This document shows positions 1 to 64,000 of a stretch of 64,000 nt of DNA, in pieces. Source of the stretch: Marinitoga sp. 38H-ov. GTDB taxonomy: Bacteria > Thermotogota > Thermotogae > Petrotogales > Petrotogaceae. The DNA is taken from assembly GCF_011057715.1 (NCBI RefSeq), contig NZ_LNGH01000017.1:1-64000 (forward strand), given 5' to 3'. How positions within the stretch are numbered: the stretch's first letter is position 1; each line of letters starts with the position of its first letter. The position numbers and the translations under genes were made by a program. A model generated the notes under the pieces. It was not told where the DNA came from. It was given only the letters and a program-made list of their open reading frames with translations, and did no database searches.

Positions 1-1
1 A

Positions 2-133
2 GAAGATATAGCGCACTTCAAAAATGAAATAGCGGAACAAAATAAAGATTTTATTAAATTAGAGAAAGCATCAAAAGAACTATCAAATTTAAGTAATGAA
101 TTAAATGAATTAATTAAACAATTTAAATTATAG
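2..133 (+). CDS. C-terminal end of a methyl-accepting chemotaxis protein (partial)
   Basis: The window opens inside an open frame that stops at TAG 131-133. The 43 residues left are a charged amphipathic helix ending in ASKELSNLSNELNELIKQFKL without its last residue cut, the usual kind of ending of a chemoreceptor signalling domain (heptad-spaced Leu, final hydrophobic/Lys/Leu). The sensor part lies outside the window, so whether it is membrane bound cannot be said. A perfect hairpin terminator follows directly. The call rests on the tail pattern alone; another long coiled-coil protein is possible. Confidence 0.5.
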   Translation, partial: EDIAHFKNEIAEQNKDFIKLEKASKELSNLSNELNELIKQFKL

Positions 134-135
134 AA

Positions 136-165
136 AATTAGGAGAAGCGATTGCTTCTCCTAATT
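136..165. terminator. Bidirectional hairpin terminator
   Basis: Perfect 13-bp stem AATTAGGAGAAGC (136-148) / GCTTCTCCTAATT (153-165) with loop GATT, between the chemoreceptor end (+) and the stop of the HAD gene (-). It overlaps the stop of the minus-strand gene, so it can serve both. Confidence 0.85.
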
Positions 166-841
166 ATATTAATAAATTTAATAATTCATCATAATTGTTA
201 ACTTTTTTACAAGGTAAATTATGTAAATTTTTAGGATCATATAATATGAAATCCATTCCAGCATTTTTTGCACCTAAATAATCTGAATCAGGATTATCTC
301 CTATATATACAGAATTTTCAATTGGTACATTAGATATTTTTGCTGCTTCAAAAAATATTAAAGGATGTGGTTTTGGTTTTCCTACTTTTTCAGAAGTTAA
401 AATAAATTCAAAATAATTTTCTAAATTCAAAGCTTTACTTCTTCCTTGTTGAACCTTCTCTACCCCATTTGTAATAGCAGCCATTCTTTGTTTATGTTTT
501 TTTAATTCTTCTAAAAGTTCTTTTGCACCATGAAAGAAAAATCCTAGATGGGATAAATATTCTAAATATAATTCAGAAATTTTTTGATAATCTATATTCA
601 TATTTATACCAATTGCATTAAAAAACTCTTTAAATCGTTCGACAATAATAATATTTTTTGAGAATTTTCCTTCTGAAAACAATTTCCACCATTTTTCATT
701 TATAGGTCTATAAATTTCTAAATATTCATCTTTTGTAGGAATATTAAGTTCTTTTAAAACTCCAAAAAGTGCAAATTTTTCTGATTTTTCAAAATCAAGT
801 AAAGTGTGATCTAAATCAAAATAAACAATTTCGTATTTCAT
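164..841 (-). CDS. HAD-superfamily hydrolase, YjjG/YfnB type
   Basis: 225 residues with all four HAD motifs: nucleophile Asp9 and Asp11 in DLDHTLLDF, Thr124 in AAITNGV, Lys155/157 in GKPKPHP, and the metal acidic cluster GDNPDSD (181-187). The helical cap between motifs I and II and the length fit the YjjG/YfnB group, which dephosphorylates small molecules, often nucleotides including non-canonical ones. Its ATG overlaps the stop of the upstream methyltransferase by four bases, so the two are translationally coupled; RBS AAAGGAGA. The exact substrate is not visible. Confidence 0.85.
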   Translation of the reverse strand: MKYEIVYFDLDHTLLDFEKSEKFALFGVLKELNIPTKDEYLEIYRPINEKWWKLFSEGKFSKNIIIVERFKEFFNAIGINMNIDYQKISELYLEYLSHLGFFFHGAKELLEELKKHKQRMAAITNGVEKVQQGRSKALNLENYFEFILTSEKVGKPKPHPLIFFEAAKISNVPIENSVYIGDNPDSDYLGAKNAGMDFILYDPKNLHNLPCKKVNNYDELLNLLI

Positions 842-1437
842 ATTTTCTCCTTTCTTACTATAAAATAATAAAATGATTTATTTAAATATCCGTATTCAAC
901 TAATTTAAAATTTGCGTATTGTAAATAATTTAAAGGTTTTCTAATCATTGACGAACCCAAAAGTGGATAAGTAAATAAAGTAGAAAAATATAGCCAAAAA
1001 TCTTTTAAAATATTTCCAGTTAAACCATGTTCAACAAAAATACCTTTACCGCCATTTTTTAATACATTATAAACTTTTTTCATTGATTTAAAAGGATTAT
1101 TTACAGAACAAAAAACATCAATTGATAATATTGTATCAAAAGTATTCTCATTAAAAGGTAAGTTTTCTATTGAAGACTGAATGAATTTTAAATTTAAATC
1201 ATTTCTATTTTTTGCTTTATTTTTTGCTATTTCTAACATCTTTTCGCTTTCATCTATTAAAACAACATTGGAATTTTTAGGATAATATTTTATATTATTA
1301 CCAGTTCCAACAGCTAAGTCTAATGTATAACCTTCAATTTTTCCTACAAATTTTTTTCTATATTTATCTAAATATTTTTCTTCTAAAGAAAAAAGTAATT
1401 TGTCATAATATTTTGCAATATAATCATATTTACTCAT
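838..1437 (-). CDS. Class I SAM-dependent methyltransferase
   Basis: 199 residues with a Rossmann methyltransferase core (Methyltransf_11 type): SAM-binding motif I LDLAVGTGNN at 39-48, acidic residue of motif II in VVLIDES, and FDTILSIDVFCSV as motif IV. The last third is hydrophobic (WLYFSTLFTYPLLG), as in ubiquinone/menaquinone- or phospholipid-type methyltransferases, but that is weak evidence. It is the first gene of a two-gene minus-strand operon with the HAD hydrolase, and is divergent from the PfkB-type gene across about 80 bp. Substrate unknown. Confidence 0.8.
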   Translation of the reverse strand: MSKYDYIAKYYDKLLFSLEEKYLDKYRKKFVGKIEGYTLDLAVGTGNNIKYYPKNSNVVLIDESEKMLEIAKNKAKNRNDLNLKFIQSSIENLPFNENTFDTILSIDVFCSVNNPFKSMKKVYNVLKNGGKGIFVEHGLTGNILKDFWLYFSTLFTYPLLGSSMIRKPLNYLQYANFKLVEYGYLNKSFYYFIVRKEKI

Positions 1438-1517
1438 GTTGCCACCTCTAATTTAAAAGTGTATAATATATTTATATTCTATCAAAAAAATTAATAAAAA
1501 TAAAATAGGAGGGGAAA

Positions 1518-2249
1518 ATGAAAATAGATGTATATGGAGCAGTATTTTATGACATATATATATTCGGTGAAAAACCGCATGAAAGTGAGATACTTGAAAT
1601 GCCAGGTGGGTCAGCATTTAATATAGCATATTTATTATATAATTTAGGTCATGAAGTTAATTTAAATAGTTTTTTAGGATATGACTATAGAGGAGATATT
1701 TTAAATAAATTAATACCTTTCAAGAATTTAGATAGAAAAAATGAAAAAACAGCAATTTTTATATCAAAAAATGAAATTCCTATAGCAGTTGAAAGAAAAA
1801 TAAATGATTGTGAATTTATCAAATTAGAAAAAAAATCAGATATAGCTATTATTACAACAGAATTATCAAAAAAAGAATTAAAAAAGATAGAAAAATTAAA
1901 TTACGATTTTATATTTTTTGATATTGGTCCTAGACCTTATATTTCAAAAGATATATTCAATAATGCATTTGTAATTGGAAATGAAAAAGAATGTGAATAT
2001 AGAAACTGTGATATAGTTAAAATTGGAATTAAGGGTGTTGAGTATAAAAATAAAATATTTGAAAGCAATAATAAAGAAGCAAAATATAAAATAGGATTGG
2101 GAGATATATTTGATGGTTTTTTTATTCATTTTTATTTAAAATTCAATAATATAGAATTAGCTATAAAAGAAGCTATTAAAGAAGTTGAAAAAGTATTAAT
2201 TATACCAGGAGCATATAATAAAATAAATTCCTTAATAAAAAAGATATAA
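1518..2249 (+). CDS. PfkB-family sugar/nucleoside kinase (short form)
   Basis: 243 residues, short for the family (usually near 300). The N-terminal GG signature is present (GGSAFNIAYLLYNLG from residue 30) and the C-terminal anion-hole/catalytic motif appears as GLGDIFDGFF with Asp196 in the place of the catalytic base of GAGDxF. The lid region and mid-section are reduced. The substrate could be a ribose-like sugar or nucleoside and cannot be told. RBS AGGAGGGG 7-9 nt upstream of ATG. A 22-bp tandem duplication begins at its stop codon. Confidence 0.75.
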   Translation: MKIDVYGAVFYDIYIFGEKPHESEILEMPGGSAFNIAYLLYNLGHEVNLNSFLGYDYRGDILNKLIPFKNLDRKNEKTAIFISKNEIPIAVERKINDCEFIKLEKKSDIAIITTELSKKELKKIEKLNYDFIFFDIGPRPYISKDIFNNAFVIGNEKECEYRNCDIVKIGIKGVEYKNKIFESNNKEAKYKIGLGDIFDGFFIHFYLKFNNIELAIKEAIKEVEKVLIIPGAYNKINSLIKKI

Positions 2250-2282
2250 TTTTTTTACATAAAAGATATAATTTTTTTACAT
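2239..2282. repeat. 22-bp tandem duplication across a stop codon
   Basis: AAAAGATATAATTTTTTTAC plus AT occurs at 2239-2260 and again, identical, at 2261-2282. The first copy includes the TAA (2247-2249) of the PfkB-type gene; the second is non-coding. It looks like a recent slippage or short duplication. Each copy has a TATAAT-like string followed by a T-run. Confidence 0.9.
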
Positions 2283-2310
2283 AAAAGAAAATTTCTTTTG
2301 ATAATATAAA

Positions 2311-2324
2311 ACCAACTGGTCGGT
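2311..2324. promoter_or_regulatory. Candidate TetR operator before the exporter operon
   Basis: ACCAACTGGTCGGT is an imperfect inverted repeat (ACCnAC / GTnGGT). It stands out as GC-rich in very AT-rich surroundings, 23 bp before the exporter start codon. Sites of this form are typical TetR-family operators, and the third gene of this operon encodes a TetR-type repressor. Autoregulation is therefore inferred, not shown. Confidence 0.6.
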
Positions 2325-2346
2325 ATTTTTAGAGAGGAGTGATTGT

Positions 2347-4875
2347 ATGAGTAAATTAAGTAGCTTTATTTTTAAAAACTCTAAAATTATCTTTTTATTA
2401 TTAACTGTTATAACTATTATATCAATATATCTTATTTCTAAATTAGAAATAAGACCAGGTTTTTTAGACTTATTACCTAGTAATGATTCATATGTTGAGG
2501 TATATGAAGAGGCAATAAATGAATTTAAGAGTATTGATAGTATAATAATTGGAATAGAAGGGAATAGAGAAAATATAATTGATTATATTGAAAATATTTC
2601 TTTAAAATTAAAAAATATAGAATATATAGATTATGTGTATTATAAAAACCCGATAGAATTTATTTCAAAAAATATATTTTTATTGAGTCAAGAACGTGAC
2701 CAAAAAATTTTAAAAGAGTTATATTCTTCTACAAATCTCGAAGAATTTTTTAAAGCAATAAATGTTATGTTTACTGAACCAGAAAATGGATTTAAAATAC
2801 ATGAAAGTGAAAAAAAGCAATTTGAATATATGTTGAATTCTTTTGAGAATTTATTATACAGTATTGAAAATATAGATGAAGAGGGTATAAATAAAAACTT
2901 AAAAAGTATGTTATTTGGTGAAGAATATTTATTATCGAAAGATGGTACTTTTGGAATGATAATAATAAGACCAACAATAAATTCAAATGATATAGAAAAG
3001 GTTGTATATTTAGTAAATAAAATAGAAAATTTAATTAAATCAGAATCAAAAAATTACAATGTAAAAGCTGGATTATCAGGAACATTAGTAATTGCTAGAG
3101 ATGAGATGGTTGTTACAGAAAGAGATATGTTAATAGCTACATCAGTTTCAATTATTTTAATATTAATTATATTTATTTTAGGTTTTAGAAGCCTTAGATA
3201 TATGATTTTAGCAGTTATTCCATTAATATTAGGAATTATTTGGGCTTTAGGATTTGCAAAAATAACAATAGGTTCTTTGAATATAATGACTGTTATGATG
3301 GGGGCAATATTAGCTGGTTTAGGTATTGATTATTCAATTCATATTATTTCACTCTTTATTGAATTGAGAAAAAATGGATTATCTGTAAAAGAATCTTTAG
3401 TAGGGGTTTTTGAAAAAAATATTAGAGGAGTAATTGCAGGAGCAGTAACAACTGCTATAGGAATGGGGATTTTTTCGATTAGTTCTTTTCCAGGGTTTAG
3501 AGAATTTGGAATTGTATTATCTTCTGGAATTATTCTAACATTATTAGCATCAATATTTGGACTAACAATATTGTTAAAAAAATTTGGAGATAAATATAAA
3601 GATCCAGGTAATTTCTTTGTGGTAGATTATAACATAAAAAAGTATAGAGTTATAAGTTTAATATTGTTTTTTGTGCTTTTAAGTATATCATTAGTTAAAA
3701 TAAATAATATAGAATTTGATAAGAATATGATGAATATAGAGGCAAAAGGATTAGAAAGCATTAAATTAAATGAAAAGATATTAGAAAAATTTGAATTTTC
3801 TCCTGATAATACAATATTTATAAGTAATGATTTATCTGAAGCTAAAATTTTATACAATGAATTAAAGGAATTAACGATATTTTCTGAAATAGATAGTATT
3901 GTTAATTATATACCAGAAACAGAATCTCAAGTAATTGGATTGAGTATATCAAATGAAATAAAAAATAAAGAGTATATAGAAAAAGATATTGGTAATATAA
4001 AATCAGAAATAAACAATTTAAACTTTAGTTTAACTAAGACAGCGCTTTCTTTAAATTTAATAGGACAAAAAGATTTAGGAGATAATTTAAATGGAATTGT
4101 AAAAAATGGAGTGTTATTAAGAATAGCAAATAAAAGTGTAGAAGATTTAAAGAAAATACAAAAAGCTATATTAGATACATTGAAAGATATGAGGGGAAAT
4201 TTAAATACAAATAGTATTATAACTTTTGAAAATATTCCATATGAAATAAAAAATAACTATGTTGGTGAATCTGGGAAACTTTTAACAACTGCATATACAA
4301 ATGGTGATATTTGGAATGTTGATTTTCAAAAAGAATATTTTAATTCTTTAGAAAAATTAAACTTTAATAATGTAAGTGGAACAGCTTTGATTTTTTTAAG
4401 GGTTATTCAAATATCTTCAAAAGAAGGTATAAAGGTTTTACTGTTAACAATATTATTTATATTTATTGTATTATTATTAGATTTAAAAAGTTTAAAATAT
4501 GCCATTTTGTCTTTGCTTCCTATGTTACTATCAATAATATTATTACTAGGAGTAATGGGATGGTTCAATATCAAATTTAATGTAGTAAACATTATAGCCT
4601 TGCCGCTTATTATTGGTATAGGCGTAGATGATGGGATTCATTTTATACATAGATATAAGAAAGAAAAAGATTTGAGATCCTCTTTAAAAAGTACTGGTAA
4701 AGCAATTACTATGACAACATTAACAACTGGAGCAGCATTTGGTTCATTTATATTATCAAAATATAGAGGGTTTATAGGTTTTGGGTTATTATTGTTATTA
4801 GGAGTAATTTTTAGTTATTTAATTACAGTATTTGTAGTTACATCTATTTTAAGCTATTTAGAGGAAGAAAAATGA
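2347..4875 (+). CDS. RND-superfamily exporter, MMPL/HAE3 type
   Basis: 842 residues in two homologous halves: one TM helix (about 13-31), a large extracytoplasmic loop (to about 255), then five TM helices, and again TM (about 425-445), loop, five TMs. TM4-like signatures GLGIDYSIHI and GIGVDDGIHFIHRY carry the acidic residues used for proton relay in this superfamily. Such pumps move lipids, hopanoids or hydrophobic compounds across the inner membrane. No periplasmic adaptor or outer-membrane partner is encoded beside it, as usual for the HAE3/MMPL type. RBS GAGAGGAG. First gene of an operon with a flavodoxin-like protein and a TetR regulator. Confidence 0.85.
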   Translation: MSKLSSFIFKNSKIIFLLLTVITIISIYLISKLEIRPGFLDLLPSNDSYVEVYEEAINEFKSIDSIIIGIEGNRENIIDYIENISLKLKNIEYIDYVYYKNPIEFISKNIFLLSQERDQKILKELYSSTNLEEFFKAINVMFTEPENGFKIHESEKKQFEYMLNSFENLLYSIENIDEEGINKNLKSMLFGEEYLLSKDGTFGMIIIRPTINSNDIEKVVYLVNKIENLIKSESKNYNVKAGLSGTLVIARDEMVVTERDMLIATSVSIILILIIFILGFRSLRYMILAVIPLILGIIWALGFAKITIGSLNIMTVMMGAILAGLGIDYSIHIISLFIELRKNGLSVKESLVGVFEKNIRGVIAGAVTTAIGMGIFSISSFPGFREFGIVLSSGIILTLLASIFGLTILLKKFGDKYKDPGNFFVVDYNIKKYRVISLILFFVLLSISLVKINNIEFDKNMMNIEAKGLESIKLNEKILEKFEFSPDNTIFISNDLSEAKILYNELKELTIFSEIDSIVNYIPETESQVIGLSISNEIKNKEYIEKDIGNIKSEINNLNFSLTKTALSLNLIGQKDLGDNLNGIVKNGVLLRIANKSVEDLKKIQKAILDTLKDMRGNLNTNSIITFENIPYEIKNNYVGESGKLLTTAYTNGDIWNVDFQKEYFNSLEKLNFNNVSGTALIFLRVIQISSKEGIKVLLLTILFIFIVLLLDLKSLKYAILSLLPMLLSIILLLGVMGWFNIKFNVVNIIALPLIIGIGVDDGIHFIHRYKKEKDLRSSLKSTGKAITMTTLTTGAAFGSFILSKYRGFIGFGLLLLLGVIFSYLITVFVVTSILSYLEEEK

Positions 4876-5321
4876 GGACATGTATAATATATGATACTAA
4901 AAGAAATTCAACAAATATTATATCTAATTGGATAAAAAAAGAGTTAGAAGATAAAAACATAGAAGTGAATATTTTTAAAGTTAATGAATTTGATGGAGAT
5001 TTTAATTATGATTTATTTATAATAGGATCACCTATATATTATGAAAGACCATTAAAAGGCATTTCTAATTTTATAGAAAATAATTCATATTCATTAAATA
5101 AAACAAAAGTAGCAATTTTTATAGTATGTATGGCAAAAATCTTTGGAAATGCGACTGGAGGATATATAAAAAAACATTATTTATTTCCTTTAGAAAAATA
5201 TTTTGATAATTTAATTATTTCAAGTGCGATATTTGAAGGCTGGTTAAGAAAAGAAAATTTAAAAGAAAAAGAGAAGATTAAAATTTGGATAAATGAATTA
5301 ATAAAAAAAATGGAGTGGTAA
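4872..5321 (+). CDS. Flavodoxin-like domain protein
   Basis: 149 residues resembling the HemG/flavodoxin family. The N-terminus CIIYDTKRNSTNIIS matches the phosphate-binding loop T/S-x-T/R-N-T, FIIGSPIYYERPLKGI matches the 'G(S/T)P(I/V)Y' strand that contacts FMN, and the C-terminal WINEL helix is typical. Predicted FMN-binding electron carrier or oxidoreductase. Its ATG overlaps the stop of the exporter gene by four bases, so it is tightly coupled to it. Function with an exporter is unclear; redox modification of an exported hydrophobic molecule is a guess. Confidence 0.7.
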   Translation: MRTCIIYDTKRNSTNIISNWIKKELEDKNIEVNIFKVNEFDGDFNYDLFIIGSPIYYERPLKGISNFIENNSYSLNKTKVAIFIVCMAKIFGNATGGYIKKHYLFPLEKYFDNLIISSAIFEGWLRKENLKEKEKIKIWINELIKKMEW

Positions 5322-5322
5322 T

Positions 5323-5895
5323 ATGGAAGATACATATGAGAAAATAATAAAATCTGCATATGAAATTTTTTCAAAGGAAGGATATCAAAAAGCAAGTATA
5401 AATAAGATTAAAGATAGAGCTAAAGTATCAAAGGGAGCAATATATCATTATTTTAAAAGTAAGGAGGAATTATATTTTAAAGTTTTAGAATATTTTTTGT
5501 TTGAGTTTACAAATATTGTTGATAATGTTGAAATATCTAATTTAAAAGATTTAGAATCATTGGGTTTAGTATATATAAAAAGATATAAAGAAGATAATGA
5601 AATGCAAAAATTTTTAATAGATTTTTTTCTTCAATCTATGTTAAATAAAAAAATAAATAAATTAATGAATGATTTTCTAAAGAAAGCAATAGAATTTATT
5701 GAAAGTAAAATAGTAGAAATGCAAAGAAAAGGTATTATTCTTAATGAAATTAATGCAAATTTTTTAGCGCAAAAAATATTTTTAATTTTAGATTCTTTAG
5801 GTATATATATTTCTATAGGATCTGATATAATTGATTTAGAAAGAATTTGGATTGATTATGTAAATAATAATTTAGGTATATATTTTAAGGACTAG
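5323..5895 (+). CDS. TetR/AcrR-family transcriptional regulator
   Basis: 190 residues. The N-terminal helix-turn-helix is clear: AYEIFSKEGYQKASINKIK then AKVSKGAIYHYFKSKEELY, residues 12-51, the standard TetR pattern. The C-terminal half is an all-helical ligand/dimer domain without recognisable specificity. It is the last gene of the exporter operon, starting 1-2 nt after the flavodoxin gene, and probably represses the operon through the palindrome at 2311-2324. Confidence 0.9.
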   Translation: MEDTYEKIIKSAYEIFSKEGYQKASINKIKDRAKVSKGAIYHYFKSKEELYFKVLEYFLFEFTNIVDNVEISNLKDLESLGLVYIKRYKEDNEMQKFLIDFFLQSMLNKKINKLMNDFLKKAIEFIESKIVEMQRKGIILNEINANFLAQKIFLILDSLGIYISIGSDIIDLERIWIDYVNNNLGIYFKD

Positions 5896-5910
5896 ATATT
5901 TCTAGTCCTT
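5887..5910. terminator. Bidirectional terminator
   Basis: Perfect 10-bp stem AAGGACTAGA (5887-5896) / TCTAGTCCTT (5901-5910), loop TATT. It contains the stop of the TetR gene and the stop of the converging alpha/beta hydrolase gene. Confidence 0.85.
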
Positions 5911-6826
5911 AATTTATAAAATTTATAATTTTTTTACTGAGAATATTTTTAAATAATATACTACTTTTATGACCTGTAGGTATTTTGTCAACAATAACAT
6001 TAGGTAATAATGATATTAAGTCATCAGTTGCTTCTTTTGGAATAACCTTATCAAATATTCCTCTAATTAATAATATAGGTTGGTCAACAAACTTTGCAAA
6101 TGAAATTGGATCATAAGAATAACATGGAATAGGTGCTTTATCAAAGATATCATCTATTGTTTTAAAATTGTTTAAAACAAAATCAACAGCATTTTTTCTA
6201 AAATTTTCTATGCAAAACTTTTCTGAATTACACCCATATGAATTACCTATAGTATAATATTCTTTCCTTATAACCTCGGTGTAGGGAGAATGAAAATTAA
6301 TCCATCTCCAATTCCCACCTGTTATCATTAAAACCCCTTTTTTAATTCTTTTATCTAATGCTAATGTCATTGTTCCTATAATTCCTCCAAAAGATACACC
6401 TACTAAATATAATTTGTTTGGATTATAATCATTAAAGTTTTCTATTATATCTATAGTCCTTCTGACATCTTTAACTGCATTATGAAATTCTACAACGCAT
6501 TTATCTGGATTTGCAGAATAAAATAAATCACCACCATTATACCCTTTAGGTGTTCTTTGAAGATGATAAGGTAATATTACAACAGATGTCCTATAATTAA
6601 ACTTTTTAAAATATCTTGCATACCATTCTAGATATGGAATGTTTGTATTTCCAATTCCATGTAAGAATACAATATCTCCATTAACTTTTTTTGGTTCGAA
6701 TAAATGAACATATACATTTTTATTCTCATCATAATTTGTATTATAATTTACTGGAAACTTTAAAACTGTATAATCATTTTCATTATACTTATCAAAATTA
6801 ATGTTTTCTTTTTTATACATATACAT
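5909..6826 (-). CDS. Alpha/beta-hydrolase (dienelactone-hydrolase/peptidase S9-like)
   Basis: About 305 residues. Seen: oxyanion strand FLHGIGN, nucleophile elbow GVSFGGIIG, acidic residue in LLIRGIFDKVIP and catalytic His in TGHKSSILF. No signal peptide. Substrate is not evident. The start is ambiguous because the 5' end is a TATATG repeat coding MYMYMY: GTG 6835, ATG 6832, ATG 6826 and ATG 6820 are all in frame. The RBS AAGAGGTGA (6840-6832) is best spaced (8 nt) from ATG 6826, which is used here. Confidence 0.8.
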   Translation of the reverse strand: MYMYKKENINFDKYNENDYTVLKFPVNYNTNYDENKNVYVHLFEPKKVNGDIVFLHGIGNTNIPYLEWYARYFKKFNYRTSVVILPYHLQRTPKGYNGGDLFYSANPDKCVVEFHNAVKDVRRTIDIIENFNDYNPNKLYLVGVSFGGIIGTMTLALDKRIKKGVLMITGGNWRWINFHSPYTEVIRKEYYTIGNSYGCNSEKFCIENFRKNAVDFVLNNFKTIDDIFDKAPIPCYSYDPISFAKFVDQPILLIRGIFDKVIPKEATDDLISLLPNVIVDKIPTGHKSSILFKNILSKKIINFIN

Positions 6827-6907
6827 ATACATCACCTCTTTAAATATTATAATTATAAAAGATTAAATAAATATGATTAAGTATTTAATTTAAAAGCAAA
6901 TTATCAA

Positions 6908-6916
6908 TGGTATAAT
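6908..6916 (+). promoter_or_regulatory. Extended -10 promoter
   Basis: TGGTATAAT, 28 bp before the ATG of the small gene at 6944, with no convincing -35 box; transcription would begin near 6923. Confidence 0.6.
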
Positions 6917-6943
6917 AATTATGCTAAGAAAGGAGGAGATAAA

Positions 6944-7213
6944 ATGCCAATTAATTATGGTTCTGATACTGGGAAAGGATTTTATAAAGAGGAAGATTTA
7001 TCTATATTTTTAAAAGCAGTGGAAAGCTCTATTATAAAAGCGCCTGTAAAAAACAATAACAAAGTGTTTTTGAGCGATCTTTGGGTTATTTCGTCATTGC
7101 CTATGGACTTAATAATAGAGGTGTTAAAAAAATATAAAGATGAATTGACAGTTCCTGAAGATATAGAAGAAATATATGATGATAAGCACAATGAAATTGT
7201 TTGGAAAAAATAG
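6944..7213 (+). CDS. Small conserved-looking protein of unknown function
   Basis: 89 residues, soluble, acidic C-terminal half (DELTVPEDIEEIYDDKHNE). It has an excellent RBS (AAGGAGGAG) and its own extended -10 promoter, so it is very likely real. No family is recognised and there are no Cys or catalytic motifs. It lies directly upstream of, but outside, the heat-shock-controlled groES-groEL operon. Confidence 0.7.
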   Translation: MPINYGSDTGKGFYKEEDLSIFLKAVESSIIKAPVKNNNKVFLSDLWVISSLPMDLIIEVLKKYKDELTVPEDIEEIYDDKHNEIVWKK

Positions 7214-7292
7214 AATACAATAAAAATAAAAGAATTTCTATTATAATTAGAAATATTTTTCCATAATCAATTATAATATTCGTTTTTTAAAC

Positions 7293-7321
7293 TTGAATAT
7301 TTTTTCGAGTTAGAGTATCAT
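7293..7321 (+). promoter_or_regulatory. groESL promoter
   Basis: TTGAAT (7293-7298), 17-bp spacer, TATCAT (7316-7321). Predicted start near 7328, just before the CIRCE element, so a bound repressor would block initiation. Confidence 0.7.
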
Positions 7322-7332
7322 AAACATGGAAA

Positions 7333-7359
7333 TTAGCACTCGGATATTGTGACTGCTAA
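7333..7359. promoter_or_regulatory. CIRCE operator (HrcA binding site)
   Basis: TTAGCACTC (7333-7341), 9-bp spacer, GACTGCTAA (7351-7359). It matches the classical TTAGCACTC-N9-GAGTGCTAA element with one mismatch (C at 7353). HrcA represses groE operons through it, and HrcA itself is a GroEL client, which gives heat-shock feedback. hrcA is not in this window. Confidence 0.93.
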
Positions 7360-7389
7360 AAAAATAAAAAGATAAGGAGGGTGATTTGA

Positions 7390-9293
<1,904 letters not shown>

Positions 9294-9301
9294 TACCAAT
9301 T

Positions 9302-9328
9302 AAACCCTCCAGCATGACTGGAGGGTTT
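9302..9328 (+). terminator. groESL terminator
   Basis: AAACCCTCCAG (9302-9312), loop CATGA, CTGGAGGGTTT (9318-9328), running into a T-run. Confidence 0.92.
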
Positions 9329-9422
9329 TTATTATAATGAATGATATTGGAATGAAAAAAATTTCATGGAAAATTGAGATTTTTTAATTTATTTAAACAT
9401 AAACATTAAAATTTAAGATTTA

Positions 9423-9431
9423 TGGTATAAT
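9423..9431 (+). promoter_or_regulatory. Extended -10 promoter
   Basis: TGGTATAAT, 37 bp upstream of the YbaB/EbfC gene start; same form as other promoters in the window. Confidence 0.6.
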
Positions 9432-9468
9432 ATAACTGATAATAGAACTTGATAGAGAGGGGATAATA

Positions 9469-9852
9469 ATGGCTAAAAAGATAAGAGGTTTAGGTGGTAG
9501 AAGTTTAAAATCATCAGGCGGAAAAAAGAATGATATTATGAAATTAATGCAAGAAGCACAAAAAACACAAGAATTAATGGAACAAGAATTAAAATTATTT
9601 GAATCAGAATTATCTATAAAAGAATTTGAAGCAACTAGTGGTGGGGGAGTAGTTAAGGTAATAGCTACTGGAGATTTAAAAATAAAAGATATAGTAATTT
9701 CAGATGAATTGGAAGATGAAGATTTTGATATTATAAAAGATATGATAATTGCTGCTACAAATGAAGTATTAGAAAAAGCTAAGAGCTATAAGGAAGAAGA
9801 AACAGAAAAAATATCTCAAAAATATTTAGGTGGATTAAATTTAGGTATCTAA
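9469..9852 (+). CDS. YbaB/EbfC-family nucleoid-associated protein
   Basis: 127 residues. The core MKLMQEAQKTQELMEQEL… followed by the basic/Gly strand TSGGGVVKVIATGDLKIKDI and the helical LEKAKSYKEEETEKISQKYLGGL fits the YbaB fold, a small dimeric DNA-binding protein. There is an extra basic, Gly-rich N-terminus (AKKIRGLGGRSLKSSGGKK) of about 20 residues that is not usual and may add DNA contacts. It is not next to dnaX/recR as in many bacteria. RBS GAGAGGGG, own promoter. Confidence 0.85.
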   Translation: MAKKIRGLGGRSLKSSGGKKNDIMKLMQEAQKTQELMEQELKLFESELSIKEFEATSGGGVVKVIATGDLKIKDIVISDELEDEDFDIIKDMIIAATNEVLEKAKSYKEEETEKISQKYLGGLNLGI

Positions 9853-9976
9853 TTAACAATATTTAAATATAATCACCAATAAATGTTTATAATTGTAAAA
9901 TATTTACTTTAAAAAAGTGTTATATAATAAATTAGAGAAAAAAATAACAAGTAATTTTTAATCACATTATTATTAA

Positions 9977-11002
<1,026 letters not shown>

Positions 11003-11011
11003 TAATACTAC

Positions 11012-11031
11012 AAGGGGACTTAAGTCCCCTT
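11012..11031 (+). terminator. Terminator between gap and pgk-tpi
   Basis: Perfect palindrome AAGGGGACTTAAGTCCCCTT followed by T-run. It lies only 37 bp before the pgk-tpi ATG with little room for another promoter, so it may act as a partial terminator that lowers pgk-tpi relative to gap. Confidence 0.85.
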
Positions 11032-11067
11032 TTTTGAAAGAAAAAAAGTAAAAGGGGGAAAAATATA

Positions 11068-13035
11068 ATGGAAAAAATGACAATTAAAGATTTAGATTTA
11101 AATGGAAAAAGAGTAATAATGAGAGTAGATTTTAATGTTCCTATGAAAGATGGAAAAATTACAAATGATAAGAGAATAAAAGAGGCAATACCTACTATTA
11201 AGCATGCATTAAAAGAAGGTGCTAAAGTTATATTATTATCACACTTAGGAAGACCAAAAGGAGAACCTAAGCCAGAATTTTCATTAAGACCAGTTGCTGA
11301 AAGATTAAGTGAATTATTAGGACAAGAAGTAAAATTTGTTCCAGAGGTTGTTGGTGAAGAAGTGAAAAAATCGGTTGAATCATTAAATGAAGGAGAAATA
11401 TTATTATTAGAAAATACAAGATTTATGAAAGGCGAAACAAAAAATGATTTAGAATTGGCAAAACAATGGGCTGAATTAGCTGATATCCATGTTAACGACG
11501 CATTTGGAACTGCACATAGAGCACATTCATCAAATGTAGGAATTGCTCAATTTATACCAAGTGTTGCTGGTTTCTTAATGGAAAAAGAAATAAAATTCTT
11601 ATCCAAAGCAACTAAAGATCCAGAAAAACCATATGTAGTTATTTTAGGTGGTGCTAAGGTATCAGATAAAATTGGAGTTATTACTAATTTATTAGAAAAA
11701 GCTGATAAGATTTTAATTGGTGGAGCTATGATGTTTACTTTCTTGAAAGCACAAGGAAAAGAAATAGGTTCTTCTAAATTTGAAGAAGATAAAGTAGATT
11801 TAGCAAAAGAATTATTAGCGAAAGCACAAGAAAAAGGTGTAGAATTAGTATTACCTGTTGATACTATAATAGCACAAAAATTAGAAGCTGGAGTAGAAAA
11901 GAAAGTTGTTAAAATAGATGATGGAATAGAAGAAGGATGGATGGGATTGGATATAGGTTCTGAAAGTATAGAATTATTTAAATCAAAATTATCTGGAGCT
12001 AAAACAGTAGTTTGGAATGGGCCAATGGGTGTATTTGAAATAGAAGATTTTGCTACAGGAACAAAAGAAGTAGCAATGATGGTAGCAGATATTACAGATG
12101 AAGGTGCTACAACTATTATCGGTGGTGGAGATAGTGCTGCTGCTATAGAATTGTTTGGATTAGAAAGGAAAGTATCACATGTTTCAACTGGTGGAGGAGC
12201 TTCATTAGAATTTTTAGAAGGTTTAGAATTACCAGGAATTGCAAGTATTGCATCAAAAAAAAAAATAATTAATAGAAAATATATATTAGCTGGTAATTGG
12301 AAAATGAATAAAACAAATATAGAAGCATCTGAATTTATTTCTAAATTAACAGCTAATATAGGAAAAGAAAAGAAGTTTGAGGTTATTATTGCACCAACAT
12401 TTTTAGCTTTAGAAAAAGCAGTTGATTTAACAGCAAGTATAAATATATCTGTTGCAGCACAAAATATGTATTTTGAAGATAAGGGTGCCTTTACAGGTGA
12501 AGTTTCTGCAGAAATGTTAAAGGCTATTGGTGTAGAATATGTAATATTAGGTCACTCTGAAAGAAGAAATATTTTTGGCGAAACAGATGAAATTATCAAT
12601 AAAAAAATAAAAAAAGCTTTAGAAAAAGGATTAAAACCAATATTCTGTATTGGTGAAAAATTAGAAGAGAGAGAAAAAGGATTAACCTTTAATGTAGTTG
12701 AAAAACATATAAAAGAAGGATTCTATGGATTGAATAAAGAAGAAGCAAAAAAGGTAATTATAGCTTATGAGCCTGTTTGGGCAATAGGGACTGGTAAAGT
12801 AGCAACTCCAGAACAAGCTGAAGAAGTTCATGCTTATATTAGAAATCTACTAACAGAATTATATGATAAGGAAATAGCTGAATCAATTACAATATTATAT
12901 GGTGGTAGTGTAAATCCAGGAAATTATTTCGGTTTATTCACAAAACCTAATATAGATGGTGGTTTAGTAGGAGGAGCTTCTTTAAAAGAATCATTTATTG
13001 AATTAGCAGATATAATGAGAAGAATAATATTATAA
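11068..13035 (+). CDS. pgk-tpi: Phosphoglycerate kinase–triosephosphate isomerase fusion
   Basis: 655 residues in one frame. Residues 1 to about 397 are [14 protein letters not shown], substrate Arg/His motif [10 protein letters not shown], hinge LLENTRF, nucleotide site GGGDSAAA and [11 protein letters not shown]. From about residue 405 it is [12 protein letters not shown] (catalytic Lys), LGHSERR (catalytic His), [11 protein letters not shown] (catalytic Glu), [11 protein letters not shown] (phosphate binding). The covalent PGK-TIM is known from Thermotoga maritima, where PGK also exists alone. Here the junction carries an 11-A run (see that feature) that could give both products. RBS AAAGGGGGAAA. 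Terminator follows. Confidence 0.97.
12255..12265 (+). other. A11 slip-prone run at the PGK/TIM junction
   Basis: Eleven consecutive A, read in frame as (Ser)-Lys-Lys-Lys-Ile exactly between the end of PGK and the start of TIM. In the -1 frame the reading goes AAA AAT AAT TAA (stop 12270-12272); in the +1 frame TAA comes at 12266-12268. Slippage by polymerase or ribosome in either direction therefore ends the protein at about 398-400 residues, the length of ordinary PGK. Position and stops are seen; the regulatory role is inferred. Confidence 0.65.
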
Positions 13036-13036
13036 T

Positions 13037-13058
13037 ACAGCAGGCTTTTGCCTGCTGT
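13037..13058. terminator. pgk-tpi terminator, facing the chemoreceptor gene
   Basis: ACAGCAGGC (13037-13045), loop TTTT, GCCTGCTGT (13050-13058). It sits between the two convergent stops. Confidence 0.88.
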
Positions 13059-13913
13059 TTAAATTTTAATATTTTTAATATCTTTTTGCATATCTAAAAT
13101 ATTTTTTATTACAGAATTAAGAGATGATATAATATTTATTAAATTCATAATATCCTCTTTAGATATATTTAAACTACCGATGTTTTCTTCTAAAGAAAGT
13201 GTATTTTGTTCTAAATTCTTTATTATTTTTTCTAAAAAATATTCATTTTTTTCGATGATTTCTAAAGAGTTTTCTGTTACATTAGCAACTGTTTCAAAAA
13301 GAATGGAAATATAATTAATTTTCTCTAAAACATTTTTTATTTCTTCTGAAAGATAATTAATTTTATTATTGATTTTCTTTGCACTTTCATTTGTTTCTGA
13401 CGAAAGTTTCTGTATTTCTTCAGCAACAACAGAGAAACCTCTTCCATGCTCTTTTGCTTTTGCAGCTTCAATAGAAGCATTAATAGATAAAATGTTAGTC
13501 TTTCTAGCAATTTTATTTATATTTTTTGTTATTTCTTTTACATCATTGAAGCTTTCTAGAGCATTTGAAGCTAACTTTATAGATTCAGAAACATCATTTT
13601 TAACCTCTTCTAAATTTCCTCCAATAGTTTGCAATTTATTTATTATATTTTTATTTATTTTGGATATTTCATTTTTTTCTTCTTTGCTATTATTGTATAA
13701 ATCATTAATTGAGTAAGCAATATTTGTAGTATTATCTATAGTTTTTATAATGTTATATCCAATATCTTTAGTGATTTTATTGGCATTATCAAATCTTTCG
13801 CCTAACACCTCATCTAAATTCTCAATAAAAGAAGTTAAAATATTTTCGTGGTATATACTTTGAGCTATTTTTTCTATTGTATATTTTAATTGTTCTAATT
13901 TTTTTTCGCTCAT
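13059..13913 (-). CDS. Soluble methyl-accepting chemotaxis protein (signalling domain only)
   Basis: 284 residues, no signal peptide or TM helix. The hairpin-tip sequence that binds CheA/CheW is clear: [29 protein letters not shown] without its flanks, about residues 140-168. The rest is heptad coiled coil, with only about 60-80 residues of N-terminal helix and no PAS, GAF or Cache sensor. It resembles the cytosolic Tm14-type receptors of Thermotoga. The adjacent upstream gene (11 bp away) encodes a di-iron oxygen-binding type protein that probably supplies the sensor function. RBS AGGAAGTGA. Confidence 0.9.
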
Positions 13914-13924
13914 AATATCACTTC

Positions 13925-14680
13925 CTAATAAATTTCATTTATAATATCTATACCACATTTTAAATCTTTAAACCAATCTAAGAATTTAATAAATTCTTTT
14001 TTTCTAAATAACAATCCATGTTGTGGTAACATCATATCTATTTCATATTTTGAAATAGCATTTATCCATTTTTTAATAGCTATATTGGATGTCATATATC
14101 TTTTATGAAAACCCTCCATATATCTTTTATAATCATCAAAATTTTCAACAAATATTTTTTCTTCAGAAGGCTGTACCACACCTACGCCAATATCCCCGGA
14201 AAATAAAATTTTTGATATAGGGTCATATAATACAAAATTACCTAAAGAATGTAAAAAATGTGCAGGTATAACTTCTAATGAATAACCATCAGAGAAAGTG
14301 ATTTTTGTTCCTTTGTCAGGAATTGGTTGCATTAATGAATTATCAAATATACCAAAATGAGGTAAGAAACGTTCCCATAATCCAGATATATAAATTTTAG
14401 CGTTTTCTAAAGTTGAATTCCATAATGCAACTCCTGAGGAAACGTCAGGGTCTTGATGAGTATAAAATATTGCCTTTATATTTTCAGTATTAATATTTTC
14501 AGAAACATTAGCTAAAACCCTTGGGAAAACATGAACCCCTCCTGGATCTAATAATATTCCTTCATCATTATGAATTATTAAATATTGATTTGTAAAAATT
14601 CCTTCTAAATTATTTTTTTCAATACCTAAATAAATAAATTTATGATTTTCATTTTCAAATAATACAATAGATCTAGACAT
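13925..14680 (-). CDS. Flavodiiron-like MBL-fold oxygen-binding di-iron protein (ODP)
   Basis: 251 residues, a stand-alone metallo-beta-lactamase-fold domain of the flavodiiron type with no flavodoxin domain. Candidate iron ligands are His75, Asp77 and Asp79 (THQDPDV), His144 (HFLHSLGN), Asp163 (FSGDIG) and His221 (LPQHG). The residue after Asp79 is Val where classical flavodiiron proteins have His. Such ODPs were described by others as Fe(II)/O2 sensors coupled to a soluble chemoreceptor in Treponema denticola. Here it is immediately upstream of just such a receptor. RBS AAGGAGGA. Confidence 0.85.
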
Positions 14681-14701
14681 TATAATCCTCCTTATAAAAT
14701 A

Positions 14702-14740
14702 TATTTAAACCCTAGAAAATAAGTTTCTAGGGTTTAAATA
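14702..14740 (-). terminator. Terminator of the LVIVD gene
   Basis: 17-bp perfect stem 14702-14718 / 14724-14740 (core AAACCCTAGAAA / TTTCTAGGGTTT), loop ATAAG, just after the minus-strand stop at 14746 and upstream of the ODP gene. Confidence 0.88.
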
Positions 14741-14745
14741 ATTAT

Positions 14746-16695
14746 TTATTGAATTTCTCCGTATGTTCTCCAGAATAATTTTTTTACAAACTGAGGTTTT
14801 TTTGGATTTTCTATATTAAATATCATCATTCCATTTTTACCATCAGCAACATATAGATAATTATTCTTAACGTATAAGTCATATGTATAACCTGGTGTGT
14901 CTATTATAGATAAAATTTTATTTGTTTTTGTATCAATTAATGCAAAACCATCATCTCCTAAAGCAGCAAAAATTATATCATTAAATATCCTAACTTTCAA
15001 AACACCAGAGTTATTAATATTTATTATATTTTCAACAGAAGAATTTTCAGGATCTTTAATGTTTATAATATAAATTCCAGGTTCTCCAACTTTAATTGTA
15101 GAATTTTTTATTACACTATATTTCCAATCAACGGCAACGTAAGCAAATCCATTATATAACTCTATATCTTTAGAGAATCCATTTATTCTAAATTTTGGAG
15201 ATAATTGAGAAATATTATTATTTGATATTTTAAGTGTTTCAAAACCAACATCATCTGTTGCTAAGAATATATAGTTTTTATATTTTTCAACATCCATAGT
15301 TCTTCCAAGAACCCTATTAATAGAATTAATAATAGGTTTGTTTTTATTTGTAATATCTAATACTACTAAATCCTTATAACCATCAGCAATATATGCTGTA
15401 TTTTTTTCTACAATAAAATTATTGGTATATCCTAAAATAACATTTTCATTATCTTTTACATCTACATAATTTGATAATACTATAGGATTATTTAAATCTG
15501 AAATATCAAATATAGTAAAACCATTTTGCCTATCAGCAATATATGCAAAATTTTTATCAGCAAAAACGCTAGCTGCATCATTTAAAGTTTGTTCTAATTT
15601 TCTAGGTAATAATTTTAAATTTAATGTTCTTTTGGAGGATATTTCTTTAGGATTAATAGGATCTGATATATCAAAAATTATTAAACCATCTTTTTTATCA
15701 GCAGCAAATAAGTAATTATCTTTAGCAAATAATCCTTGTAATATTGTATGATTATTAAAAACTTTTACTAATTCAGGTTTTTCTGGATTGGAAATATTAA
15801 ATACTTCTAATCCTCCCCAATCATCAGTTACAATTAAGTAATTATTATCTAGAATTTTTAAATCTATAGGTGTATTCAATGTATAATGTTTGAAAATAGG
15901 TGAAATTTTCTTATTTGCATCAGGATCTAAAATATCATTTATATTAAATACTTCTAATCCAAACCATTTATCTGTAATGTATAAATAATTTTCATTTTTT
16001 AATATTGCATTTGCTCCTCCACCAGTGTCGATTGTTTTTACTAAGAATGGGAGTAATTTAAATGAAATATCAAAAACAGAAACACCTTTTGCGCCATCTA
16101 ATGTATAAATATAATTTCCATCTATATAAATTTTTTGAACATCACCACCAGTTTTTAAATGTCTCATATATTTAAATGTTCCATTAGATTTGGAATAAAT
16201 AGCTAAACCTTTTATTCCATCTGCAACATATAAATAGTTATCTGAAAAAGCAAAGTCAAATGTTTCGCCTATTGAGTTAATTCTAAAACCTTTTACAATG
16301 TTATTGTTTTCTATTTTAAAAGGAATAATTTCGCTTTTATATACTGAAACATAAATTGTATCTTCGTACATTTTTATTTGAGTTGGATAATTTTTTAATT
16401 CAAATAATTGAAAATCTTTGTTTTTTAAATTGATAAAATAAAGTTTATTTGATTCTAAACCTATAATTAGTAAATCTTCATTCATAAAAAATGAGGTAAC
16501 TTTTGAATCAAAGAATACAGGTAAATCTGTAATATTTAATACGTATGGATATGATGAAATAAATTTAGGCGATAATGGGTTTTCAAAATATATTTTGCTA
16601 ACACCTTCTTCATAACTATTAATAAATATTGATTGGCTTGCTAATATACTTATAACTAATAACAACATAGTAACTAAGAGTGTTTTTAATTTCAT
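14746..16695 (-). CDS. Exported LVIVD-repeat beta-propeller protein
   Basis: 649 residues. Signal peptide MKLKTLLVTMLLLVISILAS. The rest is a chain of about 12 propeller blades with the LVIVD pattern (…YLYVADGxxGLxIFDISDPxxPxxV…): examples are LIVTDDWGGLEVFNISNPEK and AYIADRQNGFTIFDISDLNN. Such proteins are cell-surface or periplasmic and of unknown function. The frame could start further upstream at TTG 16716, but that codon overlaps the RBS AAAGGGGGA; ATG 16695 is 10 nt after it and starts the signal peptide. A paralogue with added FN3-like domains is at 19545. Confidence 0.85.
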   Translation of the reverse strand: MKLKTLLVTMLLLVISILASQSIFINSYEEGVSKIYFENPLSPKFISSYPYVLNITDLPVFFDSKVTSFFMNEDLLIIGLESNKLYFINLKNKDFQLFELKNYPTQIKMYEDTIYVSVYKSEIIPFKIENNNIVKGFRINSIGETFDFAFSDNYLYVADGIKGLAIYSKSNGTFKYMRHLKTGGDVQKIYIDGNYIYTLDGAKGVSVFDISFKLLPFLVKTIDTGGGANAILKNENYLYITDKWFGLEVFNINDILDPDANKKISPIFKHYTLNTPIDLKILDNNYLIVTDDWGGLEVFNISNPEKPELVKVFNNHTILQGLFAKDNYLFAADKKDGLIIFDISDPINPKEISSKRTLNLKLLPRKLEQTLNDAASVFADKNFAYIADRQNGFTIFDISDLNNPIVLSNYVDVKDNENVILGYTNNFIVEKNTAYIADGYKDLVVLDITNKNKPIINSINRVLGRTMDVEKYKNYIFLATDDVGFETLKISNNNISQLSPKFRINGFSKDIELYNGFAYVAVDWKYSVIKNSTIKVGEPGIYIINIKDPENSSVENIININNSGVLKVRIFNDIIFAALGDDGFALIDTKTNKILSIIDTPGYTYDLYVKNNYLYVADGKNGMMIFNIENPKKPQFVKKLFWRTYGEIQ

Positions 16696-16759
16696 TAAAA
16701 AACGTCCCCCTTTCAAAATTTTATTTTATAATTATAGTATACCAGAAAATCGCTAAAAT

Positions 16760-16789
16760 TTGACATTAATATATTAAAAATGATAAAAT
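16760..16789 (+). promoter_or_regulatory. Promoter of acyP operon
   Basis: TTGACA (16760-16765), 18-bp spacer, TAAAAT (16784-16789), with start expected near 16796 and the acyP ATG at 16822. Confidence 0.7.
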
Positions 16790-16821
16790 GATTTATTGAA
16801 AAAATCTTATGGAGGTAAAAA

Positions 16822-17091
16822 ATGATAGGGAAAAGGTATATTGTGTATGGAAGGGTTCAAGGAGTTGGATTTAGATGGTTTATTAACAATGTAGCTGAAA
16901 ATTTAAACATTAAAGGATATGTTATGAATATGCCAGATGGTAGTGTTGAAATATGGGCAGAAGGAGAAGCTGATTCATTATATACTTTTAAAAATTATAT
17001 TTTGAAAGGAAATGGTTTTTCATTTGTAGAAAATATAGAAGAAGAAATAGTCCCTGTTCAGGGGTATACGCACTTTTCTATTAAATATTAA
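16822..17091 (+). CDS. acyP: Acylphosphatase
   Basis: 89 residues, full length for the family. GRVQGVGFRWF holds the phosphate-cradle loop and catalytic Arg18; GYVMNMPDGSVE holds catalytic Asn36. It hydrolyses carboxyl-phosphate bonds such as acetyl phosphate and 1,3-bisphosphoglycerate. RBS TGGAGG. A phosphodiesterase-like gene follows 22 bp later. Confidence 0.95.
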   Translation: MIGKRYIVYGRVQGVGFRWFINNVAENLNIKGYVMNMPDGSVEIWAEGEADSLYTFKNYILKGNGFSFVENIEEEIVPVQGYTHFSIKY

Positions 17092-17113
17092 TTATAATAA
17101 GGTTGGTGAAAAA

Positions 17114-18316
17114 ATGTGGAAGGATATATTAAAAGAAATATATGATAATAAAATAGAAGGACTTGGAATTTTACCTCATTATAATAAATATTCAATACTT
17201 AATATAGCGAATTGGGTTATATATAATTTCGGTGGGACTCCAGCATATGAACCATATCCAATACCATACAAAAATAAAAAACACGTAATAATGTTTTTAG
17301 TTGATGCTATGAGTTATAATACTTTTAAATTAGTTTTAAAAGAAGGGAATTTTAAATATTTAAAACAACATCAATTTTTTCCAGCAACATCAGTTTTTCC
17401 ATCCACTACAGCAAATGCTATAACTACAATTATGACAGCACAACCTCCAGCTAAACATGGTTTTTTAGGATATATATTATATTTAAAAGAGTTAGGATCA
17501 TTAGTAAGCATGATAGACTTTTCACCACTTTTTGGAGATAAAGGGATATATGAACCATTTTTGGTAAATGATTTTTTAAACATAAAAACTATATATGAAA
17601 TATTAAATGAGTTAGATGTTAAAACATTTACTCACACTCATTCTGATATAGTAAATAGTGGTTTAAGTAAAGTACATGGAAGAGGGGGGAATATAAAAGG
17701 ATATAAGTCATTAGTAGAATTATTTGGAATGGTATATGATAAATTAAATGATTTTAAAGATGATAAATCATTTCAATTTGCTTACTATGGATATGTTGAT
17801 AGCATAGGACATAAATATGGACCTAAGGATAGAAAATATAAGTCAGAGATATATTGGTTTTTAAAAATGTTAGAAGATGAATTTTTAGATAGAATAGATT
17901 TAAAAGATACGGCAGTAATAATAACTGCAGATCATGGTATGTTAGAATCACCATTAGATAAAGAAATAAGATTTTCAAATAAAGATGAAATATCAAAAAA
18001 TCTATGGATACCACCAGGTGGAGAAATGAGAATGATGTACTATTATACTAAAAATAAAAAAGGATTTTTAGATTATTTTAATCTTAACTATAATGATTAT
18101 GGAAATCTTTTAGATATAAATGATGCTGAAAAAATAAATTTATTTGGATCAAAATTAGATGAAAGATTTAAAGAAAGAATTGGAGATTACATAATGATTG
18201 CAAAAAGTAATTATAGTTTCGTATATAAGTATGGAAATTCATTTGTTCATTTAAAAGGTAAACACGGTGGATTATCTTTTCATGAAATGGTAGTTCCTCT
18301 TATAGTTTTTGGTTAA
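17114..18316 (+). CDS. Alkaline-phosphatase-superfamily phosphodiesterase/nucleotide pyrophosphatase
   Basis: 400 residues. Two-zinc active-site pattern of the type I phosphodiesterase/NPP family: first Asp in MFLVDAMS, nucleophile Thr in FPSTTANAITT, Asp and His in YVDSIGHKYGP, Asp-His in TADHGML and the last His in GKHGGLSFHEM. No signal peptide, so it is probably cytoplasmic. The phosphodiester substrate cannot be told. RBS GGTTGGTGA. It converges on and overlaps by four bases the end of the minus-strand membrane gene. Confidence 0.85.
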   Translation: MWKDILKEIYDNKIEGLGILPHYNKYSILNIANWVIYNFGGTPAYEPYPIPYKNKKHVIMFLVDAMSYNTFKLVLKEGNFKYLKQHQFFPATSVFPSTTANAITTIMTAQPPAKHGFLGYILYLKELGSLVSMIDFSPLFGDKGIYEPFLVNDFLNIKTIYEILNELDVKTFTHTHSDIVNSGLSKVHGRGGNIKGYKSLVELFGMVYDKLNDFKDDKSFQFAYYGYVDSIGHKYGPKDRKYKSEIYWFLKMLEDEFLDRIDLKDTAVIITADHGMLESPLDKEIRFSNKDEISKNLWIPPGGEMRMMYYYTKNKKGFLDYFNLNYNDYGNLLDINDAEKINLFGSKLDERFKERIGDYIMIAKSNYSFVYKYGNSFVHLKGKHGGLSFHEMVVPLIVFG

Positions 18317-19266
18317 AATTTTTTGGTTAAAAATAATATAAACCCAATTGAAGATAAAATTTGAAGGGTAATAAATATATTATTAGAGTATGAGAGAATA
18401 CCAGCAAAGATTCCACCAATAATAATATATATATAATTATTATATGAATTTTCATTATATGAATTTTCGTGATTTAAAAATAAATTTAATTTCGTTGTTT
18501 GAAGGAAAATGTTTATAAATGGAAAATACAAGTAATCAAAAGATGAAAAAATAATTAATATATATAACATTATTATGCTTTTTTTATTAAAACTCTTTTT
18601 TAATTGCTCAGAAAAAATATATGATAATAGAATTAAAAATGAGAATATTATTAAGTAAGTATTTGTAAGGTTTATGTCATTTAACTTATTCATAATAATA
18701 TGTTTAATATTAAATACTAATAAGAAAAAAACAGTACTATCTATAGTTATTATAGAGTTAATAAGAAAATTATTTTTAAATGATTTTTTTTTCGGAAATT
18801 TTGGGAAATAAAATAATGGAATAAAAATGAAAAAACCGGTGAATAAGATATAAATAGCAATTTTCCAGCTTAAAACTGGAACGAAAAAATATGTAATTAA
18901 AGATGCAGTAATTAATCCCAAAGGCCAAATAAATGAATTTGGTAAAATAAATAAAATAATTCCATAACTAAATCCGGAAATTATTCGTATAATTAAAAAT
19001 AAAATAAAATTGTTTGGTATAAAAACATTAAAAAGTATAGAGATAAACAAGAATAAAATGGGAAGATTAAATTTACTGGATAAAATAAATCCTAACAATG
19101 CTCCTGAAAAGGTTAATATATTTATTAATAAAAAGCTATTATAATTTATTTTGAAATAATTGATAATTTCAATTGATAAGTAATTTTGTATTATTAGTCC
19201 ATACATAACATAACTCAAAATAATATAATAGCTATATAAATTATTATTATTATTATTATTTTTCAT
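18313..19266 (-). CDS. MFS-like membrane protein
   Basis: 317 residues with about ten hydrophobic helices and short loops. The first half looks like an MFS fold (NSFLLINILTFSGALLGFILSS, then IIRIISGFSYGIILFILPNS), but no conserved transport signature is kept and it is about 80 residues shorter than usual. The protein begins MKNNNNNNN, a run of seven Asn coded by an ATT/AAT triplet repeat. RBS GAGGTGA; strong TTGACT/TATAAT promoter upstream. Substrate unknown. Confidence 0.65.
   Translation of the reverse strand: MKNNNNNNNLYSYYIILSYVMYGLIIQNYLSIEIINYFKINYNSFLLINILTFSGALLGFILSSKFNLPILFLFISILFNVFIPNNFILFLIIRIISGFSYGIILFILPNSFIWPLGLITASLITYFFVPVLSWKIAIYILFTGFFIFIPLFYFPKFPKKKSFKNNFLINSIITIDSTVFFLLVFNIKHIIMNKLNDINLTNTYLIIFSFLILLSYIFSEQLKKSFNKKSIIMLYILIIFSSFDYLYFPFINIFLQTTKLNLFLNHENSYNENSYNNYIYIIIGGIFAGILSYSNNIFITLQILSSIGFILFLTKKF
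19239..19262. repeat. Triplet microsatellite at the start of a gene
   Basis: About seven to eight ATT units on the + strand, coding the Asn run directly after the start of the MFS-like protein. Changes in copy number would keep the frame and only change the number of Asn residues. Confidence 0.8.
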
Positions 19267-19284
19267 AGAATCACCTCATTTTAA

Positions 19285-19313
19285 ATTATATATTTTTGTT
19301 TAAAAAAAGTCAA
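19285..19313 (-). promoter_or_regulatory. Promoter of the MFS-like gene
   Basis: On the minus strand: TTGACT (19313-19308), exactly 17 bp, TATAAT (19290-19285). Near-consensus. Its -35 is one arm of an inverted repeat whose other arm is the -35 of the tRNA promoter. Confidence 0.8.
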
Positions 19314-19322
19314 TTTAGATAA

Positions 19323-19351
19323 TTGACTATAAAAATAAAATATGATATAAT
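19323..19351 (+). promoter_or_regulatory. Promoter of tRNA-Pro
   Basis: TTGACT (19323-19328), 17-bp spacer, TATAAT (19346-19351); start near 19358, seven bases before the tRNA. Confidence 0.85.
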
Positions 19352-19364
19352 AAATTGCGAGTTT

Positions 19365-19440
19365 CGGGGCGTGGCGCAGATGGGAGCGCGTTTGCATGGG
19401 GCGCAAAAGGTCGCTGGTTCAAGTCCAGTCGCCCCGACCA
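19365..19440 (+). tRNA. tRNA-Pro (anticodon GGG)
   Basis: 76 nt including an encoded CCA. Acceptor CGGGGCG/CGCCCCG, D stem GCGC/GCGC, anticodon stem TTTGC/GCAAA with loop ATGGGGC giving anticodon GGG (19398-19400 region), five-base variable loop, T arm GCTGG-TTCAAGT-CCAGT. The first pair C1-G72 and discriminator A73 are bacterial tRNA-Pro identity marks. It reads CCC and CCU. Confidence 0.95.
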
Positions 19441-19442
19441 AA

Positions 19443-19468
19443 GCCAACCTTATGGGTTGGCATTTTTT
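19443..19468 (+). terminator. tRNA terminator
   Basis: GCCAACC (19443-19449), loop TTATG, GGTTGGC (19455-19461), then a T-run. Confidence 0.85.
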
Positions 19469-19544
19469 ATTAGGAATGGTAAAATTAATTATAGAACAAT
19501 AAAATGTAAGAAAAATATATAGAAATACATAAGAGGTGAGAAAA

Positions 19545-21482
19545 TTGAAATTAAAGTTTATAATATTAGCAGTATCTGCTTTTGTAATTGTTATGACAGG
19601 TGTAGTGATTTTTCCATTATTATCTAAAAACGATCCTCCATCTATTCCGGAATTATATTATCCAGTTAATGGAGCAACGGAAATACCTATAAATGTAGTG
19701 TTTACTTGGGCAGGTACAGATCCTAATGGCGATACCTTAAAATATGATTTATATTTATCAAATGATAAAGAAAATATGACAATTATAGCTTCAAATTTAA
19801 CAGAAACATCATTTTCCAAAACATTAGATTATAATAAAACATATTATTGGAAAGTAGTTTCTAAAGATAAAAAAGATTCGACTAATAGTGATATTTGGTT
19901 TTTTAGTACAGAGAATTCAATACCTATAAAACCGTATTCACCATATCCAAGTGATGGTGAAACAAATGTTCCGCTAATTATAAAATTAAGTTGGAAAAGT
20001 GAAGATGTTGATGGAGATAAATTATATTATGATGTTTATTTAGGAAGATCAATTGATACAATGAAACCAATAGCGACAAATATTACAGAAAATGAAATAG
20101 ATGTAAACCTGACAGAGGATGCCAGATATTATTGGAAAGTGGTTTCTAAAGATGGACATGGTGGAGTTAGATATGGAGATATATGGGCTTTTCAAACAAA
20201 ATCTGTAAAAGAATTGGGGATGCCATTTGATCCAAATCCGACAAATGGAGCTACTGATTTAGAAATCAATATTACATTAGAATGGAAATACGAAGGTAAA
20301 GAAGCTTTATTTGATGTGTATTTGGGTAAAGATCCTAAAGATATGACAATTATAGCTCAGGATTTGGGTTATCAATTTTATGAACTATCAGTTGATTATA
20401 ATTCTACATATTATTGGAAGGTAGTTGCTAAGTCCGATAATGAATCAAAGGAAAGTTCAATATGGAATTTTACAACAAAAGAATTACTTATAGAAGAAAC
20501 AGAAATGTCAACACCTGTGATTTTAGAAAATTCGATTACAGAAAATTCAATTACTATCGAATCAACGGAAATTGTTGAAATACCTACACAAAAGAATAAA
20601 TATGTATATACAACTGGTAGTGGAATAGGAATGTATATTATTGATGTAACAAATCCTAAAGAACCTAAAGTTGTTAATCATGTCTATACAGAAGGATGGG
20701 CAGTAGGTTTATTTGTAAAAGATAAACATGCCTATATTGCTGACTGGATTAATGGGGTTATTGTTGCTGACGTGAATGATATTAAATCTCCAAAGAAAAT
20801 AGCTAAATTAAAAACATATGGTAAAGTATATTCTATTTTTGTTAAAGATGATATTGCATATGTTTTAGAGGGTAGTTCGGGTATGGAAATTGTAAAAATA
20901 AATAATGATTATTCTTTGGAACCTTTAAGTTATATTGAATTAAAAGGAAGTTCAGGAAGAATTTTTGTTGAAGATAATTATGCTTATATTCCTATGGGAT
21001 ATGATGGTTTTGTAATTGTAGACGTTTCTGATCCAAAAATACCAAAATTATTAAGTTATTATGATGTTGAAGGATTTGCATATAATATCTTTGTTAAAAA
21101 TAATATAGCATATGTTGCTAGTGGTAAAGATGGATTAACATTGGTTAATGTAAAAAATAAGAAATCTCCAAAATTTGTATCTAATGTAAAAATAAAATCT
21201 GAGTGGGCTAGAGTGCATTATGAAAATAATATTGTGTTTTATGCAAAAGGACAAGATGGATTTTCTTTAATAGATGTATCTAATCCAGCAAAACCTATTT
21301 TAATATCATCAATTGATACTAAAGGTTTTTGTTATGGAGGATATATAAGAGATAATTATCTATATGTTGCTGATGGTGAAAATGGATTAATAATATATGA
21401 TATATCAAACCCAGAAAAACCTCAATTATTATCAAATTTGAATGGATTATATTTACAGAATATTATATTAGAGATTAATTGA
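19545..21482 (+). CDS. Exported FN3-like / LVIVD-propeller protein
   Basis: 645 residues. N-terminal hydrophobic signal or anchor (MKLKFIILAVSAFVIVMTG). Three related beta-sandwich modules of about 90-100 residues follow, each with 'P…NGATEIP…F.W.…D…YDLYLS…T…YYWKVVSKD…S..W.F.T', an FN3-like pattern. From about residue 345 an LVIVD propeller begins (GMYIIDVTNPKEPKVV, GFVIVDVSDPKIPKLL, GLIIYDISNPEKPQLL). Likely a surface or periplasmic binding protein. The GTG at 19536 lies in the RBS AGAGGTG; TTG 19545, six bases after it, is the better start. Confidence 0.82.
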   Translation: MKLKFIILAVSAFVIVMTGVVIFPLLSKNDPPSIPELYYPVNGATEIPINVVFTWAGTDPNGDTLKYDLYLSNDKENMTIIASNLTETSFSKTLDYNKTYYWKVVSKDKKDSTNSDIWFFSTENSIPIKPYSPYPSDGETNVPLIIKLSWKSEDVDGDKLYYDVYLGRSIDTMKPIATNITENEIDVNLTEDARYYWKVVSKDGHGGVRYGDIWAFQTKSVKELGMPFDPNPTNGATDLEINITLEWKYEGKEALFDVYLGKDPKDMTIIAQDLGYQFYELSVDYNSTYYWKVVAKSDNESKESSIWNFTTKELLIEETEMSTPVILENSITENSITIESTEIVEIPTQKNKYVYTTGSGIGMYIIDVTNPKEPKVVNHVYTEGWAVGLFVKDKHAYIADWINGVIVADVNDIKSPKKIAKLKTYGKVYSIFVKDDIAYVLEGSSGMEIVKINNDYSLEPLSYIELKGSSGRIFVEDNYAYIPMGYDGFVIVDVSDPKIPKLLSYYDVEGFAYNIFVKNNIAYVASGKDGLTLVNVKNKKSPKFVSNVKIKSEWARVHYENNIVFYAKGQDGFSLIDVSNPAKPILISSIDTKGFCYGGYIRDNYLYVADGENGLIIYDISNPEKPQLLSNLNGLYLQNIILEIN

Positions 21483-21528
21483 ACAAAATATAAATTAAAT
21501 AGTCTAAATTTAAGTATAACCTCTTATG

Positions 21529-21537
21529 TGGTATAAT
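21529..21537 (+). promoter_or_regulatory. Extended -10 promoter of the sigma-factor operon
   Basis: TGGTATAAT, 31 bp before the sigma-factor start. This is a housekeeping-type box; I do not see a clear separate ECF-type site. Confidence 0.55.
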
Positions 21538-21567
21538 ATATAAAAAGCCGCAAAAGAGGTGATCTTT

Positions 21568-22128
21568 TTGAATGAAAAAAAATTAATTGAAAGATTAAAA
21601 AAGAAGGATACTGAAGCGTTTGAAGAATTATATAATCAATATGCCCCTAAAATATATGCAACATTAAGAAAATTTGTAGATCAAAGCGAAATAGAAGATG
21701 CTCTTCAAGAAGTGTTTTTTAAGATTTTTAAAGGAATACATACATTTAGAGGAGATTCGAAATTATCTACATGGATTTATCAGATTACTATTAATGTTGG
21801 TAAGGATTTAATTAGAAAAAAGAAAAATAATTTAGTTGAGAATGTCGACTTAACAGAAAATTATACAGAGGGTATTGGTATTCAACCTGAATCTGATATA
21901 AATGTTTCTAAAGAGGTTTTAGATGAATTACAAATGGAAAAGATTAATAAAATTATGGAAAGGTTATCTGAAGAAGATAGAATATTAATTAAATTAAGAG
22001 ATATAGATGGTTTTAGTTATGATGAGATTGCTGAAAAATTAAATAAGCCATTGGGAAGTGTAAAAAGTCGTCTTCATTATGCTAGGAAAAAGCTTCAAAA
22101 GTTGTTGAAGGAGGAAAACCTCGTATGA
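21568..22128 (+). CDS. ECF-type RNA polymerase sigma factor
   Basis: About 186 residues with only regions 2 and 4. Region 2: FEELYNQYAPKIYATLRKF, then EDALQEVFFKIFKG and STWIYQITINVGKDLIRKKK. Region 4: LKLRDIDGFSYDEIAEKLNK spread around GFSYDEIAEKLNKPLGSVKSR, the -35-binding helix-turn-helix. It belongs with the RpoE/SigW-like group. GTG 21559 overlaps the RBS AAAGAGGTGA; TTG 21568 is the better start. The stop overlaps the ATG of the next small gene, which in this gene order is where an anti-sigma factor is expected. Confidence 0.88.
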   Translation: MNEKKLIERLKKKDTEAFEELYNQYAPKIYATLRKFVDQSEIEDALQEVFFKIFKGIHTFRGDSKLSTWIYQITINVGKDLIRKKKNNLVENVDLTENYTEGIGIQPESDINVSKEVLDELQMEKINKIMERLSEEDRILIKLRDIDGFSYDEIAEKLNKPLGSVKSRLHYARKKLQKLLKEENLV

Positions 22129-22325
22129 TAAATGAAAAAGAAAATGATTTATTTAATAAAATATTAGATGGTGAAATAATAGAAGAATTAGATAAATCAT
22201 TAGAAGAAGAAATAGAAAAATATAAAATATATGTAAAGGCATATTTTGAAAGTTATACTATAGTTAATAAGTGTAAACAAAATATTATATCAAAAGTTAT
22301 AATGAATTTAGAGATGGAGGAATAA
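22125..22325 (+). CDS. Small acidic protein, possible anti-sigma partner
   Basis: 66 residues, highly charged and helical, no TM segment, single Cys in NKCKQN. Its ATG overlaps the sigma-factor stop (ATGA), so the pair is coupled. Position matches RseA-type anti-sigma factors, but there is no membrane helix and no zinc-binding HxxxCxxC motif, so the function is an inference from place only. Confidence 0.6.
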   Translation: MINEKENDLFNKILDGEIIEELDKSLEEEIEKYKIYVKAYFESYTIVNKCKQNIISKVIMNLEMEE

Positions 22326-22326
22326 A

Positions 22327-22785
22327 ATGAGAGAAGTATTTATAGTAAATTCTATAAGTGAAGATAGAATTAATTTAATTAGTACTAGAAGTTCAAGTTG
22401 TGAAAGTTGTTCAATAAGCGGAGCTTGTAATCTTACGGGAAGTAATAATGAAAGAGTTATGAGTATAGAAAAAAAAGAATTTAAAAACATACCTAACATT
22501 GGAGATTATGTTGTTGTCGAGATTCCAGATTTTTCAGTTTCAAAAATTTCATTTATCATATATGGTTTTCCACTATTATCTTTTATTATATTGCTTTTAA
22601 TTTCCTATTATTTTACAAAAAATGATATGCAAGCTTTCTTATTTGGATTATTAGGATTAGGCGGAGCATATGGCATCATAGCATATTTGGATAGAACGAT
22701 ATTTAAGAAAAAATATAAACCTTCAGTTGTTGAGGTATTAGCAAAACAAAATAATTTAAATTTAAAATTAGGAATACAAAATTAA
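22327..22785 (+). CDS. RseC/MucC-family membrane protein
   Basis: 152 residues. N-terminal domain with a Cys cluster SSSCESCSISGACNLTG (three to four Cys at about 23-33), then two TM helices (about 72-95 and 100-118) and a short tail, the architecture of RseC/MucC, described as positive modulators of sigma-E in proteobacteria and, in RnfC-linked relatives, tied to redox. It starts one base after the small gene, completing a sigma factor/small protein/RseC operon. Confidence 0.8.
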   Translation: MREVFIVNSISEDRINLISTRSSSCESCSISGACNLTGSNNERVMSIEKKEFKNIPNIGDYVVVEIPDFSVSKISFIIYGFPLLSFIILLLISYYFTKNDMQAFLFGLLGLGGAYGIIAYLDRTIFKKKYKPSVVEVLAKQNNLNLKLGIQN

Positions 22786-22807
22786 TTGGGCGGAATATCC
22801 GCCCAAT
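22785..22807. terminator. Terminator of the sigma operon
   Basis: ATTGGGCGGA (22785-22794), loop ATA, TCCGCCCAAT (22798-22807). Lies between convergent stops of the RseC-like and peroxiredoxin genes. Confidence 0.87.
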
Positions 22808-22824
22808 ATTATTTAATAACTTTA

Positions 22825-23283
22825 TTATAATAACTTTTCAATTTCTTCGTATGGTGGTTCTTTTCCTGGATCTTCAGAAACCCAATCAAATATAATTGTT
22901 CCATTTTCATCAATAACATATACAGCTCTTTTTGAAACAGTATAATTTTCAATTCCTATAAAGTTTTCATGAACTCCACCATATTTTTTAGATACTTCGC
23001 CGCAAAAATCAGATAAAAGATCAAAACTTAATCTATTTTTTTCTGCAAACTCTTTATTTGAGAATGGGGTATCAACACTAATACCTAAAACTTTTGCATT
23101 TAAATTATTAAATCTAGCAATCATATCCCTGAATGTACATAACTCTTTCTCACAAACGCTTGTAAATGCACCTGGATAGAAAACTAAAACAACCTTTTGA
23201 CCTAAAAAATCCTCTAATTTTACCTTTTCTAATTTTGTATTTACAAGTTCAAAATTTATACTTTTTTCTCCGGTTTTTAACAT
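22825..23283 (-). CDS. Peroxiredoxin, BCP/AhpC-TSA family
   Basis: 152 residues. Peroxidatic Cys44 in FYPGAFTSVC with the Thr/Pro of the active site, and a second Cys49 five residues later, the spacing of atypical two-Cys BCP enzymes. Reduces hydrogen peroxide and organic peroxides, with thioredoxin-type donors. Together with the nearby rubrerythrin it fits oxidative defence in an anaerobe. RBS AGAGGTGA. Confidence 0.92.
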   Translation of the reverse strand: MLKTGEKSINFELVNTKLEKVKLEDFLGQKVVLVFYPGAFTSVCEKELCTFRDMIARFNNLNAKVLGISVDTPFSNKEFAEKNRLSFDLLSDFCGEVSKKYGGVHENFIGIENYTVSKRAVYVIDENGTIIFDWVSEDPGKEPPYEEIEKLL

Positions 23284-23360
23284 AAAATCACCTCTATTAT
23301 AATTTTGGAATCATTATAATTATATCATAAATTCAACAAAAAATCAAATCTATTTTTTAA

Positions 23361-24599
23361 TTAATTTATTTTTTTTATAAAAATTAAATTAATTAACATA
23401 AGTAGAGACGATATAATTATTAAAGATATTCCAATATCAAATTTATCCGCTAATAATCCAATCAATGGAACCAATATTGCTCCTAATATGGTTTTTAATT
23501 GTGATTCAACTGATAATACAGAAGCCAATATATTGCTATTAATATTTTCTGATATATAAGCTACTCCAATAGGTCTTCTGAGATTTTCAATTAGATAAAT
23601 CCCAATATATAATATTATTGAAAATATATATAAATTATATTCATATAATATACCGCTAACAATTCCAAAAATAAGACCTAAATTCATAGTTATTATTAAT
23701 GGAGAATAAAGATTATTAAATCGTTCAGAAAAATTACCAGATCTTCTAGAAAAGAAAGATGTTGTTAAATATAATACAAAATATACAATACCAATAACTA
23801 TAGCAGATCTTTTTTCGTCATTTAAATAAAGAAATATAGGTAAAGATAATGCGAAATTTTTTAAAATTGGCTGCAAGAAATCCTTTATTGCAGAGTAATA
23901 ACCACTATATGTTGCGGTTAAAAATATACTTTTTAATAATTTAACTTCTTTGAAAGATATCATGAATTCTTTAATTACATTATTAAATGAATTTTTTAAA
24001 TTGCTTAAATTAAATTCTTTTAATTCACCATCTAATTCTTTAGGATAGGTTAGCATTAGAATTAAATCTAAAATATACGGTATTATAGAAGCTAAAAAAA
24101 CTATATTATAATTTCCTGAAATAAAAACAATAGATGCTGCTAATAACGAGGATATTGCAGAACCAAATTGTGACCATGAACGAGTGTTTCCGTAATAATA
24201 TACTTTTAAGTTAGTCCAATTTTTTAATTTTAAATATTCTAATATCATTGCCTTATGAGTTCCTGATCTAAAGGCTTCTCCGAAGGCATATAAAATCATG
24301 GCAAAGGAAAATAAATAGAAATTTTTTGAAAAATAGAATATAATAAAAGATATAATATAATTTTCAAAAGAGAATACCATAGATCTTCTTCTACCTAATG
24401 AATCTGCAATAATTCCAGTAGGTATTTCAAGAATGTTAGTAGCTATTTTCATTATTGAATATAATATGCCTATTTGAAAATAAGTTAATCCTTTTTCAAG
24501 AAAGAATAAAATTAAAAATGGATCAAAAAACCTTAAGTTTTTTAAAAATCCGTATGCACAAAATTTGTAAAATTGAATATCTTTATATTTTTTGTCCAT
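23361..24599 (-). CDS. Major facilitator superfamily transporter
   Basis: 412 residues, 12 predicted TM helices. The loop between TM2 and TM3 has the MFS motif A form G(x)3DSLGRRR (IIADSLGRRRSMVF). LTYFQIGILYSIMKIATNILEIPTG is TM1-2. Probably a drug or sugar efflux-type carrier; substrate not evident. Own RBS AGGAGG; no operon partner. Confidence 0.85.
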   Translation of the reverse strand: MDKKYKDIQFYKFCAYGFLKNLRFFDPFLILFFLEKGLTYFQIGILYSIMKIATNILEIPTGIIADSLGRRRSMVFSFENYIISFIIFYFSKNFYLFSFAMILYAFGEAFRSGTHKAMILEYLKLKNWTNLKVYYYGNTRSWSQFGSAISSLLAASIVFISGNYNIVFLASIIPYILDLILMLTYPKELDGELKEFNLSNLKNSFNNVIKEFMISFKEVKLLKSIFLTATYSGYYSAIKDFLQPILKNFALSLPIFLYLNDEKRSAIVIGIVYFVLYLTTSFFSRRSGNFSERFNNLYSPLIITMNLGLIFGIVSGILYEYNLYIFSIILYIGIYLIENLRRPIGVAYISENINSNILASVLSVESQLKTILGAILVPLIGLLADKFDIGISLIIISSLLMLINLIFIKKIN

Positions 24600-24766
24600 A
24601 CATCCTCCTTAGTATTAAAATTTTATATATTAATTATATCACAAATATTAATAGGAAAATCTGTTCATTATAATGAAACGTATTAGAAAAGTTTTCTTAA
24701 TTATATGAATATAGAATATTATTGTAATAATTATAATTGTGAATTTATTAAAAAGGGGGAATTAAT

Positions 24767-25276
24767 ATGGTTAAAAGAGAAATGACAAGAAAATTCTTGG
24801 AAGATGCTTTTTGTGGTGAATCAAAAGCTCATATGAAATACACTATTTATGCAGAAGATGCAGAAGCTCAAGGTAAAAAAAATTTAGCTAAACTATGGAG
24901 AGCTATTGCGCATGCAGAATTTGTACATGCAAGAAATCATTTTAAAGCATTAGGATACTTAGGATCTATTGATTCAAATTTAGAAGATTCAGCTGCTGGA
25001 GAACATTTTGAAATTGAAGAAATGTATCCGGTTTATAAGAATGCTTCAGAATTTCAAGAAGAAAGTGAAGCAGTTAGAAGTGCTCATTTTGCATTAGAAG
25101 CAGAAAAAATACATGAAAAAATGTATAATGATGCAAGAGAATTATTAAAATCAAATGAAGATTTAGAAGATAAAAAAATATTTGTTTGTGAAATATGTGG
25201 ATATACAACATTTGATGCAGCTCCAGAAAAATGTCCAGTTTGCGGAGCTCCAGAAAATAAATTTAAAGAATTCTAA
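24767..25276 (+). CDS. rbr: Rubrerythrin
   Basis: 169 residues. Four-helix di-iron domain with Glu ligands in CGESKAHMKY, AIAHAEFVHARNH and ALEAEKIHEKMY, then a rubredoxin-like centre: CEICGYTTFDAAPEKCPVCG (two CxxC). Peroxide reductase of anaerobes using electrons from rubredoxin-type donors. RBS AAAGGGGGA; a terminator follows. Confidence 0.95.
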   Translation: MVKREMTRKFLEDAFCGESKAHMKYTIYAEDAEAQGKKNLAKLWRAIAHAEFVHARNHFKALGYLGSIDSNLEDSAAGEHFEIEEMYPVYKNASEFQEESEAVRSAHFALEAEKIHEKMYNDARELLKSNEDLEDKKIFVCEICGYTTFDAAPEKCPVCGAPENKFKEF

Positions 25277-25300
25277 ACAATAGCCTGCGGGCTATTGTTT
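25275..25300 (+). terminator. Rubrerythrin terminator
   Basis: AAACAATAGCC (25275-25285), loop TGCG, GGCTATTGTTT (25290-25300), then more T. Confidence 0.88.
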
Positions 25301-25388
25301 TTATATTTTAATTTTAAATTAACATATATAAGTTATAATTATCACAAATAAAATTTATAAAAAAGTTATTATATAAAAGTTAATATTT

Positions 25389-25479
25389 CTCCTGAGGTGA
25401 AGGAGTAATCTGACACCAAGGGAGGGGAAATAAGGGATTTAATATTCCCCTCCTTGGTGTAATGCAAGGAGGGGTTTTT
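25389..25479 (+). promoter_or_regulatory. Structured leader/attenuator of the hydrogenase-maturation operon
   Basis: Three hairpins can be read. First: CTCCT (25389-25393) / AGGAG (25401-25405). Second: a stem of about 17 bp, ACACCAAGG + AGGGGAA (25413-25429, one bulged G) with TTCCCCT + CCTTGGTGT (25445-25460). Third: CCCCTCCTTG (25447-25456), eight-base loop, CAAGGAGGGG (25465-25474), then TTTTT: an intrinsic terminator. The second and third share 25447-25456 and exclude each other. The third also contains the ribosome binding site GGAGGGG of the gene at 25484. I recognise no known riboswitch class; the geometry is that of a switch. Confidence 0.7.
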
Positions 25480-25483
25480 ATAT

Positions 25484-25732
25484 ATGGAAAATAAAATAAG
25501 TACAGTATCTATTGTAGTATATAATAGAGAGTTAGCTTATCAAAAAGTAAGTGATGTTTTGCACAATTATGGAGAAAAGATTCTTTTGAGGGTTGGATAT
25601 CCAATGAAAGAAAAAGGCATTGCAATTATATTTTTAGTAGTAGAAATGTCTACAGATGAATTAGGAGCTTTATCTGGTAAATTAGGTCAAATAGATTCTG
25701 TTAAGGTAAAAGCAAATACTTTAAAAATATGA
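25484..25732 (+). CDS. TM1266-type putative regulator of the iron-only hydrogenase system
   Basis: 82 residues with a ferredoxin-like/ACT fold pattern: ISTVSIVVYNRELAYQKVSDVL, GEKILLRVGYPM, IAIIFLVVEMSTDELGALSGKL, VKVKANTL. This matches the TM1266 family, ACT-like dimers related to the NikR C-terminal domain, usually found beside hydrogenase maturation genes. It has no DNA-binding domain. Being first in the operon behind a switch-like leader, it could be a ligand sensor in its control; that is a guess. RBS GGAGGGG lies in the leader hairpin. Confidence 0.85.
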   Translation: MENKISTVSIVVYNRELAYQKVSDVLHNYGEKILLRVGYPMKEKGIAIIFLVVEMSTDELGALSGKLGQIDSVKVKANTLKI

Positions 25733-25741
25733 GGTGATGGT

Positions 25742-27172
25742 ATGTTAAATATTAGTTATATTAATAAGGCCACGGAAAATTTAAAATCATTTATTCCTGA
25801 GGATAAAATTTTTGAATTATTAGAACAAACAAAAAATCCTGATCCAGTAAGGGTAAGAGAAATTATACAAAAATCATTAGATAAAAATAGATTAGAACCA
25901 GTAGAAATGGCTACACTATTAAATGTAGAAGATAAGGAATTATTAGAAGAGGTATTTGAAGGTGCAAGAGAATTAAAGAGAAGAATATATGGTAATAGAA
26001 TAGTATTATTTGCTCCGTTATACATAGGAAATGAATGTATAAATAATTGTCAATATTGTGGATTTAGAGTGACAAATAATAATATTGAAAGAAGAAGTTT
26101 GAATTTGGAAGAAGTAGTAGAAGAGGTAAAAGCATTAGAAAATAAGGGTCATAAAAGGTTGATTGTTGTATTTGGGGAACATCCAATGTACGATGCTAAA
26201 TTTATGACAGAAACAATTAAAACTATATATAATACCAAAGAAGGAAAAGGAGAAATAAGAAGAGTTAATGTAAATGCAGCTCCACAAACTGTAGAAGATT
26301 ATAAGTTGTTTAAAGAAGTTGGAATTGGAACTTTCCAAATTTTCCAAGAAACATATCATACAGAAACTTATAAAAAATATCATATAAGCGGGCCAAAATC
26401 AAATTATCTTTGGAGATTATATGGTTTAGATAGAGCATTTGAAGCTGGATTAGATGATGTGGGAATTGGGGCGTTATTTGGATTATATGATTGGAAATTT
26501 GAAGCAATGGGATTATTATATCATACAATTCATTTAGAAGAAACATTTAATGTCGGACCACATACAATATCATTCCCAAGAATTGAGCCGGCTTTAGATA
26601 CACCTTTAGCAGAAAGACCTCCATATGCTGTGTCAGATGATGACTTTAAAAAATTAGTAGCTATTTTAAGACTTGCAGTACCATATACAGGTTTGATATT
26701 GACAGCTAGAGAACCAGTTGAAATTAGAAATGAAGTATTAAAGTTCGGCGTATCCCAAATAGATGGAGGGTCTTCTATAGGAGTTGGAAGTTATCATGAA
26801 AGTGATGAAGAAAAAATAAAAAGAAGTCAATTTTTATTAGGCGATAATAGAACTTTAGATCAAATTATTGAAGAATTATCCGAAGAAGGGTACTTGCCAT
26901 CATTCTGTACAGGATGTTATAGACTTGGAAGGACAGGGGAACATTTTATGGAATTTGCAATTCCGGGGTTTGTAAAAAGATTTTGTACCCCAAATGCTAT
27001 TTTAACATTTTTAGAATATTTAGAGGATTATGCTCCAGAAAAAACAAGAGAAATAGGTTTAAAAAGAATTGAAGAAGAATTAAAAAATATTCCTGATGAT
27101 AATAAATTTAAAATGCAATTATTAGAGAAAATAGAAAAAGTTAGAGCTGGAGAGAGAGATTTATACTTCTAA
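25742..27172 (+). CDS. hydG: [FeFe]-hydrogenase maturation radical SAM enzyme HydG
   Basis: 476 residues, full length. Radical-SAM cluster motif CINNCQYCGF (CxxxCxxC) and the C-terminal auxiliary cluster motif FCTGCYRLGRTGEHF…FC (CxxC-x22-C). HydG cleaves tyrosine to give CO and cyanide and builds an Fe(CO)2(CN)-cysteine synthon for the H-cluster. Start ATG 25742 with RBS GAGGTGAT, 9 bp after the TM1266-type gene. Confidence 0.97.
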   Translation: MLNISYINKATENLKSFIPEDKIFELLEQTKNPDPVRVREIIQKSLDKNRLEPVEMATLLNVEDKELLEEVFEGARELKRRIYGNRIVLFAPLYIGNECINNCQYCGFRVTNNNIERRSLNLEEVVEEVKALENKGHKRLIVVFGEHPMYDAKFMTETIKTIYNTKEGKGEIRRVNVNAAPQTVEDYKLFKEVGIGTFQIFQETYHTETYKKYHISGPKSNYLWRLYGLDRAFEAGLDDVGIGALFGLYDWKFEAMGLLYHTIHLEETFNVGPHTISFPRIEPALDTPLAERPPYAVSDDDFKKLVAILRLAVPYTGLILTAREPVEIRNEVLKFGVSQIDGGSSIGVGSYHESDEEKIKRSQFLLGDNRTLDQIIEELSEEGYLPSFCTGCYRLGRTGEHFMEFAIPGFVKRFCTPNAILTFLEYLEDYAPEKTREIGLKRIEEELKNIPDDNKFKMQLLEKIEKVRAGERDLYF

Positions 27173-27181
27173 TTTTGGGCG

Positions 27182-28276
27182 GTGATTATTATTTCAAAAA
27201 GATTTGATAGGTTAACAGAAAAATTATTATCTCTTGATGTTTCAAAAGATATAAAAAATATAATTGATTATTTTATCGAAAATAAAACATTAAACTATGA
27301 AAATATATTAAAAATTTTATCATTTGAAGATGTAGAATTAAGAGAAGAAATATATAAAGTTGCAGATATAGTCAATAAGGAATTAAATACAGATATTATA
27401 ACCTTAAAAGGTGTAATAGAATTTAGTAATTATTGTAAAAAAAGTTGTTATTATTGCGGCATTAGAGTTCAAAATAATAATGTAAATAGGTATAGAATTC
27501 CAGTTGAAGAAATGTTTGAAATAGCAAAACATGGAGTTAATATGGGATTAACTACTATCATCTTGCAATCTGGAGAAGATGATTATTATAGCGATGATGA
27601 TTTAGAGCAACTAATATATAGAATACATCATGAGTTAAAGACAGCTGTCTCTATTTCTATAGGAGAAAGAAGTAAAGAAGCATATAAAAGGTTTAGGGAT
27701 GCAGGCGCTTCTAAAGTATTATTAAAGCATGAATCAATAAATAGAAAGGTATTTGAAAATGTTCATCCTGATAAGGATTATGATTTACGAATAGAATTGC
27801 TTGATTATTTAGTTGAATTAGGATATATTACAGGTTCCGGAAATATTATTGGATTGCCTGGTCAAACACTTGAAGATATAGCTAATGACATCCTTTTTAT
27901 GAAAGATCATAATATAAAAATGATAGGTATAGGACCATTTATATCAACACATAATACGCCATTAGAAGATTTTCAAAATGGTTCTGCAGAATTAACATTA
28001 AATGCATATGCGGCTACTAGATTAGTTATACCATATGCTCAAATGCCTGCGACAACAGCGCTTGGTACAATAGATAGAAGCTTTCAATTTAAAGCTTTAA
28101 ATTGCGGATGTAATGTAATAATGGTTAATATTACACCTGATAAATATAGGGAAAATTATAATATATATGATGAAAAAATAAAAGTTGATCTAGTTGATAC
28201 TGCAAAAAAGATTGTAGATATGGGATTGAGAGTTCCGCCATATACTATAAGAAAAATATATGAAATGGAGGCGTAA
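27182..28276 (+). CDS. hydE: [FeFe]-hydrogenase maturation radical SAM enzyme HydE
   Basis: 364 residues. Radical-SAM motif CKKSCYYCGIRVQNN (CxxxCxxC), GSGNIIGLPGQT for SAM/substrate binding, and ITPDKYRENYNIYDEK near the end, all typical of HydE, which acts on the HydG product in making the 2Fe subcluster. The start is odd: GTG 27182 sits inside the only RBS-like string GGGCGGTGATT; the next codons are ATT ATT ATT. Either GTG with a weak RBS or an unusual ATT start 4-7 bases later is used. 9 bp after hydG. Confidence 0.95.
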   Translation: MIIISKRFDRLTEKLLSLDVSKDIKNIIDYFIENKTLNYENILKILSFEDVELREEIYKVADIVNKELNTDIITLKGVIEFSNYCKKSCYYCGIRVQNNNVNRYRIPVEEMFEIAKHGVNMGLTTIILQSGEDDYYSDDDLEQLIYRIHHELKTAVSISIGERSKEAYKRFRDAGASKVLLKHESINRKVFENVHPDKDYDLRIELLDYLVELGYITGSGNIIGLPGQTLEDIANDILFMKDHNIKMIGIGPFISTHNTPLEDFQNGSAELTLNAYAATRLVIPYAQMPATTALGTIDRSFQFKALNCGCNVIMVNITPDKYRENYNIYDEKIKVDLVDTAKKIVDMGLRVPPYTIRKIYEMEA

Positions 28277-28277
28277 T

Positions 28278-29480
28278 ATGGCTTCTGCAATGAAAGGATA
28301 TAGGAAATATATAGCAATAACAGGAAAAAGAAATGTTGGTAAGTCTACTTTAATAAATGCTATATTGAATCAGGAAATTGCTATAACAAGTGATGTACCT
28401 GGTACTACTACTGATCCGGTTTATAGAACAATGGAATTGGTACCATTGGGGCCGGTGACTATAGTGGATACACCAGGTATTGATGATGAAGGATTAGTAG
28501 GAGAAAAAAGAGTACAAAAAGCTAATAAGGCTATGTATAAAGCGGATATCGCATTATTAGTTGTAGCGGATGTTTTGTCTGATTATGAAAAAAAGTTAAT
28601 AGATGAATTTAATAAACTTAATATTCCATTTTTAGTAGTAATTAATAAAATAGATGAATTAAATAATTTGGATGAAATAAGACAATCATATAGCGAATAT
28701 GATTATATTGAAATTTCTGCAAAAGAAAAGAAAAATATAGAACAATTAAAAGAAAAAATGGCTACAATATTACCTAAAGAAGAAGAAGTGCCTTTAGTAG
28801 CGGATTTAATTGAACCAGGGCAATTAATAGTTTTAGTTGTACCTATAGATTTAGGTGCGCCTAAAGGAAGATTGATAATGCCTCAGGTTACAGCAATTAG
28901 GGAAATATTAGATAGAGAAGCAATAGCAATAGTTACAAAAGAAAGAGAATTAAGACATACATTAGAAAAATTAAATCAAAAACCAGATCTAGTCATTACA
29001 GATTCTCAAAGTGTAATGAAAGTTGTTTCTGATATTGATTTTGATATACCTCTTACAACATTTTCTATATTGGAAGCAAGACATAAGGGAGATTTGAAGG
29101 TATTATCTGAAGGAGTAAAAGCTATAGAGAGTTTAAAAGAGAATGATAAAGTTATAATTATGGAAGGGTGCTCTCATAGACCTTTAACAGAAGATATAGG
29201 GAGAGTAAAAATACCAAGATGGCTTACTAATCATTTAGGTATAAACTTGAATATAGAATTTTTTGCTGGGACAGAATTTCCTGATTATGATATAGTAAAG
29301 GATGCTAAATTAATAATTCATTGTGGAGGTTGTACATTAACTAGAAAAAGTATGATTAGAAGAATAAATATAGCTAATATGTATAATATTCCAATAGTTA
29401 ATTATGGAGTGATAATATCTTATTTGCACGGAGTTCTAGATAGGGCTTTGGATATTTTCCCTGAATTAAAGAAGGTGTAA
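28278..29480 (+). CDS. hydF: [FeFe]-hydrogenase maturation GTPase/scaffold HydF
   Basis: About 401 residues. GTPase motifs: P-loop GKRNVGKST, TTTDPV, DTPG, NKID. C-terminal cluster-binding motif GCSHRP … HCGGC, the CxH-x(46-53)-HCxxC of HydF that holds a 4Fe-4S cluster. HydF carries the 2Fe precursor and passes it to HydA. A frame opens upstream at 28260 inside hydE, but ATG 28278, two bases after the hydE stop and 5-6 nt after AUGGAGGCG, is the natural start. Confidence 0.96.
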   Translation: MASAMKGYRKYIAITGKRNVGKSTLINAILNQEIAITSDVPGTTTDPVYRTMELVPLGPVTIVDTPGIDDEGLVGEKRVQKANKAMYKADIALLVVADVLSDYEKKLIDEFNKLNIPFLVVINKIDELNNLDEIRQSYSEYDYIEISAKEKKNIEQLKEKMATILPKEEEVPLVADLIEPGQLIVLVVPIDLGAPKGRLIMPQVTAIREILDREAIAIVTKERELRHTLEKLNQKPDLVITDSQSVMKVVSDIDFDIPLTTFSILEARHKGDLKVLSEGVKAIESLKENDKVIIMEGCSHRPLTEDIGRVKIPRWLTNHLGINLNIEFFAGTEFPDYDIVKDAKLIIHCGGCTLTRKSMIRRINIANMYNIPIVNYGVIISYLHGVLDRALDIFPELKKV

Positions 29481-29482
29481 AA

Positions 29483-30844
29483 ATGCGAATTGAAAAGGAT
29501 TTTATAGGTGAAGTTGAAATTCCTAATGATGTATATTATGGCATTCATACATATAGGGCTTTAAATAACTTTCCATCTACAGGTGAAAAATTAAATGATA
29601 GTTTTATTTGGGCACTGTTTATGATTAAAAAAGCAGCTGCTATATTGAATTTTGAATTGGGTTATTTAGGCGAAAAAGAAAAAAATTCTATTGTTCAAGC
29701 ATGTGATGAATGGGAAATATTAAAAGATCATATAGTAGTTGATCCTCTAAGCGGTGGAGCAGGGACATCTATAAACATGAATATAAATGAAGTGATTGCT
29801 AATAGAGCTACTGAATTACTTGGAGGTAAATATATAATTCATCCATTAGATCATGTAAATATGCATCAATCTACTAATGATGTTTTTCCTACAGCTGGAA
29901 AGATTGCTATAATAAAAGAACTAAGAGAGTTAGTAGATAATGTAATTAAATTACAAGATTCTATACAAGTTAAAGAAAAAGAATATATTAAAATAAGAAA
30001 AATAGGAAGAACACAATTAATGGATGCTGTTCCAATTTTATTAGGTCAAGAATTTGGAGCTTGGGCTGATGCATTAAGCAGAGATAGATGGAGATTATAT
30101 AAGGTTGAAGAAAGAATAAGAAGTGTAAATATTGGAGGCACAGCAATAGGAACTGGAATAGCAGCTCCAAAAGAATATATTTTAAAAATCACTAATAAGG
30201 TTAGAGAAATAACAAAAATTGGTATTGCAAAAGCTGAAAATTTAATAGATGCAACACAAAATTTAGATGTATTTTCAGAAGTAAGTGGATTGTTAAAATC
30301 ATTATCTGTTAATTTAATAAAAATATCTAATGATATTAGAATTTTAGGATCAAATGCAGTTAATGAAATTATTTTACCCAAAGTGCAAGCAGGAAGTTCT
30401 ATAATGCCTGGTAAGGTAAATCCTGTTATACCAGAATATGTGATCCAATTATCAGCTAGTGTAATATCATTTGATAATTTAATTACTTACTCATCTAGCA
30501 TGGGAAATTTGGAGTTGAATCATCTAACGCCTATGATTATTCATTATACTTTGAAATCAATTGATTTTTTAAAGAAAGCAACATATTCACTTAAAAACTA
30601 TATTGATTTAATACATCCAAATGAAAAAAAGTGTGAAGAGAATTTAATAAAATCATTTACGTTAGTGACGCCTTTAATTGAAATGTTTGGATATGATGAG
30701 GTATCAAATGCTTTAAAGGAAAGTAATTTTGATATAGAAGAAACAGTAAAATATTTAGCAGAAAAGAAGAACTTAAAATTTGAAGAAATAATGAATAAAA
30801 TAAATTCAAACAAAGCAGCAGGATTAGGATATCGCCTAAAGTGA
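29483..30844 (+). CDS. aspA: Aspartate ammonia-lyase-like enzyme (class II fumarase superfamily)
   Basis: 453 residues. Signature GSSIMPGKVNP with the catalytic Ser loop, TSINMNINEVIANRA and HVNMHQSTNDVFPT for substrate binding. These fit aspartase better than fumarase (length, DHVN-x-HQSTND), which splits aspartate to fumarate and ammonia. It starts two bases after hydF, so it is part of the maturation operon; ammonia for the azadithiolate bridge of the H-cluster is a possible reason. A terminator closes the operon, with the stop codon in its loop. Confidence 0.85.
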   Translation: MRIEKDFIGEVEIPNDVYYGIHTYRALNNFPSTGEKLNDSFIWALFMIKKAAAILNFELGYLGEKEKNSIVQACDEWEILKDHIVVDPLSGGAGTSINMNINEVIANRATELLGGKYIIHPLDHVNMHQSTNDVFPTAGKIAIIKELRELVDNVIKLQDSIQVKEKEYIKIRKIGRTQLMDAVPILLGQEFGAWADALSRDRWRLYKVEERIRSVNIGGTAIGTGIAAPKEYILKITNKVREITKIGIAKAENLIDATQNLDVFSEVSGLLKSLSVNLIKISNDIRILGSNAVNEIILPKVQAGSSIMPGKVNPVIPEYVIQLSASVISFDNLITYSSSMGNLELNHLTPMIIHYTLKSIDFLKKATYSLKNYIDLIHPNEKKCEENLIKSFTLVTPLIEMFGYDEVSNALKESNFDIEETVKYLAEKKNLKFEEIMNKINSNKAAGLGYRLK

Positions 30845-30855
30845 ATCTTTAGGCG
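30833..30855. terminator. Bidirectional terminator of the hyd operon and mscS
   Basis: CGCCTAAAG (30833-30841), loop TGAAT holding the aspA stop, CTTTAGGCG (30847-30855). The stop of the converging channel gene lies in it too. Confidence 0.85.
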
Positions 30856-31720
30856 GTTTTAAATATATTGATTGACTTGGAAATGCAAAATCAATATCAT
30901 TATTTTTGCTAAATTCATTTAAAATATCTTCCCAAATATTGTGAGAAGTACTTCTTCTTTTTCTAGGATCACATAAATATCTAATTGTTAATAGTATTCC
31001 GCTATCTTTAACGTTAGTGTATACTATGGGAGTTAAATGAGTGTAATATATCATATATTTTGCTGCTGCTTTTTTTAATTTTTCTTGAGCGTCTTTATTT
31101 AAATTTTCAGTGTGTTTAAATGCGATTTTTAATAGTATTTCCTTAGCTTTTTTCCAATTGCTATCAAATGTTACTAATACTGGAATTTCATTCCATATAT
31201 ATTTGAATTCTTTGGTATAATTAGCCAAATTTTGATTGAATATAATTCCATTAGGTATATGAACAATTCTTCCAGTACTCTGATCAGCTTCTACCCAATT
31301 TCCAATTTCTAAAATAGTAAAATTTAAAACGCTAATGTCAATAACATCGCCAGAAAATTTACTAATTTCTATTCTATCCCCGATAGAGAAAGGTTTTTTT
31401 GATATGATATATAACCATCCAGCAAAATTAACAATTATTTCTCTAAGTGCTATTGCTAAACCAGCAGAAAACAACCCTAAAAAAGTAGAAATTGATTGAA
31501 ATCCATTAATCCATATTCTTCCTATACCTAAAAAACCAATTAGGACAAATAAATAATTGGAAGTTTTATTCCAATAATACTTTGATTTATTATCTTTAAT
31601 ATTTTCAACTATTATTTTTTCGTTTAATGATTTGAGAATATATATAATTATAATTACGATTATTGAATATAATAATTTTTTCCCAGTTTCATTATTAATT
31701 ATAGAATTTATAATATCCAT
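30836..31720 (-). CDS. MscS-family mechanosensitive ion channel
   Basis: 294 residues. Three TM helices (about 13-28, 50-70, 77-110); the pore-lining TM3 with Gly/Ala spacing, STFLGLFSAGLAIALREIIVNFAGW without its ends, then the beta domain KPFSIGDRIEISKFSGDVIDI and NGIIFNQNLANYT, all hallmarks of MscS. Opens under membrane tension to release solutes in hypo-osmotic shock. It follows the response-regulator gene by 9 bp on the minus strand, which may be chance or co-regulation. Confidence 0.9.
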   Translation of the reverse strand: MDIINSIINNETGKKLLYSIIVIIIIYILKSLNEKIIVENIKDNKSKYYWNKTSNYLFVLIGFLGIGRIWINGFQSISTFLGLFSAGLAIALREIIVNFAGWLYIISKKPFSIGDRIEISKFSGDVIDISVLNFTILEIGNWVEADQSTGRIVHIPNGIIFNQNLANYTKEFKYIWNEIPVLVTFDSNWKKAKEILLKIAFKHTENLNKDAQEKLKKAAAKYMIYYTHLTPIVYTNVKDSGILLTIRYLCDPRKRRSTSHNIWEDILNEFSKNNDIDFAFPSQSIYLKPPKDSL

Positions 31721-31729
31721 ACGGCACCC

Positions 31730-32770
31730 TCAATCTAAAATTTTTTTAATTAATGTATCTAGATTAAATGGTTTTAAAATAAAATTATTTATATTATATT
31801 TTGTTAAGTTTTTTAATGTTTGATTTGAAGAATCTGAACTTAAAATATTTATTTTCATATCTTTGAAAAAAATATTGTCGTTTATTTTCATTAAGAAGTT
31901 TATTAAATCATCAAAGTCATCATAATCAGCAAATATGCTATGTACATTTTTATAATTATTAAATAAATATCTATATCCTTCTAAAAAATCTTTTGCTTCA
32001 ATAACGTTATAATTAAGTTTTTCACCAATAGCTTTAATTATTTTTCTAATAGTAGTAGAATCACTAATAGCTAAAATTTCTTTTTTAGAAAATGTTTTTA
32101 ATAATAGGAAAATAAAATTATTTAATAATTCTTTTAGATCATACACAATTTGAATATTACCTATTAATTTTTCAACATTTGAATTTTTATCTTCTATATA
32201 TACTAATGAAGGTATATTTTTTAATAATTCAATATTTTTTAAATAAGAATCAAGATCTGTAATAATAAAATTTTTTTCATTAACATTGTTTATAGAATCA
32301 ATAATATTAAATTGTTGATTTATTTTTTTTGAAATTTTATCAAATTCTTCAACAAGTTTTGTATTCTTGCTAAAAACACTTATTTTTATGTCTAAAAAAT
32401 TAAGAATATAGGGCAAAGATCTCATTATTATTAAATTTTTTGTGAAAGGTTTAACTAAAAAATCATTTACCCCTTTCTTTACGGCTAATAGAACATTATT
32501 TTTATTATAATTTTCGCCTGTAATCATAATAATAGGTATATCTTTTGTATTTTTATTATTTCTTAATACATCTAAAAATTCAATTCCGCTTTCGCCAGGT
32601 AAATTCCAATCCAAAAAAATCAAAGAAATAGTATCTTTTTCTAAGATACTAGATGCTTTTAAAGTATTTTCTGCAAATAATATTTCTATATAATTTGAAA
32701 ATTCATGAAAAGAATATTTTAAATATTCTCTTGAAGTATTTGAATCATCAACAACTAGAATTTTCATCAT
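31730..32770 (-). CDS. Multi-receiver response regulator without output domain
   Basis: 346 residues. Residues 1-120 are a canonical CheY-like receiver: acidic pair in VVDDS, phospho-acceptor Asp in FLDWNLPGESG, Thr in MITGE, Lys in LVKPFT. Residues about 220-346 look like a second, degenerate receiver (AISDSTTIRK, ADYDDF at the acceptor, ILSSD, LKPFN). The segment between (about 125-215) has receiver-like secondary structure but no acceptor site. No DNA-binding or enzymatic output, so it probably acts by phosphotransfer or protein contact. RBS AGGTGA. Confidence 0.82.
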   Translation of the reverse strand: MMKILVVDDSNTSREYLKYSFHEFSNYIEILFAENTLKASSILEKDTISLIFLDWNLPGESGIEFLDVLRNNKNTKDIPIIMITGENYNKNNVLLAVKKGVNDFLVKPFTKNLIIMRSLPYILNFLDIKISVFSKNTKLVEEFDKISKKINQQFNIIDSINNVNEKNFIITDLDSYLKNIELLKNIPSLVYIEDKNSNVEKLIGNIQIVYDLKELLNNFIFLLLKTFSKKEILAISDSTTIRKIIKAIGEKLNYNVIEAKDFLEGYRYLFNNYKNVHSIFADYDDFDDLINFLMKINDNIFFKDMKINILSSDSSNQTLKNLTKYNINNFILKPFNLDTLIKKILD

Positions 32771-32897
32771 TAATCACCTAAAATCTAAATATTAATTATA
32801 TTATATCATAAAGAAAATAAAAAAATTATATTATGGCAATACTAAGTTAAAAAATAATTTATATAATTCTTAAAGAAAAAATAAGGGAGGGTTTAAA

Positions 32898-33326
32898 ATG
32901 CAAGTTTCTTTAGATCAACTTATAAATGTTATTATGGCAAAGTTAGAAGGATTAGAAATGTCAGTAGAGGATTTAAAATTTAGAACCAATATTGCTTTGA
33001 GAGTATTATACAAAAATGAATTATTAACAGAGGATAATTTGGTAGAAGCAATAAAAGATGAATTTAAAGCTCATACAGAATTAGAAGGAAAAGGTATTGA
33101 ATTACCAGAAGAAAAAGCTAAAGAAATGTCTAAAGATATTTTAAATTGGATAAAAATAGACTTGGAAGAAATGAAGAGAAAAATGAAAGAATACGAAGAA
33201 GAATTAAAAAGAATGTTGCAACAAGCAGATACTCCAGATATTAGTATAGCTTCACCAGATTTATTAAATCAATTAGATCAAATGAAAAAGAATAATAAAG
33301 GCGGAAATGGTGGTTTAATATTATAA
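32898..33326 (+). CDS. Coiled-coil protein of unknown function
   Basis: 142 residues, acidic and mainly helical; a strong coiled coil at about 85-115 (DLEEMKRKMKEYEEELKRML) and a Gly/Asn-rich end (NNKGGNGGLIL). No Cys, no signal peptide, no family recognised. RBS GGGAGGG and a perfect terminator frame it as a single-gene transcription unit, so it is very probably expressed. Confidence 0.7.
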   Translation: MQVSLDQLINVIMAKLEGLEMSVEDLKFRTNIALRVLYKNELLTEDNLVEAIKDEFKAHTELEGKGIELPEEKAKEMSKDILNWIKIDLEEMKRKMKEYEEELKRMLQQADTPDISIASPDLLNQLDQMKKNNKGGNGGLIL

Positions 33327-33350
33327 AATCCAGAGGGATCCTCTGGATTT
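33326..33350. terminator. Bidirectional terminator
   Basis: AAATCCAGAGG (33326-33336), loop GAT, CCTCTGGATTT (33340-33350), T-run after it. Shared with the end of the ABC-permease operon. Confidence 0.88.
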
Positions 33351-33351
33351 T

Positions 33352-34164
33352 TTAGTCTTTCAAGCTTCCTTGAGTTAAACCGGCTATAATATATTTTTGA
33401 GCAATAGCAAATACAAGTATAGTTGGTAATAATGCTATAACTATTCCAGCAGCTAAAACATTCCATTGAATACCAGCTTTTGAAATTATTGAATATAATC
33501 CTACAGGTACAGTAAATTTATTTGATGTATTTAAAAATATTACAGCAGTAAATAATTCATTCCAATTATTTACAAATGAAAAACTCATAACTGCAGATAG
33601 ACCTGGCAACATTAATGGGATTGTTATTTTAAATAATGTTTGAAATTCATTGCATCCGTCTATTAATGCAGCTTCTTCAATGCTTTTAGGTATTCTATCG
33701 AAAAACCCCCTTGCCATAATAGTGCTAAATGCTGCACCTATACCGCTATATACTATAATAATGCTAATTAATTTATCAATTAATTTTAATTCTGAAAACA
33801 TTATATATTGAGGTACCATTATTAAATATGATGGTATCATTTGAGAAAAGAATAAAAATAATATTAATGCGTATTTTCCTTTAAATTCTTTCCTGGATAA
33901 AATATATCCAGTCAACATTGCAAAAAAAGTGGATATAAAAGATGCTAATACGGATACTATAACACTATTAAGAAAATATCTTTTGAAATTTACAAACTCA
34001 AATAATTTCCTATAACCATATAAGCTTGGACTTTTTGTCCAATATTGTATTGGAAATGTATATAATTCATTTACAGGTTTAAATGAGGTAAGTATAATCC
34101 AATATAATGGAAATAATGCGAAAATTAAAAATAAAGCTAAAAGAATAAATTTTATTATTTTCAT
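33352..34164 (-). CDS. Sugar ABC transporter permease, MalG/UgpE type
   Basis: 270 residues, six TM helices. The EAA loop for ATPase contact is EEAALIDGCNEFQTLFKITIPL less its last residues (EAA—G—). LNFFxxW-like NNWNELFTAVIFLN and the C-terminal QKYIIAGLTQGSLKD are typical of MalG-type permeases. Overlaps the upstream permease gene by four bases. Last gene of the SBP-permease-permease operon; no ATPase gene here, so a shared MsmK-type ATPase encoded elsewhere is expected. Confidence 0.93.
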   Translation of the reverse strand: MKIIKFILLALFLIFALFPLYWIILTSFKPVNELYTFPIQYWTKSPSLYGYRKLFEFVNFKRYFLNSVIVSVLASFISTFFAMLTGYILSRKEFKGKYALILFLFFSQMIPSYLIMVPQYIMFSELKLIDKLISIIIVYSGIGAAFSTIMARGFFDRIPKSIEEAALIDGCNEFQTLFKITIPLMLPGLSAVMSFSFVNNWNELFTAVIFLNTSNKFTVPVGLYSIISKAGIQWNVLAAGIVIALLPTILVFAIAQKYIIAGLTQGSLKD

Positions 34165-35036
34165 ATATTAAACTCCTTTTTGGAAGTTAATTTTAAGTAC
34201 ATTATTGTATATATTAATAATATTAAAACAATTATTACTCCATGAGCTGCAGCTAAGCTATAATTTGATTCATAAAAAACAGTATTAATCATTTTAACAG
34301 ATAATATCTCTGTGCTTCCAGCAGGTCCTCCTCTAGTCATTCCATATATAATATCTGGGAAATTCATTACCCATATTATTCTTAATAATACTGTATTTAT
34401 TAAAGTGGGTTTAATATATGGAATAGTTATCTTAATAAGTTTTGTAAAATAACCAGCACCATCAATTTCAGCAGCTTCGTATAAAGAATTTGGAATTGAT
34501 TGTAATGCTGCTAAAATCATTATTGCGAAAAATGGAATTCCATACCATATATTTACTAGAATAACAGAATATAATGCTATTGATGGATCTGATAAAAAAT
34601 TAATACTTTTTTTGATAATCCCAAATTTCATTAATATATCGTTTATAACGCCGAATTGCCCATTTAAAAGCCAAGACCAAATTAAACCTATAGCAAATCC
34701 CGAAACCGCCCATGGGTAAAACACTAAACCAGCATATATGCCTCTTCCTTTAAAAGGCTCTTTCATTAATAATGCTAATATGAACCCTAAAATTAATTGA
34801 AAAAAAACTGAAAAGAATATCCATTTTATAGTATTCCATATTACATCAATATAGAATATATCAGAAAAAATTTCATTATAATTTTCAAATCCTATCCATT
34901 TAATATTTCCAAAATTAAACAATGAATAATTTTTGAAAGAAAGCAATACCCCACTTATAGTGGGGTATAATATAATAAATGAAATTAAAATTAATGTAGG
35001 TAAAATCATTATTAGAATAAAGCTTTTATTTTTCAT
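34161..35036 (-). CDS. Sugar ABC transporter permease, MalF/UgpA type
   Basis: 291 residues, six TM helices, EAA loop YEAAEIDGAGYFTKLIKITIPY less its end, and the TRGGP motif (YGMTRGGPAGSTE) shared by MalF-type permeases. Overlaps both neighbours by four bases, so the three proteins are made together. Confidence 0.93.
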   Translation of the reverse strand: MKNKSFILIMILPTLILISFIILYPTISGVLLSFKNYSLFNFGNIKWIGFENYNEIFSDIFYIDVIWNTIKWIFFSVFFQLILGFILALLMKEPFKGRGIYAGLVFYPWAVSGFAIGLIWSWLLNGQFGVINDILMKFGIIKKSINFLSDPSIALYSVILVNIWYGIPFFAIMILAALQSIPNSLYEAAEIDGAGYFTKLIKITIPYIKPTLINTVLLRIIWVMNFPDIIYGMTRGGPAGSTEILSVKMINTVFYESNYSLAAAHGVIIVLILLIYTIMYLKLTSKKEFNI

Positions 35037-36292
35037 TTACCTAATCCAGCGTCTTTCCAAAAATCTGTCCATTCTTTTAAACATTTTTCAACAGATAATT
35101 TGCCAAGCAATACTTGTTGCATTGTCTTTTCTTGAAATTCATTCCACTTCCCCCAATTTTCATTATCCAAAGGATATTGGGTGAATTGATAATGTTCTGA
35201 GTTAAACATATCTCTCCAACCTTTAAATATATCAGAACTAAAATATGAGTCATATTCGTATACGGATTTTAAAATAGGTAATGCTCCATATGCTTTACTC
35301 CAGTAGCCATTAATTTCTGCGGAACTTACAAATTTTATAAATTTCCAAGCTAAATCCTTGTGTTTTGAATAATTTGGTATTCCCCAACCAACAAAACCAA
35401 AGGAAGGATAAGTTTTTCCGCTTATACCTAAAGGTAATGGAGCTGTTTTATATTTTCCGGGAATCATTTCATTAAGCATACCAGTAGTATCAGGATCTTG
35501 GAATAATAATGGGGTTATTCCAGAAACAAATGAGTTAACTTGTTCATCCCATCCCCAGTTAATAGAATCTTTTGGAGCTGTATCTTTGTATAAACTTACA
35601 TAGAAGTTTAATGCTTCTATAGCTCGAGGATCTTCAAAAATAATCTTTTCAGATTTAGTTAAATACATATTATTTGGATCTATATCATCAAAGAAAGAAG
35701 TTACTACTATATCAATGAATGAAGTAGGATAACCTTTTCCTCTAAAATCAAATCCAAATTGATTTTTATTAGACTCAGTAAGTTTTTTAGCCATATCATA
35801 CATTTCTTGCATAGTTTTTGGGAAGGTATTTATTCCATATTTTTCAAGTATATCAGGTCTATAGAATAAAGTTTTTACAAATATTCCATGTGGTAATAAA
35901 TATGGTTTATTATTATAAATACTAGCTGCTTCTAAAACACCATCTATTAAATCATCTTTTTCTGACCAAGAATTAATATATGAAGTTAAATCTTCTAATT
36001 TCCCCATAGATGCTAATGTACTTAAATTCCAATCTCCTATTTCTACAATATCAAGTGGTTGTTCGGTACTAATCATTAAATTGATTTTTTGATAAGCAGT
36101 TTCATATGGTGGAGATATAACATTAATTTTAACGCCAGGATTTAATGTTTCAAACATTTCTATAATTTTATTTAGCGTTGGTGTTCTCCAAGGGCTTGAA
36201 AATGCTTCAATAAGGTTTAATGTGATAACTTCTTCAGAAAAAACCATTAAAGTACTTAAAACTAAAACTAATAATAATATAAACTTTTTCAT
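35033..36292 (-). CDS. Extracellular sugar-binding protein (family 1 SBP)
   Basis: 419 residues. Signal peptide MKKFILLLVLVLSTLMVFSEE, then a MalE/UgpB-type fold: LNPGVKINVISPPYETAYQK, QPLDIVEIGDW, VTSFF, and FVSGITPLLFQDPDTTGMLNE. No lipobox Cys, so it is periplasmic or toga-associated. Ligand cannot be read; the divergent trehalose-synthase-like gene cluster hints at an alpha-glucoside, weakly. RBS AGGAGGGG, extended -10 promoter upstream. Confidence 0.9.
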   Translation of the reverse strand: MKKFILLLVLVLSTLMVFSEEVITLNLIEAFSSPWRTPTLNKIIEMFETLNPGVKINVISPPYETAYQKINLMISTEQPLDIVEIGDWNLSTLASMGKLEDLTSYINSWSEKDDLIDGVLEAASIYNNKPYLLPHGIFVKTLFYRPDILEKYGINTFPKTMQEMYDMAKKLTESNKNQFGFDFRGKGYPTSFIDIVVTSFFDDIDPNNMYLTKSEKIIFEDPRAIEALNFYVSLYKDTAPKDSINWGWDEQVNSFVSGITPLLFQDPDTTGMLNEMIPGKYKTAPLPLGISGKTYPSFGFVGWGIPNYSKHKDLAWKFIKFVSSAEINGYWSKAYGALPILKSVYEYDSYFSSDIFKGWRDMFNSEHYQFTQYPLDNENWGKWNEFQEKTMQQVLLGKLSVEKCLKEWTDFWKDAGLGK

Positions 36293-36326
36293 AGTATCCC
36301 CCTCCTTATATTATTTATCCAAAAAT

Positions 36327-36335
36327 ATTATATCA
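36327..36335 (-). promoter_or_regulatory. Extended -10 promoter of the sugar ABC operon
   Basis: Minus strand TGATATAAT (36335-36327), about 35 bp before the SBP start. Confidence 0.6.
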
Positions 36336-36437
36336 TGTTAATAAATTTTAATAAAATAATAATTGAAATTTATTTTTTATATAATTTTTTTGAGTAACAT
36401 TATTTCAATATATGTTTACATACAATAAAAACATTTG

Positions 36438-36446
36438 TGATATACT
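36438..36446 (+). promoter_or_regulatory. Extended -10 promoter of the radical-SAM operon
   Basis: TGATATACT, 28 bp before ATG 36475. An inverted repeat ATGTTT (36412-36417) / AAACAT (36429-36434) lies just upstream over the expected -35 and could be an operator; low certainty for that part. Confidence 0.5.
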
Positions 36447-36474
36447 TTAGAAAAGTAATTTTAGGAGGAATAAT

Positions 36475-38265
36475 ATGACTAATATTGGTAAATGGTTATT
36501 TTCTACTGGAGTTTTACATAGAGTTAGAAAACCCGCAAGGTATATAGGTGGAGAATATAATGATATTATTAAAAATCCAAAAAATAAAATAAGAATTGGA
36601 TTAATGTTTCCAGATTTATATGAAGTAGGTATGTCACATACTGGATTTCAAATATTATTTCATGCATTTAATTCTAAAGAAAATATATTTGCTGAGAGAG
36701 TATTCCTTCCTTGGAAGGATATGATAGATGAAATGAAAAAAAGTAATATACCACTTTTTACTTTAGAAACATATACTCCTATAAAAGATTTAGATTTAAT
36801 AGGTATTACCTTACAATATGAATTGTCATATACAAATATTGTACACGCATTAGATTTAGCAGATATACCTATATACTCAAAAGATAGAAAAGAAAATGAT
36901 CCTATAATAATAGCAGGTGGACCATGTGCATCTAATCCAGAACCAATAGCAGAATTTATAGATGCATTTTATAATGGTGATGGAGAAGAAGTTATAGATG
37001 ATTTAGAAAATATACTTTCACAAGAAATTTCTAGAGAAGAAAAAATAAAAAAATTACATGAAATAGGTTTTTATGTCCCAAAATATTATGAAACTAGAGA
37101 AAATGAATTTGGATATATTGTTCCTATATATGATCAAAGAATAAAAATAAGAAAAACTACTGATTTAAATAAAATTTCTTTTCCAACAAATCAAATTGTA
37201 CCTAAGATTAAAACTATTCACAATAGGGCGATTATTGAAATAATGAGAGGTTGTAATAGAAGTTGTAGATTCTGTCATGCAGGATATTATTATAGACCTG
37301 TAAGGGAAAGAACTGCAGATGAAATTATTAGATTATCATTAGAAACGCTAGAAAAAACCGGCTATAATGAATTATCATTATTATCTTTAAGTACTTTAGA
37401 TTATAGTGATTTAGAAAAAGTATTAAATGAATTAGAACCATTTTTAAAAGAAAATAGGATTTCTATATCATTACCTTCAAGTAGAGTTGATAGATTTGGT
37501 ATAGAAATAGGAAGCAAAATTTCTGGTGCAAGAAAAACAGGATTAACATTTGCTCCAGAAGCAGGTTCTCAAAGATTAAGAGATGTTATAAATAAAAATA
37601 TTTCTGAAGAAGAAATATTAAATGTAGCAGAATATGCCAAAAAAGCCGGATGGAGAAAAATTAAACTCTATTTTATGATTGGACTTCCTACTGAGACAGA
37701 AGAAGATGTAAATGCTATAGTTGAATTAACAAAAAAAATAAAACAAGTTACTAAAATAAAAGATATAACAGTAAATGTATCAATATTTATTCCAAAACCA
37801 CATACACCTTTTGAAAAAGAAAGATTTTATCAACCTAAGGAAATAAAAGAAAAGATAAAAATATTAAATGAAGTAAGAAAAGTTGCAAAATTAAAGGTTC
37901 ATGATCCGTATGTTAGTTTAATAGAAGCTTTACTTTCTAGAGGAGATAGAAGATTATCTGAATTAATATATAAGGTAGCATTGGAAGAAAATGCTATATT
38001 TGACGAATGGGATGAAGAATTTGATTTTAGAAAATGGTCAAGAAAAATAAATGAGCTGAATATAGATACTGAAAAATATTTGGGTAAAATTGAAACAGAT
38101 GATTTGCCTTGGAAAATAATTGATATTTTAATAACTGATAAATTTAAAAAAGATGAAATTGAGAAAGCAAATAGTGAAGAGATAACTGAAGATTGTAGAT
38201 GGGATATTTGTACATTATGTGGAGTGTGTATAAAAACAGGATTAAATAATGTATTAGTTAAGTAG
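36475..38265 (+). CDS. B12-binding-type radical SAM protein, TIGR03960-like
   Basis: 596 residues. N-terminal Rossmann-like B12-binding region (RIGLMFPDLYEVGMSHTGF, DLIGITLQYELSYTN, IIAGGPCASNPEP), then the radical-SAM motif MRGCNRSCRFCHAGYYYRP (CxxxCxxC) and SLPSSRVD, TFAPEAGSQRLR. C-terminal Cys-rich end CRWDICTLCGVCIKTG suggests an additional cluster or zinc. Matches the fused uncharacterised radical SAM family often with a DUF2344 partner, which is not seen here. Reaction unknown. First gene of a four-gene operon. Confidence 0.85.
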   Translation: MTNIGKWLFSTGVLHRVRKPARYIGGEYNDIIKNPKNKIRIGLMFPDLYEVGMSHTGFQILFHAFNSKENIFAERVFLPWKDMIDEMKKSNIPLFTLETYTPIKDLDLIGITLQYELSYTNIVHALDLADIPIYSKDRKENDPIIIAGGPCASNPEPIAEFIDAFYNGDGEEVIDDLENILSQEISREEKIKKLHEIGFYVPKYYETRENEFGYIVPIYDQRIKIRKTTDLNKISFPTNQIVPKIKTIHNRAIIEIMRGCNRSCRFCHAGYYYRPVRERTADEIIRLSLETLEKTGYNELSLLSLSTLDYSDLEKVLNELEPFLKENRISISLPSSRVDRFGIEIGSKISGARKTGLTFAPEAGSQRLRDVINKNISEEEILNVAEYAKKAGWRKIKLYFMIGLPTETEEDVNAIVELTKKIKQVTKIKDITVNVSIFIPKPHTPFEKERFYQPKEIKEKIKILNEVRKVAKLKVHDPYVSLIEALLSRGDRRLSELIYKVALEENAIFDEWDEEFDFRKWSRKINELNIDTEKYLGKIETDDLPWKIIDILITDKFKKDEIEKANSEEITEDCRWDICTLCGVCIKTGLNNVLVK

Positions 38266-38273
38266 GTGGGAAA

Positions 38274-39038
38274 ATGAGTGAATTTGATTTTTTAAAAGAT
38301 AAGGTTATTGAAGTAGGTAAAAATCTTTTAGAGTGGAGAGAAAAAGAATTTACTATTTCTAGTAAATCTTCAAAACACGATTTAGTTACATCATTAGATT
38401 TAAGAGTACAAGAATTTCTTTACAATTCATTAATGCAAAAATACCCTGAAATAGGTTTTTTAGGTGAAGAAAGTGGAATGGATGAGAAACCAAAGAGTAA
38501 TAAATATTGGGTTATCGATCCAATAGATGGAACGGTTAATTTTTCAAAAATGTTACCTTTATTTTGTATTTCAGCAGCATATGTTGAAAATGATGAACCC
38601 AAATATGGTATAATATATGCTCCAGTTATTAATCAGGTTATAATTGCTCAAGAGAATAAAGGAGTATTTTTAAACGATAATAAAATAACTCCAAATTGGG
38701 CAAAAGATATTGACGATGCTATGGTTTCAATGGGGAATATTAAAGGTAAAACATTTAAATATTATCAAGCCTTAGAGAATGAAGTAATGAGAGTTAGATT
38801 ATTAGGTACAGCTGCATTACAAATTGCATATGTAGGAACTGGATATTTTGATGCTTTTGTAGCTGTAAAAGGCAAACCATGGGATGTAGCTGCAGGTTAT
38901 ATTATAGTAAAAGAAGCAGGAGGAGTAATTACAGATTATTTTGGTAATAAAACATCAATTTTCAATACGAAAAATATTTATTCAAATCCATATATTCATG
39001 AAAAATTATTAAAAATTATACAGGGGGTGTCGGAATGA
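38274..39038 (+). CDS. Inositol monophosphatase-family phosphatase
   Basis: 254 residues. Metal-binding motifs GEESG, DPIDGTVNFSKMLP and KPWDVAAGYIIVKEAGG are the IMPase signatures. Substrate may be inositol phosphate, fructose-1,6-bisphosphate or another sugar phosphate, as these enzymes in thermophiles are often dual. 8 bp after the radical-SAM gene and overlapping the next gene by four bases. Confidence 0.88.
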   Translation: MSEFDFLKDKVIEVGKNLLEWREKEFTISSKSSKHDLVTSLDLRVQEFLYNSLMQKYPEIGFLGEESGMDEKPKSNKYWVIDPIDGTVNFSKMLPLFCISAAYVENDEPKYGIIYAPVINQVIIAQENKGVFLNDNKITPNWAKDIDDAMVSMGNIKGKTFKYYQALENEVMRVRLLGTAALQIAYVGTGYFDAFVAVKGKPWDVAAGYIIVKEAGGVITDYFGNKTSIFNTKNIYSNPYIHEKLLKIIQGVSE

Positions 39039-40108
39039 AAGCACTTATTCTTTGTGCAGGAAAAGGAACAAGATTAAGACCACTAACCTTTACAAATGCA
39101 AAACCTTTAATTCCAATAGCTAACAAACCAACTATTGTATATAGTTTGGAAATGATTAAAGAAGCTGGAATTACAGAAGTTGGTATTGTAGTGAATCCTG
39201 ATAATAAAAAGGATTTTGAAGAAACATTGGGAAATGGCTCTCAATTAGGATTGTCAATAACCTATATTGTACAAGAAGAACCTAAAGGTTTAGCTCATGC
39301 AGTTGCTATTTCAGAAGAATTTTTAAAAGATGATGAATTCTTAATGTATTTAGGAGATAATTTAGTTACAGTTGATTTAGGTAAATTTGTTAAAGAATTT
39401 AATGCTCAAAATATGGATTCGTTTATACTTTTAACACCTGTAGAAGATCCATCAAGATTTGGTATTGCTGTGATGAAAGATGATAAGGTTATTAAAGTAG
39501 TAGAAAAACCAAAAGATCCTCCATCAAATTTAGCAATTATAGGTGTATATATATTTAAACCTATTGTATTTGAAGCAATTAAGAATATAAAACCTTCATG
39601 GAGAGGCGAATTAGAAATTACCGATGCTATACAATGGTTATTGGAAAATGATAAAAATGTAGGAGCTCATATTGTATATGGTTGGTGGAAAGATACAGGG
39701 AAGCCTGAAGATTTAGTTGAAGCTAATAGGAAGGTATTAGAACAATTAAAAGAAAGTGTAAATGAAGGTATTATATACGAAAATTCATCTGTTCAAGGAA
39801 ATGTTGTAATTGGTAAAGGTTCAAGAATATTAAATAGCGTGTTAAGAGGTCCAATAATTATTGGGGAAAATGTTTTAATATCAGATGCATATGTAGGTCC
39901 TTATACGAGTTTAGGTAATAATGTAACAATAGAAAATGCAGAAATAGAAAATTCAATTATTTTAGATGGAGCTACTGTTGCACATCTTGAAACAAGATTA
40001 GATTCAAGTGTAATTGGAGCAAATGCTACAGTAATTAATAGTGATAGAAAGCCAAAAACCATTAGATTAGTTGTCGGTGATTATTCAAAGATTGAAATAC
40101 CAAAATAG
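39035..40108 (+). CDS. Sugar-1-phosphate nucleotidyltransferase, long RmlA type
   Basis: 357 residues. Nucleotide-binding CAGKGTRLRPLTFTNAKPLI, catalytic-domain YLGDNLV and GVYIFKP, then a left-handed beta-helix tail (about 240-345; NVVIGKGSRILNSVLRGPII, VLISDAYVGPYTSLG). This length and tail fit the long glucose-1-phosphate thymidylyltransferase group. Makes dTDP- or UDP-glucose-type donors. Coupled to the phosphatase before it. Confidence 0.87.
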   Translation: MKALILCAGKGTRLRPLTFTNAKPLIPIANKPTIVYSLEMIKEAGITEVGIVVNPDNKKDFEETLGNGSQLGLSITYIVQEEPKGLAHAVAISEEFLKDDEFLMYLGDNLVTVDLGKFVKEFNAQNMDSFILLTPVEDPSRFGIAVMKDDKVIKVVEKPKDPPSNLAIIGVYIFKPIVFEAIKNIKPSWRGELEITDAIQWLLENDKNVGAHIVYGWWKDTGKPEDLVEANRKVLEQLKESVNEGIIYENSSVQGNVVIGKGSRILNSVLRGPIIIGENVLISDAYVGPYTSLGNNVTIENAEIENSIILDGATVAHLETRLDSSVIGANATVINSDRKPKTIRLVVGDYSKIEIPK

Positions 40109-40120
40109 TTGGAGGATATT

Positions 40121-41755
40121 ATGTTAGAGAAAATAAAAAGATTATGGATTGATATATATAATAGTGAAGAAAAATTAGATGAATTAATCCAATTTCTTGA
40201 GTCAGAAAAAGTGGAAGATAATATCAGTGATAAAGATTGGTATAAAAAAGCAGTTATATACTCTTTATATGTAGATCTATATGCTGGTAATTTTAGAAAT
40301 TTAACTAAGAAAATAGAATATTTAAAAGATCTAGGTGTAAATACAATTTGGTTATTACCTGTATTAGATTCTCCGCTAATGGATCAAGGTTTTGATATTA
40401 GCGATTATTATAAGATTAGAGAAGATTTAGGAACAAATGAAGATTTTAAGTGTTTTTTAGATGTAGCTCATCAAAATGGTATTAAGGTAATATTTGATAT
40501 AGCTATAAACCATACATCTAGCAAACATCCTTGGTTTATATCAGCAAAAAGTTCAAAAGATTCTAAATATAGAGATTATTATATATGGAATGATAATACC
40601 GAAAAGTATAAAGAAGCTAGATTATTATTTAAAGGTATGGTAAATAGCAATTGGGAATATAATGAAGAAACAAAAGATTATTATTTTCACAGATTTTATC
40701 CATTTCAACCAGATTTGAATTACAAAAACCCTAATGTATTAATTGAGATGATTAAAGTTTTGATATTCTGGAAAAAAATGGGAATTGATGGATTTAGAAT
40801 GGATGCTGCTCCATTCCTATGGAAAGAAGAAGGTACTAATTGTGAGAATTTACCACAAACTCATAAAATACTAAAAATTTTTAGATTAGCATTAGATTAT
40901 GTCCAAGAAGGAAGTATTTTAGTGGCAGAAGCTAATTTGAGACCTAATGATGTTGTAGAATATTTTGGAAATGGCGATGAATGTCATGCAGGATATCATT
41001 TTCCATTAATGCCAAAATTCTTCTTAACTTTAGCTGAAAAAGATTATTCTCATGTTTTAGAAGCTTTAAAAATAGAAAATACACCTGAAATACCAGATAG
41101 TTGTAGATGGTTTACTTTTTTAAGATGCCATGATGAGTTAACTTTGGAATTTGTAAGTGAAGAAGAAAGAATTAAGATGAATAATTATTATTTAAAAGAT
41201 AAATTATGGACATTTAGAGAAGGCGAAGGAATATCAGGTAGATTGTATGAATTAATGGATAAGGATATTAGAAAGGTTTTAATTTCTTTCTCTATGTTAT
41301 TTACAACAGAAGGTTCTCCTATAATTTATTATGGTGATGAATTAGTTATTGAAAATGATTATAATTTCTATAATAAAATGGTTGAAATGACTGGTTTTAA
41401 AGATTCAAGGTTTTTAAATAGGGGACCGATAAATTGGGATTATGTGGAAAATAAATTGAATGATGTAAATTCAAAAGAATATATAGTATATAATGAAATA
41501 AAAAAGATGTTAAAAGTTAGAAATGATTATATAGAATTTTTTGTAGAAAAAGGTCAAATTATACCAGTAAAAGACAAATCATTATATGTAGTTAAAAAAA
41601 GGTATAGAGATAGAATGATGTGGGCTTTTCATAATTTAACAAATGAAGATAAGGTTGTAGAATTAAAGAAAGAAGGTTTAGATATACTATCTAATACCAA
41701 AATTGAATTATTAGATTTAAAACCATATGAGTATAAATGGATTTTATTTGAATAG
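40121..41755 (+). CDS. treS: GH13 enzyme, trehalose synthase (maltose glucosylmutase)-like
   Basis: About 544 residues. GH13 regions: FDIAINHTSSKHPWF (I), GIDGFRMDAAPFLWKEEGTN (II, nucleophile Asp), ILVAEANL (III, acid Glu), FLRCHDELTLEFV (IV). The longer blocks (GTNCENLPQTHKILK, DECHAGYHFPLMPKFFLTL) are specific to TreS, which interconverts maltose and trehalose. No fused maltokinase. The frame opens at TTG 40109 but ATG 40121 is 6 nt after RBS TTGGAGGA. Last gene of the operon; trehalose could serve as compatible solute. Confidence 0.87.
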   Translation: MLEKIKRLWIDIYNSEEKLDELIQFLESEKVEDNISDKDWYKKAVIYSLYVDLYAGNFRNLTKKIEYLKDLGVNTIWLLPVLDSPLMDQGFDISDYYKIREDLGTNEDFKCFLDVAHQNGIKVIFDIAINHTSSKHPWFISAKSSKDSKYRDYYIWNDNTEKYKEARLLFKGMVNSNWEYNEETKDYYFHRFYPFQPDLNYKNPNVLIEMIKVLIFWKKMGIDGFRMDAAPFLWKEEGTNCENLPQTHKILKIFRLALDYVQEGSILVAEANLRPNDVVEYFGNGDECHAGYHFPLMPKFFLTLAEKDYSHVLEALKIENTPEIPDSCRWFTFLRCHDELTLEFVSEEERIKMNNYYLKDKLWTFREGEGISGRLYELMDKDIRKVLISFSMLFTTEGSPIIYYGDELVIENDYNFYNKMVEMTGFKDSRFLNRGPINWDYVENKLNDVNSKEYIVYNEIKKMLKVRNDYIEFFVEKGQIIPVKDKSLYVVKKRYRDRMMWAFHNLTNEDKVVELKKEGLDILSNTKIELLDLKPYEYKWILFE

Positions 41756-41779
41756 CTTGTGCATTTTGCACAAGCTATT
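41751..41779 (+). terminator. Terminator of the treS operon
   Basis: Perfect 13-bp stem AATAGCTTGTGCA (41751-41763) / TGCACAAGCTATT (41767-41779), loop TTT. It includes the treS stop codon. Confidence 0.9.
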
Positions 41780-41800
41780 AGTATTTTTAAAGATAAATAA

Positions 41801-41809
41801 TGATATAAT
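41801..41809 (+). promoter_or_regulatory. Extended -10 promoter of aroF-aroA
   Basis: TGATATAAT, with a second TATAAT close downstream; 34 bp before the aroF start. Confidence 0.55.
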
Positions 41810-41842
41810 ATATATAATATCGATATAGTTATGGAGGGAAAA

Positions 41843-42673
41843 ATGGATATTAAATTAGTTTTAAGAAAATCAAATGAAAATACAATTAATGATAATACAA
41901 TTATTAATTTAGATACTACAAAAATAGGATATGGATATTTTACTATTATAGCTGGTCCATGTTCTGTTGAAGATAAAAATATAATTGAAGAGACAGCACA
42001 TTTGTTAAATGAGCTGAATATTAATATTATGCGTGGAGGGGTTTTTAAGCCAAGAACATCTCCATATTCTTTTCAAGGATTGGGTAAAAAAGGATTAGAA
42101 TATTTAAAATTAGCTGCTAATAAATATAATTTAAAAATTATAACAGAAGCTTTAGATGAAGATAGTTTGAATATAGTAAATGAATGTGCGGATATTATAC
42201 AAATAGGTTCTAGAAATGCACAAAATTTCGGATTATTAAAAAAGGTTGGTAAATTAAATAAACCAGTATTATTAAAAAGAGGATTTATGATGACTATTGA
42301 AGAGTTTTTATATTCTGCTGAATATATTGCATATGAAGGAAATAATAACATTATATTATGCGAAAGAGGTATAAGAACATTTGAAACAAAAACTAGAAAC
42401 ACATTAGATATATCAGCAATACCAGTTTTAAAAAAAGAAACACATTTACCTATTATTGTAGATCCAAGTCATGCTGCAGGTAGAAGCGATATTATACCTG
42501 ATTTAATAAAAGCATCGTTAGCAGTAGGATCTCATGGTATAATGGTTGAAATTCATCCACATCCAGAAAAAGCTTTATCGGATGGAAAACAAAGTTTGAA
42601 TTTTAAGGAATTTGAAAAAATAATCAAAGAAGTAAAAGGTTTAGCTAAATATTTTGGAGTTGATATTAAATGA
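41843..42673 (+). CDS. aroF: 3-deoxy-7-phosphoheptulonate synthase (DAHP synthase), type I-beta
   Basis: About 277 residues. IAGPCSVED, MRGGVFKPRTSPYSFQG, IGSRNAQNF, VLLKRGF, IVDPSHAAGR and MVEIHPHPEKALSDG are the metal, PEP and erythrose-4-phosphate site motifs. First step of the shikimate pathway. Unlike the Thermotoga maritima enzyme, there are only about 30 residues before the barrel, so the N-terminal ferredoxin-like feedback domain is missing. ATG 41831 is the RBS itself (ATGGAGGG); ATG 41843 is the likely start. Overlaps aroA by four bases. Confidence 0.94.
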   Translation: MDIKLVLRKSNENTINDNTIINLDTTKIGYGYFTIIAGPCSVEDKNIIEETAHLLNELNINIMRGGVFKPRTSPYSFQGLGKKGLEYLKLAANKYNLKIITEALDEDSLNIVNECADIIQIGSRNAQNFGLLKKVGKLNKPVLLKRGFMMTIEEFLYSAEYIAYEGNNNIILCERGIRTFETKTRNTLDISAIPVLKKETHLPIIVDPSHAAGRSDIIPDLIKASLAVGSHGIMVEIHPHPEKALSDGKQSLNFKEFEKIIKEVKGLAKYFGVDIK

Positions 42674-43926
42674 AAATAATGCCAGTAAAAAGGATAAGAG
42701 CAAAATTAATTATGCCACCTGATAAATCAATAACTCATAGGGTATTAATTTTATCATCAATGGCTAAAGATAAGAGTATATTATATAATTTATTAAATGC
42801 AGATGATACAAAAAGAACATATAATATTTTAAAAAGTCTTGGTATAAAATTTAAAGGTGATTTTAATAAATTAGAAGTGTATCCTAAAACTATAAAAGAA
42901 ATAGAAAAACCATTATATTGTGGGAATTCTGGGACAACAGCCCGTTTAATAAGCGGATATTTATCCTCTAAAAACGGGCTGTTTGTATTATACGGTGATA
43001 AATCATTATCTAAAAGACCTATGGAAAGGATAATAACTCCATTAGAAATGATGGGAGCTAAAATTGATTCTAGAAAAGGATATTTACCTTTAATTATTAA
43101 AGGAAATAAATTAAAAGGAATAGATTATACACTACCAATTCCAAGCGCCCAATTAAAATCATCGATTATATTAGCAGCTTTAAACAGTGAAGAAAAAACA
43201 ATTATTAAAGGGGATAAAAATTCAAGAGATCATACAGAAAGATTAATAAAACAAATGAATGGAAAAATTGATGTAAAAAATGATGTTATATATGTAGAAA
43301 AATCAGTTTTAGAACCGTTGAAATATTCAATTCCTGGAGATTTTTCATCAGCAGCATTTTTTATTACTTTGGCAATATTACATCCAAATGCAAAAATAAT
43401 AATTGATAATATAAACTTAAATCCGACTAGAATAGGATTTTTAAAAATATTAGAAAAAATGAATGCAAATATTTCATATGAAATATTTGAAAGTAATCCT
43501 GAACCAATTGGCAGGATTATAGCAGAAAGTTCTAACTTAAAAGGAATTAAAATTCCAGAAAAATTAATTCCTAATGCTATTGATGAGTTGCCGTTAATAG
43601 CTTTAGTAGGATTGAAATCTGAAGGAAGAACTATTTTAAAAAATGCAAGTGAATTAAGAGTAAAAGAAAGCGATAGAATAAAAAGTGTAGTTTCTAATTT
43701 AAAAAATTTAGGTATAGAAATTGAAGAATTAAAAGATGGGTTTGTTATTGATGGAAAACAAGATATAGTTGGCGGAAAAATAAAAACATATAATGATCAC
43801 CGCATTGCTATGATGTTTTCAATAGCAGGATTAATTAGTAAAGAAGGTATAGAAATAGATAATGTTAAATCAGTAAATATATCTTTTCCAACATTTTTTA
43901 AATATATTGAACATTTAAGTTTTTAA
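42670..43926 (+). CDS. aroA: 3-phosphoshikimate 1-carboxyvinyltransferase (EPSP synthase)
   Basis: 418 residues, full length. PPDKSITHRVLILSSMA, GNSGTTARLISG, LSKRPMERI, PGDFSSAAFFI, LRVKESDRI and NDHRIAMMFS are the standard motifs. Joins PEP to shikimate 3-phosphate. ATGA overlap with aroF. Other shikimate genes are not in view. A 12-bp inverted repeat lies inside the gene (42936-42983). Confidence 0.96.
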   Translation: MKIMPVKRIRAKLIMPPDKSITHRVLILSSMAKDKSILYNLLNADDTKRTYNILKSLGIKFKGDFNKLEVYPKTIKEIEKPLYCGNSGTTARLISGYLSSKNGLFVLYGDKSLSKRPMERIITPLEMMGAKIDSRKGYLPLIIKGNKLKGIDYTLPIPSAQLKSSIILAALNSEEKTIIKGDKNSRDHTERLIKQMNGKIDVKNDVIYVEKSVLEPLKYSIPGDFSSAAFFITLAILHPNAKIIIDNINLNPTRIGFLKILEKMNANISYEIFESNPEPIGRIIAESSNLKGIKIPEKLIPNAIDELPLIALVGLKSEGRTILKNASELRVKESDRIKSVVSNLKNLGIEIEELKDGFVIDGKQDIVGGKIKTYNDHRIAMMFSIAGLISKEGIEIDNVKSVNISFPTFFKYIEHLSF

Positions 43927-43985
43927 GGATTTTTTAAGGATATAATTATATAATTAATAAGAAAAAATTAAAGGGGAGTGAAAAA

Positions 43986-44996
43986 ATGAAAAAAGGCATA
44001 TTTTTATTAGTAGTAACATTATTTTCTTTGAACATTTTTGCTTTAAGCACTAGTGAATTATTAAACTTAGTTTCAAATAACACAGATTATATTTTAAATG
44101 AGTTAAATTATGAAAGTAATATGATTGATTACGAGAATGCAAAAATAACATCTGATAGTACATCAGCAAAGCTAAACCTTCAAAATAATTATTATTCAAT
44201 TATGAAAAGTTATGAATCCACTAAATTTAATTTATTAAAAAGCTTAGTAAATTATTTATTTACTTTAAAAAATGATCAAATCAATCTTCAAATTAAACAA
44301 TTGAGCTTTGAAAATGCTGAAAAAAACTATAATGATACAAAAAATTTATATAGTAAGAATTTAACGAGTTATTCTAATTTACTAAATTCAGAATATAATT
44401 TTAAAAATGCTAAATATAGTTTAGAAAATGCAAAAGTAACTTTAATGAGGGATTTTGAAGACTTTAAGATATTTATAAATTCTGATGATGCAACTATTAA
44501 TTATGATTTAGAAATTAATTTACCGGAAATACCTGAGTTTAAAGTAGAAAATTTAGTAGAAAAAGATTATGATTATTTAATGCAAAAAATATCTTATCAA
44601 ATTGCATTAAATGAATATAATGCTACTAAAGGATTTTTAAGTGGATCTGATTTAAGAAAAAAAGAAATTGATTTAAAAAAGAAAGAATTGAATTTAGAAA
44701 ATTTAAGAATTTCAAAAACAAAAGCTATTAGTCAATTAGTATCTGATATTAATTTAGCAAAAATAGATTTATCCGCATCATTAATTAATTTGAAATATTT
44801 AGAAGAAAATTTAAAAGATACAGAAAAAAGGTATAATAGCGGATTAATAGAAAAATCGCAATACAATCAAACTAAAATTTCTTTTCTTTCTGCTGTAATG
44901 CAAATTAATAATAAGAAGATGGGATTGGTATTAAAATATATGGAATTATATAATTATTTAAATTTAAATATATCAGATCTCATTGTAGTAAAATGA
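43986..44996 (+). CDS. TolC-like outer-membrane efflux protein (short form)
   Basis: 336 residues. Signal peptide MKKGIFLLVVTLFSLNIFA, then two long helical hairpins (NDQINLQIKQLSFENAEKNY; KRYNSGLIEKSQYNQTKISF), as in the OEP/TolC repeat. It lacks clear barrel strands and is about 80-100 residues shorter than usual. First gene of an efflux operon. RBS AAGGGGAGTG. May be a channel subunit paired with the next protein. Confidence 0.75.
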   Translation: MKKGIFLLVVTLFSLNIFALSTSELLNLVSNNTDYILNELNYESNMIDYENAKITSDSTSAKLNLQNNYYSIMKSYESTKFNLLKSLVNYLFTLKNDQINLQIKQLSFENAEKNYNDTKNLYSKNLTSYSNLLNSEYNFKNAKYSLENAKVTLMRDFEDFKIFINSDDATINYDLEINLPEIPEFKVENLVEKDYDYLMQKISYQIALNEYNATKGFLSGSDLRKKEIDLKKKELNLENLRISKTKAISQLVSDINLAKIDLSASLINLKYLEENLKDTEKRYNSGLIEKSQYNQTKISFLSAVMQINNKKMGLVLKYMELYNYLNLNISDLIVVK

Positions 44997-45006
44997 GGTG
45001 TAAGTA

Positions 45007-46266
45007 ATGAAAAAATTATTAATGATATTGTTATTATTACCAATATTATCTTTTTCAAATTGGCTTGATAATATCAAGAATTATGTATATGAAGATTCGC
45101 AATATATTAATATGGTAAATAATTATAATCTATCAAAAGAAAATTATTTTTTAAAAGAAACGTTTTTGCCATCTATAATGATTTCAAATGGTAGATATAA
45201 TTATTCCGATGAATCATCATCATTAAATATTCCATTGAGAGTGAATGCAAAAATATTTGATTTTGATTTTAGTTTAAATAGTAATTTTTCTAAAGTAGAT
45301 GATTGGAGAGATACTTATTCTTTAACTATTTCAAAAGATATATTTTCTGAAACAGATGAAGAATTAATAAATGCTAAAATAAATTTATTAAAATCCCAAT
45401 GGAACTTATTAAACACAAAAAATCAATTATTTATTAATTATCTAAACAATGGATTTAATAATTATTATTATAATCAATTATATAATATACAAAAACAATT
45501 ATTTGAATATCAAAAAAATGATTATGAGAATAATAAGATAAAATATGAAAAAGGATTAATAAGTAATATAGAGTATTTAAATAGTAAAAAATTATATTTA
45601 AACTCTCAAATTTCATTATTAAATGCAAAAAAGAATTATGAAAAGTATGCTAAATATAATATTGACTTTAATATTTTAGAATTGACAATACCTTCATCTG
45701 AAAATATATATAATAGACCAGATATTATTGCTGAACAATTAAATGTTGATTTGAAAAAAATGGAAAATAATAGGAGTTATAGGCTATATTTACCAGACAT
45801 TACAACAGGCATTACATTTGATTATAATTATCAATTAAATGAAAAAAAATTAACAACATCATTATTTTTAAATTTTAATTATAATTTATATGATAAAGGA
45901 TATAGGGAATTTCAGATAAGTCAAGTACAAAATAATTATCTTTTAACTAAAAAAGAATATGATGAGAAGATAAATGATTTATTTGAACAATATGAAAATT
46001 TATTAAATTCTTTAGAGTCTTTGGAATTATCTTTACAGACAAAAACTTTAGATCTAGAGATTAAAGAATTGAATTATAATGTTTATAATGAGAAATATCA
46101 AAAAAATATAATTTCAGAAAAAGAGTTGGAAGAAAAATATTTAGAGTATAAGCAATCAAAATTAGAATTAGAAAAATCAAAATTTGATATTTTTATACAA
46201 AAACTAAATATATATAGTTTTTTAGGCTATGATTTAATTGGCCTATTTGAGGAGGAGTTTAAATGA
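45007..46266 (+). CDS. TolC-like outer-membrane efflux protein
   Basis: 419 residues. Signal peptide MKKLLMILLLLPILSFS; Tyr/Asn/Ser-rich strand segments (about 55-110 and 245-290) that could form barrel strands, and long helices (QLFEYQKNDYENNKIKYEKG; NYNVYNEKYQKNIISEKELE) with the TolC-type 'Y..G.is..eyl' turns. Second of two tandem TolC-like genes before the MacAB-type pump. Overlaps the adaptor gene by four bases. Confidence 0.8.
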   Translation: MKKLLMILLLLPILSFSNWLDNIKNYVYEDSQYINMVNNYNLSKENYFLKETFLPSIMISNGRYNYSDESSSLNIPLRVNAKIFDFDFSLNSNFSKVDDWRDTYSLTISKDIFSETDEELINAKINLLKSQWNLLNTKNQLFINYLNNGFNNYYYNQLYNIQKQLFEYQKNDYENNKIKYEKGLISNIEYLNSKKLYLNSQISLLNAKKNYEKYAKYNIDFNILELTIPSSENIYNRPDIIAEQLNVDLKKMENNRSYRLYLPDITTGITFDYNYQLNEKKLTTSLFLNFNYNLYDKGYREFQISQVQNNYLLTKKEYDEKINDLFEQYENLLNSLESLELSLQTKTLDLEIKELNYNVYNEKYQKNIISEKELEEKYLEYKQSKLELEKSKFDIFIQKLNIYSFLGYDLIGLFEEEFK

Positions 46267-47411
46267 AAAAATGGATAATTTCTATATTAATTATTGTAAT
46301 TATAGGTGTATCAATATTTTTTGCAATACAAAATAAAAAATCTACTATTACAAGTACAGCTATTAAATATATAGAATATCCTGTTCAAAAGGGAAGTTTA
46401 ACAGAGGTTATAGATGTTTCTGGACATATTAAACCAAAGATATACAGATATATTTATCCGCAAGTTTCTGGGAAGGTAATAGAAATATATAAAAAAGAAG
46501 GGGATTATGTAAAGCAAGGGGATCCTATTTTAAAAATAGATGATACTTCATTATACATTTCATATTTAAACGCTAAACTTTCATATGAATCTGTTAAAGG
46601 TCAAAATACTATTGAAGAAGAAATAAAAAAAGCTCAATATGAAAAGGCTAAAAATGAATATGAAAGTGCTGTTATAAAAGCTCCTATATCAGGTAAATTA
46701 ATTAATTTTAATTTGGAGTTGGGAAATACAATTGGTACTAATACATTAGTTGGTGTAATAATAGATGATACATCATTTGAATTTGTAGGTTATATTGATT
46801 TAATTGATTATCCTAAGGTGAAAATAGGTCAAGAATTAACCTTAACTATAGATGGGTACTTTGATAAGAATATAAAAGGAGTTATTACATATGTTTCTTT
46901 AGGAGATTTAACATCTAATAATGTTACTGTAGCAGAAATTAAGGCTGATTTAGATTTAAATACTCAAAATAAACTTTTGAATTTAGATGTTAATAAATCT
47001 GAAATTTTATCTAAAAAAACTTTATCAGAAAGAGTTAAATCTCCAGAACAAATAGCAGAATTAAAAAAGACTAAAAATCAGTTGACTAGAGAATTTGATT
47101 TAAAAATATATGCAGGAGTTTCAGCAGAAGGACAAATTTATTCAGTAAATGAAGAAAATGTTATTAAAGTTCCATTAACTGCTATAACAAGTAAAGATGG
47201 GGAAAAATATGTATTAGTTAAAAAAGGAACCGATGGCGAAAATCCAATCACTGAAGAAAGGAAAGTGCAATTAGGAACAATAACTGAAAGTTTTGCAGAG
47301 ATAAAAGAGGGATTAAGTGAAGGTGAAATAATATTAATGAAATCTACATCAACTATAAAAAATGGATATAATAAATCACCTATACCAGCTGGAAGAGTTT
47401 TGGGTAAATGA
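46263..47411 (+). CDS. Periplasmic adaptor, MacA/YknX (HlyD/RND-MFP) type
   Basis: 382 residues. N-terminal membrane anchor (about 4-23), biotinyl-lipoyl halves (VSGKVIEIYKKEGDYVKQGDP and VIKAPISGKLINFNLELGN without their ends) flanking a short helical hairpin of about 40 residues, then beta-barrel (IGQELTLTIDGY) and a membrane-proximal domain (VPLTAITSKDGEKYVLVKKG). An added charged stretch at about 235-280 interrupts the barrel. Links the inner-membrane pump to the TolC-like proteins. Confidence 0.85.
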   Translation: MKKWIISILIIVIIGVSIFFAIQNKKSTITSTAIKYIEYPVQKGSLTEVIDVSGHIKPKIYRYIYPQVSGKVIEIYKKEGDYVKQGDPILKIDDTSLYISYLNAKLSYESVKGQNTIEEEIKKAQYEKAKNEYESAVIKAPISGKLINFNLELGNTIGTNTLVGVIIDDTSFEFVGYIDLIDYPKVKIGQELTLTIDGYFDKNIKGVITYVSLGDLTSNNVTVAEIKADLDLNTQNKLLNLDVNKSEILSKKTLSERVKSPEQIAELKKTKNQLTREFDLKIYAGVSAEGQIYSVNEENVIKVPLTAITSKDGEKYVLVKKGTDGENPITEERKVQLGTITESFAEIKEGLSEGEIILMKSTSTIKNGYNKSPIPAGRVLGK

Positions 47412-47420
47412 GGTGTTTGT

Positions 47421-48107
47421 ATGAATGATATTGTTTTTGAAGTAAGAGATGTAAAAAAAATATATAATATGGGAGAAGTTAAGGTAAATGCTTTAGCTGG
47501 TATAAATTTTAAGATAAAAAAAGGGGAATTTGTAATAATTATGGGGCCTTCTGGTTCTGGTAAATCAACAACACTTCATATTATGGGATGTTTGGATGTT
47601 CCTACTTCTGGTGAGGTATATATAGATTCAATTAAAGTTAGCGATTTAGATGATAAAAGTTTGGCAAAAGTAAGAAGAGAAAAAATAGGGTTTGTATTTC
47701 AACAATTTAATTTATTACCTAGAATGACAGCTTTAGAGAATGTTGAATTACCTATGATGTATAAAGGTGTTCCATCTCATAAACGAAAAAAAAGAGCTAA
47801 AGAGTTATTGGAATTAGTGGGATTAGGAGATAGAATTCATCATAAGCCAACGCAATTGTTTGGAGGGCAAATGCAAAGAGTTGCAATTGCTAGAGCTTTA
47901 GCTAATGATCCTAGTTATATTTTAGCAGATGAGCCTACAGGGAACCTGGACACTAAAAGTGGAGAAGAAGTTTTAAAAATATTTAAAAAATTAAACGCTG
48001 AAGGAATGACAGTAATTATTGTTACCCATGATCCTGAATTAGAAGAACTTGGAACACATAATATTTTTCTAAGAGATGGTCTTATACAAAAGGAGAGTTT
48101 TGTATGA
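47421..48107 (+). CDS. ABC ATPase, MacB/LolD type, with altered signature motif
   Basis: 228 residues. Walker A GPSGSGKST (42-50), Q-loop FVFQQFN, Walker B YILADEPTGNLD, H-loop VTHDPE. The ABC signature, normally LSGGQ, reads LFGGQ (146-150; Phe147, codon TTT 47859-47861). The rest is a textbook MacB/LolD/YknY ATPase. Overlaps the permease gene by four bases. Confidence 0.93.
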   Translation: MNDIVFEVRDVKKIYNMGEVKVNALAGINFKIKKGEFVIIMGPSGSGKSTTLHIMGCLDVPTSGEVYIDSIKVSDLDDKSLAKVRREKIGFVFQQFNLLPRMTALENVELPMMYKGVPSHKRKKRAKELLELVGLGDRIHHKPTQLFGGQMQRVAIARALANDPSYILADEPTGNLDTKSGEEVLKIFKKLNAEGMTVIIVTHDPELEELGTHNIFLRDGLIQKESFV

Positions 48108-49285
48108 TTATAGAAATGATTAAAGAAGCATTAAGAGCATTATTTCAAAATAAAATGAGATCTTTCCTATCTATGCTTGGGATTATAATAGGTGTTTTAG
48201 CTGTTATTATAGTGTTATCTTTAGGTAATGGCGCAACTTATTCTGTGAAAAGTGAAATAGAGTCTATGGGTTCAAATGTTTTTTATGTTATAGCTAAAGG
48301 TTCTAGATATGCAAAATTATCTGTAGCTGATTTAGAAGATTTAAAAATGAATTCTCAATTTTTAACAAATATTACTCCAAGTTTTTCTAGTGGAGGTAAT
48401 TTTAAATATGACACAAATGAAGTTTCTGCACAATATTATGGAGTAGTTCCTGATTTTATTAATATGTTTTCCTTAGAAGTAGAAAAAGGTAGAATGATTA
48501 ATGATATTGACAATGAAGGTATTTTAAAGGTAGCTGTTATCGGAAGCTCTGTTGCTGAACAGTTATTTGAAGATGAGGATCCTATTGGAAAAACAATTAA
48601 ATTGTTTAGAAATAAGGGAAGTATTAATTTTACTGTAATTGGAGTAATTAAACCTACAGGCTCAAAATTGTTTTTAAATGTGGACAATACAATTTTTATT
48701 CCGTATGAAACAATGAATAAAAGAGTTACCAAAGTAGACGTTGTAAATCAATTTTTTGCCAAAGCAATATCTAGTGATTTAAATGAAGAAGCAAAAAATG
48801 AGCTTGAAAATTTTCTATATACAAAATTTAAGGATAATAGAGCATATTTTATTATAAGTCAAGAAGAAATATTAGGTACAATAAATCAAGTTACAGGTAT
48901 GCTTAATTTGACTTTAGGGGCTATTGCAGGTATTTCTTTACTTGTAGGTGGAATAGGTATTATGAATATTATGTTGGTATCTGTTACAGAAAGAACAAGA
49001 GAAATAGGTATTAAAAAAGCTATCGGTGCAACTAATGGGAATATATTAATGCAATTTTTAACTGAATCAATATTTTTAACTATTACAGCAGGTGCAATTG
49101 GTATTTTTTTAGGGATTTATTTTGCAAAATTAATAGGAAAATTTATTAATATAACTCCTTATTTTGATTTAAATCAAATAATATTAGCATTTGTAGTTTC
49201 TGGAGCTATAGGTTTATTCTTTGGTGTTTATCCGGCTATTAAAGCATCAAAGCTAAATCCGGTAGATGCCTTAAGATATGAATAG
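48104..49285 (+). CDS. MacB/FtsX-type permease
   Basis: 393 residues. One TM helix near 20-42, an extracytoplasmic MacB_PCD-type domain (about 45-250), then three TM helices (about 268-292, 320-342, 358-380) in the FtsX fold: LTLGAIAGISLLVGGIGIMN, ERTREIGIKKAIGA, FFGVYPAIKASKLNPVDALRYE. Works mechanically with the ATPase to drive export of antibiotics, peptides or lipoproteins. Terminator follows. Confidence 0.93.
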   Translation: MIIEMIKEALRALFQNKMRSFLSMLGIIIGVLAVIIVLSLGNGATYSVKSEIESMGSNVFYVIAKGSRYAKLSVADLEDLKMNSQFLTNITPSFSSGGNFKYDTNEVSAQYYGVVPDFINMFSLEVEKGRMINDIDNEGILKVAVIGSSVAEQLFEDEDPIGKTIKLFRNKGSINFTVIGVIKPTGSKLFLNVDNTIFIPYETMNKRVTKVDVVNQFFAKAISSDLNEEAKNELENFLYTKFKDNRAYFIISQEEILGTINQVTGMLNLTLGAIAGISLLVGGIGIMNIMLVSVTERTREIGIKKAIGATNGNILMQFLTESIFLTITAGAIGIFLGIYFAKLIGKFINITPYFDLNQIILAFVVSGAIGLFFGVYPAIKASKLNPVDALRYE

Positions 49286-49307
49286 TCCGCTTTTTTTAAA
49301 GCGGGCT
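49284..49307 (+). terminator. Terminator of the MacAB operon
   Basis: AGTCCGCTTT (49284-49293), T-loop, AAAGCGGGCT (49298-49307), then T-run; one G-U pair. It overlaps the stop. Confidence 0.88.
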
Positions 49308-49499
49308 TTTTTATATACTAAAATTTCTAGCAATAAAAAGATATTTTGAAAAATAAAGAGTAAATGAAAGATTTTTCATTATAATTAGATATTTTTATTA
49401 TATTACAATTAATTATAAAGAAATAGTAAAGATAATAATTTTGTCTTTGCTTAATGTATTAGAAACTTTGATAAAGTATTTGTAATTTTTATTTTTTTG

Positions 49500-49508
49500 T
49501 GGTAAAAT
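49500..49508 (+). promoter_or_regulatory. Extended -10 promoter of oppA
   Basis: TGGTAAAAT, 36 bp before the oppA ATG. The 259-bp gap before oppA is otherwise AT-rich with no other feature that I can support. Confidence 0.5.
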
Positions 49509-49544
49509 AATACCGGAATAAATTTTAATCAAGGAGGGGACAGT

Positions 49545-51374
49545 ATGAAGAAACTCTTAGTAGCACTTTTATTAGTATTTTCTATTTTTACATTTGCTGA
49601 AGTTATGAACCCCAATACAATAGTTGATGTAACTATTGGGGAACCAGACACATTAGATCCACATCAAGCATACGATACAGCTAGTGGTGAAGTAATTTTT
49701 AATGTATATGACAACCTTATTGAATATGTAGGTTCAAGTTTAAGTAAATTTGCTCCAAGAATAGCAGAGTCATGGGAAATTGACGGAAATACGGTTAAAT
49801 TCAAAATCAGAAAAGGCGTTAAATTCCACAGTGGAAATGAATTAACACCATATGATATTGAATATACATTTGAAAGAGCATTAATTGGAAATCCTGGTGG
49901 CGGACCTATCTGGATGTTATACGAAGTATTCTTTGGAGATTACTTCAGTTTAAAATCAGCAGTTAAGGGTTTAACAGGACATTCATGGTCAGATTTAGTA
50001 GATGCTGATAAAAATCCTGTAAGTGATGAAGCAAAACAAATCTTATTAGATTTCTACAAAAATTATATTGATCCAAAAATTGAAGTAGATGGCGATTATG
50101 TAGTATTCCACTTAGCAGCTCCAAAAGTATATTTCTTAAATATTATTGCACAAGGTTCATCATGGGGAGCAATATTAGACAGTAAAGCTGCAATGGATTT
50201 AGGATTATGGGATGGAAAAGAAGAAGGATGGTGGAAATTCCACGATTGGAAAAAAGAAGATTCACCATTATACGCAAAAGAAATTGGTTCAGGTCCATTT
50301 ACTTTAGTAGAATGGAACAGAACAGAACAAAAAGTTACATTAAAAGCATTCCCAGAATACTGGAGAGGTCCAGCAAAAGTTGAAAACGTAGTTATTTGGG
50401 GAGTAGATGAATGGTCAACAAGAAAAACATTGTTAGAAAAAGGTGAAGCAGATATCGCAGCTGTACCTGTACAATTCTTGAACCAAGTAAAAGGAAATCC
50501 AGATTTAGAAATTATCGAAGGTTTACCATCAGTATCTGTAACAACATTAAACTTCAACTGGCAAGTAAAACCAGATTCACCATATATTGGAAGCGGTAAA
50601 TTAGACGGTGAAGGTATTCCAACAACATTCTTTGCTGATAAAAATGTAAGATTAGCTTTCATTCATTCATTTGATTATCAAAAAATGATTGATGATGTAT
50701 TAGATGGTTATGGAGAATTGGTTCCAACAGCATTACCAAAAGGATTCTTAGGTTACTCTGACGAATTACAAAAACCAGCATTTGATTTAGCTGAAGCAAC
50801 AAAATACTTCAAGAGAGCTTACAGAGGACAATTATGGAGAAAAGGTTTCAAAATGACAATTCTTTACAATACAGGTAATGAAGCAAGACAAAAATCAGCT
50901 GAATTATTAGCAGATTCATTAAAGAAAATCAATCCTAAATTCCAAGCTGAAGTTAGAGGAGTACAATGGCCAACATTCTTAGATGCTAGAAAAAATGGAA
51001 AAATGCCATTATACATTTTAGGTTGGTTAGCAGATTATCCTGATCCAAACAACTTTATTTACACATTCTATCATTCAGACGGTGACTATGGTTATTACTT
51101 TGGTGAAGAATATGCTAAATTTGCAAATGCACCACAAGCATTCTTTGGCGGTAAATCATTAAATGAAGTAATTAATGAAGCATCATCATTAACAGATCCA
51201 GCAGAAAGAGAAAAATTATATATTCAAATTCAAGAATTTGTAATTAGAGAAGGTTTAGGTGTTCCATTATATCAACCAGTTGGTGTAAGGGTTCATAGAA
51301 AATGGTTAAAAGGTTGGTATCCAAACTCAATTAGACCAGGTGACGATTATTACGCATATTCAAAATCAGAATAA
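49545..51374 (+). CDS. oppA: Peptide ABC transporter substrate-binding protein (family 5)
   Basis: 609 residues. Signal peptide MKKLLVALLLVFSIFTFAE. Family-5 SBP features: VDVTIGEPDTLDPHQAYDT, LAESWEIDGNTVKFKIRKGVKFHSG shared block, YDIEYTFERAL, IGSGPFTLVEWNR, and the late WLADYPDPNNFIYTFYHS. Binds oligopeptides or, in Thermotogae, sometimes beta-oligosaccharides, so the ligand is open. The gene uses more C-ending codons (TTC, AAC) than its neighbours, fitting high expression. A weak terminator separates it from the permease genes. Confidence 0.92.
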   Translation: MKKLLVALLLVFSIFTFAEVMNPNTIVDVTIGEPDTLDPHQAYDTASGEVIFNVYDNLIEYVGSSLSKFAPRIAESWEIDGNTVKFKIRKGVKFHSGNELTPYDIEYTFERALIGNPGGGPIWMLYEVFFGDYFSLKSAVKGLTGHSWSDLVDADKNPVSDEAKQILLDFYKNYIDPKIEVDGDYVVFHLAAPKVYFLNIIAQGSSWGAILDSKAAMDLGLWDGKEEGWWKFHDWKKEDSPLYAKEIGSGPFTLVEWNRTEQKVTLKAFPEYWRGPAKVENVVIWGVDEWSTRKTLLEKGEADIAAVPVQFLNQVKGNPDLEIIEGLPSVSVTTLNFNWQVKPDSPYIGSGKLDGEGIPTTFFADKNVRLAFIHSFDYQKMIDDVLDGYGELVPTALPKGFLGYSDELQKPAFDLAEATKYFKRAYRGQLWRKGFKMTILYNTGNEARQKSAELLADSLKKINPKFQAEVRGVQWPTFLDARKNGKMPLYILGWLADYPDPNNFIYTFYHSDGDYGYYFGEEYAKFANAPQAFFGGKSLNEVINEASSLTDPAEREKLYIQIQEFVIREGLGVPLYQPVGVRVHRKWLKGWYPNSIRPGDDYYAYSKSE

Positions 51375-51411
51375 TTTAAAAATTTTTAGATAATTACTAT
51401 TATTTCAATTT

Positions 51412-51437
51412 AAGGGGAGGGGTGAATACCTCTCCTT
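51412..51437 (+). terminator. Attenuating terminator between oppA and oppB
   Basis: AAGGGGAGG (51412-51420), 8-base loop, CCTCTCCTT (51429-51437), one G-U pair, then a T-rich run. It would make more SBP than pump message; a new extended -10 promoter follows. Confidence 0.75.
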
Positions 51438-51469
51438 ATCTTTTTTCTTTTTTGAATAATATGTTTCTG

Positions 51470-51478
51470 TGATATAAT
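51470..51478 (+). promoter_or_regulatory. Extended -10 promoter of oppBCDF
   Basis: TGATATAAT, 38 bp before oppB. Confidence 0.6.
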
Positions 51479-51515
51479 AAAATGATTTTATATTTTAAAA
51501 TATGGAGGTGCTGTT

Positions 51516-52553
51516 ATGACGGCGTATATTATTAGGAGGTTATTATTGCTACCTCTTATAATTTTTGGGGTTACACTGATAGTTTTCTCCATGATGCAAT
51601 TATTAGGAGAAGATCAATTATTAGCCGCATATGTTGATCCTAACTCTTTGGATAAAATGTCTGTTGAAGAGTTAGAAATGGTTAAAGAAAAGTATGGATT
51701 AAATGATGATCCAGTAACAAAGTATGTAAAATGGATTGGAAATGTAGTAAAAGGAGATTTGGGATGGTCAATTGTTGGTAAGGAACCTGTAAGCAAGGCT
51801 ATTTTAGGTAGATTGCCATCAACAATTGAATTAGCTTTATTTTCCATATTTCCAATTATAGGTGTAGGAGTATGGTTGGGTGTTAAGGCTGCATTGCATA
51901 GAAATAAGTGGCAAGATCATTTAATAAGAATTTTCTCTATTGTAGGATGGTCATTCCCGGATTTTGTTTTTGGCTTATTAATACTTATGGTATTTTATAG
52001 TTGGCTTGGTTGGTTCCCCCCTGGAAGAGTTAGTCTGCAAATTGAAAGTATAATCAATTCGCCAGACTTTCATCAATATACTAAGTTAGTAACTATTGAT
52101 GGATTATTAAATGGAAGATTAGATGTATTTTGGGATGGATTAAGACATTTAATAGGTCCAATTTTAACATTATCCTACTTATGGTGGGCATATTTAATTA
52201 GAATTACAAGATCATCAATGTTAGAAGTTTTAAGTAAAGATTATGTTAGAACAGCAAGAGCTAAGGGTTTATCAGAAAGAGTGGTAATTAATAAGCATGC
52301 TAAAAGAAATGCTTTAATTCCAGTTGCTACAGTTGCAGGATCTATGATTATTGGATTGATTATGGGAGTTATTATTGTTGAAACAATATTTGTAAGACCA
52401 GGTATTGGAAGTTTTGCTGCAAAAGCTGCAGGACAACTTGATTATGCTTCAATAATGGGTATGTTATTATTTTCGTCATTTATACTAATAGTCGGTAATT
52501 TGATCATTGACATATCTTATGCATTAATCGATCCAAGAATTAGATACGAGTGA
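51516..52553 (+). CDS. oppB: Peptide ABC transporter permease OppB/DppB type
   Basis: 345 residues, six TM helices. N-terminal AYIIRRLLLLPLIIFGVTLIVF less one end, and the EAA loop DYVRTARAKGLSERVVINKHAKRNAL trimmed, are typical of OppB. The cytosolic/outer loop after TM1 (GLNDDPVTKYVKW, GDLGWSI) is standard. RBS GGAGGTG. First of the oppBCDF unit. Confidence 0.94.
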   Translation: MTAYIIRRLLLLPLIIFGVTLIVFSMMQLLGEDQLLAAYVDPNSLDKMSVEELEMVKEKYGLNDDPVTKYVKWIGNVVKGDLGWSIVGKEPVSKAILGRLPSTIELALFSIFPIIGVGVWLGVKAALHRNKWQDHLIRIFSIVGWSFPDFVFGLLILMVFYSWLGWFPPGRVSLQIESIINSPDFHQYTKLVTIDGLLNGRLDVFWDGLRHLIGPILTLSYLWWAYLIRITRSSMLEVLSKDYVRTARAKGLSERVVINKHAKRNALIPVATVAGSMIIGLIMGVIIVETIFVRPGIGSFAAKAAGQLDYASIMGMLLFSSFILIVGNLIIDISYALIDPRIRYE

Positions 52554-52564
52554 GGTGAGTTGAA

Positions 52565-53935
52565 ATGAATGAAGAATTAAAAAGAGCTCTTAGGAAGTTC
52601 TATAAAAACCCTTCAGCTATGTTAGGCTTAATACTTTTAATATTTTTTATTTTAGTAGCAGCTTTTGCTCCATTATTAGCTCCTCCTCAAATTCCAATTG
52701 ATCCTGAAATAGAAAATATGGAGCAAATGTTAAATGAATTGGAAGAAACAAAAAATCCATCTTTAATAGATGATTTAACAATGTCTTTTACTGACTATTA
52801 TGATTTCACATATGGTTTTTATTTAGAATATTCTGAAGATGTTAAAAATTTAAAAGAAGCTTTGAATGAATATAAATCTAATAAAACAGATAAAAATTTG
52901 GAAAAATTAATTGAAGCATTATCTCCGTTAACAGATGAATATATATTAGATGAATCATACTTAACTAATATTCAAGATAATTTAAATGATAGTAAAAAAT
53001 TTAATTTGGCTATAAAAGATTTGGAAAAAGGTCTTGATGCATTTTTAGCTAAAGCTAAAAATGCTGAAAAAATGAATGCTGAATTAGAAGAAATAAATTC
53101 TAAAAATACTTCTGTTGAAGAGTTTTTACAATCAGCAAAAAAATATTTTAAAGATTTAAAAGAAAATTACATTAAAGATTTAAATTATGATCCATATGTT
53201 ATGCCTATAGTAACATATGAAAATACACCTCAACCACCTTCAAAAGAATATCCTTTTGGTATTAGTAATGGAAGAGATATTTATTATGGTGTTGTTTGGG
53301 GGACAAGAACTGGATTTAAAATTGGATTAACAGTTGTTTTAACAGCTACTGTTATAGGTTTGTTTATAGGATCAATTTCTGCATATTTTGGCGGATGGGT
53401 AGACGAAGTTTTAATGAGAATTACAGATATTTTTATGTCTATTCCATTTATGTTATCAGCTATGGTTTTAACCACAGTTTTAGGAACTGGTCTTGATAAG
53501 GTTATGATTGCAATGATTGTTTTTGGTTGGATGGGTTCTGCAAGATTAATTAGAGGTAATATCTTACAAGCAAAAAATGATCAATATGTTTTAGCTGCAA
53601 AAGCATTAGGAGTGAAAGATTCTAAAATAATTGTTAAACATATTTTGCCTAATACCGTGTTCCCTGTATTAATTCAAGCTTCTATGAGAATTGGATCAAT
53701 GGTTATTACTGCTGCTGTTTTAAGTTTCTTAGGTGTTGGAGCTCCTCAAGGATATGCTGATTGGGGATCTATATTAAATTATGCAAGAAACTGGATTTTA
53801 GGTGGTACTGGTGGAGCATTTGATTATTGGTATACTGTAATGTATCCTGGTACAGCAATGGTTTTATTTGTTTTAGCATGGAACTTAGTTGGAGATGCAC
53901 TCAGAGATATATTTGATCCGAAACTACGCGGTTAG
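52565..53935 (+). CDS. oppC: Peptide ABC transporter permease OppC/DppC type with large insertion
   Basis: 456 residues; OppC is usually about 290-340. TM1 (about 17-42) is followed by a charged, helical insertion from about residue 48 to 218 with coiled-coil character, then the normal FGISNGRDIYYGVVWGTRTG region and the five remaining TM helices with EAA loop YVLAAKALGVKDSKIIVKHI trimmed. By the usual topology the insertion lies outside the membrane on the periplasmic side, where the SBP docks. 11 bp after oppB. Confidence 0.93.
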   Translation: MNEELKRALRKFYKNPSAMLGLILLIFFILVAAFAPLLAPPQIPIDPEIENMEQMLNELEETKNPSLIDDLTMSFTDYYDFTYGFYLEYSEDVKNLKEALNEYKSNKTDKNLEKLIEALSPLTDEYILDESYLTNIQDNLNDSKKFNLAIKDLEKGLDAFLAKAKNAEKMNAELEEINSKNTSVEEFLQSAKKYFKDLKENYIKDLNYDPYVMPIVTYENTPQPPSKEYPFGISNGRDIYYGVVWGTRTGFKIGLTVVLTATVIGLFIGSISAYFGGWVDEVLMRITDIFMSIPFMLSAMVLTTVLGTGLDKVMIAMIVFGWMGSARLIRGNILQAKNDQYVLAAKALGVKDSKIIVKHILPNTVFPVLIQASMRIGSMVITAAVLSFLGVGAPQGYADWGSILNYARNWILGGTGGAFDYWYTVMYPGTAMVLFVLAWNLVGDALRDIFDPKLRG

Positions 53936-53949
53936 GAAGGAGGCAAACA

Positions 53950-54957
53950 ATGAAAGAGCCAATATTAAAAGTAAATAATTTACATACATATTTTTCTACT
54001 GAAGACGGTGAAGTAAGAGCTGTTAGAGGAGTATCTTTTGATGTTTGTGAAGGGGAAACTATAGCTATTGTTGGTGAATCTGGATCAGGTAAATCAGTTA
54101 CTTCATTAAGTATTATGAGATTACTTGATGAAAATGGAAGAATAGCTGATGGTGAAATATTGTATAAGGGACAAGATATATCTAAAATTCCAGAAGATGA
54201 TATGAGGCATATTAGAGGAAAAGAAATAGCTATGATTTTCCAAGAACCTATGACAGCTTTAAATCCGGTATTTACTGTTGGAGATCAAATAATTGAAATG
54301 ATTATGCTTCATATGGGAATGGATGAAAAATCAGCAAGACAAAGAGCAATAGATTTATTAAGAAAAGTTGGAATTCCAGAACCAGAAAAACGTGTTGATC
54401 AATATCCACATGAATTATCAGGTGGTATGAGACAAAGAGCTATGATTGCAATGGCATTATCATGTAATCCAAAAGTTTTAATAGCTGATGAACCTACTAC
54501 TGCACTTGATGTTACTATACAAGCACAAATTTTGGAATTAATGAAAGAGTTACAAAAAGAATATGGTATGGCTATAATATTTATTACTCATGATTTAGGT
54601 GTTGTAGCAGAAATGGCAGATAAAGCTGCTGTTATGTATGCTGGTAAAATTGTAGAATATGGAGATATAGTTTCTATTTTTAAAAGACCTAAAAATCCAT
54701 ATACATGGGGACTTATGCAATCAATACCTAAATTAAATGAAGAAGTAGATAGATTAATGTCAATTCCTGGAACTGTTCCTAATCCAAGAAGGTTTCCAAA
54801 AGGGTGTGGTTTTTCAAATAGATGTTTCTTAGCAAAAGATAGATGTAAAGATGATATGCCAGAATTAGTAGAGGTTGAACCCGGTCATTATTCAAGATGC
54901 TTCTATATAGATGAATTGGTTAAAGAAGTAGAGAAATCAAGGGTAGGTGAAAAATAA
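53950..54957 (+). CDS. oppD: Peptide ABC transporter ATPase OppD type
   Basis: 335 residues. Walker [10 protein letters not shown]-loop [12 protein letters not shown], signature LSGGMRQR, Walker [13 protein letters not shown]-loop ITHDL. C-terminal Opp-type domain with cluster-like Cys: [15 protein letters not shown] … SRC, which in OppD holds a 4Fe-4S cluster. RBS AAGGAGG; overlaps oppF by one base. Confidence 0.95.
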
Positions 54958-56135
54958 TGTCTCAGAAAAAAGTTCTATTGCAAGTTGATAACTTAAAAAA
55001 ATATTTCCCTGTAAGAGCAGGTGTTTTCAAAAAGGTTGTAGCTCATGTACAAGCGGTTGATGATGTTTCATTTAAAGTATTTGAAGGTGAAACAATAGGT
55101 TTGGTTGGAGAATCAGGTTGTGGTAAAAGTACTACAGGTATGACTATATTAAGATTATTAAATCCAACATCAGGAAGAATTGTTGTTGATGGTTTAGATA
55201 CAACTCCTATGTTTATGAAAGGATCTAAAGCTAGAAAATATATTAATGAAACCTATGTAAATAGATTTAATGAAATGAAAAATAAGTATAAAACTGAAGA
55301 TGAAGTAATAAAAAATTTGAAGGATGATGTAGATAAAAAATATGCAGAAATATATTTTAATAGTGGATATAATGGTTTACATGAAGAAATGTTGTCTAAA
55401 TTAGAAGAAAAAAGAAAATGGTTTAGAAGAAATATGCAAATAATTTTCCAAGATCCATATTCTTCTTTAAACCCTAGATTAAGAATTAGAAGTATTATAG
55501 CCGAAGGATTATTTACACACGGACTAGTAAAAAATGGAGCAGAAGCTACAGAAAAAGTTAAAGATTTATTAGAAAAAGTTGGTTTATCTTCAGAGTATAT
55601 TTATAGATTTCCACATGAATTTTCTGGAGGACAAAGGCAAAGAATCGGTATTGCAAGAGCATTGGCGTTAAATCCAAAATTAATTGTTGCCGATGAAGCT
55701 GTTTCTGCATTGGATGTTTCTATTCAATCACAAGTTATAAACTTGTTGGAGGATTTACAAAATGAATTTAAATTAACATATGTGTTTATTGCTCATGATT
55801 TAGCTGTTGTAAAACATATTTCTGACAGAATTGCTGTAATGTATCTTGGTAAAGTAGTTGAATTAGCAGATAAAAAAGAAATGTTTGACAATCCATTGCA
55901 TCCATATACAGTATCATTAATGTCTGCAATTCCTATACCAGATCCTGAGTATAAAAAGAAGAGGATTATTTTACAAGGGGATGTTCCAAGTCCTATTAAT
56001 CCTCCAAGTGGATGTAGATTCCACCCGAGATGTCCAATTGCAAAAGATATTTGTTCTAAACAAGAACCGCCACTAGTAGAATTAGAAGATGGACATCAAG
56101 TAGCATGTCATTTTGCTGGACAATTTAAAGGATAA
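54957..56135 (+). CDS. oppF: Peptide ABC transporter ATPase OppF type with insertion
   Basis: 392 residues; OppF is usually about 320-330. Walker [10 protein letters not shown] (51-59), Q-loop [12 protein letters not shown], signature [16 protein letters not shown], Walker [15 protein letters not shown]-terminal Cys set [15 protein letters not shown] … C. Between the Walker A strand and the Q-loop lies an extra, highly charged helical segment, about residues 84-150. The core is intact, so the ATPase should be active. Confidence 0.94.
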
Positions 56136-56140
56136 AATAT

Positions 56141-56179
56141 TATTAAAGCCCGCTTATTAATTAGAAGCGGGCTTTAATA
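56141..56179 (+). terminator. opp operon terminator
   Basis: 15-bp perfect stem TATTAAAGCCCGCTT (56141-56155) / AAGCGGGCTTTAATA (56165-56179) followed by TTTTT. Confidence 0.92.
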
Positions 56180-56212
56180 ATTTTTAATGATTAATCAAAA
56201 AAATTATTTTTA

Positions 56213-56241
56213 TTGACAAAAATAAATTAAAATGATAAAAT
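56213..56241 (+). promoter_or_regulatory. Promoter of the cas6-csm operon
   Basis: TTGACA (56213-56218), exactly 17 bp, TAAAAT (56236-56241) with an extended TGA before it. Start near 56248, giving an untranslated leader of about 77 nt. Confidence 0.78.
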
Positions 56242-56244
56242 AAA

Positions 56245-56287
56245 ATATCGAATAGATTAATTTTTTTATAAATATATCTATTGATAT
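56245..56287. promoter_or_regulatory. Inverted repeat at the csm transcription start
   Basis: ATATC-g-AATAGAT (56245-56257) pairs with ATCTATTGATAT (56276-56287), 12 bp with one bulged G and an AT-rich loop. It starts at the predicted transcription start and could be an operator or a 5' hairpin in the mRNA. Confidence 0.5.
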
Positions 56288-56324
56288 ATTAATTTACTGT
56301 AAAAAAAATTAAAAGGGGGATATA

Positions 56325-57044
56325 ATGAGACTAAAATTATATTTAGATTATAATGAATTAATTTTGCCAATTCATTATAACCATATTTTACAAGGTATGA
56401 TATTAAAATATATAGATAATGAAGATTATGCAGAATTTATACATGATAAAGGTTATGAATATGGAAAAAGAAAGTATAAAATGTATACATTTTCTAGAAT
56501 ATTTGGAGAATTTGAATTAAATAAAAATTTTGTAAAGTATAAAAATAAAGGACAATTGATTATATCTTCAGCAGATAATCAATTGATGATGTATGTCATG
56601 GATAGAATGTTTAGAAATCCTATAATAGAATTATTAAATCAAAAGGTAAAAATATCAAAAATAGATTACTCCTCCATTATTCCTTCAGAAAAATTAACTG
56701 TAGTAACAAAATCAGCAATTACTGTTTATTCTACTTTTGAAAAGGATGGAAAGAAAAAAACTTATTACTATACGCCATATGAAACAGAGTTTAATGAATT
56801 AATTAGAAAAAATTTAATTAATAAATATAAAGCTTTTTATAATCGAGAACCAAAAAGTTATAATTTTCACATAAAAAATATAAAAAATGCTAAAGAAGTA
56901 ATTGTTAAATATAAAAATATTGTGATAAAAGGTTGGATGGGTAAATTTGAATTAAATGGAGATCCTGATTTAATTCAATTTGCATATGACAGTGGAATAG
57001 GAAGTAAAAATTCAATAGGGTTTGGATGTGTAGAAAAAATTTAA
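56325..57044 (+). CDS. cas6: CRISPR pre-crRNA endoribonuclease Cas6
   Basis: 239 residues. Double ferredoxin-like RAMP with the C-terminal glycine-rich loop GIGSKNSIGFGC (225-236) and candidate active-site His near the N-terminus (IHYNHILQG, His17/His20). Cuts the repeat transcript to leave an eight-base 5' handle, here probably AUGGAAAC. First gene of the type III-A operon. RBS AAAGGGGGA. 12 bp before csm1. Confidence 0.94.
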   Translation: MRLKLYLDYNELILPIHYNHILQGMILKYIDNEDYAEFIHDKGYEYGKRKYKMYTFSRIFGEFELNKNFVKYKNKGQLIISSADNQLMMYVMDRMFRNPIIELLNQKVKISKIDYSSIIPSEKLTVVTKSAITVYSTFEKDGKKKTYYYTPYETEFNELIRKNLINKYKAFYNREPKSYNFHIKNIKNAKEVIVKYKNIVIKGWMGKFELNGDPDLIQFAYDSGIGSKNSIGFGCVEKI

Positions 57045-57056
57045 GGGGGTGGATTT

Positions 57057-59198
57057 GTGGAAATACCTATTTCTTATTTAACTTCAGAATTATGGCGTGT
57101 TTTATTTAGAAAAGAAAAAAGAAAATTATCATATGATGAATTAAAAAAATATTTTGGATTAAATATTAATCATAATCCCAAAATATTAGATGAATTAAAT
57201 TTTTTAGAGTTAGAAGATGAAAATAATATTAATCAAAAATTACTAAATGTTTTTTCAACAATTAGTAAAAATAAAAATTCTAAAAAAACTAAAAGCTATT
57301 TCCCTATTAGTATAATAGATTATGAAGGAAATTACGAAAAAATAGTTTTTCCGGATAGCGAAAATACAACAACATATGATGAGATTGTTGAAAATTTAAA
57401 AAATGATTTAAAAGAAAATCAAACATTAAATAAAATTATGTATATATTAGAAAAATACTTATCTTTTGTACCTGCTACGACTGGAAAAGAGATAGAAGTT
57501 TCATTGTATGAACATTCTAGGGTTAAATCTCAAATTTATACATCGTATATATTATCTGAAAATAAGGAAAAACCATTTTTATTGTTGCATGGAGATATGT
57601 CTGGAACACAAAAATTTATATATACAATAAATACTAAAGGTGCATTAAAATCTTTGAGGGCAAGATCAGTATACTTGCAATTATTGCAAGAAGTTTTTGT
57701 AGATACATTATTAGAAAAACTTGATTTATCAAGAATTCATATTCATTTTATAGGTGGAGGCAATTTTTATTTAATATTACCAAATTCTGAAAAAAATAAA
57801 GAAATTATATCTAAAACTATTTTAGAGTTTAACTCTTGGATATTAGCAAAACATCCTGAATTGCAAATAATTACTAATATAGAAGAATTTGGAATTTTTG
57901 AATTAAAAGAAGATATATCAAAAGTCTTTAGCAGAAGTTCTAAAAAAATTAATAATAAAAAGTATCATCCATATTCTGTAGAAGATTTAAAAGAATTATT
58001 TAAAATAAAATATGAAAAGATTTCTTCTGATAAGATTTGTGATATATGTAATGTTTATTCAGAAAATTTAAAAGAGAAAAAGGAACAATTGGTATGTGAT
58101 TTTTGTGATTCTATGATAGAATTTGGAAAAGATTTAATAGAAGGAAGTGCAATAATTGAAGATCCATACGGATATTTAGAGATATTTGGAAAGAGATTTA
58201 TAGTTGTTAAAGATATAAAAGAAGAATATAAAGGATATATATATAATTTAGGAAAATATTTAAAAGTAAAAAATAATTTAACTCCAATATTGCTATCATT
58301 ATATACTCCAAAGAGACACACTACATTAGAAGAATTAAGTGAAAAATCTATAGGAAGGAAATTAATAGGTGTATTTAGATCAGATGTTGATAATTTAGGA
58401 TCTATATTTTCTACATATATAGAAGAACCAACATTACAAAAAGTTAGTACATTATCGAAAATGCTTAATAGATTCTTTTCATCCTATGTTCCTACTATAT
58501 GTGCTGGAAAAGTACCAAAAAAATATGAAAAAAGAATTTTTTATGTAAATGAAAATAATTCCCCAGAAAGAAATGTAATGATTATTTATGCCGGTGGAGA
58601 TGATTTGTTTTATGTAGGGGCATGGAATGAGGTTTTTGAAAGTGCATTAGAGATTAAAAATATATTTGATAATTTTGTAAAAAATTCAGATATAACATTA
58701 TCAGGTGGTTTTATTTTAGAAAATAATAAAACAGCATTAAAATGGTTAGCTGAATTTTCTGGGAAAGCTGAAGATATGGCTAAATCAAATAAAAAAGGCG
58801 AAAAAGAAAAAGATTCATTAACCTTGATTCCGGATTTTACTATGAAAAATTCAACATTTTTTTGGGATGAAGTAGAAGAAATTTATAAACTCATAAGAAA
58901 AATAATAGGTGAAGAACGCATTAGTAATAAAGAACAACAAGTTAATGTAAATGAATATAAAAATAATATAAGTAGATCATTATTGTATAAGCTTTTTGGA
59001 ATATCTCAAAATGTTGTTTTAAAGGATTCTGAGATAGAAAGAAAAGAAGAAGAAAACTTACAAAAACCATTACTATATTATACATATGCAAGAGGAAATA
59101 ATGAAGATAAGAAAATAATAGGAAGTATATTAAATGAAAAAATAAATAATAAACTATTTAAAACAATACAAATAGTAGATTTATATATTAGAAAATAA
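57057..59198 (+). CDS. csm1: Cas10/Csm1, type III-A large subunit without HD motif
   Basis: 713 residues. Polymerase/cyclase palm with GGDD (513-516, YAGGDDLFYVG) and the preceding RSDVDNLG strand; first palm-like domain around GDMSGTQKFIYTI and FIGGGNFYLI; zinc finger CDIC … CDFC (328-350). Predicted to make cyclic oligoadenylate when target RNA is bound. The N-terminal 150 residues, where Cas10 usually has the HD ssDNase site (…HDxGK…), contain no His-Asp pair. Start GTG 57057 after RBS GGGGGTGGA; an in-frame stop 15 bases upstream excludes a longer protein. Confidence 0.95.
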   Translation: MEIPISYLTSELWRVLFRKEKRKLSYDELKKYFGLNINHNPKILDELNFLELEDENNINQKLLNVFSTISKNKNSKKTKSYFPISIIDYEGNYEKIVFPDSENTTTYDEIVENLKNDLKENQTLNKIMYILEKYLSFVPATTGKEIEVSLYEHSRVKSQIYTSYILSENKEKPFLLLHGDMSGTQKFIYTINTKGALKSLRARSVYLQLLQEVFVDTLLEKLDLSRIHIHFIGGGNFYLILPNSEKNKEIISKTILEFNSWILAKHPELQIITNIEEFGIFELKEDISKVFSRSSKKINNKKYHPYSVEDLKELFKIKYEKISSDKICDICNVYSENLKEKKEQLVCDFCDSMIEFGKDLIEGSAIIEDPYGYLEIFGKRFIVVKDIKEEYKGYIYNLGKYLKVKNNLTPILLSLYTPKRHTTLEELSEKSIGRKLIGVFRSDVDNLGSIFSTYIEEPTLQKVSTLSKMLNRFFSSYVPTICAGKVPKKYEKRIFYVNENNSPERNVMIIYAGGDDLFYVGAWNEVFESALEIKNIFDNFVKNSDITLSGGFILENNKTALKWLAEFSGKAEDMAKSNKKGEKEKDSLTLIPDFTMKNSTFFWDEVEEIYKLIRKIIGEERISNKEQQVNVNEYKNNISRSLLYKLFGISQNVVLKDSEIERKEEENLQKPLLYYTYARGNNEDKKIIGSILNEKINNKLFKTIQIVDLYIRK

Positions 59199-59211
59199 AG
59201 GGGGCGGAAAA

Positions 59212-59631
59212 ATGGCAATCGAAGATATTGTAAATAGAATAAAGAATTTAAAATCATTTGAAGAGTATGATACTGAACAAATGATAAAAGATGCTGAGGA
59301 AGTTGCTGAAAAAATTCATAATGATGGTGCAAAAACAAATCAAATAAGAAAAATACACACACATATAACAAAAATTTATTCAGCGGTGTCTTCAAGAAAT
59401 TTAGAAAATAGTATTCCGGAAGATATTAGAGATGAAATATTATTTATAAAACCATTAATGGCATATAATACAGTAAGGAATTCTAATTTATCAAAATTAA
59501 AAAGGGTTATAGATCCATCTATAGATAAAATTAAAACAGTGGAATCTTTTGAAAAATTTAAAAAATTTTATGATTCTATAGTAGCTTACTTTAAATATAA
59601 TGAAGAAAATAATCGAAGGGGGAATAGATAA
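59212..59631 (+). CDS. csm2: Csm2 small subunit
   Basis: 139 residues, all-helical, basic: TNQIRKIHTHITKIYSAV, ILFIKPLMAYNTVRN, FKKFYDSIVAYFKY are the Csm2 blocks. Forms the inner filament of the Csm complex along the crRNA. RBS AAAGGGGGCGG. Stop overlaps the csm3 start by one base. Confidence 0.93.
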   Translation: MAIEDIVNRIKNLKSFEEYDTEQMIKDAEEVAEKIHNDGAKTNQIRKIHTHITKIYSAVSSRNLENSIPEDIRDEILFIKPLMAYNTVRNSNLSKLKRVIDPSIDKIKTVESFEKFKKFYDSIVAYFKYNEENNRRGNR

Positions 59632-60383
59632 TGACAGGAAAAATAATAGAAAAAATAATTATAAAAGGAGAAATTGAATTAAAAAGTGGTTTGCATATTG
59701 GAGGAGCTGATTTTGGTATTAGTATAGGTGGGATTGATTCTCCTGTTATAAGAAATCCATTAACAAATGAACCATATATTCCTGGAAGTTCTTTAAAAGG
59801 TAAGATGAGATCATTGTTAGAAAAAGTTTTAGATGTAAATTTTGTTACTTTTGGTAATTGTAGAAACGCTGTAAAAAGACATGAATGTAATGATGAAAAT
59901 TGTAAAGTTTGTAGATTATTTGGTTCTTCTAAAGACAATATAAGTATTCCTTCAAAAATAATAGTTAGAGATGCTCATTTAACCAAAGAAAGTAAAGAAC
60001 TTTTAGAAAAATTAGATACAGATTTACCATATACAGAATGGAAAACTGAAAATTCATTGGATAGAATAACAGCAGCGGCTACTCCAAGGCAAATTGAAAG
60101 AGTTCCAGCTGGTACAAAATTTGAATTTGAAATTGTATATAATGTTGAAGATATTAATCATAAAAAAGAAGATTTAGAAAATATTTTTAAATTGTTAGAA
60201 TTAGTCGAAGAAGATTATTTAGGAAAAGGTGGTTCTAGAGGTAATGGAAAAGTTAAATTTGTTATAGACAAAATAATAAAAAAAGATAGAGAATATTTTT
60301 TAAATGGTAATAAATCAAAAGAAATAGAATATAAAGAATCTCCTAAAGAAGTATTAAATAAACTCCAAGAAATATTGGAGTGA
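59631..60383 (+). CDS. csm3: Csm3 backbone RAMP and target-RNA nuclease
   Basis: 250 residues. LKSGLHIGGADFGISIGGID trimmed, then IDSPVIRNPLTNEPYIPGSSLKGKMRSL less its end: the conserved Csm3 N-terminus, with Asp in GGIDSPVIR at the position of the RNA-cleaving Asp of known Csm3. Cys-rich CRNAVKRHECNDENCKVCRLFG (CxxxxxxxC-x4-C-x2-C) is the zinc site. G-rich loop LGKGGSRGNGKV. Cuts target RNA at six-base steps. Confidence 0.96.
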   Translation: MTGKIIEKIIIKGEIELKSGLHIGGADFGISIGGIDSPVIRNPLTNEPYIPGSSLKGKMRSLLEKVLDVNFVTFGNCRNAVKRHECNDENCKVCRLFGSSKDNISIPSKIIVRDAHLTKESKELLEKLDTDLPYTEWKTENSLDRITAAATPRQIERVPAGTKFEFEIVYNVEDINHKKEDLENIFKLLELVEEDYLGKGGSRGNGKVKFVIDKIIKKDREYFLNGNKSKEIEYKESPKEVLNKLQEILE

Positions 60384-60387
60384 TTAT

Positions 60388-61269
60388 ATGGGTGTCTATA
60401 TTGTAGAATTAAAATTTAAGACTTTTATTCATAAGACAATACATAAAGATGATGAAAATTCTGATTTTCCTAATTCAAATACTATTTTAGGTATGTTAGG
60501 AAATTCATTAAATAAAATTAAATCTGATCAAGAAACCTATGAATTTATAAAAAATATAAAATTATCTTCATTATTTCCAAAAATAGGAAATGAATATTTG
60601 ATTCCTAAACCATTAAAATTACCAGAAAAAATAAAGCCAGAAAATTTTAAAAAAATAAAAAAAGCACAGTATATATCTATTTCAAATTTGGAAAATTGGC
60701 TAAAAGAACATGAAATTAAAACTGATAATTATACTGTAAGAAATACATTACCAGGAGTTGCAATTGATAGGATAAATAATACCACAGCACTATATTTGGT
60801 GAGTGCTTTGGTAGCTAAAGAAAAATTTTATTTTTTAGTTGAGTTGCCAGAAGAACAAAAAAATAATCTTGAAATTGCTTTAAGAATTTCTGAAGATGAA
60901 GGTTTAGGTGGTTATAGGAAAACAAGAGGGTTTGGTGCTTTTGAATTTAATATAATTGATTCAAAAAATACTATATTTGAAAAATTTTTAAATAATAAAA
61001 ATTATAATTATGTTTTGAATTTGGGAATGTATATTCCAACAAACGAAGAAATTAATAGAATAAATGATAATTGTTATTATAAAATTAGTGAATATAGATC
61101 TTTTGATACTAGATCTAATGGATTGAAACCTACTGTAAGGTATTTTGAAGAAGGAAGTTTATTTGATTTTGATATAAAAGGAAAGATAATAAAAACTACT
61201 ATAAATGAGAGTGTTATTTCTGGAACTCCAATATATTTAAAAGTGAATTGGAGTGATATAGATGTTTAA
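60388..61269 (+). CDS. csm4: Csm4 RAMP, crRNA 5'-handle cap
   Basis: 293 residues. RAMP features: SNTILGMLGNSL (Csm4 N-terminus), LPGVAIDRINNTT, and the G-rich loop DEGLGGYRKTRGFGAFEF. Holds the 5' handle of crRNA and contacts Cas10. 4 bp after csm3, overlaps csm5 by eight bases. Confidence 0.93.
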   Translation: MGVYIVELKFKTFIHKTIHKDDENSDFPNSNTILGMLGNSLNKIKSDQETYEFIKNIKLSSLFPKIGNEYLIPKPLKLPEKIKPENFKKIKKAQYISISNLENWLKEHEIKTDNYTVRNTLPGVAIDRINNTTALYLVSALVAKEKFYFLVELPEEQKNNLEIALRISEDEGLGGYRKTRGFGAFEFNIIDSKNTIFEKFLNNKNYNYVLNLGMYIPTNEEINRINDNCYYKISEYRSFDTRSNGLKPTVRYFEEGSLFDFDIKGKIIKTTINESVISGTPIYLKVNWSDIDV

Positions 61270-62428
61270 AAAAATAAATATTCATGTTGAAACTTTAACT
61301 CCAATATATATAGGCAGCACTGATTCAGAAATTCCTGTAAGTGAATATACAATTGCTGAAGCAATTGAAGACGGTAAAAGAATAAAATATATATCAAGAT
61401 TAAATAAAAAATATTATCTTAAGTATATGCAAGAAACTGGAAGAAATTTTGAAAATAGTATATTTAAATTTTCAAAACATACAGAAAGTTCGAAATATTT
61501 GTACTACTGTAAAAAAAGTCTTGGATTTAACGAAAATATAGCAAAAACAATTAGAGCTCACATTAGAACAATAGATGGGAAACTAATGATACCCGGATCA
61601 TCTATTAAGGGTGCATTTAGAAATGCAATTAATTATAATTTTTTAAAAAATGATGTTCAATTTATACGTGATTTGAATAATTTTATTTCACAATCTATAA
61701 ATAATGGTCAAATAAAAAGATATACTAATAAATCTAGTAATAATAGGTTAAGAGATTTATATAATAATATTGAAAAAAAATTGATAAGTGATAGAATAAA
61801 TGGTAATAATCAAAATAAGGATTTTTTAAGAGTATTAAGATTTGAAGATATTATTTTAGATGAAAGCGTCGAGGCAAATATATACGGAGTTAGAATTTTT
61901 CATATAAGTAATAATAAATTTGAAGCAAAAAAAGGCGCTCCCATATTTTTGGAAACTATACCTAGAGAAATTAAATTTACTATAAAGATAACATATGATG
62001 AATGGTTATCAAATAAAATGGGGAATTTAGTAAAACCAGGAGATTTAGAAAAGATGTTAAGAACATATTATGGTGATATTAAAGAAAATGATTATCTTTT
62101 AAATTTTACCGAAATTTCAGGATCATTAAAATTTAATAATAGTATTGAATATGAAGCATTAGAATATAAACATTATAATAGTTTTAAAACAATATTAAAA
62201 ATGATAAAAGATATCGGTGGGATAAGAATAGGAAATTCCTCAGGATGGAATTATGTATCTTTATTTAATCTATTAAATGAAAATAATAAAAAAGCATTAA
62301 GAAATAAGTTATATAATGATCATGGTGATTTGCCATCACCTGCATCTAAAAAATTAATTGTTTATAAAAATGAGGATGCATTTTCTCCGTTAGGATGGTT
62401 AAAAATTAATAACATAGAGGTGGAGTAG
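61262..62428 (+). CDS. csm5: Csm5 RAMP, 3'-end capping subunit
   Basis: 388 residues. VETLTPIYIGSTDSEIPVSEY and MIPGSSIKGAFRNAI are the Csm5 start and substrate blocks, RIGNSSGWNYVSLF the C-terminal G-rich loop. Caps the 3' end of the crRNA and helps its trimming. Followed directly by the extra RAMP-like gene. Confidence 0.93.
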   Translation: MFKKINIHVETLTPIYIGSTDSEIPVSEYTIAEAIEDGKRIKYISRLNKKYYLKYMQETGRNFENSIFKFSKHTESSKYLYYCKKSLGFNENIAKTIRAHIRTIDGKLMIPGSSIKGAFRNAINYNFLKNDVQFIRDLNNFISQSINNGQIKRYTNKSSNNRLRDLYNNIEKKLISDRINGNNQNKDFLRVLRFEDIILDESVEANIYGVRIFHISNNKFEAKKGAPIFLETIPREIKFTIKITYDEWLSNKMGNLVKPGDLEKMLRTYYGDIKENDYLLNFTEISGSLKFNNSIEYEALEYKHYNSFKTILKMIKDIGGIRIGNSSGWNYVSLFNLLNENNKKALRNKLYNDHGDLPSPASKKLIVYKNEDAFSPLGWLKINNIEVE

Positions 62429-63049
62429 TTGTTTTTTGCAAAAATTGAAGTGTATTTTGAAGGAGAAAAAGAAAAAATAGATAAAAACCTGTTATCTTAT
62501 ATTATATATAAATATTTTGAATTTGAAATAAAAGATTTAAAACCACCATATTTAAAAGTAACAGGTCCATTTAAAGGAAGAAAAACATATGGTCTAAAAA
62601 TTTCTACTATGTATAGGCCTTTAGCGAGAACTATATTGCTATCTTTAAATAATTATTATAGAAAATATATAGAATATAACAATAGTAATATAAAATTATG
62701 GTCTATTGAATACAATAACTATCCTAAAAATTATATTATTGAAAAGATAAATTTTAATGAAAAAAACGTAATCTTGAAAACAATTACTCCCATAATTTTT
62801 GAAAAAAATATTTTTTATGAAATTGATCAAAAAAGAAAAGAATTTGAAAAATACATGAAAATCAAAACAACAGAGAGATTACCAATAATTAAAAGTTTTT
62901 CATTAAAAAATTATGACGAAAAATATTGGAAAGGAAAATTGGAGTTTGAAAGTGTAGAACAATGGCATTATCCTTTTCTTTTATATTTAGAAACGTTTGG
63001 TATTGGAAATAAAATTGAAGAAGGATATGGAGAATTAGGCCGATTATAA
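62429..63049 (+). CDS. Extra Cas6-like RAMP protein, last gene of the csm operon
   Basis: 206 residues starting at TTG 62429, immediately after the csm5 stop, RBS AGAGGTGGAG. C-terminus ETFGIGNKIEEGYGELGRL, a glycine-rich loop as in Cas6/RAMP folds. Otherwise very basic and aromatic (RPLARTILLSLNNYYRKYIEYN). Only distantly like the Cas6 at the operon head and with no clear catalytic His. A second, divergent Cas6-type RNA-binding protein, or a subtype-specific partner. csm6 would be usual at this place; this is not csm6 (no CARF or HEPN RxxxxH). Confidence 0.75.
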   Translation: MFFAKIEVYFEGEKEKIDKNLLSYIIYKYFEFEIKDLKPPYLKVTGPFKGRKTYGLKISTMYRPLARTILLSLNNYYRKYIEYNNSNIKLWSIEYNNYPKNYIIEKINFNEKNVILKTITPIIFEKNIFYEIDQKRKEFEKYMKIKTTERLPIIKSFSLKNYDEKYWKGKLEFESVEQWHYPFLLYLETFGIGNKIEEGYGELGRL

Positions 63050-63061
63050 TCGGCCTTTTTT
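63037..63061 (+). terminator. csm operon terminator
   Basis: Palindrome AGGCCGATTATAATCGGCCT (63037-63056) includes the last codons and stop, followed by T-run. It separates the Cas mRNA from the CRISPR array. Confidence 0.9.
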
Positions 63062-63384
63062 AAATAAATTTTTAATTTATTATATAATTATCAATAATAA
63101 TATAAAAATTTAACATTGTTAAATAAAATAAAGTTTGATATACGAATTATAGCGTGAGATCCGGGGAAATAAAAATCGTCTAAAAATATTATTATTAGTG
63201 AATTACGATTTTGTAACCATGTAACGTTTAGGTTAATTCATAAAAAATAAGGAAAAATAGAGGGGATCCGGAAAGCAAATAAAGCTCTAAAAATATAATT
63301 GTTGAGCAATTTTACATTAAGTAAACTGCACGATAAAGGAAATGAAAAGAAAAGGTGTTATAATAATAATCAGTATTTCTACGT
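63062..63384 (+). promoter_or_regulatory. CRISPR leader with a duplicated element
   Basis: About 320 bp without a gene. It holds two related units 107 bp apart: GATCCGG (63158-63164), 14 bp, TCTAAAAATAT (63179-63189); and GATCCGG (63265-63271), 14 bp, TCTAAAAATAT (63286-63296). Weaker similarity continues after each. Each TCTAAAAATAT is flanked by its own inverted repeat: AAAATCGT/ACGATTTT in the first, GCTC/GAGC in the second. No ORF in this stretch is credible. Confidence 0.75.
63356..63364 (+). promoter_or_regulatory. CRISPR array promoter
   Basis: TGTTATAAT extended -10, 20 bp before the first repeat. Transcription would begin near 63371, reading the array in the direction that leaves GGAAAC at repeat ends. 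Confidence 0.65.
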
Positions 63385-64000
63385 GTTTTTAACCTACCTA
63401 TGAGGTATGGAAACTTGTTTTTTATGATATTCATAGTATACTTATAAGAAGTTTTTAACCTACCTATGAGGTATGGAAACTATTTTTTCTTCTTCCAAGC
63501 TTGGGTGCGTTATGTAAAAGTTTTTAACCTACCTATGAGGTATGGAAACGATAAGTTTCGCATCCATCTTGGCGATATTTGTAATGTTTTTAACCTACCT
63601 ATGAGGTATGGAAACTTTTCTTTTGTTACTTTTAAAGTCACCACTTCTTTTTCGTTTTTAACCTACCTATGAGGTATGGAAACCCCATTTAAAAAATTTT
63701 TTTTGTTCTGTTTCCCATTGTTTTTAACCTACCTATGAGGTATGGAAACTTTTCCTTCCATGTTCATCATAAAGTGGTTCATTTACTAGTTTTTAACCTA
63801 CCTATGAGGTATGGAAACGGAATATCTTCACTGATAGTTCTTTCAATAGAACTTGTTTTTAACCTACCTATGAGGTATGGAAACATGTCTACCTTTTCAA
63901 ACACCCCAAAAGGGGTTAAAATGTTTTTAACCTACCTATGAGGTATGGAAACCAGGTCAAGCGGTCGTGATTATTTCAAATCTTTTATAAGTTTTTAACC
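63385..64000 (+). CRISPR. CRISPR array, nine full repeats plus a partial tenth, running out of the window
   Basis: 30-nt repeat beginning GTTTTTAACCTACC and ending TATGAGGTATGGAAAC, identical in all copies. Repeat starts: 63385, 63451, 63520, 63586, 63654, 63720, 63789, 63855, 63923, and 63991 (cut by the window end). Nine spacers of 36, 39, 36, 38, 36, 39, 36, 38 and 38 nt, all different. The repeat has a short TACCT/AGGTA palindrome and belongs with Thermotogota type III/I-B repeats. The leader and Cas6-csm operon lie upstream. By hand count spacers are T 147, C 58, A 88, G 43 of 336. Confidence 0.98.

Follow-up and report, generated by a model that had tools for sequence, protein, structure and literature searches.

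The window, by which we mean the whole 64,000-nucleotide stretch of Marinitoga sp. 38H-ov DNA that was analysed, carries an operon in the order TM1266-hydG-hydE-hydF-aspA-like, headed by a structured leader. Upstream lies a rubrerythrin-like gene (24767-25276), whose terminator-like hairpin at 25275-25300 sets it apart from the operon. A consensus promoter scan gave no full sigma-70 -35/-10 match in the leader region. Judging from a conserved TATAAT, transcription probably starts near 25346. In related loci (L032-L042 and L052-L065), inverted repeats such as GTGA-N6-TCAC or TTGTTAA..TTGAACAA sit near the expected start, between the TATAAT and the RNA element described below; they look Rex-like by eye. 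Far downstream in the window, nine CRISPR direct repeats (RF01315) lie on the minus strand at 63385-63952. The features of the leader and operon are the following:

25334-25339, plus strand: probable -10 box TATAAT, conserved in position across six further genomes of the genus
25386-25427, plus strand: conserved symmetric RNA element of 42 nt (match of covariance model R1, covariation, fold)
25387-25392, plus strand: 5' strand of helix P1, pairing with 25421-25426
25389-25405, plus strand: small hairpin, a 5' remnant seen only when the antiterminator forms (fold series)
25393-25395, plus strand: internal loop 1, UGA, facing AAG at 25418-25420; UGA/RAG conserved
25396-25399, plus strand: 5' strand of helix P2, pairing with 25414-25417
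25403-25410, plus strand: helix P3 (25403-25404 with 25409-25410) and apical loop, of variable length
25411-25413, plus strand: internal loop 2, UGA, facing AAG at 25400-25402; mirror of loop 1
25421-25426, plus strand: 3' strand of P1, also in the 5' arm of the antiterminator
25413-25429 with 25445-25460, plus strand: antiterminator, a 16-bp stem in which a single G is bulged (fold energy -25.0 kcal/mol, z = -4.2)
25447-25479, plus strand: intrinsic terminator with U run (fold and terminator scan)
25468-25474, plus strand: Shine-Dalgarno sequence GGAGGGG, within the 3' arm of the terminator
25484-25732, plus strand: TM1266-family gene (TIGR03959, PF21699; 88.5 bits), likely encoding an RNA-binding effector
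25742-27172, plus strand: hydG (TIGR03955, 511 bits)
27182-28276, plus strand: hydE (TIGR03956, 310 bits)
28260-29480, plus strand: hydF (TIGR03918, 532 bits)
29483-30844, plus strand: aspartate ammonia-lyase-like gene, which ends the gene run (NF008909, 560 bits)

An earlier note on this DNA had described two long, mutually exclusive stems in the leader. Both are present in the sequence and supported by folding. The terminator pairs 25447-25456 with 25465-25474 through 10 perfect base pairs followed by TTTTT (-20.1 kcal/mol, z = -4.2), and strand 25447-25456 is common to the terminator and the antiterminator, so that the two stems exclude each other. The terminator also buries the ribosome binding site GGAGGGG, as that note had claimed: the site sits in its 3' arm, 9 nt 5' of the ATG at 25484. 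Between 25270 and 25500, two terminator-like sites were found against 0.1 expected in shuffled sequences, and none of 200 shuffles folded as well as the whole leader (z = -4.1). The small hairpin at 25389-25405, which had been given as the upstream element of the switch, did not hold up. It folds with only -5.4 kcal/mol (z = -1.5) and shows no covariation (6 double-change cells versus 5.6 in shuffles); it was ruled out as a sensor, the conserved upstream structure being larger.

This larger structure was recognised by comparing the leaders of relatives. It is an element of 42 nt that scores 57.5 bits with covariance model R1 in the genome (E 5.9e-14) and folds with -18.7 kcal/mol (z = -3.2). 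Its consensus is C-UGA-N4-RAG-G / C-UGA-N4'-RAG-G; both strands read alike, and the element is therefore two-fold symmetric about the centre of P2. The letters of the two loops could allow U-G, G-A and A-R pairs. The sequence of P2 is almost free (GGUG/CACC, GAUG/CAUC, GAUC/GAUC, UUGC/GCAA, CUUA/UAAG and UAAA/UUUA all occur) and its length is nearly fixed: in a length scan, 85 elements had a P2 of 4 bp and two had one of 2 bp, and no P2 of 3, 5, 6 or 7 bp turned up, so that lengths other than 4 bp are essentially absent. Double changes affect 4 of the 5 pairs of P1, the innermost C-G pair being invariant; in P3 the G-C pair is invariant and the second pair alternates between A-U and G-C.

Covariation was quantified on an alignment of 45 sequences, in which 8 of the 13 pairs of the element show double changes. 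The alignment holds 88 double-change cells versus 27.5 +/- 9.4 in shuffles, a value reached by 0 of 500 shuffles. Standard pairs fill 94.2% of the pair cells (85.0 +/- 0.8 in shuffles), the covariation score is 0.412 (0.235 +/- 0.015), and shifting the pairing by 1 to 3 columns made it far worse in every case. When clostridial members were added, all four P2 pairs were double-changed and the score rose to 0.549 versus 0.209, on rows that were partly picked by their pairing. An independent half-site test therefore weighs more. In a set of 110 TM1266 leaders from Clostridia, both half-sites occur with zero mismatch in 13 when pairing is not demanded, and P2 is perfectly paired in 10 of these 13; the reverse strand gave none. 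When up to two mismatches were allowed and pairing was required, 21 of the 110 leaders matched, versus a mean of 0.05 in shuffles and no match on the reverse strand of the same leaders. The conserved element thus almost certainly exists and acts at the RNA level.

To follow the alternative folds, we computed minimum-energy structures of the growing transcript, on isolated RNA at 37 C, which gives energies and not kinetics. The element dominates until about position 25455 (-19 to -25 kcal/mol). From 25458 to 25470 the antiterminator takes over, with the small hairpin as leftover (-32.2 kcal/mol), and from about 25473 the element returns together with the terminator (-39.2 kcal/mol). This series predicts termination whenever the element is kept together through the middle stage. 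Thermotogota conserve the pairing of the element's 3' strand with the downstream arm (mean score 11.4 versus 6.6 shuffled). An antiterminator score of at least 8 was reached by 57 of the 71 Thermotogota elements, 42 of which also have a terminator by the strict criterion, found in 43 of the 71 overall. In the other phyla, scores for this pairing are far lower (means 7.5 and 7.8), which leaves the platform less evident there.

A second platform is found in one family (L005, L006, L009, L012 and L015). There the element has at its end the Shine-Dalgarno sequence GAGGAGG, immediately 5' of the start codon, and lacks a terminator behind it; in this translational version of the switch, folding of the element would occlude the ribosome binding site. 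These terminator and Shine-Dalgarno layouts bear out the proposal that the leader acts on transcription and probably on translation. Read from the layout of both platforms, holding the element very probably turns expression OFF. In four other loci (L079, L080, L092 and L093) the Shine-Dalgarno sequence at the end of the element belongs to a short reading frame, perhaps a leader peptide, which extends into a terminator-like hairpin ahead of hydG.

The element was found in Thermotogota, Neomarinimicrobiota, the Ignavibacteriales phylum and Clostridia, before TM1266, hydG, hydE or hydF. Its presence, with covariation, before the TM1266/hydG genes of other Thermotogota means that the conservation check proposed in the earlier note did not refute the switch. 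Model R2 gave few matches at clostridial loci because P2 differs in Clostridia, and a generic pattern and model R3 were used there instead. Many loci were fetched through TM1266, which biases its share among the first identified downstream genes: TM1266 49, hydF 9, hydG 4, hydE 1 and none 3 for 66 distinct Thermotogota sites, and TM1266 32, hydG 8, hydE 6 and none 9 for 55 clostridial sites. One of these four genes thus comes first at 63 of 66 and 46 of 55 sites, respectively. For Neomarinimicrobiota and the Ignavibacteriales phylum, TM1266 comes first at 15 of 20 sites and no gene was identified at 5, three of which are chance-like. Covariance-model and pattern searches that were blind to the genes likewise lead to hyd genes. 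The element precedes TM1266 also where no hyd gene is seen alongside, and it is carried by a contig of Marinitoga lauensis (L083). In another member of the window's genus (L034), hydG is read in two overlapping frames, reflecting a frameshift or a sequencing error.

A few targets are transporters and not maturation genes. The element stands before an ABC transporter with an SsuA/NMT1-type binding protein in one Thermotogota and one clostridial genome (L136:330-372 and L337:396-436) and likewise at L348:225-268, where the sequence stops within the gene that follows; it is possible that this transporter takes up a precursor of the H-cluster. In two clostridial genomes the element lies directly before an ECF S-component (PF12822; L351:301-341 and L352:333-373). 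Tandem copies, with 2-11 nt between model matches, stand before TM1266 or hydG in the clostridial loci L319, L330, L310, L329, L324 and L322. Extra copies in a Neomarinimicrobiota genome (L174, at site 8779 of G132:C177, and L175) have no hyd gene in the 600 nt that follow them. The Butyrivibrio matches L076, L085 and L331, near-identical in two relatives and with no hyd gene downstream, were discarded as chance, the genome of such a match having neither TM1266 nor hydG; so were the weak matches L178, L179 and L188, with no hyd gene nearby. A search of a phage collection gave no match.

We compared the occurrence of the element with that of TM1266 and hydG. Among 103 Thermotogota genomes, TM1266 exceeds its cut-off in 67 and hydG in 70; the element is present at E <= 4.1e-6 in 63, all of which have TM1266. 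The first model missed the element of one genome (G101), whose P2 is GAUC/GGUC. The element was found in 64 of the 65 Thermotogota having both hydG and TM1266 (the exception is G004) and in none of the 5 having hydG without TM1266. This association of element and TM1266 is significant (Fisher p = 5e-7) when genomes are taken as independent, as all our co-occurrence statistics do for related genomes. The five genomes (G046-G050) share genus g6 with G051, in which element and TM1266 are both present. One deletion can remove the adjoining element and TM1266 gene, and the five losses may therefore be a single event. In two of the five, the region from a tmRNA-like 3' end to hydG was read and contains neither element nor TM1266.

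TM1266 is present in 20 of 199 Neomarinimicrobiota genomes, which include 17 of the 19 element genomes (p about 1e-19, kinship ignored); the other two are weak matches in genomes lacking TM1266. Of 398 clostridial genomes, 212 carry TM1266. All 23 clostridial element genomes at E < 1e-4 have it, as do 41 of 44 when all matches are counted. R3 recovered the element in 41 of the 212 TM1266-bearing Clostridia; either R3 misses divergent copies or many of these genomes do without the element. At the hydG loci of the 16 hydG-positive genomes among 80 TM1266-less Clostridia, the element was found in none. In Athalassotoga and relatives, and also in the family labelled f2, hydG or hydF has the element in front of it and TM1266 lies elsewhere in the genome. 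Strong matches thus occur only in genomes with TM1266 in Thermotogota, Neomarinimicrobiota and Clostridia, with a few weak matches outside. The element follows the presence of TM1266 and not that of hydG, a correlation across genome sequences which ties it to the protein rather than to hydG. One genome (G000) has a second TM1266-like gene (C23:140846-141082, L068; 33 bits, below the cut-off), and a pattern scan of 6 kb around it gave no element.

The TM1266 protein of the window has 82 residues and no DNA-binding domain. It scores 88.5 bits with TIGR03959 (cut-off 60.8) and 96.6 with PF21699 (cut-off 27). Its predicted structure (pLDDT 95.5) is nearest to 2nzc (TM 0.95), the crystal structure of TM1266, which has been available since 2006 under the label 'putative regulator'. 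The next matches are the C-terminal domain of NikR and ACT domains (TM-score about 0.8). NikR is a regulatory protein that controls gene expression; TM1266 shares its C-terminal/ACT fold but lacks its ribbon-helix-helix DNA-binding domain, and its proposed target is RNA, not DNA. Residues R36, G38, P40, D58, G65, K66 and G68 of TM1266 are invariant or nearly so, and R15 and K76 are nearly invariant. The T. maritima protein has a homotetrameric crystal form (PMC12626770). Such a symmetry would plausibly suit a two-fold RNA site as well as tandem sites, and one tetramer might bind both copies of a tandem. For Thermotoga neapolitana under CO2, a published study gives values of 5.98 for TM1266, 6.39 for hydG, 7.52 for hydE and 1.28 for hydF (PMC7039931). 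TM1266, hydG and hydE rise together in these data and the hyd operon is therefore regulated by something. A search of the open-access literature returned no paper on the element, on the mechanism of TM1266 or on a TM1266-RNA interaction.

We then compared the leader with known systems. Over the element, neither the window nor 20 relatives gave a match above threshold to any family of Rfam 15, and the switch-like leader thus belongs to no riboswitch class in Rfam, in keeping with the earlier note; one TPP match (L018, 1894-2004) lies on the opposite strand, outside the element. The closest families were rejected. L10_leader (RF00557) scores 29.7 bits in the window against a gathering threshold of 44, and the leader precedes TM1266-hydG-hydE-hydF and not rplJ/rplL. 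The PyrR site (RF00515) has a threshold of 54 bits, well above the 18.1 reached in the window and the 24.4 in L304, and the Moco family gives a weak score far below its cut-off. PyrR and L10 leaders nevertheless offer a parallel, since they too are structured leaders before an operon that encodes the protein partner (likely so here), and since in them, as we propose here, the bound protein shifts the RNA towards one of two exclusive folds, so that transcription terminates or the Shine-Dalgarno sequence is occluded; they differ in the element and in the fold of the protein. Like an autoregulatory leader, ours places a covarying structured element in front of the operon of its putative partner, couples predicted exclusive folds to a terminator or a Shine-Dalgarno sequence and, for strong matches, occurs only where TM1266 exists. 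The layout of aptamer, antiterminator and terminator with shared strands is also that of terminating OFF riboswitches, but no Rfam riboswitch matches here and the presence of the element depends on a protein gene. In Caldicellulosiruptor bescii, Rex regulates a unit made of a CopG-type regulator and hydG (PMC6391272). Rex control is repression at the DNA level in response to NADH/NAD+, a layer separate from the RNA element.

These observations make it likely that the leader is an OFF-type RNA switch of the genes for [FeFe]-hydrogenase H-cluster assembly, worked by feedback from TM1266. That TM1266 reads the element is, from the genome comparisons, quite probable. A symmetric TM1266 oligomer, possibly carrying a ligand, would recognise the two UGA/RAG loops around the 4-bp helix. 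Once bound, it would clamp 25386-25427 and keep the 3' strand of the element from the antiterminator; the terminator would then fold and transcription would stop before TM1266-hydG-hydE-hydF. Without bound TM1266, the antiterminator (25413-25429 with 25445-25460) would displace the element and RNA polymerase would read through. Termination would be the outcome in most leaders; in the lineage where the 3' strand of the element is the Shine-Dalgarno sequence, TM1266 binding would block translation. In this model we infer the binding of TM1266, its equation with the OFF state and any ligand.

The earlier note had named SAM, tyrosine, an iron species or the TM1266-type protein itself as candidate signals. 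Co-occurrence favours the protein, and SAM, tyrosine or iron alone find no specific support. The main rival is nonetheless a small-molecule riboswitch, in which the element would bind a metabolite or metal linked to the H-cluster and TM1266 would merely be regulated. Such a riboswitch would account for the compact, structured form of an element that heads a coherent pathway and for an OFF layout typical of riboswitches; the ABC (L136, L337) and ECF (L351, L352) transporter targets would suit a metabolite signal, and the clostridial tandem copies recall cooperative riboswitches. However, the element is missing where hydG remains and TM1266 is gone, and an unlinked hydG is preceded by it only if the genome has retained TM1266. 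Its architecture also fits poorly, with two copies of a 3x3 loop around a nearly free helix in place of a junction or a large conserved pocket. We consider this explanation unlikely.

The two-fold symmetry could be read by any dimeric protein, and the element might thus be the RNA target of another RNA-binding protein with TM1266 and the hyd genes in its regulon. TM1266, the only protein candidate compared, is present in every strong-element genome across the tested groups, which makes such a partner improbable. A passive role, as a constitutive attenuator or stabilising 5' structure without regulator, is conceivable insofar as folds alone can set a basal readthrough; yet the loops are kept across phyla whichever platform follows, for which a passive structure has no need, and we give this reading very little credit. 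The slenderest chance goes to a DNA operator of a dimeric repressor that happens to fall in the leader. CTGA-N4-RAGG is indeed repeated at the DNA level and, in another genus, Rex is known to act on hydG (PMC6391272), but N4 and N4' are complementary instead of repeated and change together, the loop varies in length, matches occur on the gene strand only, and the element overlaps the pairing of the terminator or Shine-Dalgarno sequence. Covariation, variable loop and strand bias led us to reject it.

The leader is therefore of a known kind, an RNA attenuator that is probably controlled by a protein, whose element, geometry and partner fold appear to be new. The regulation of the hyd genes by TM1266 would give this protein a concrete candidate target, and it may explain how H2-producing anaerobes match the H-cluster assembly genes to demand. 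The element also points to further genes, the SsuA/NMT1-type ABC transporter and the ECF S-component, that possibly serve H-cluster assembly. There is about an even chance that TM1266 founds a class of ACT-fold RNA-binding regulators, sensing a ligand for feedback on the H-cluster in at least four phyla, bridging tandem sites as a tetramer and reading geometry, that is, two UGA/RAG loops exactly 4 bp apart on a helix of almost free sequence. If the binding is true, ACT-like domains gain a role in RNA binding through the shape and spacing of loops and not through the sequence of the helix.
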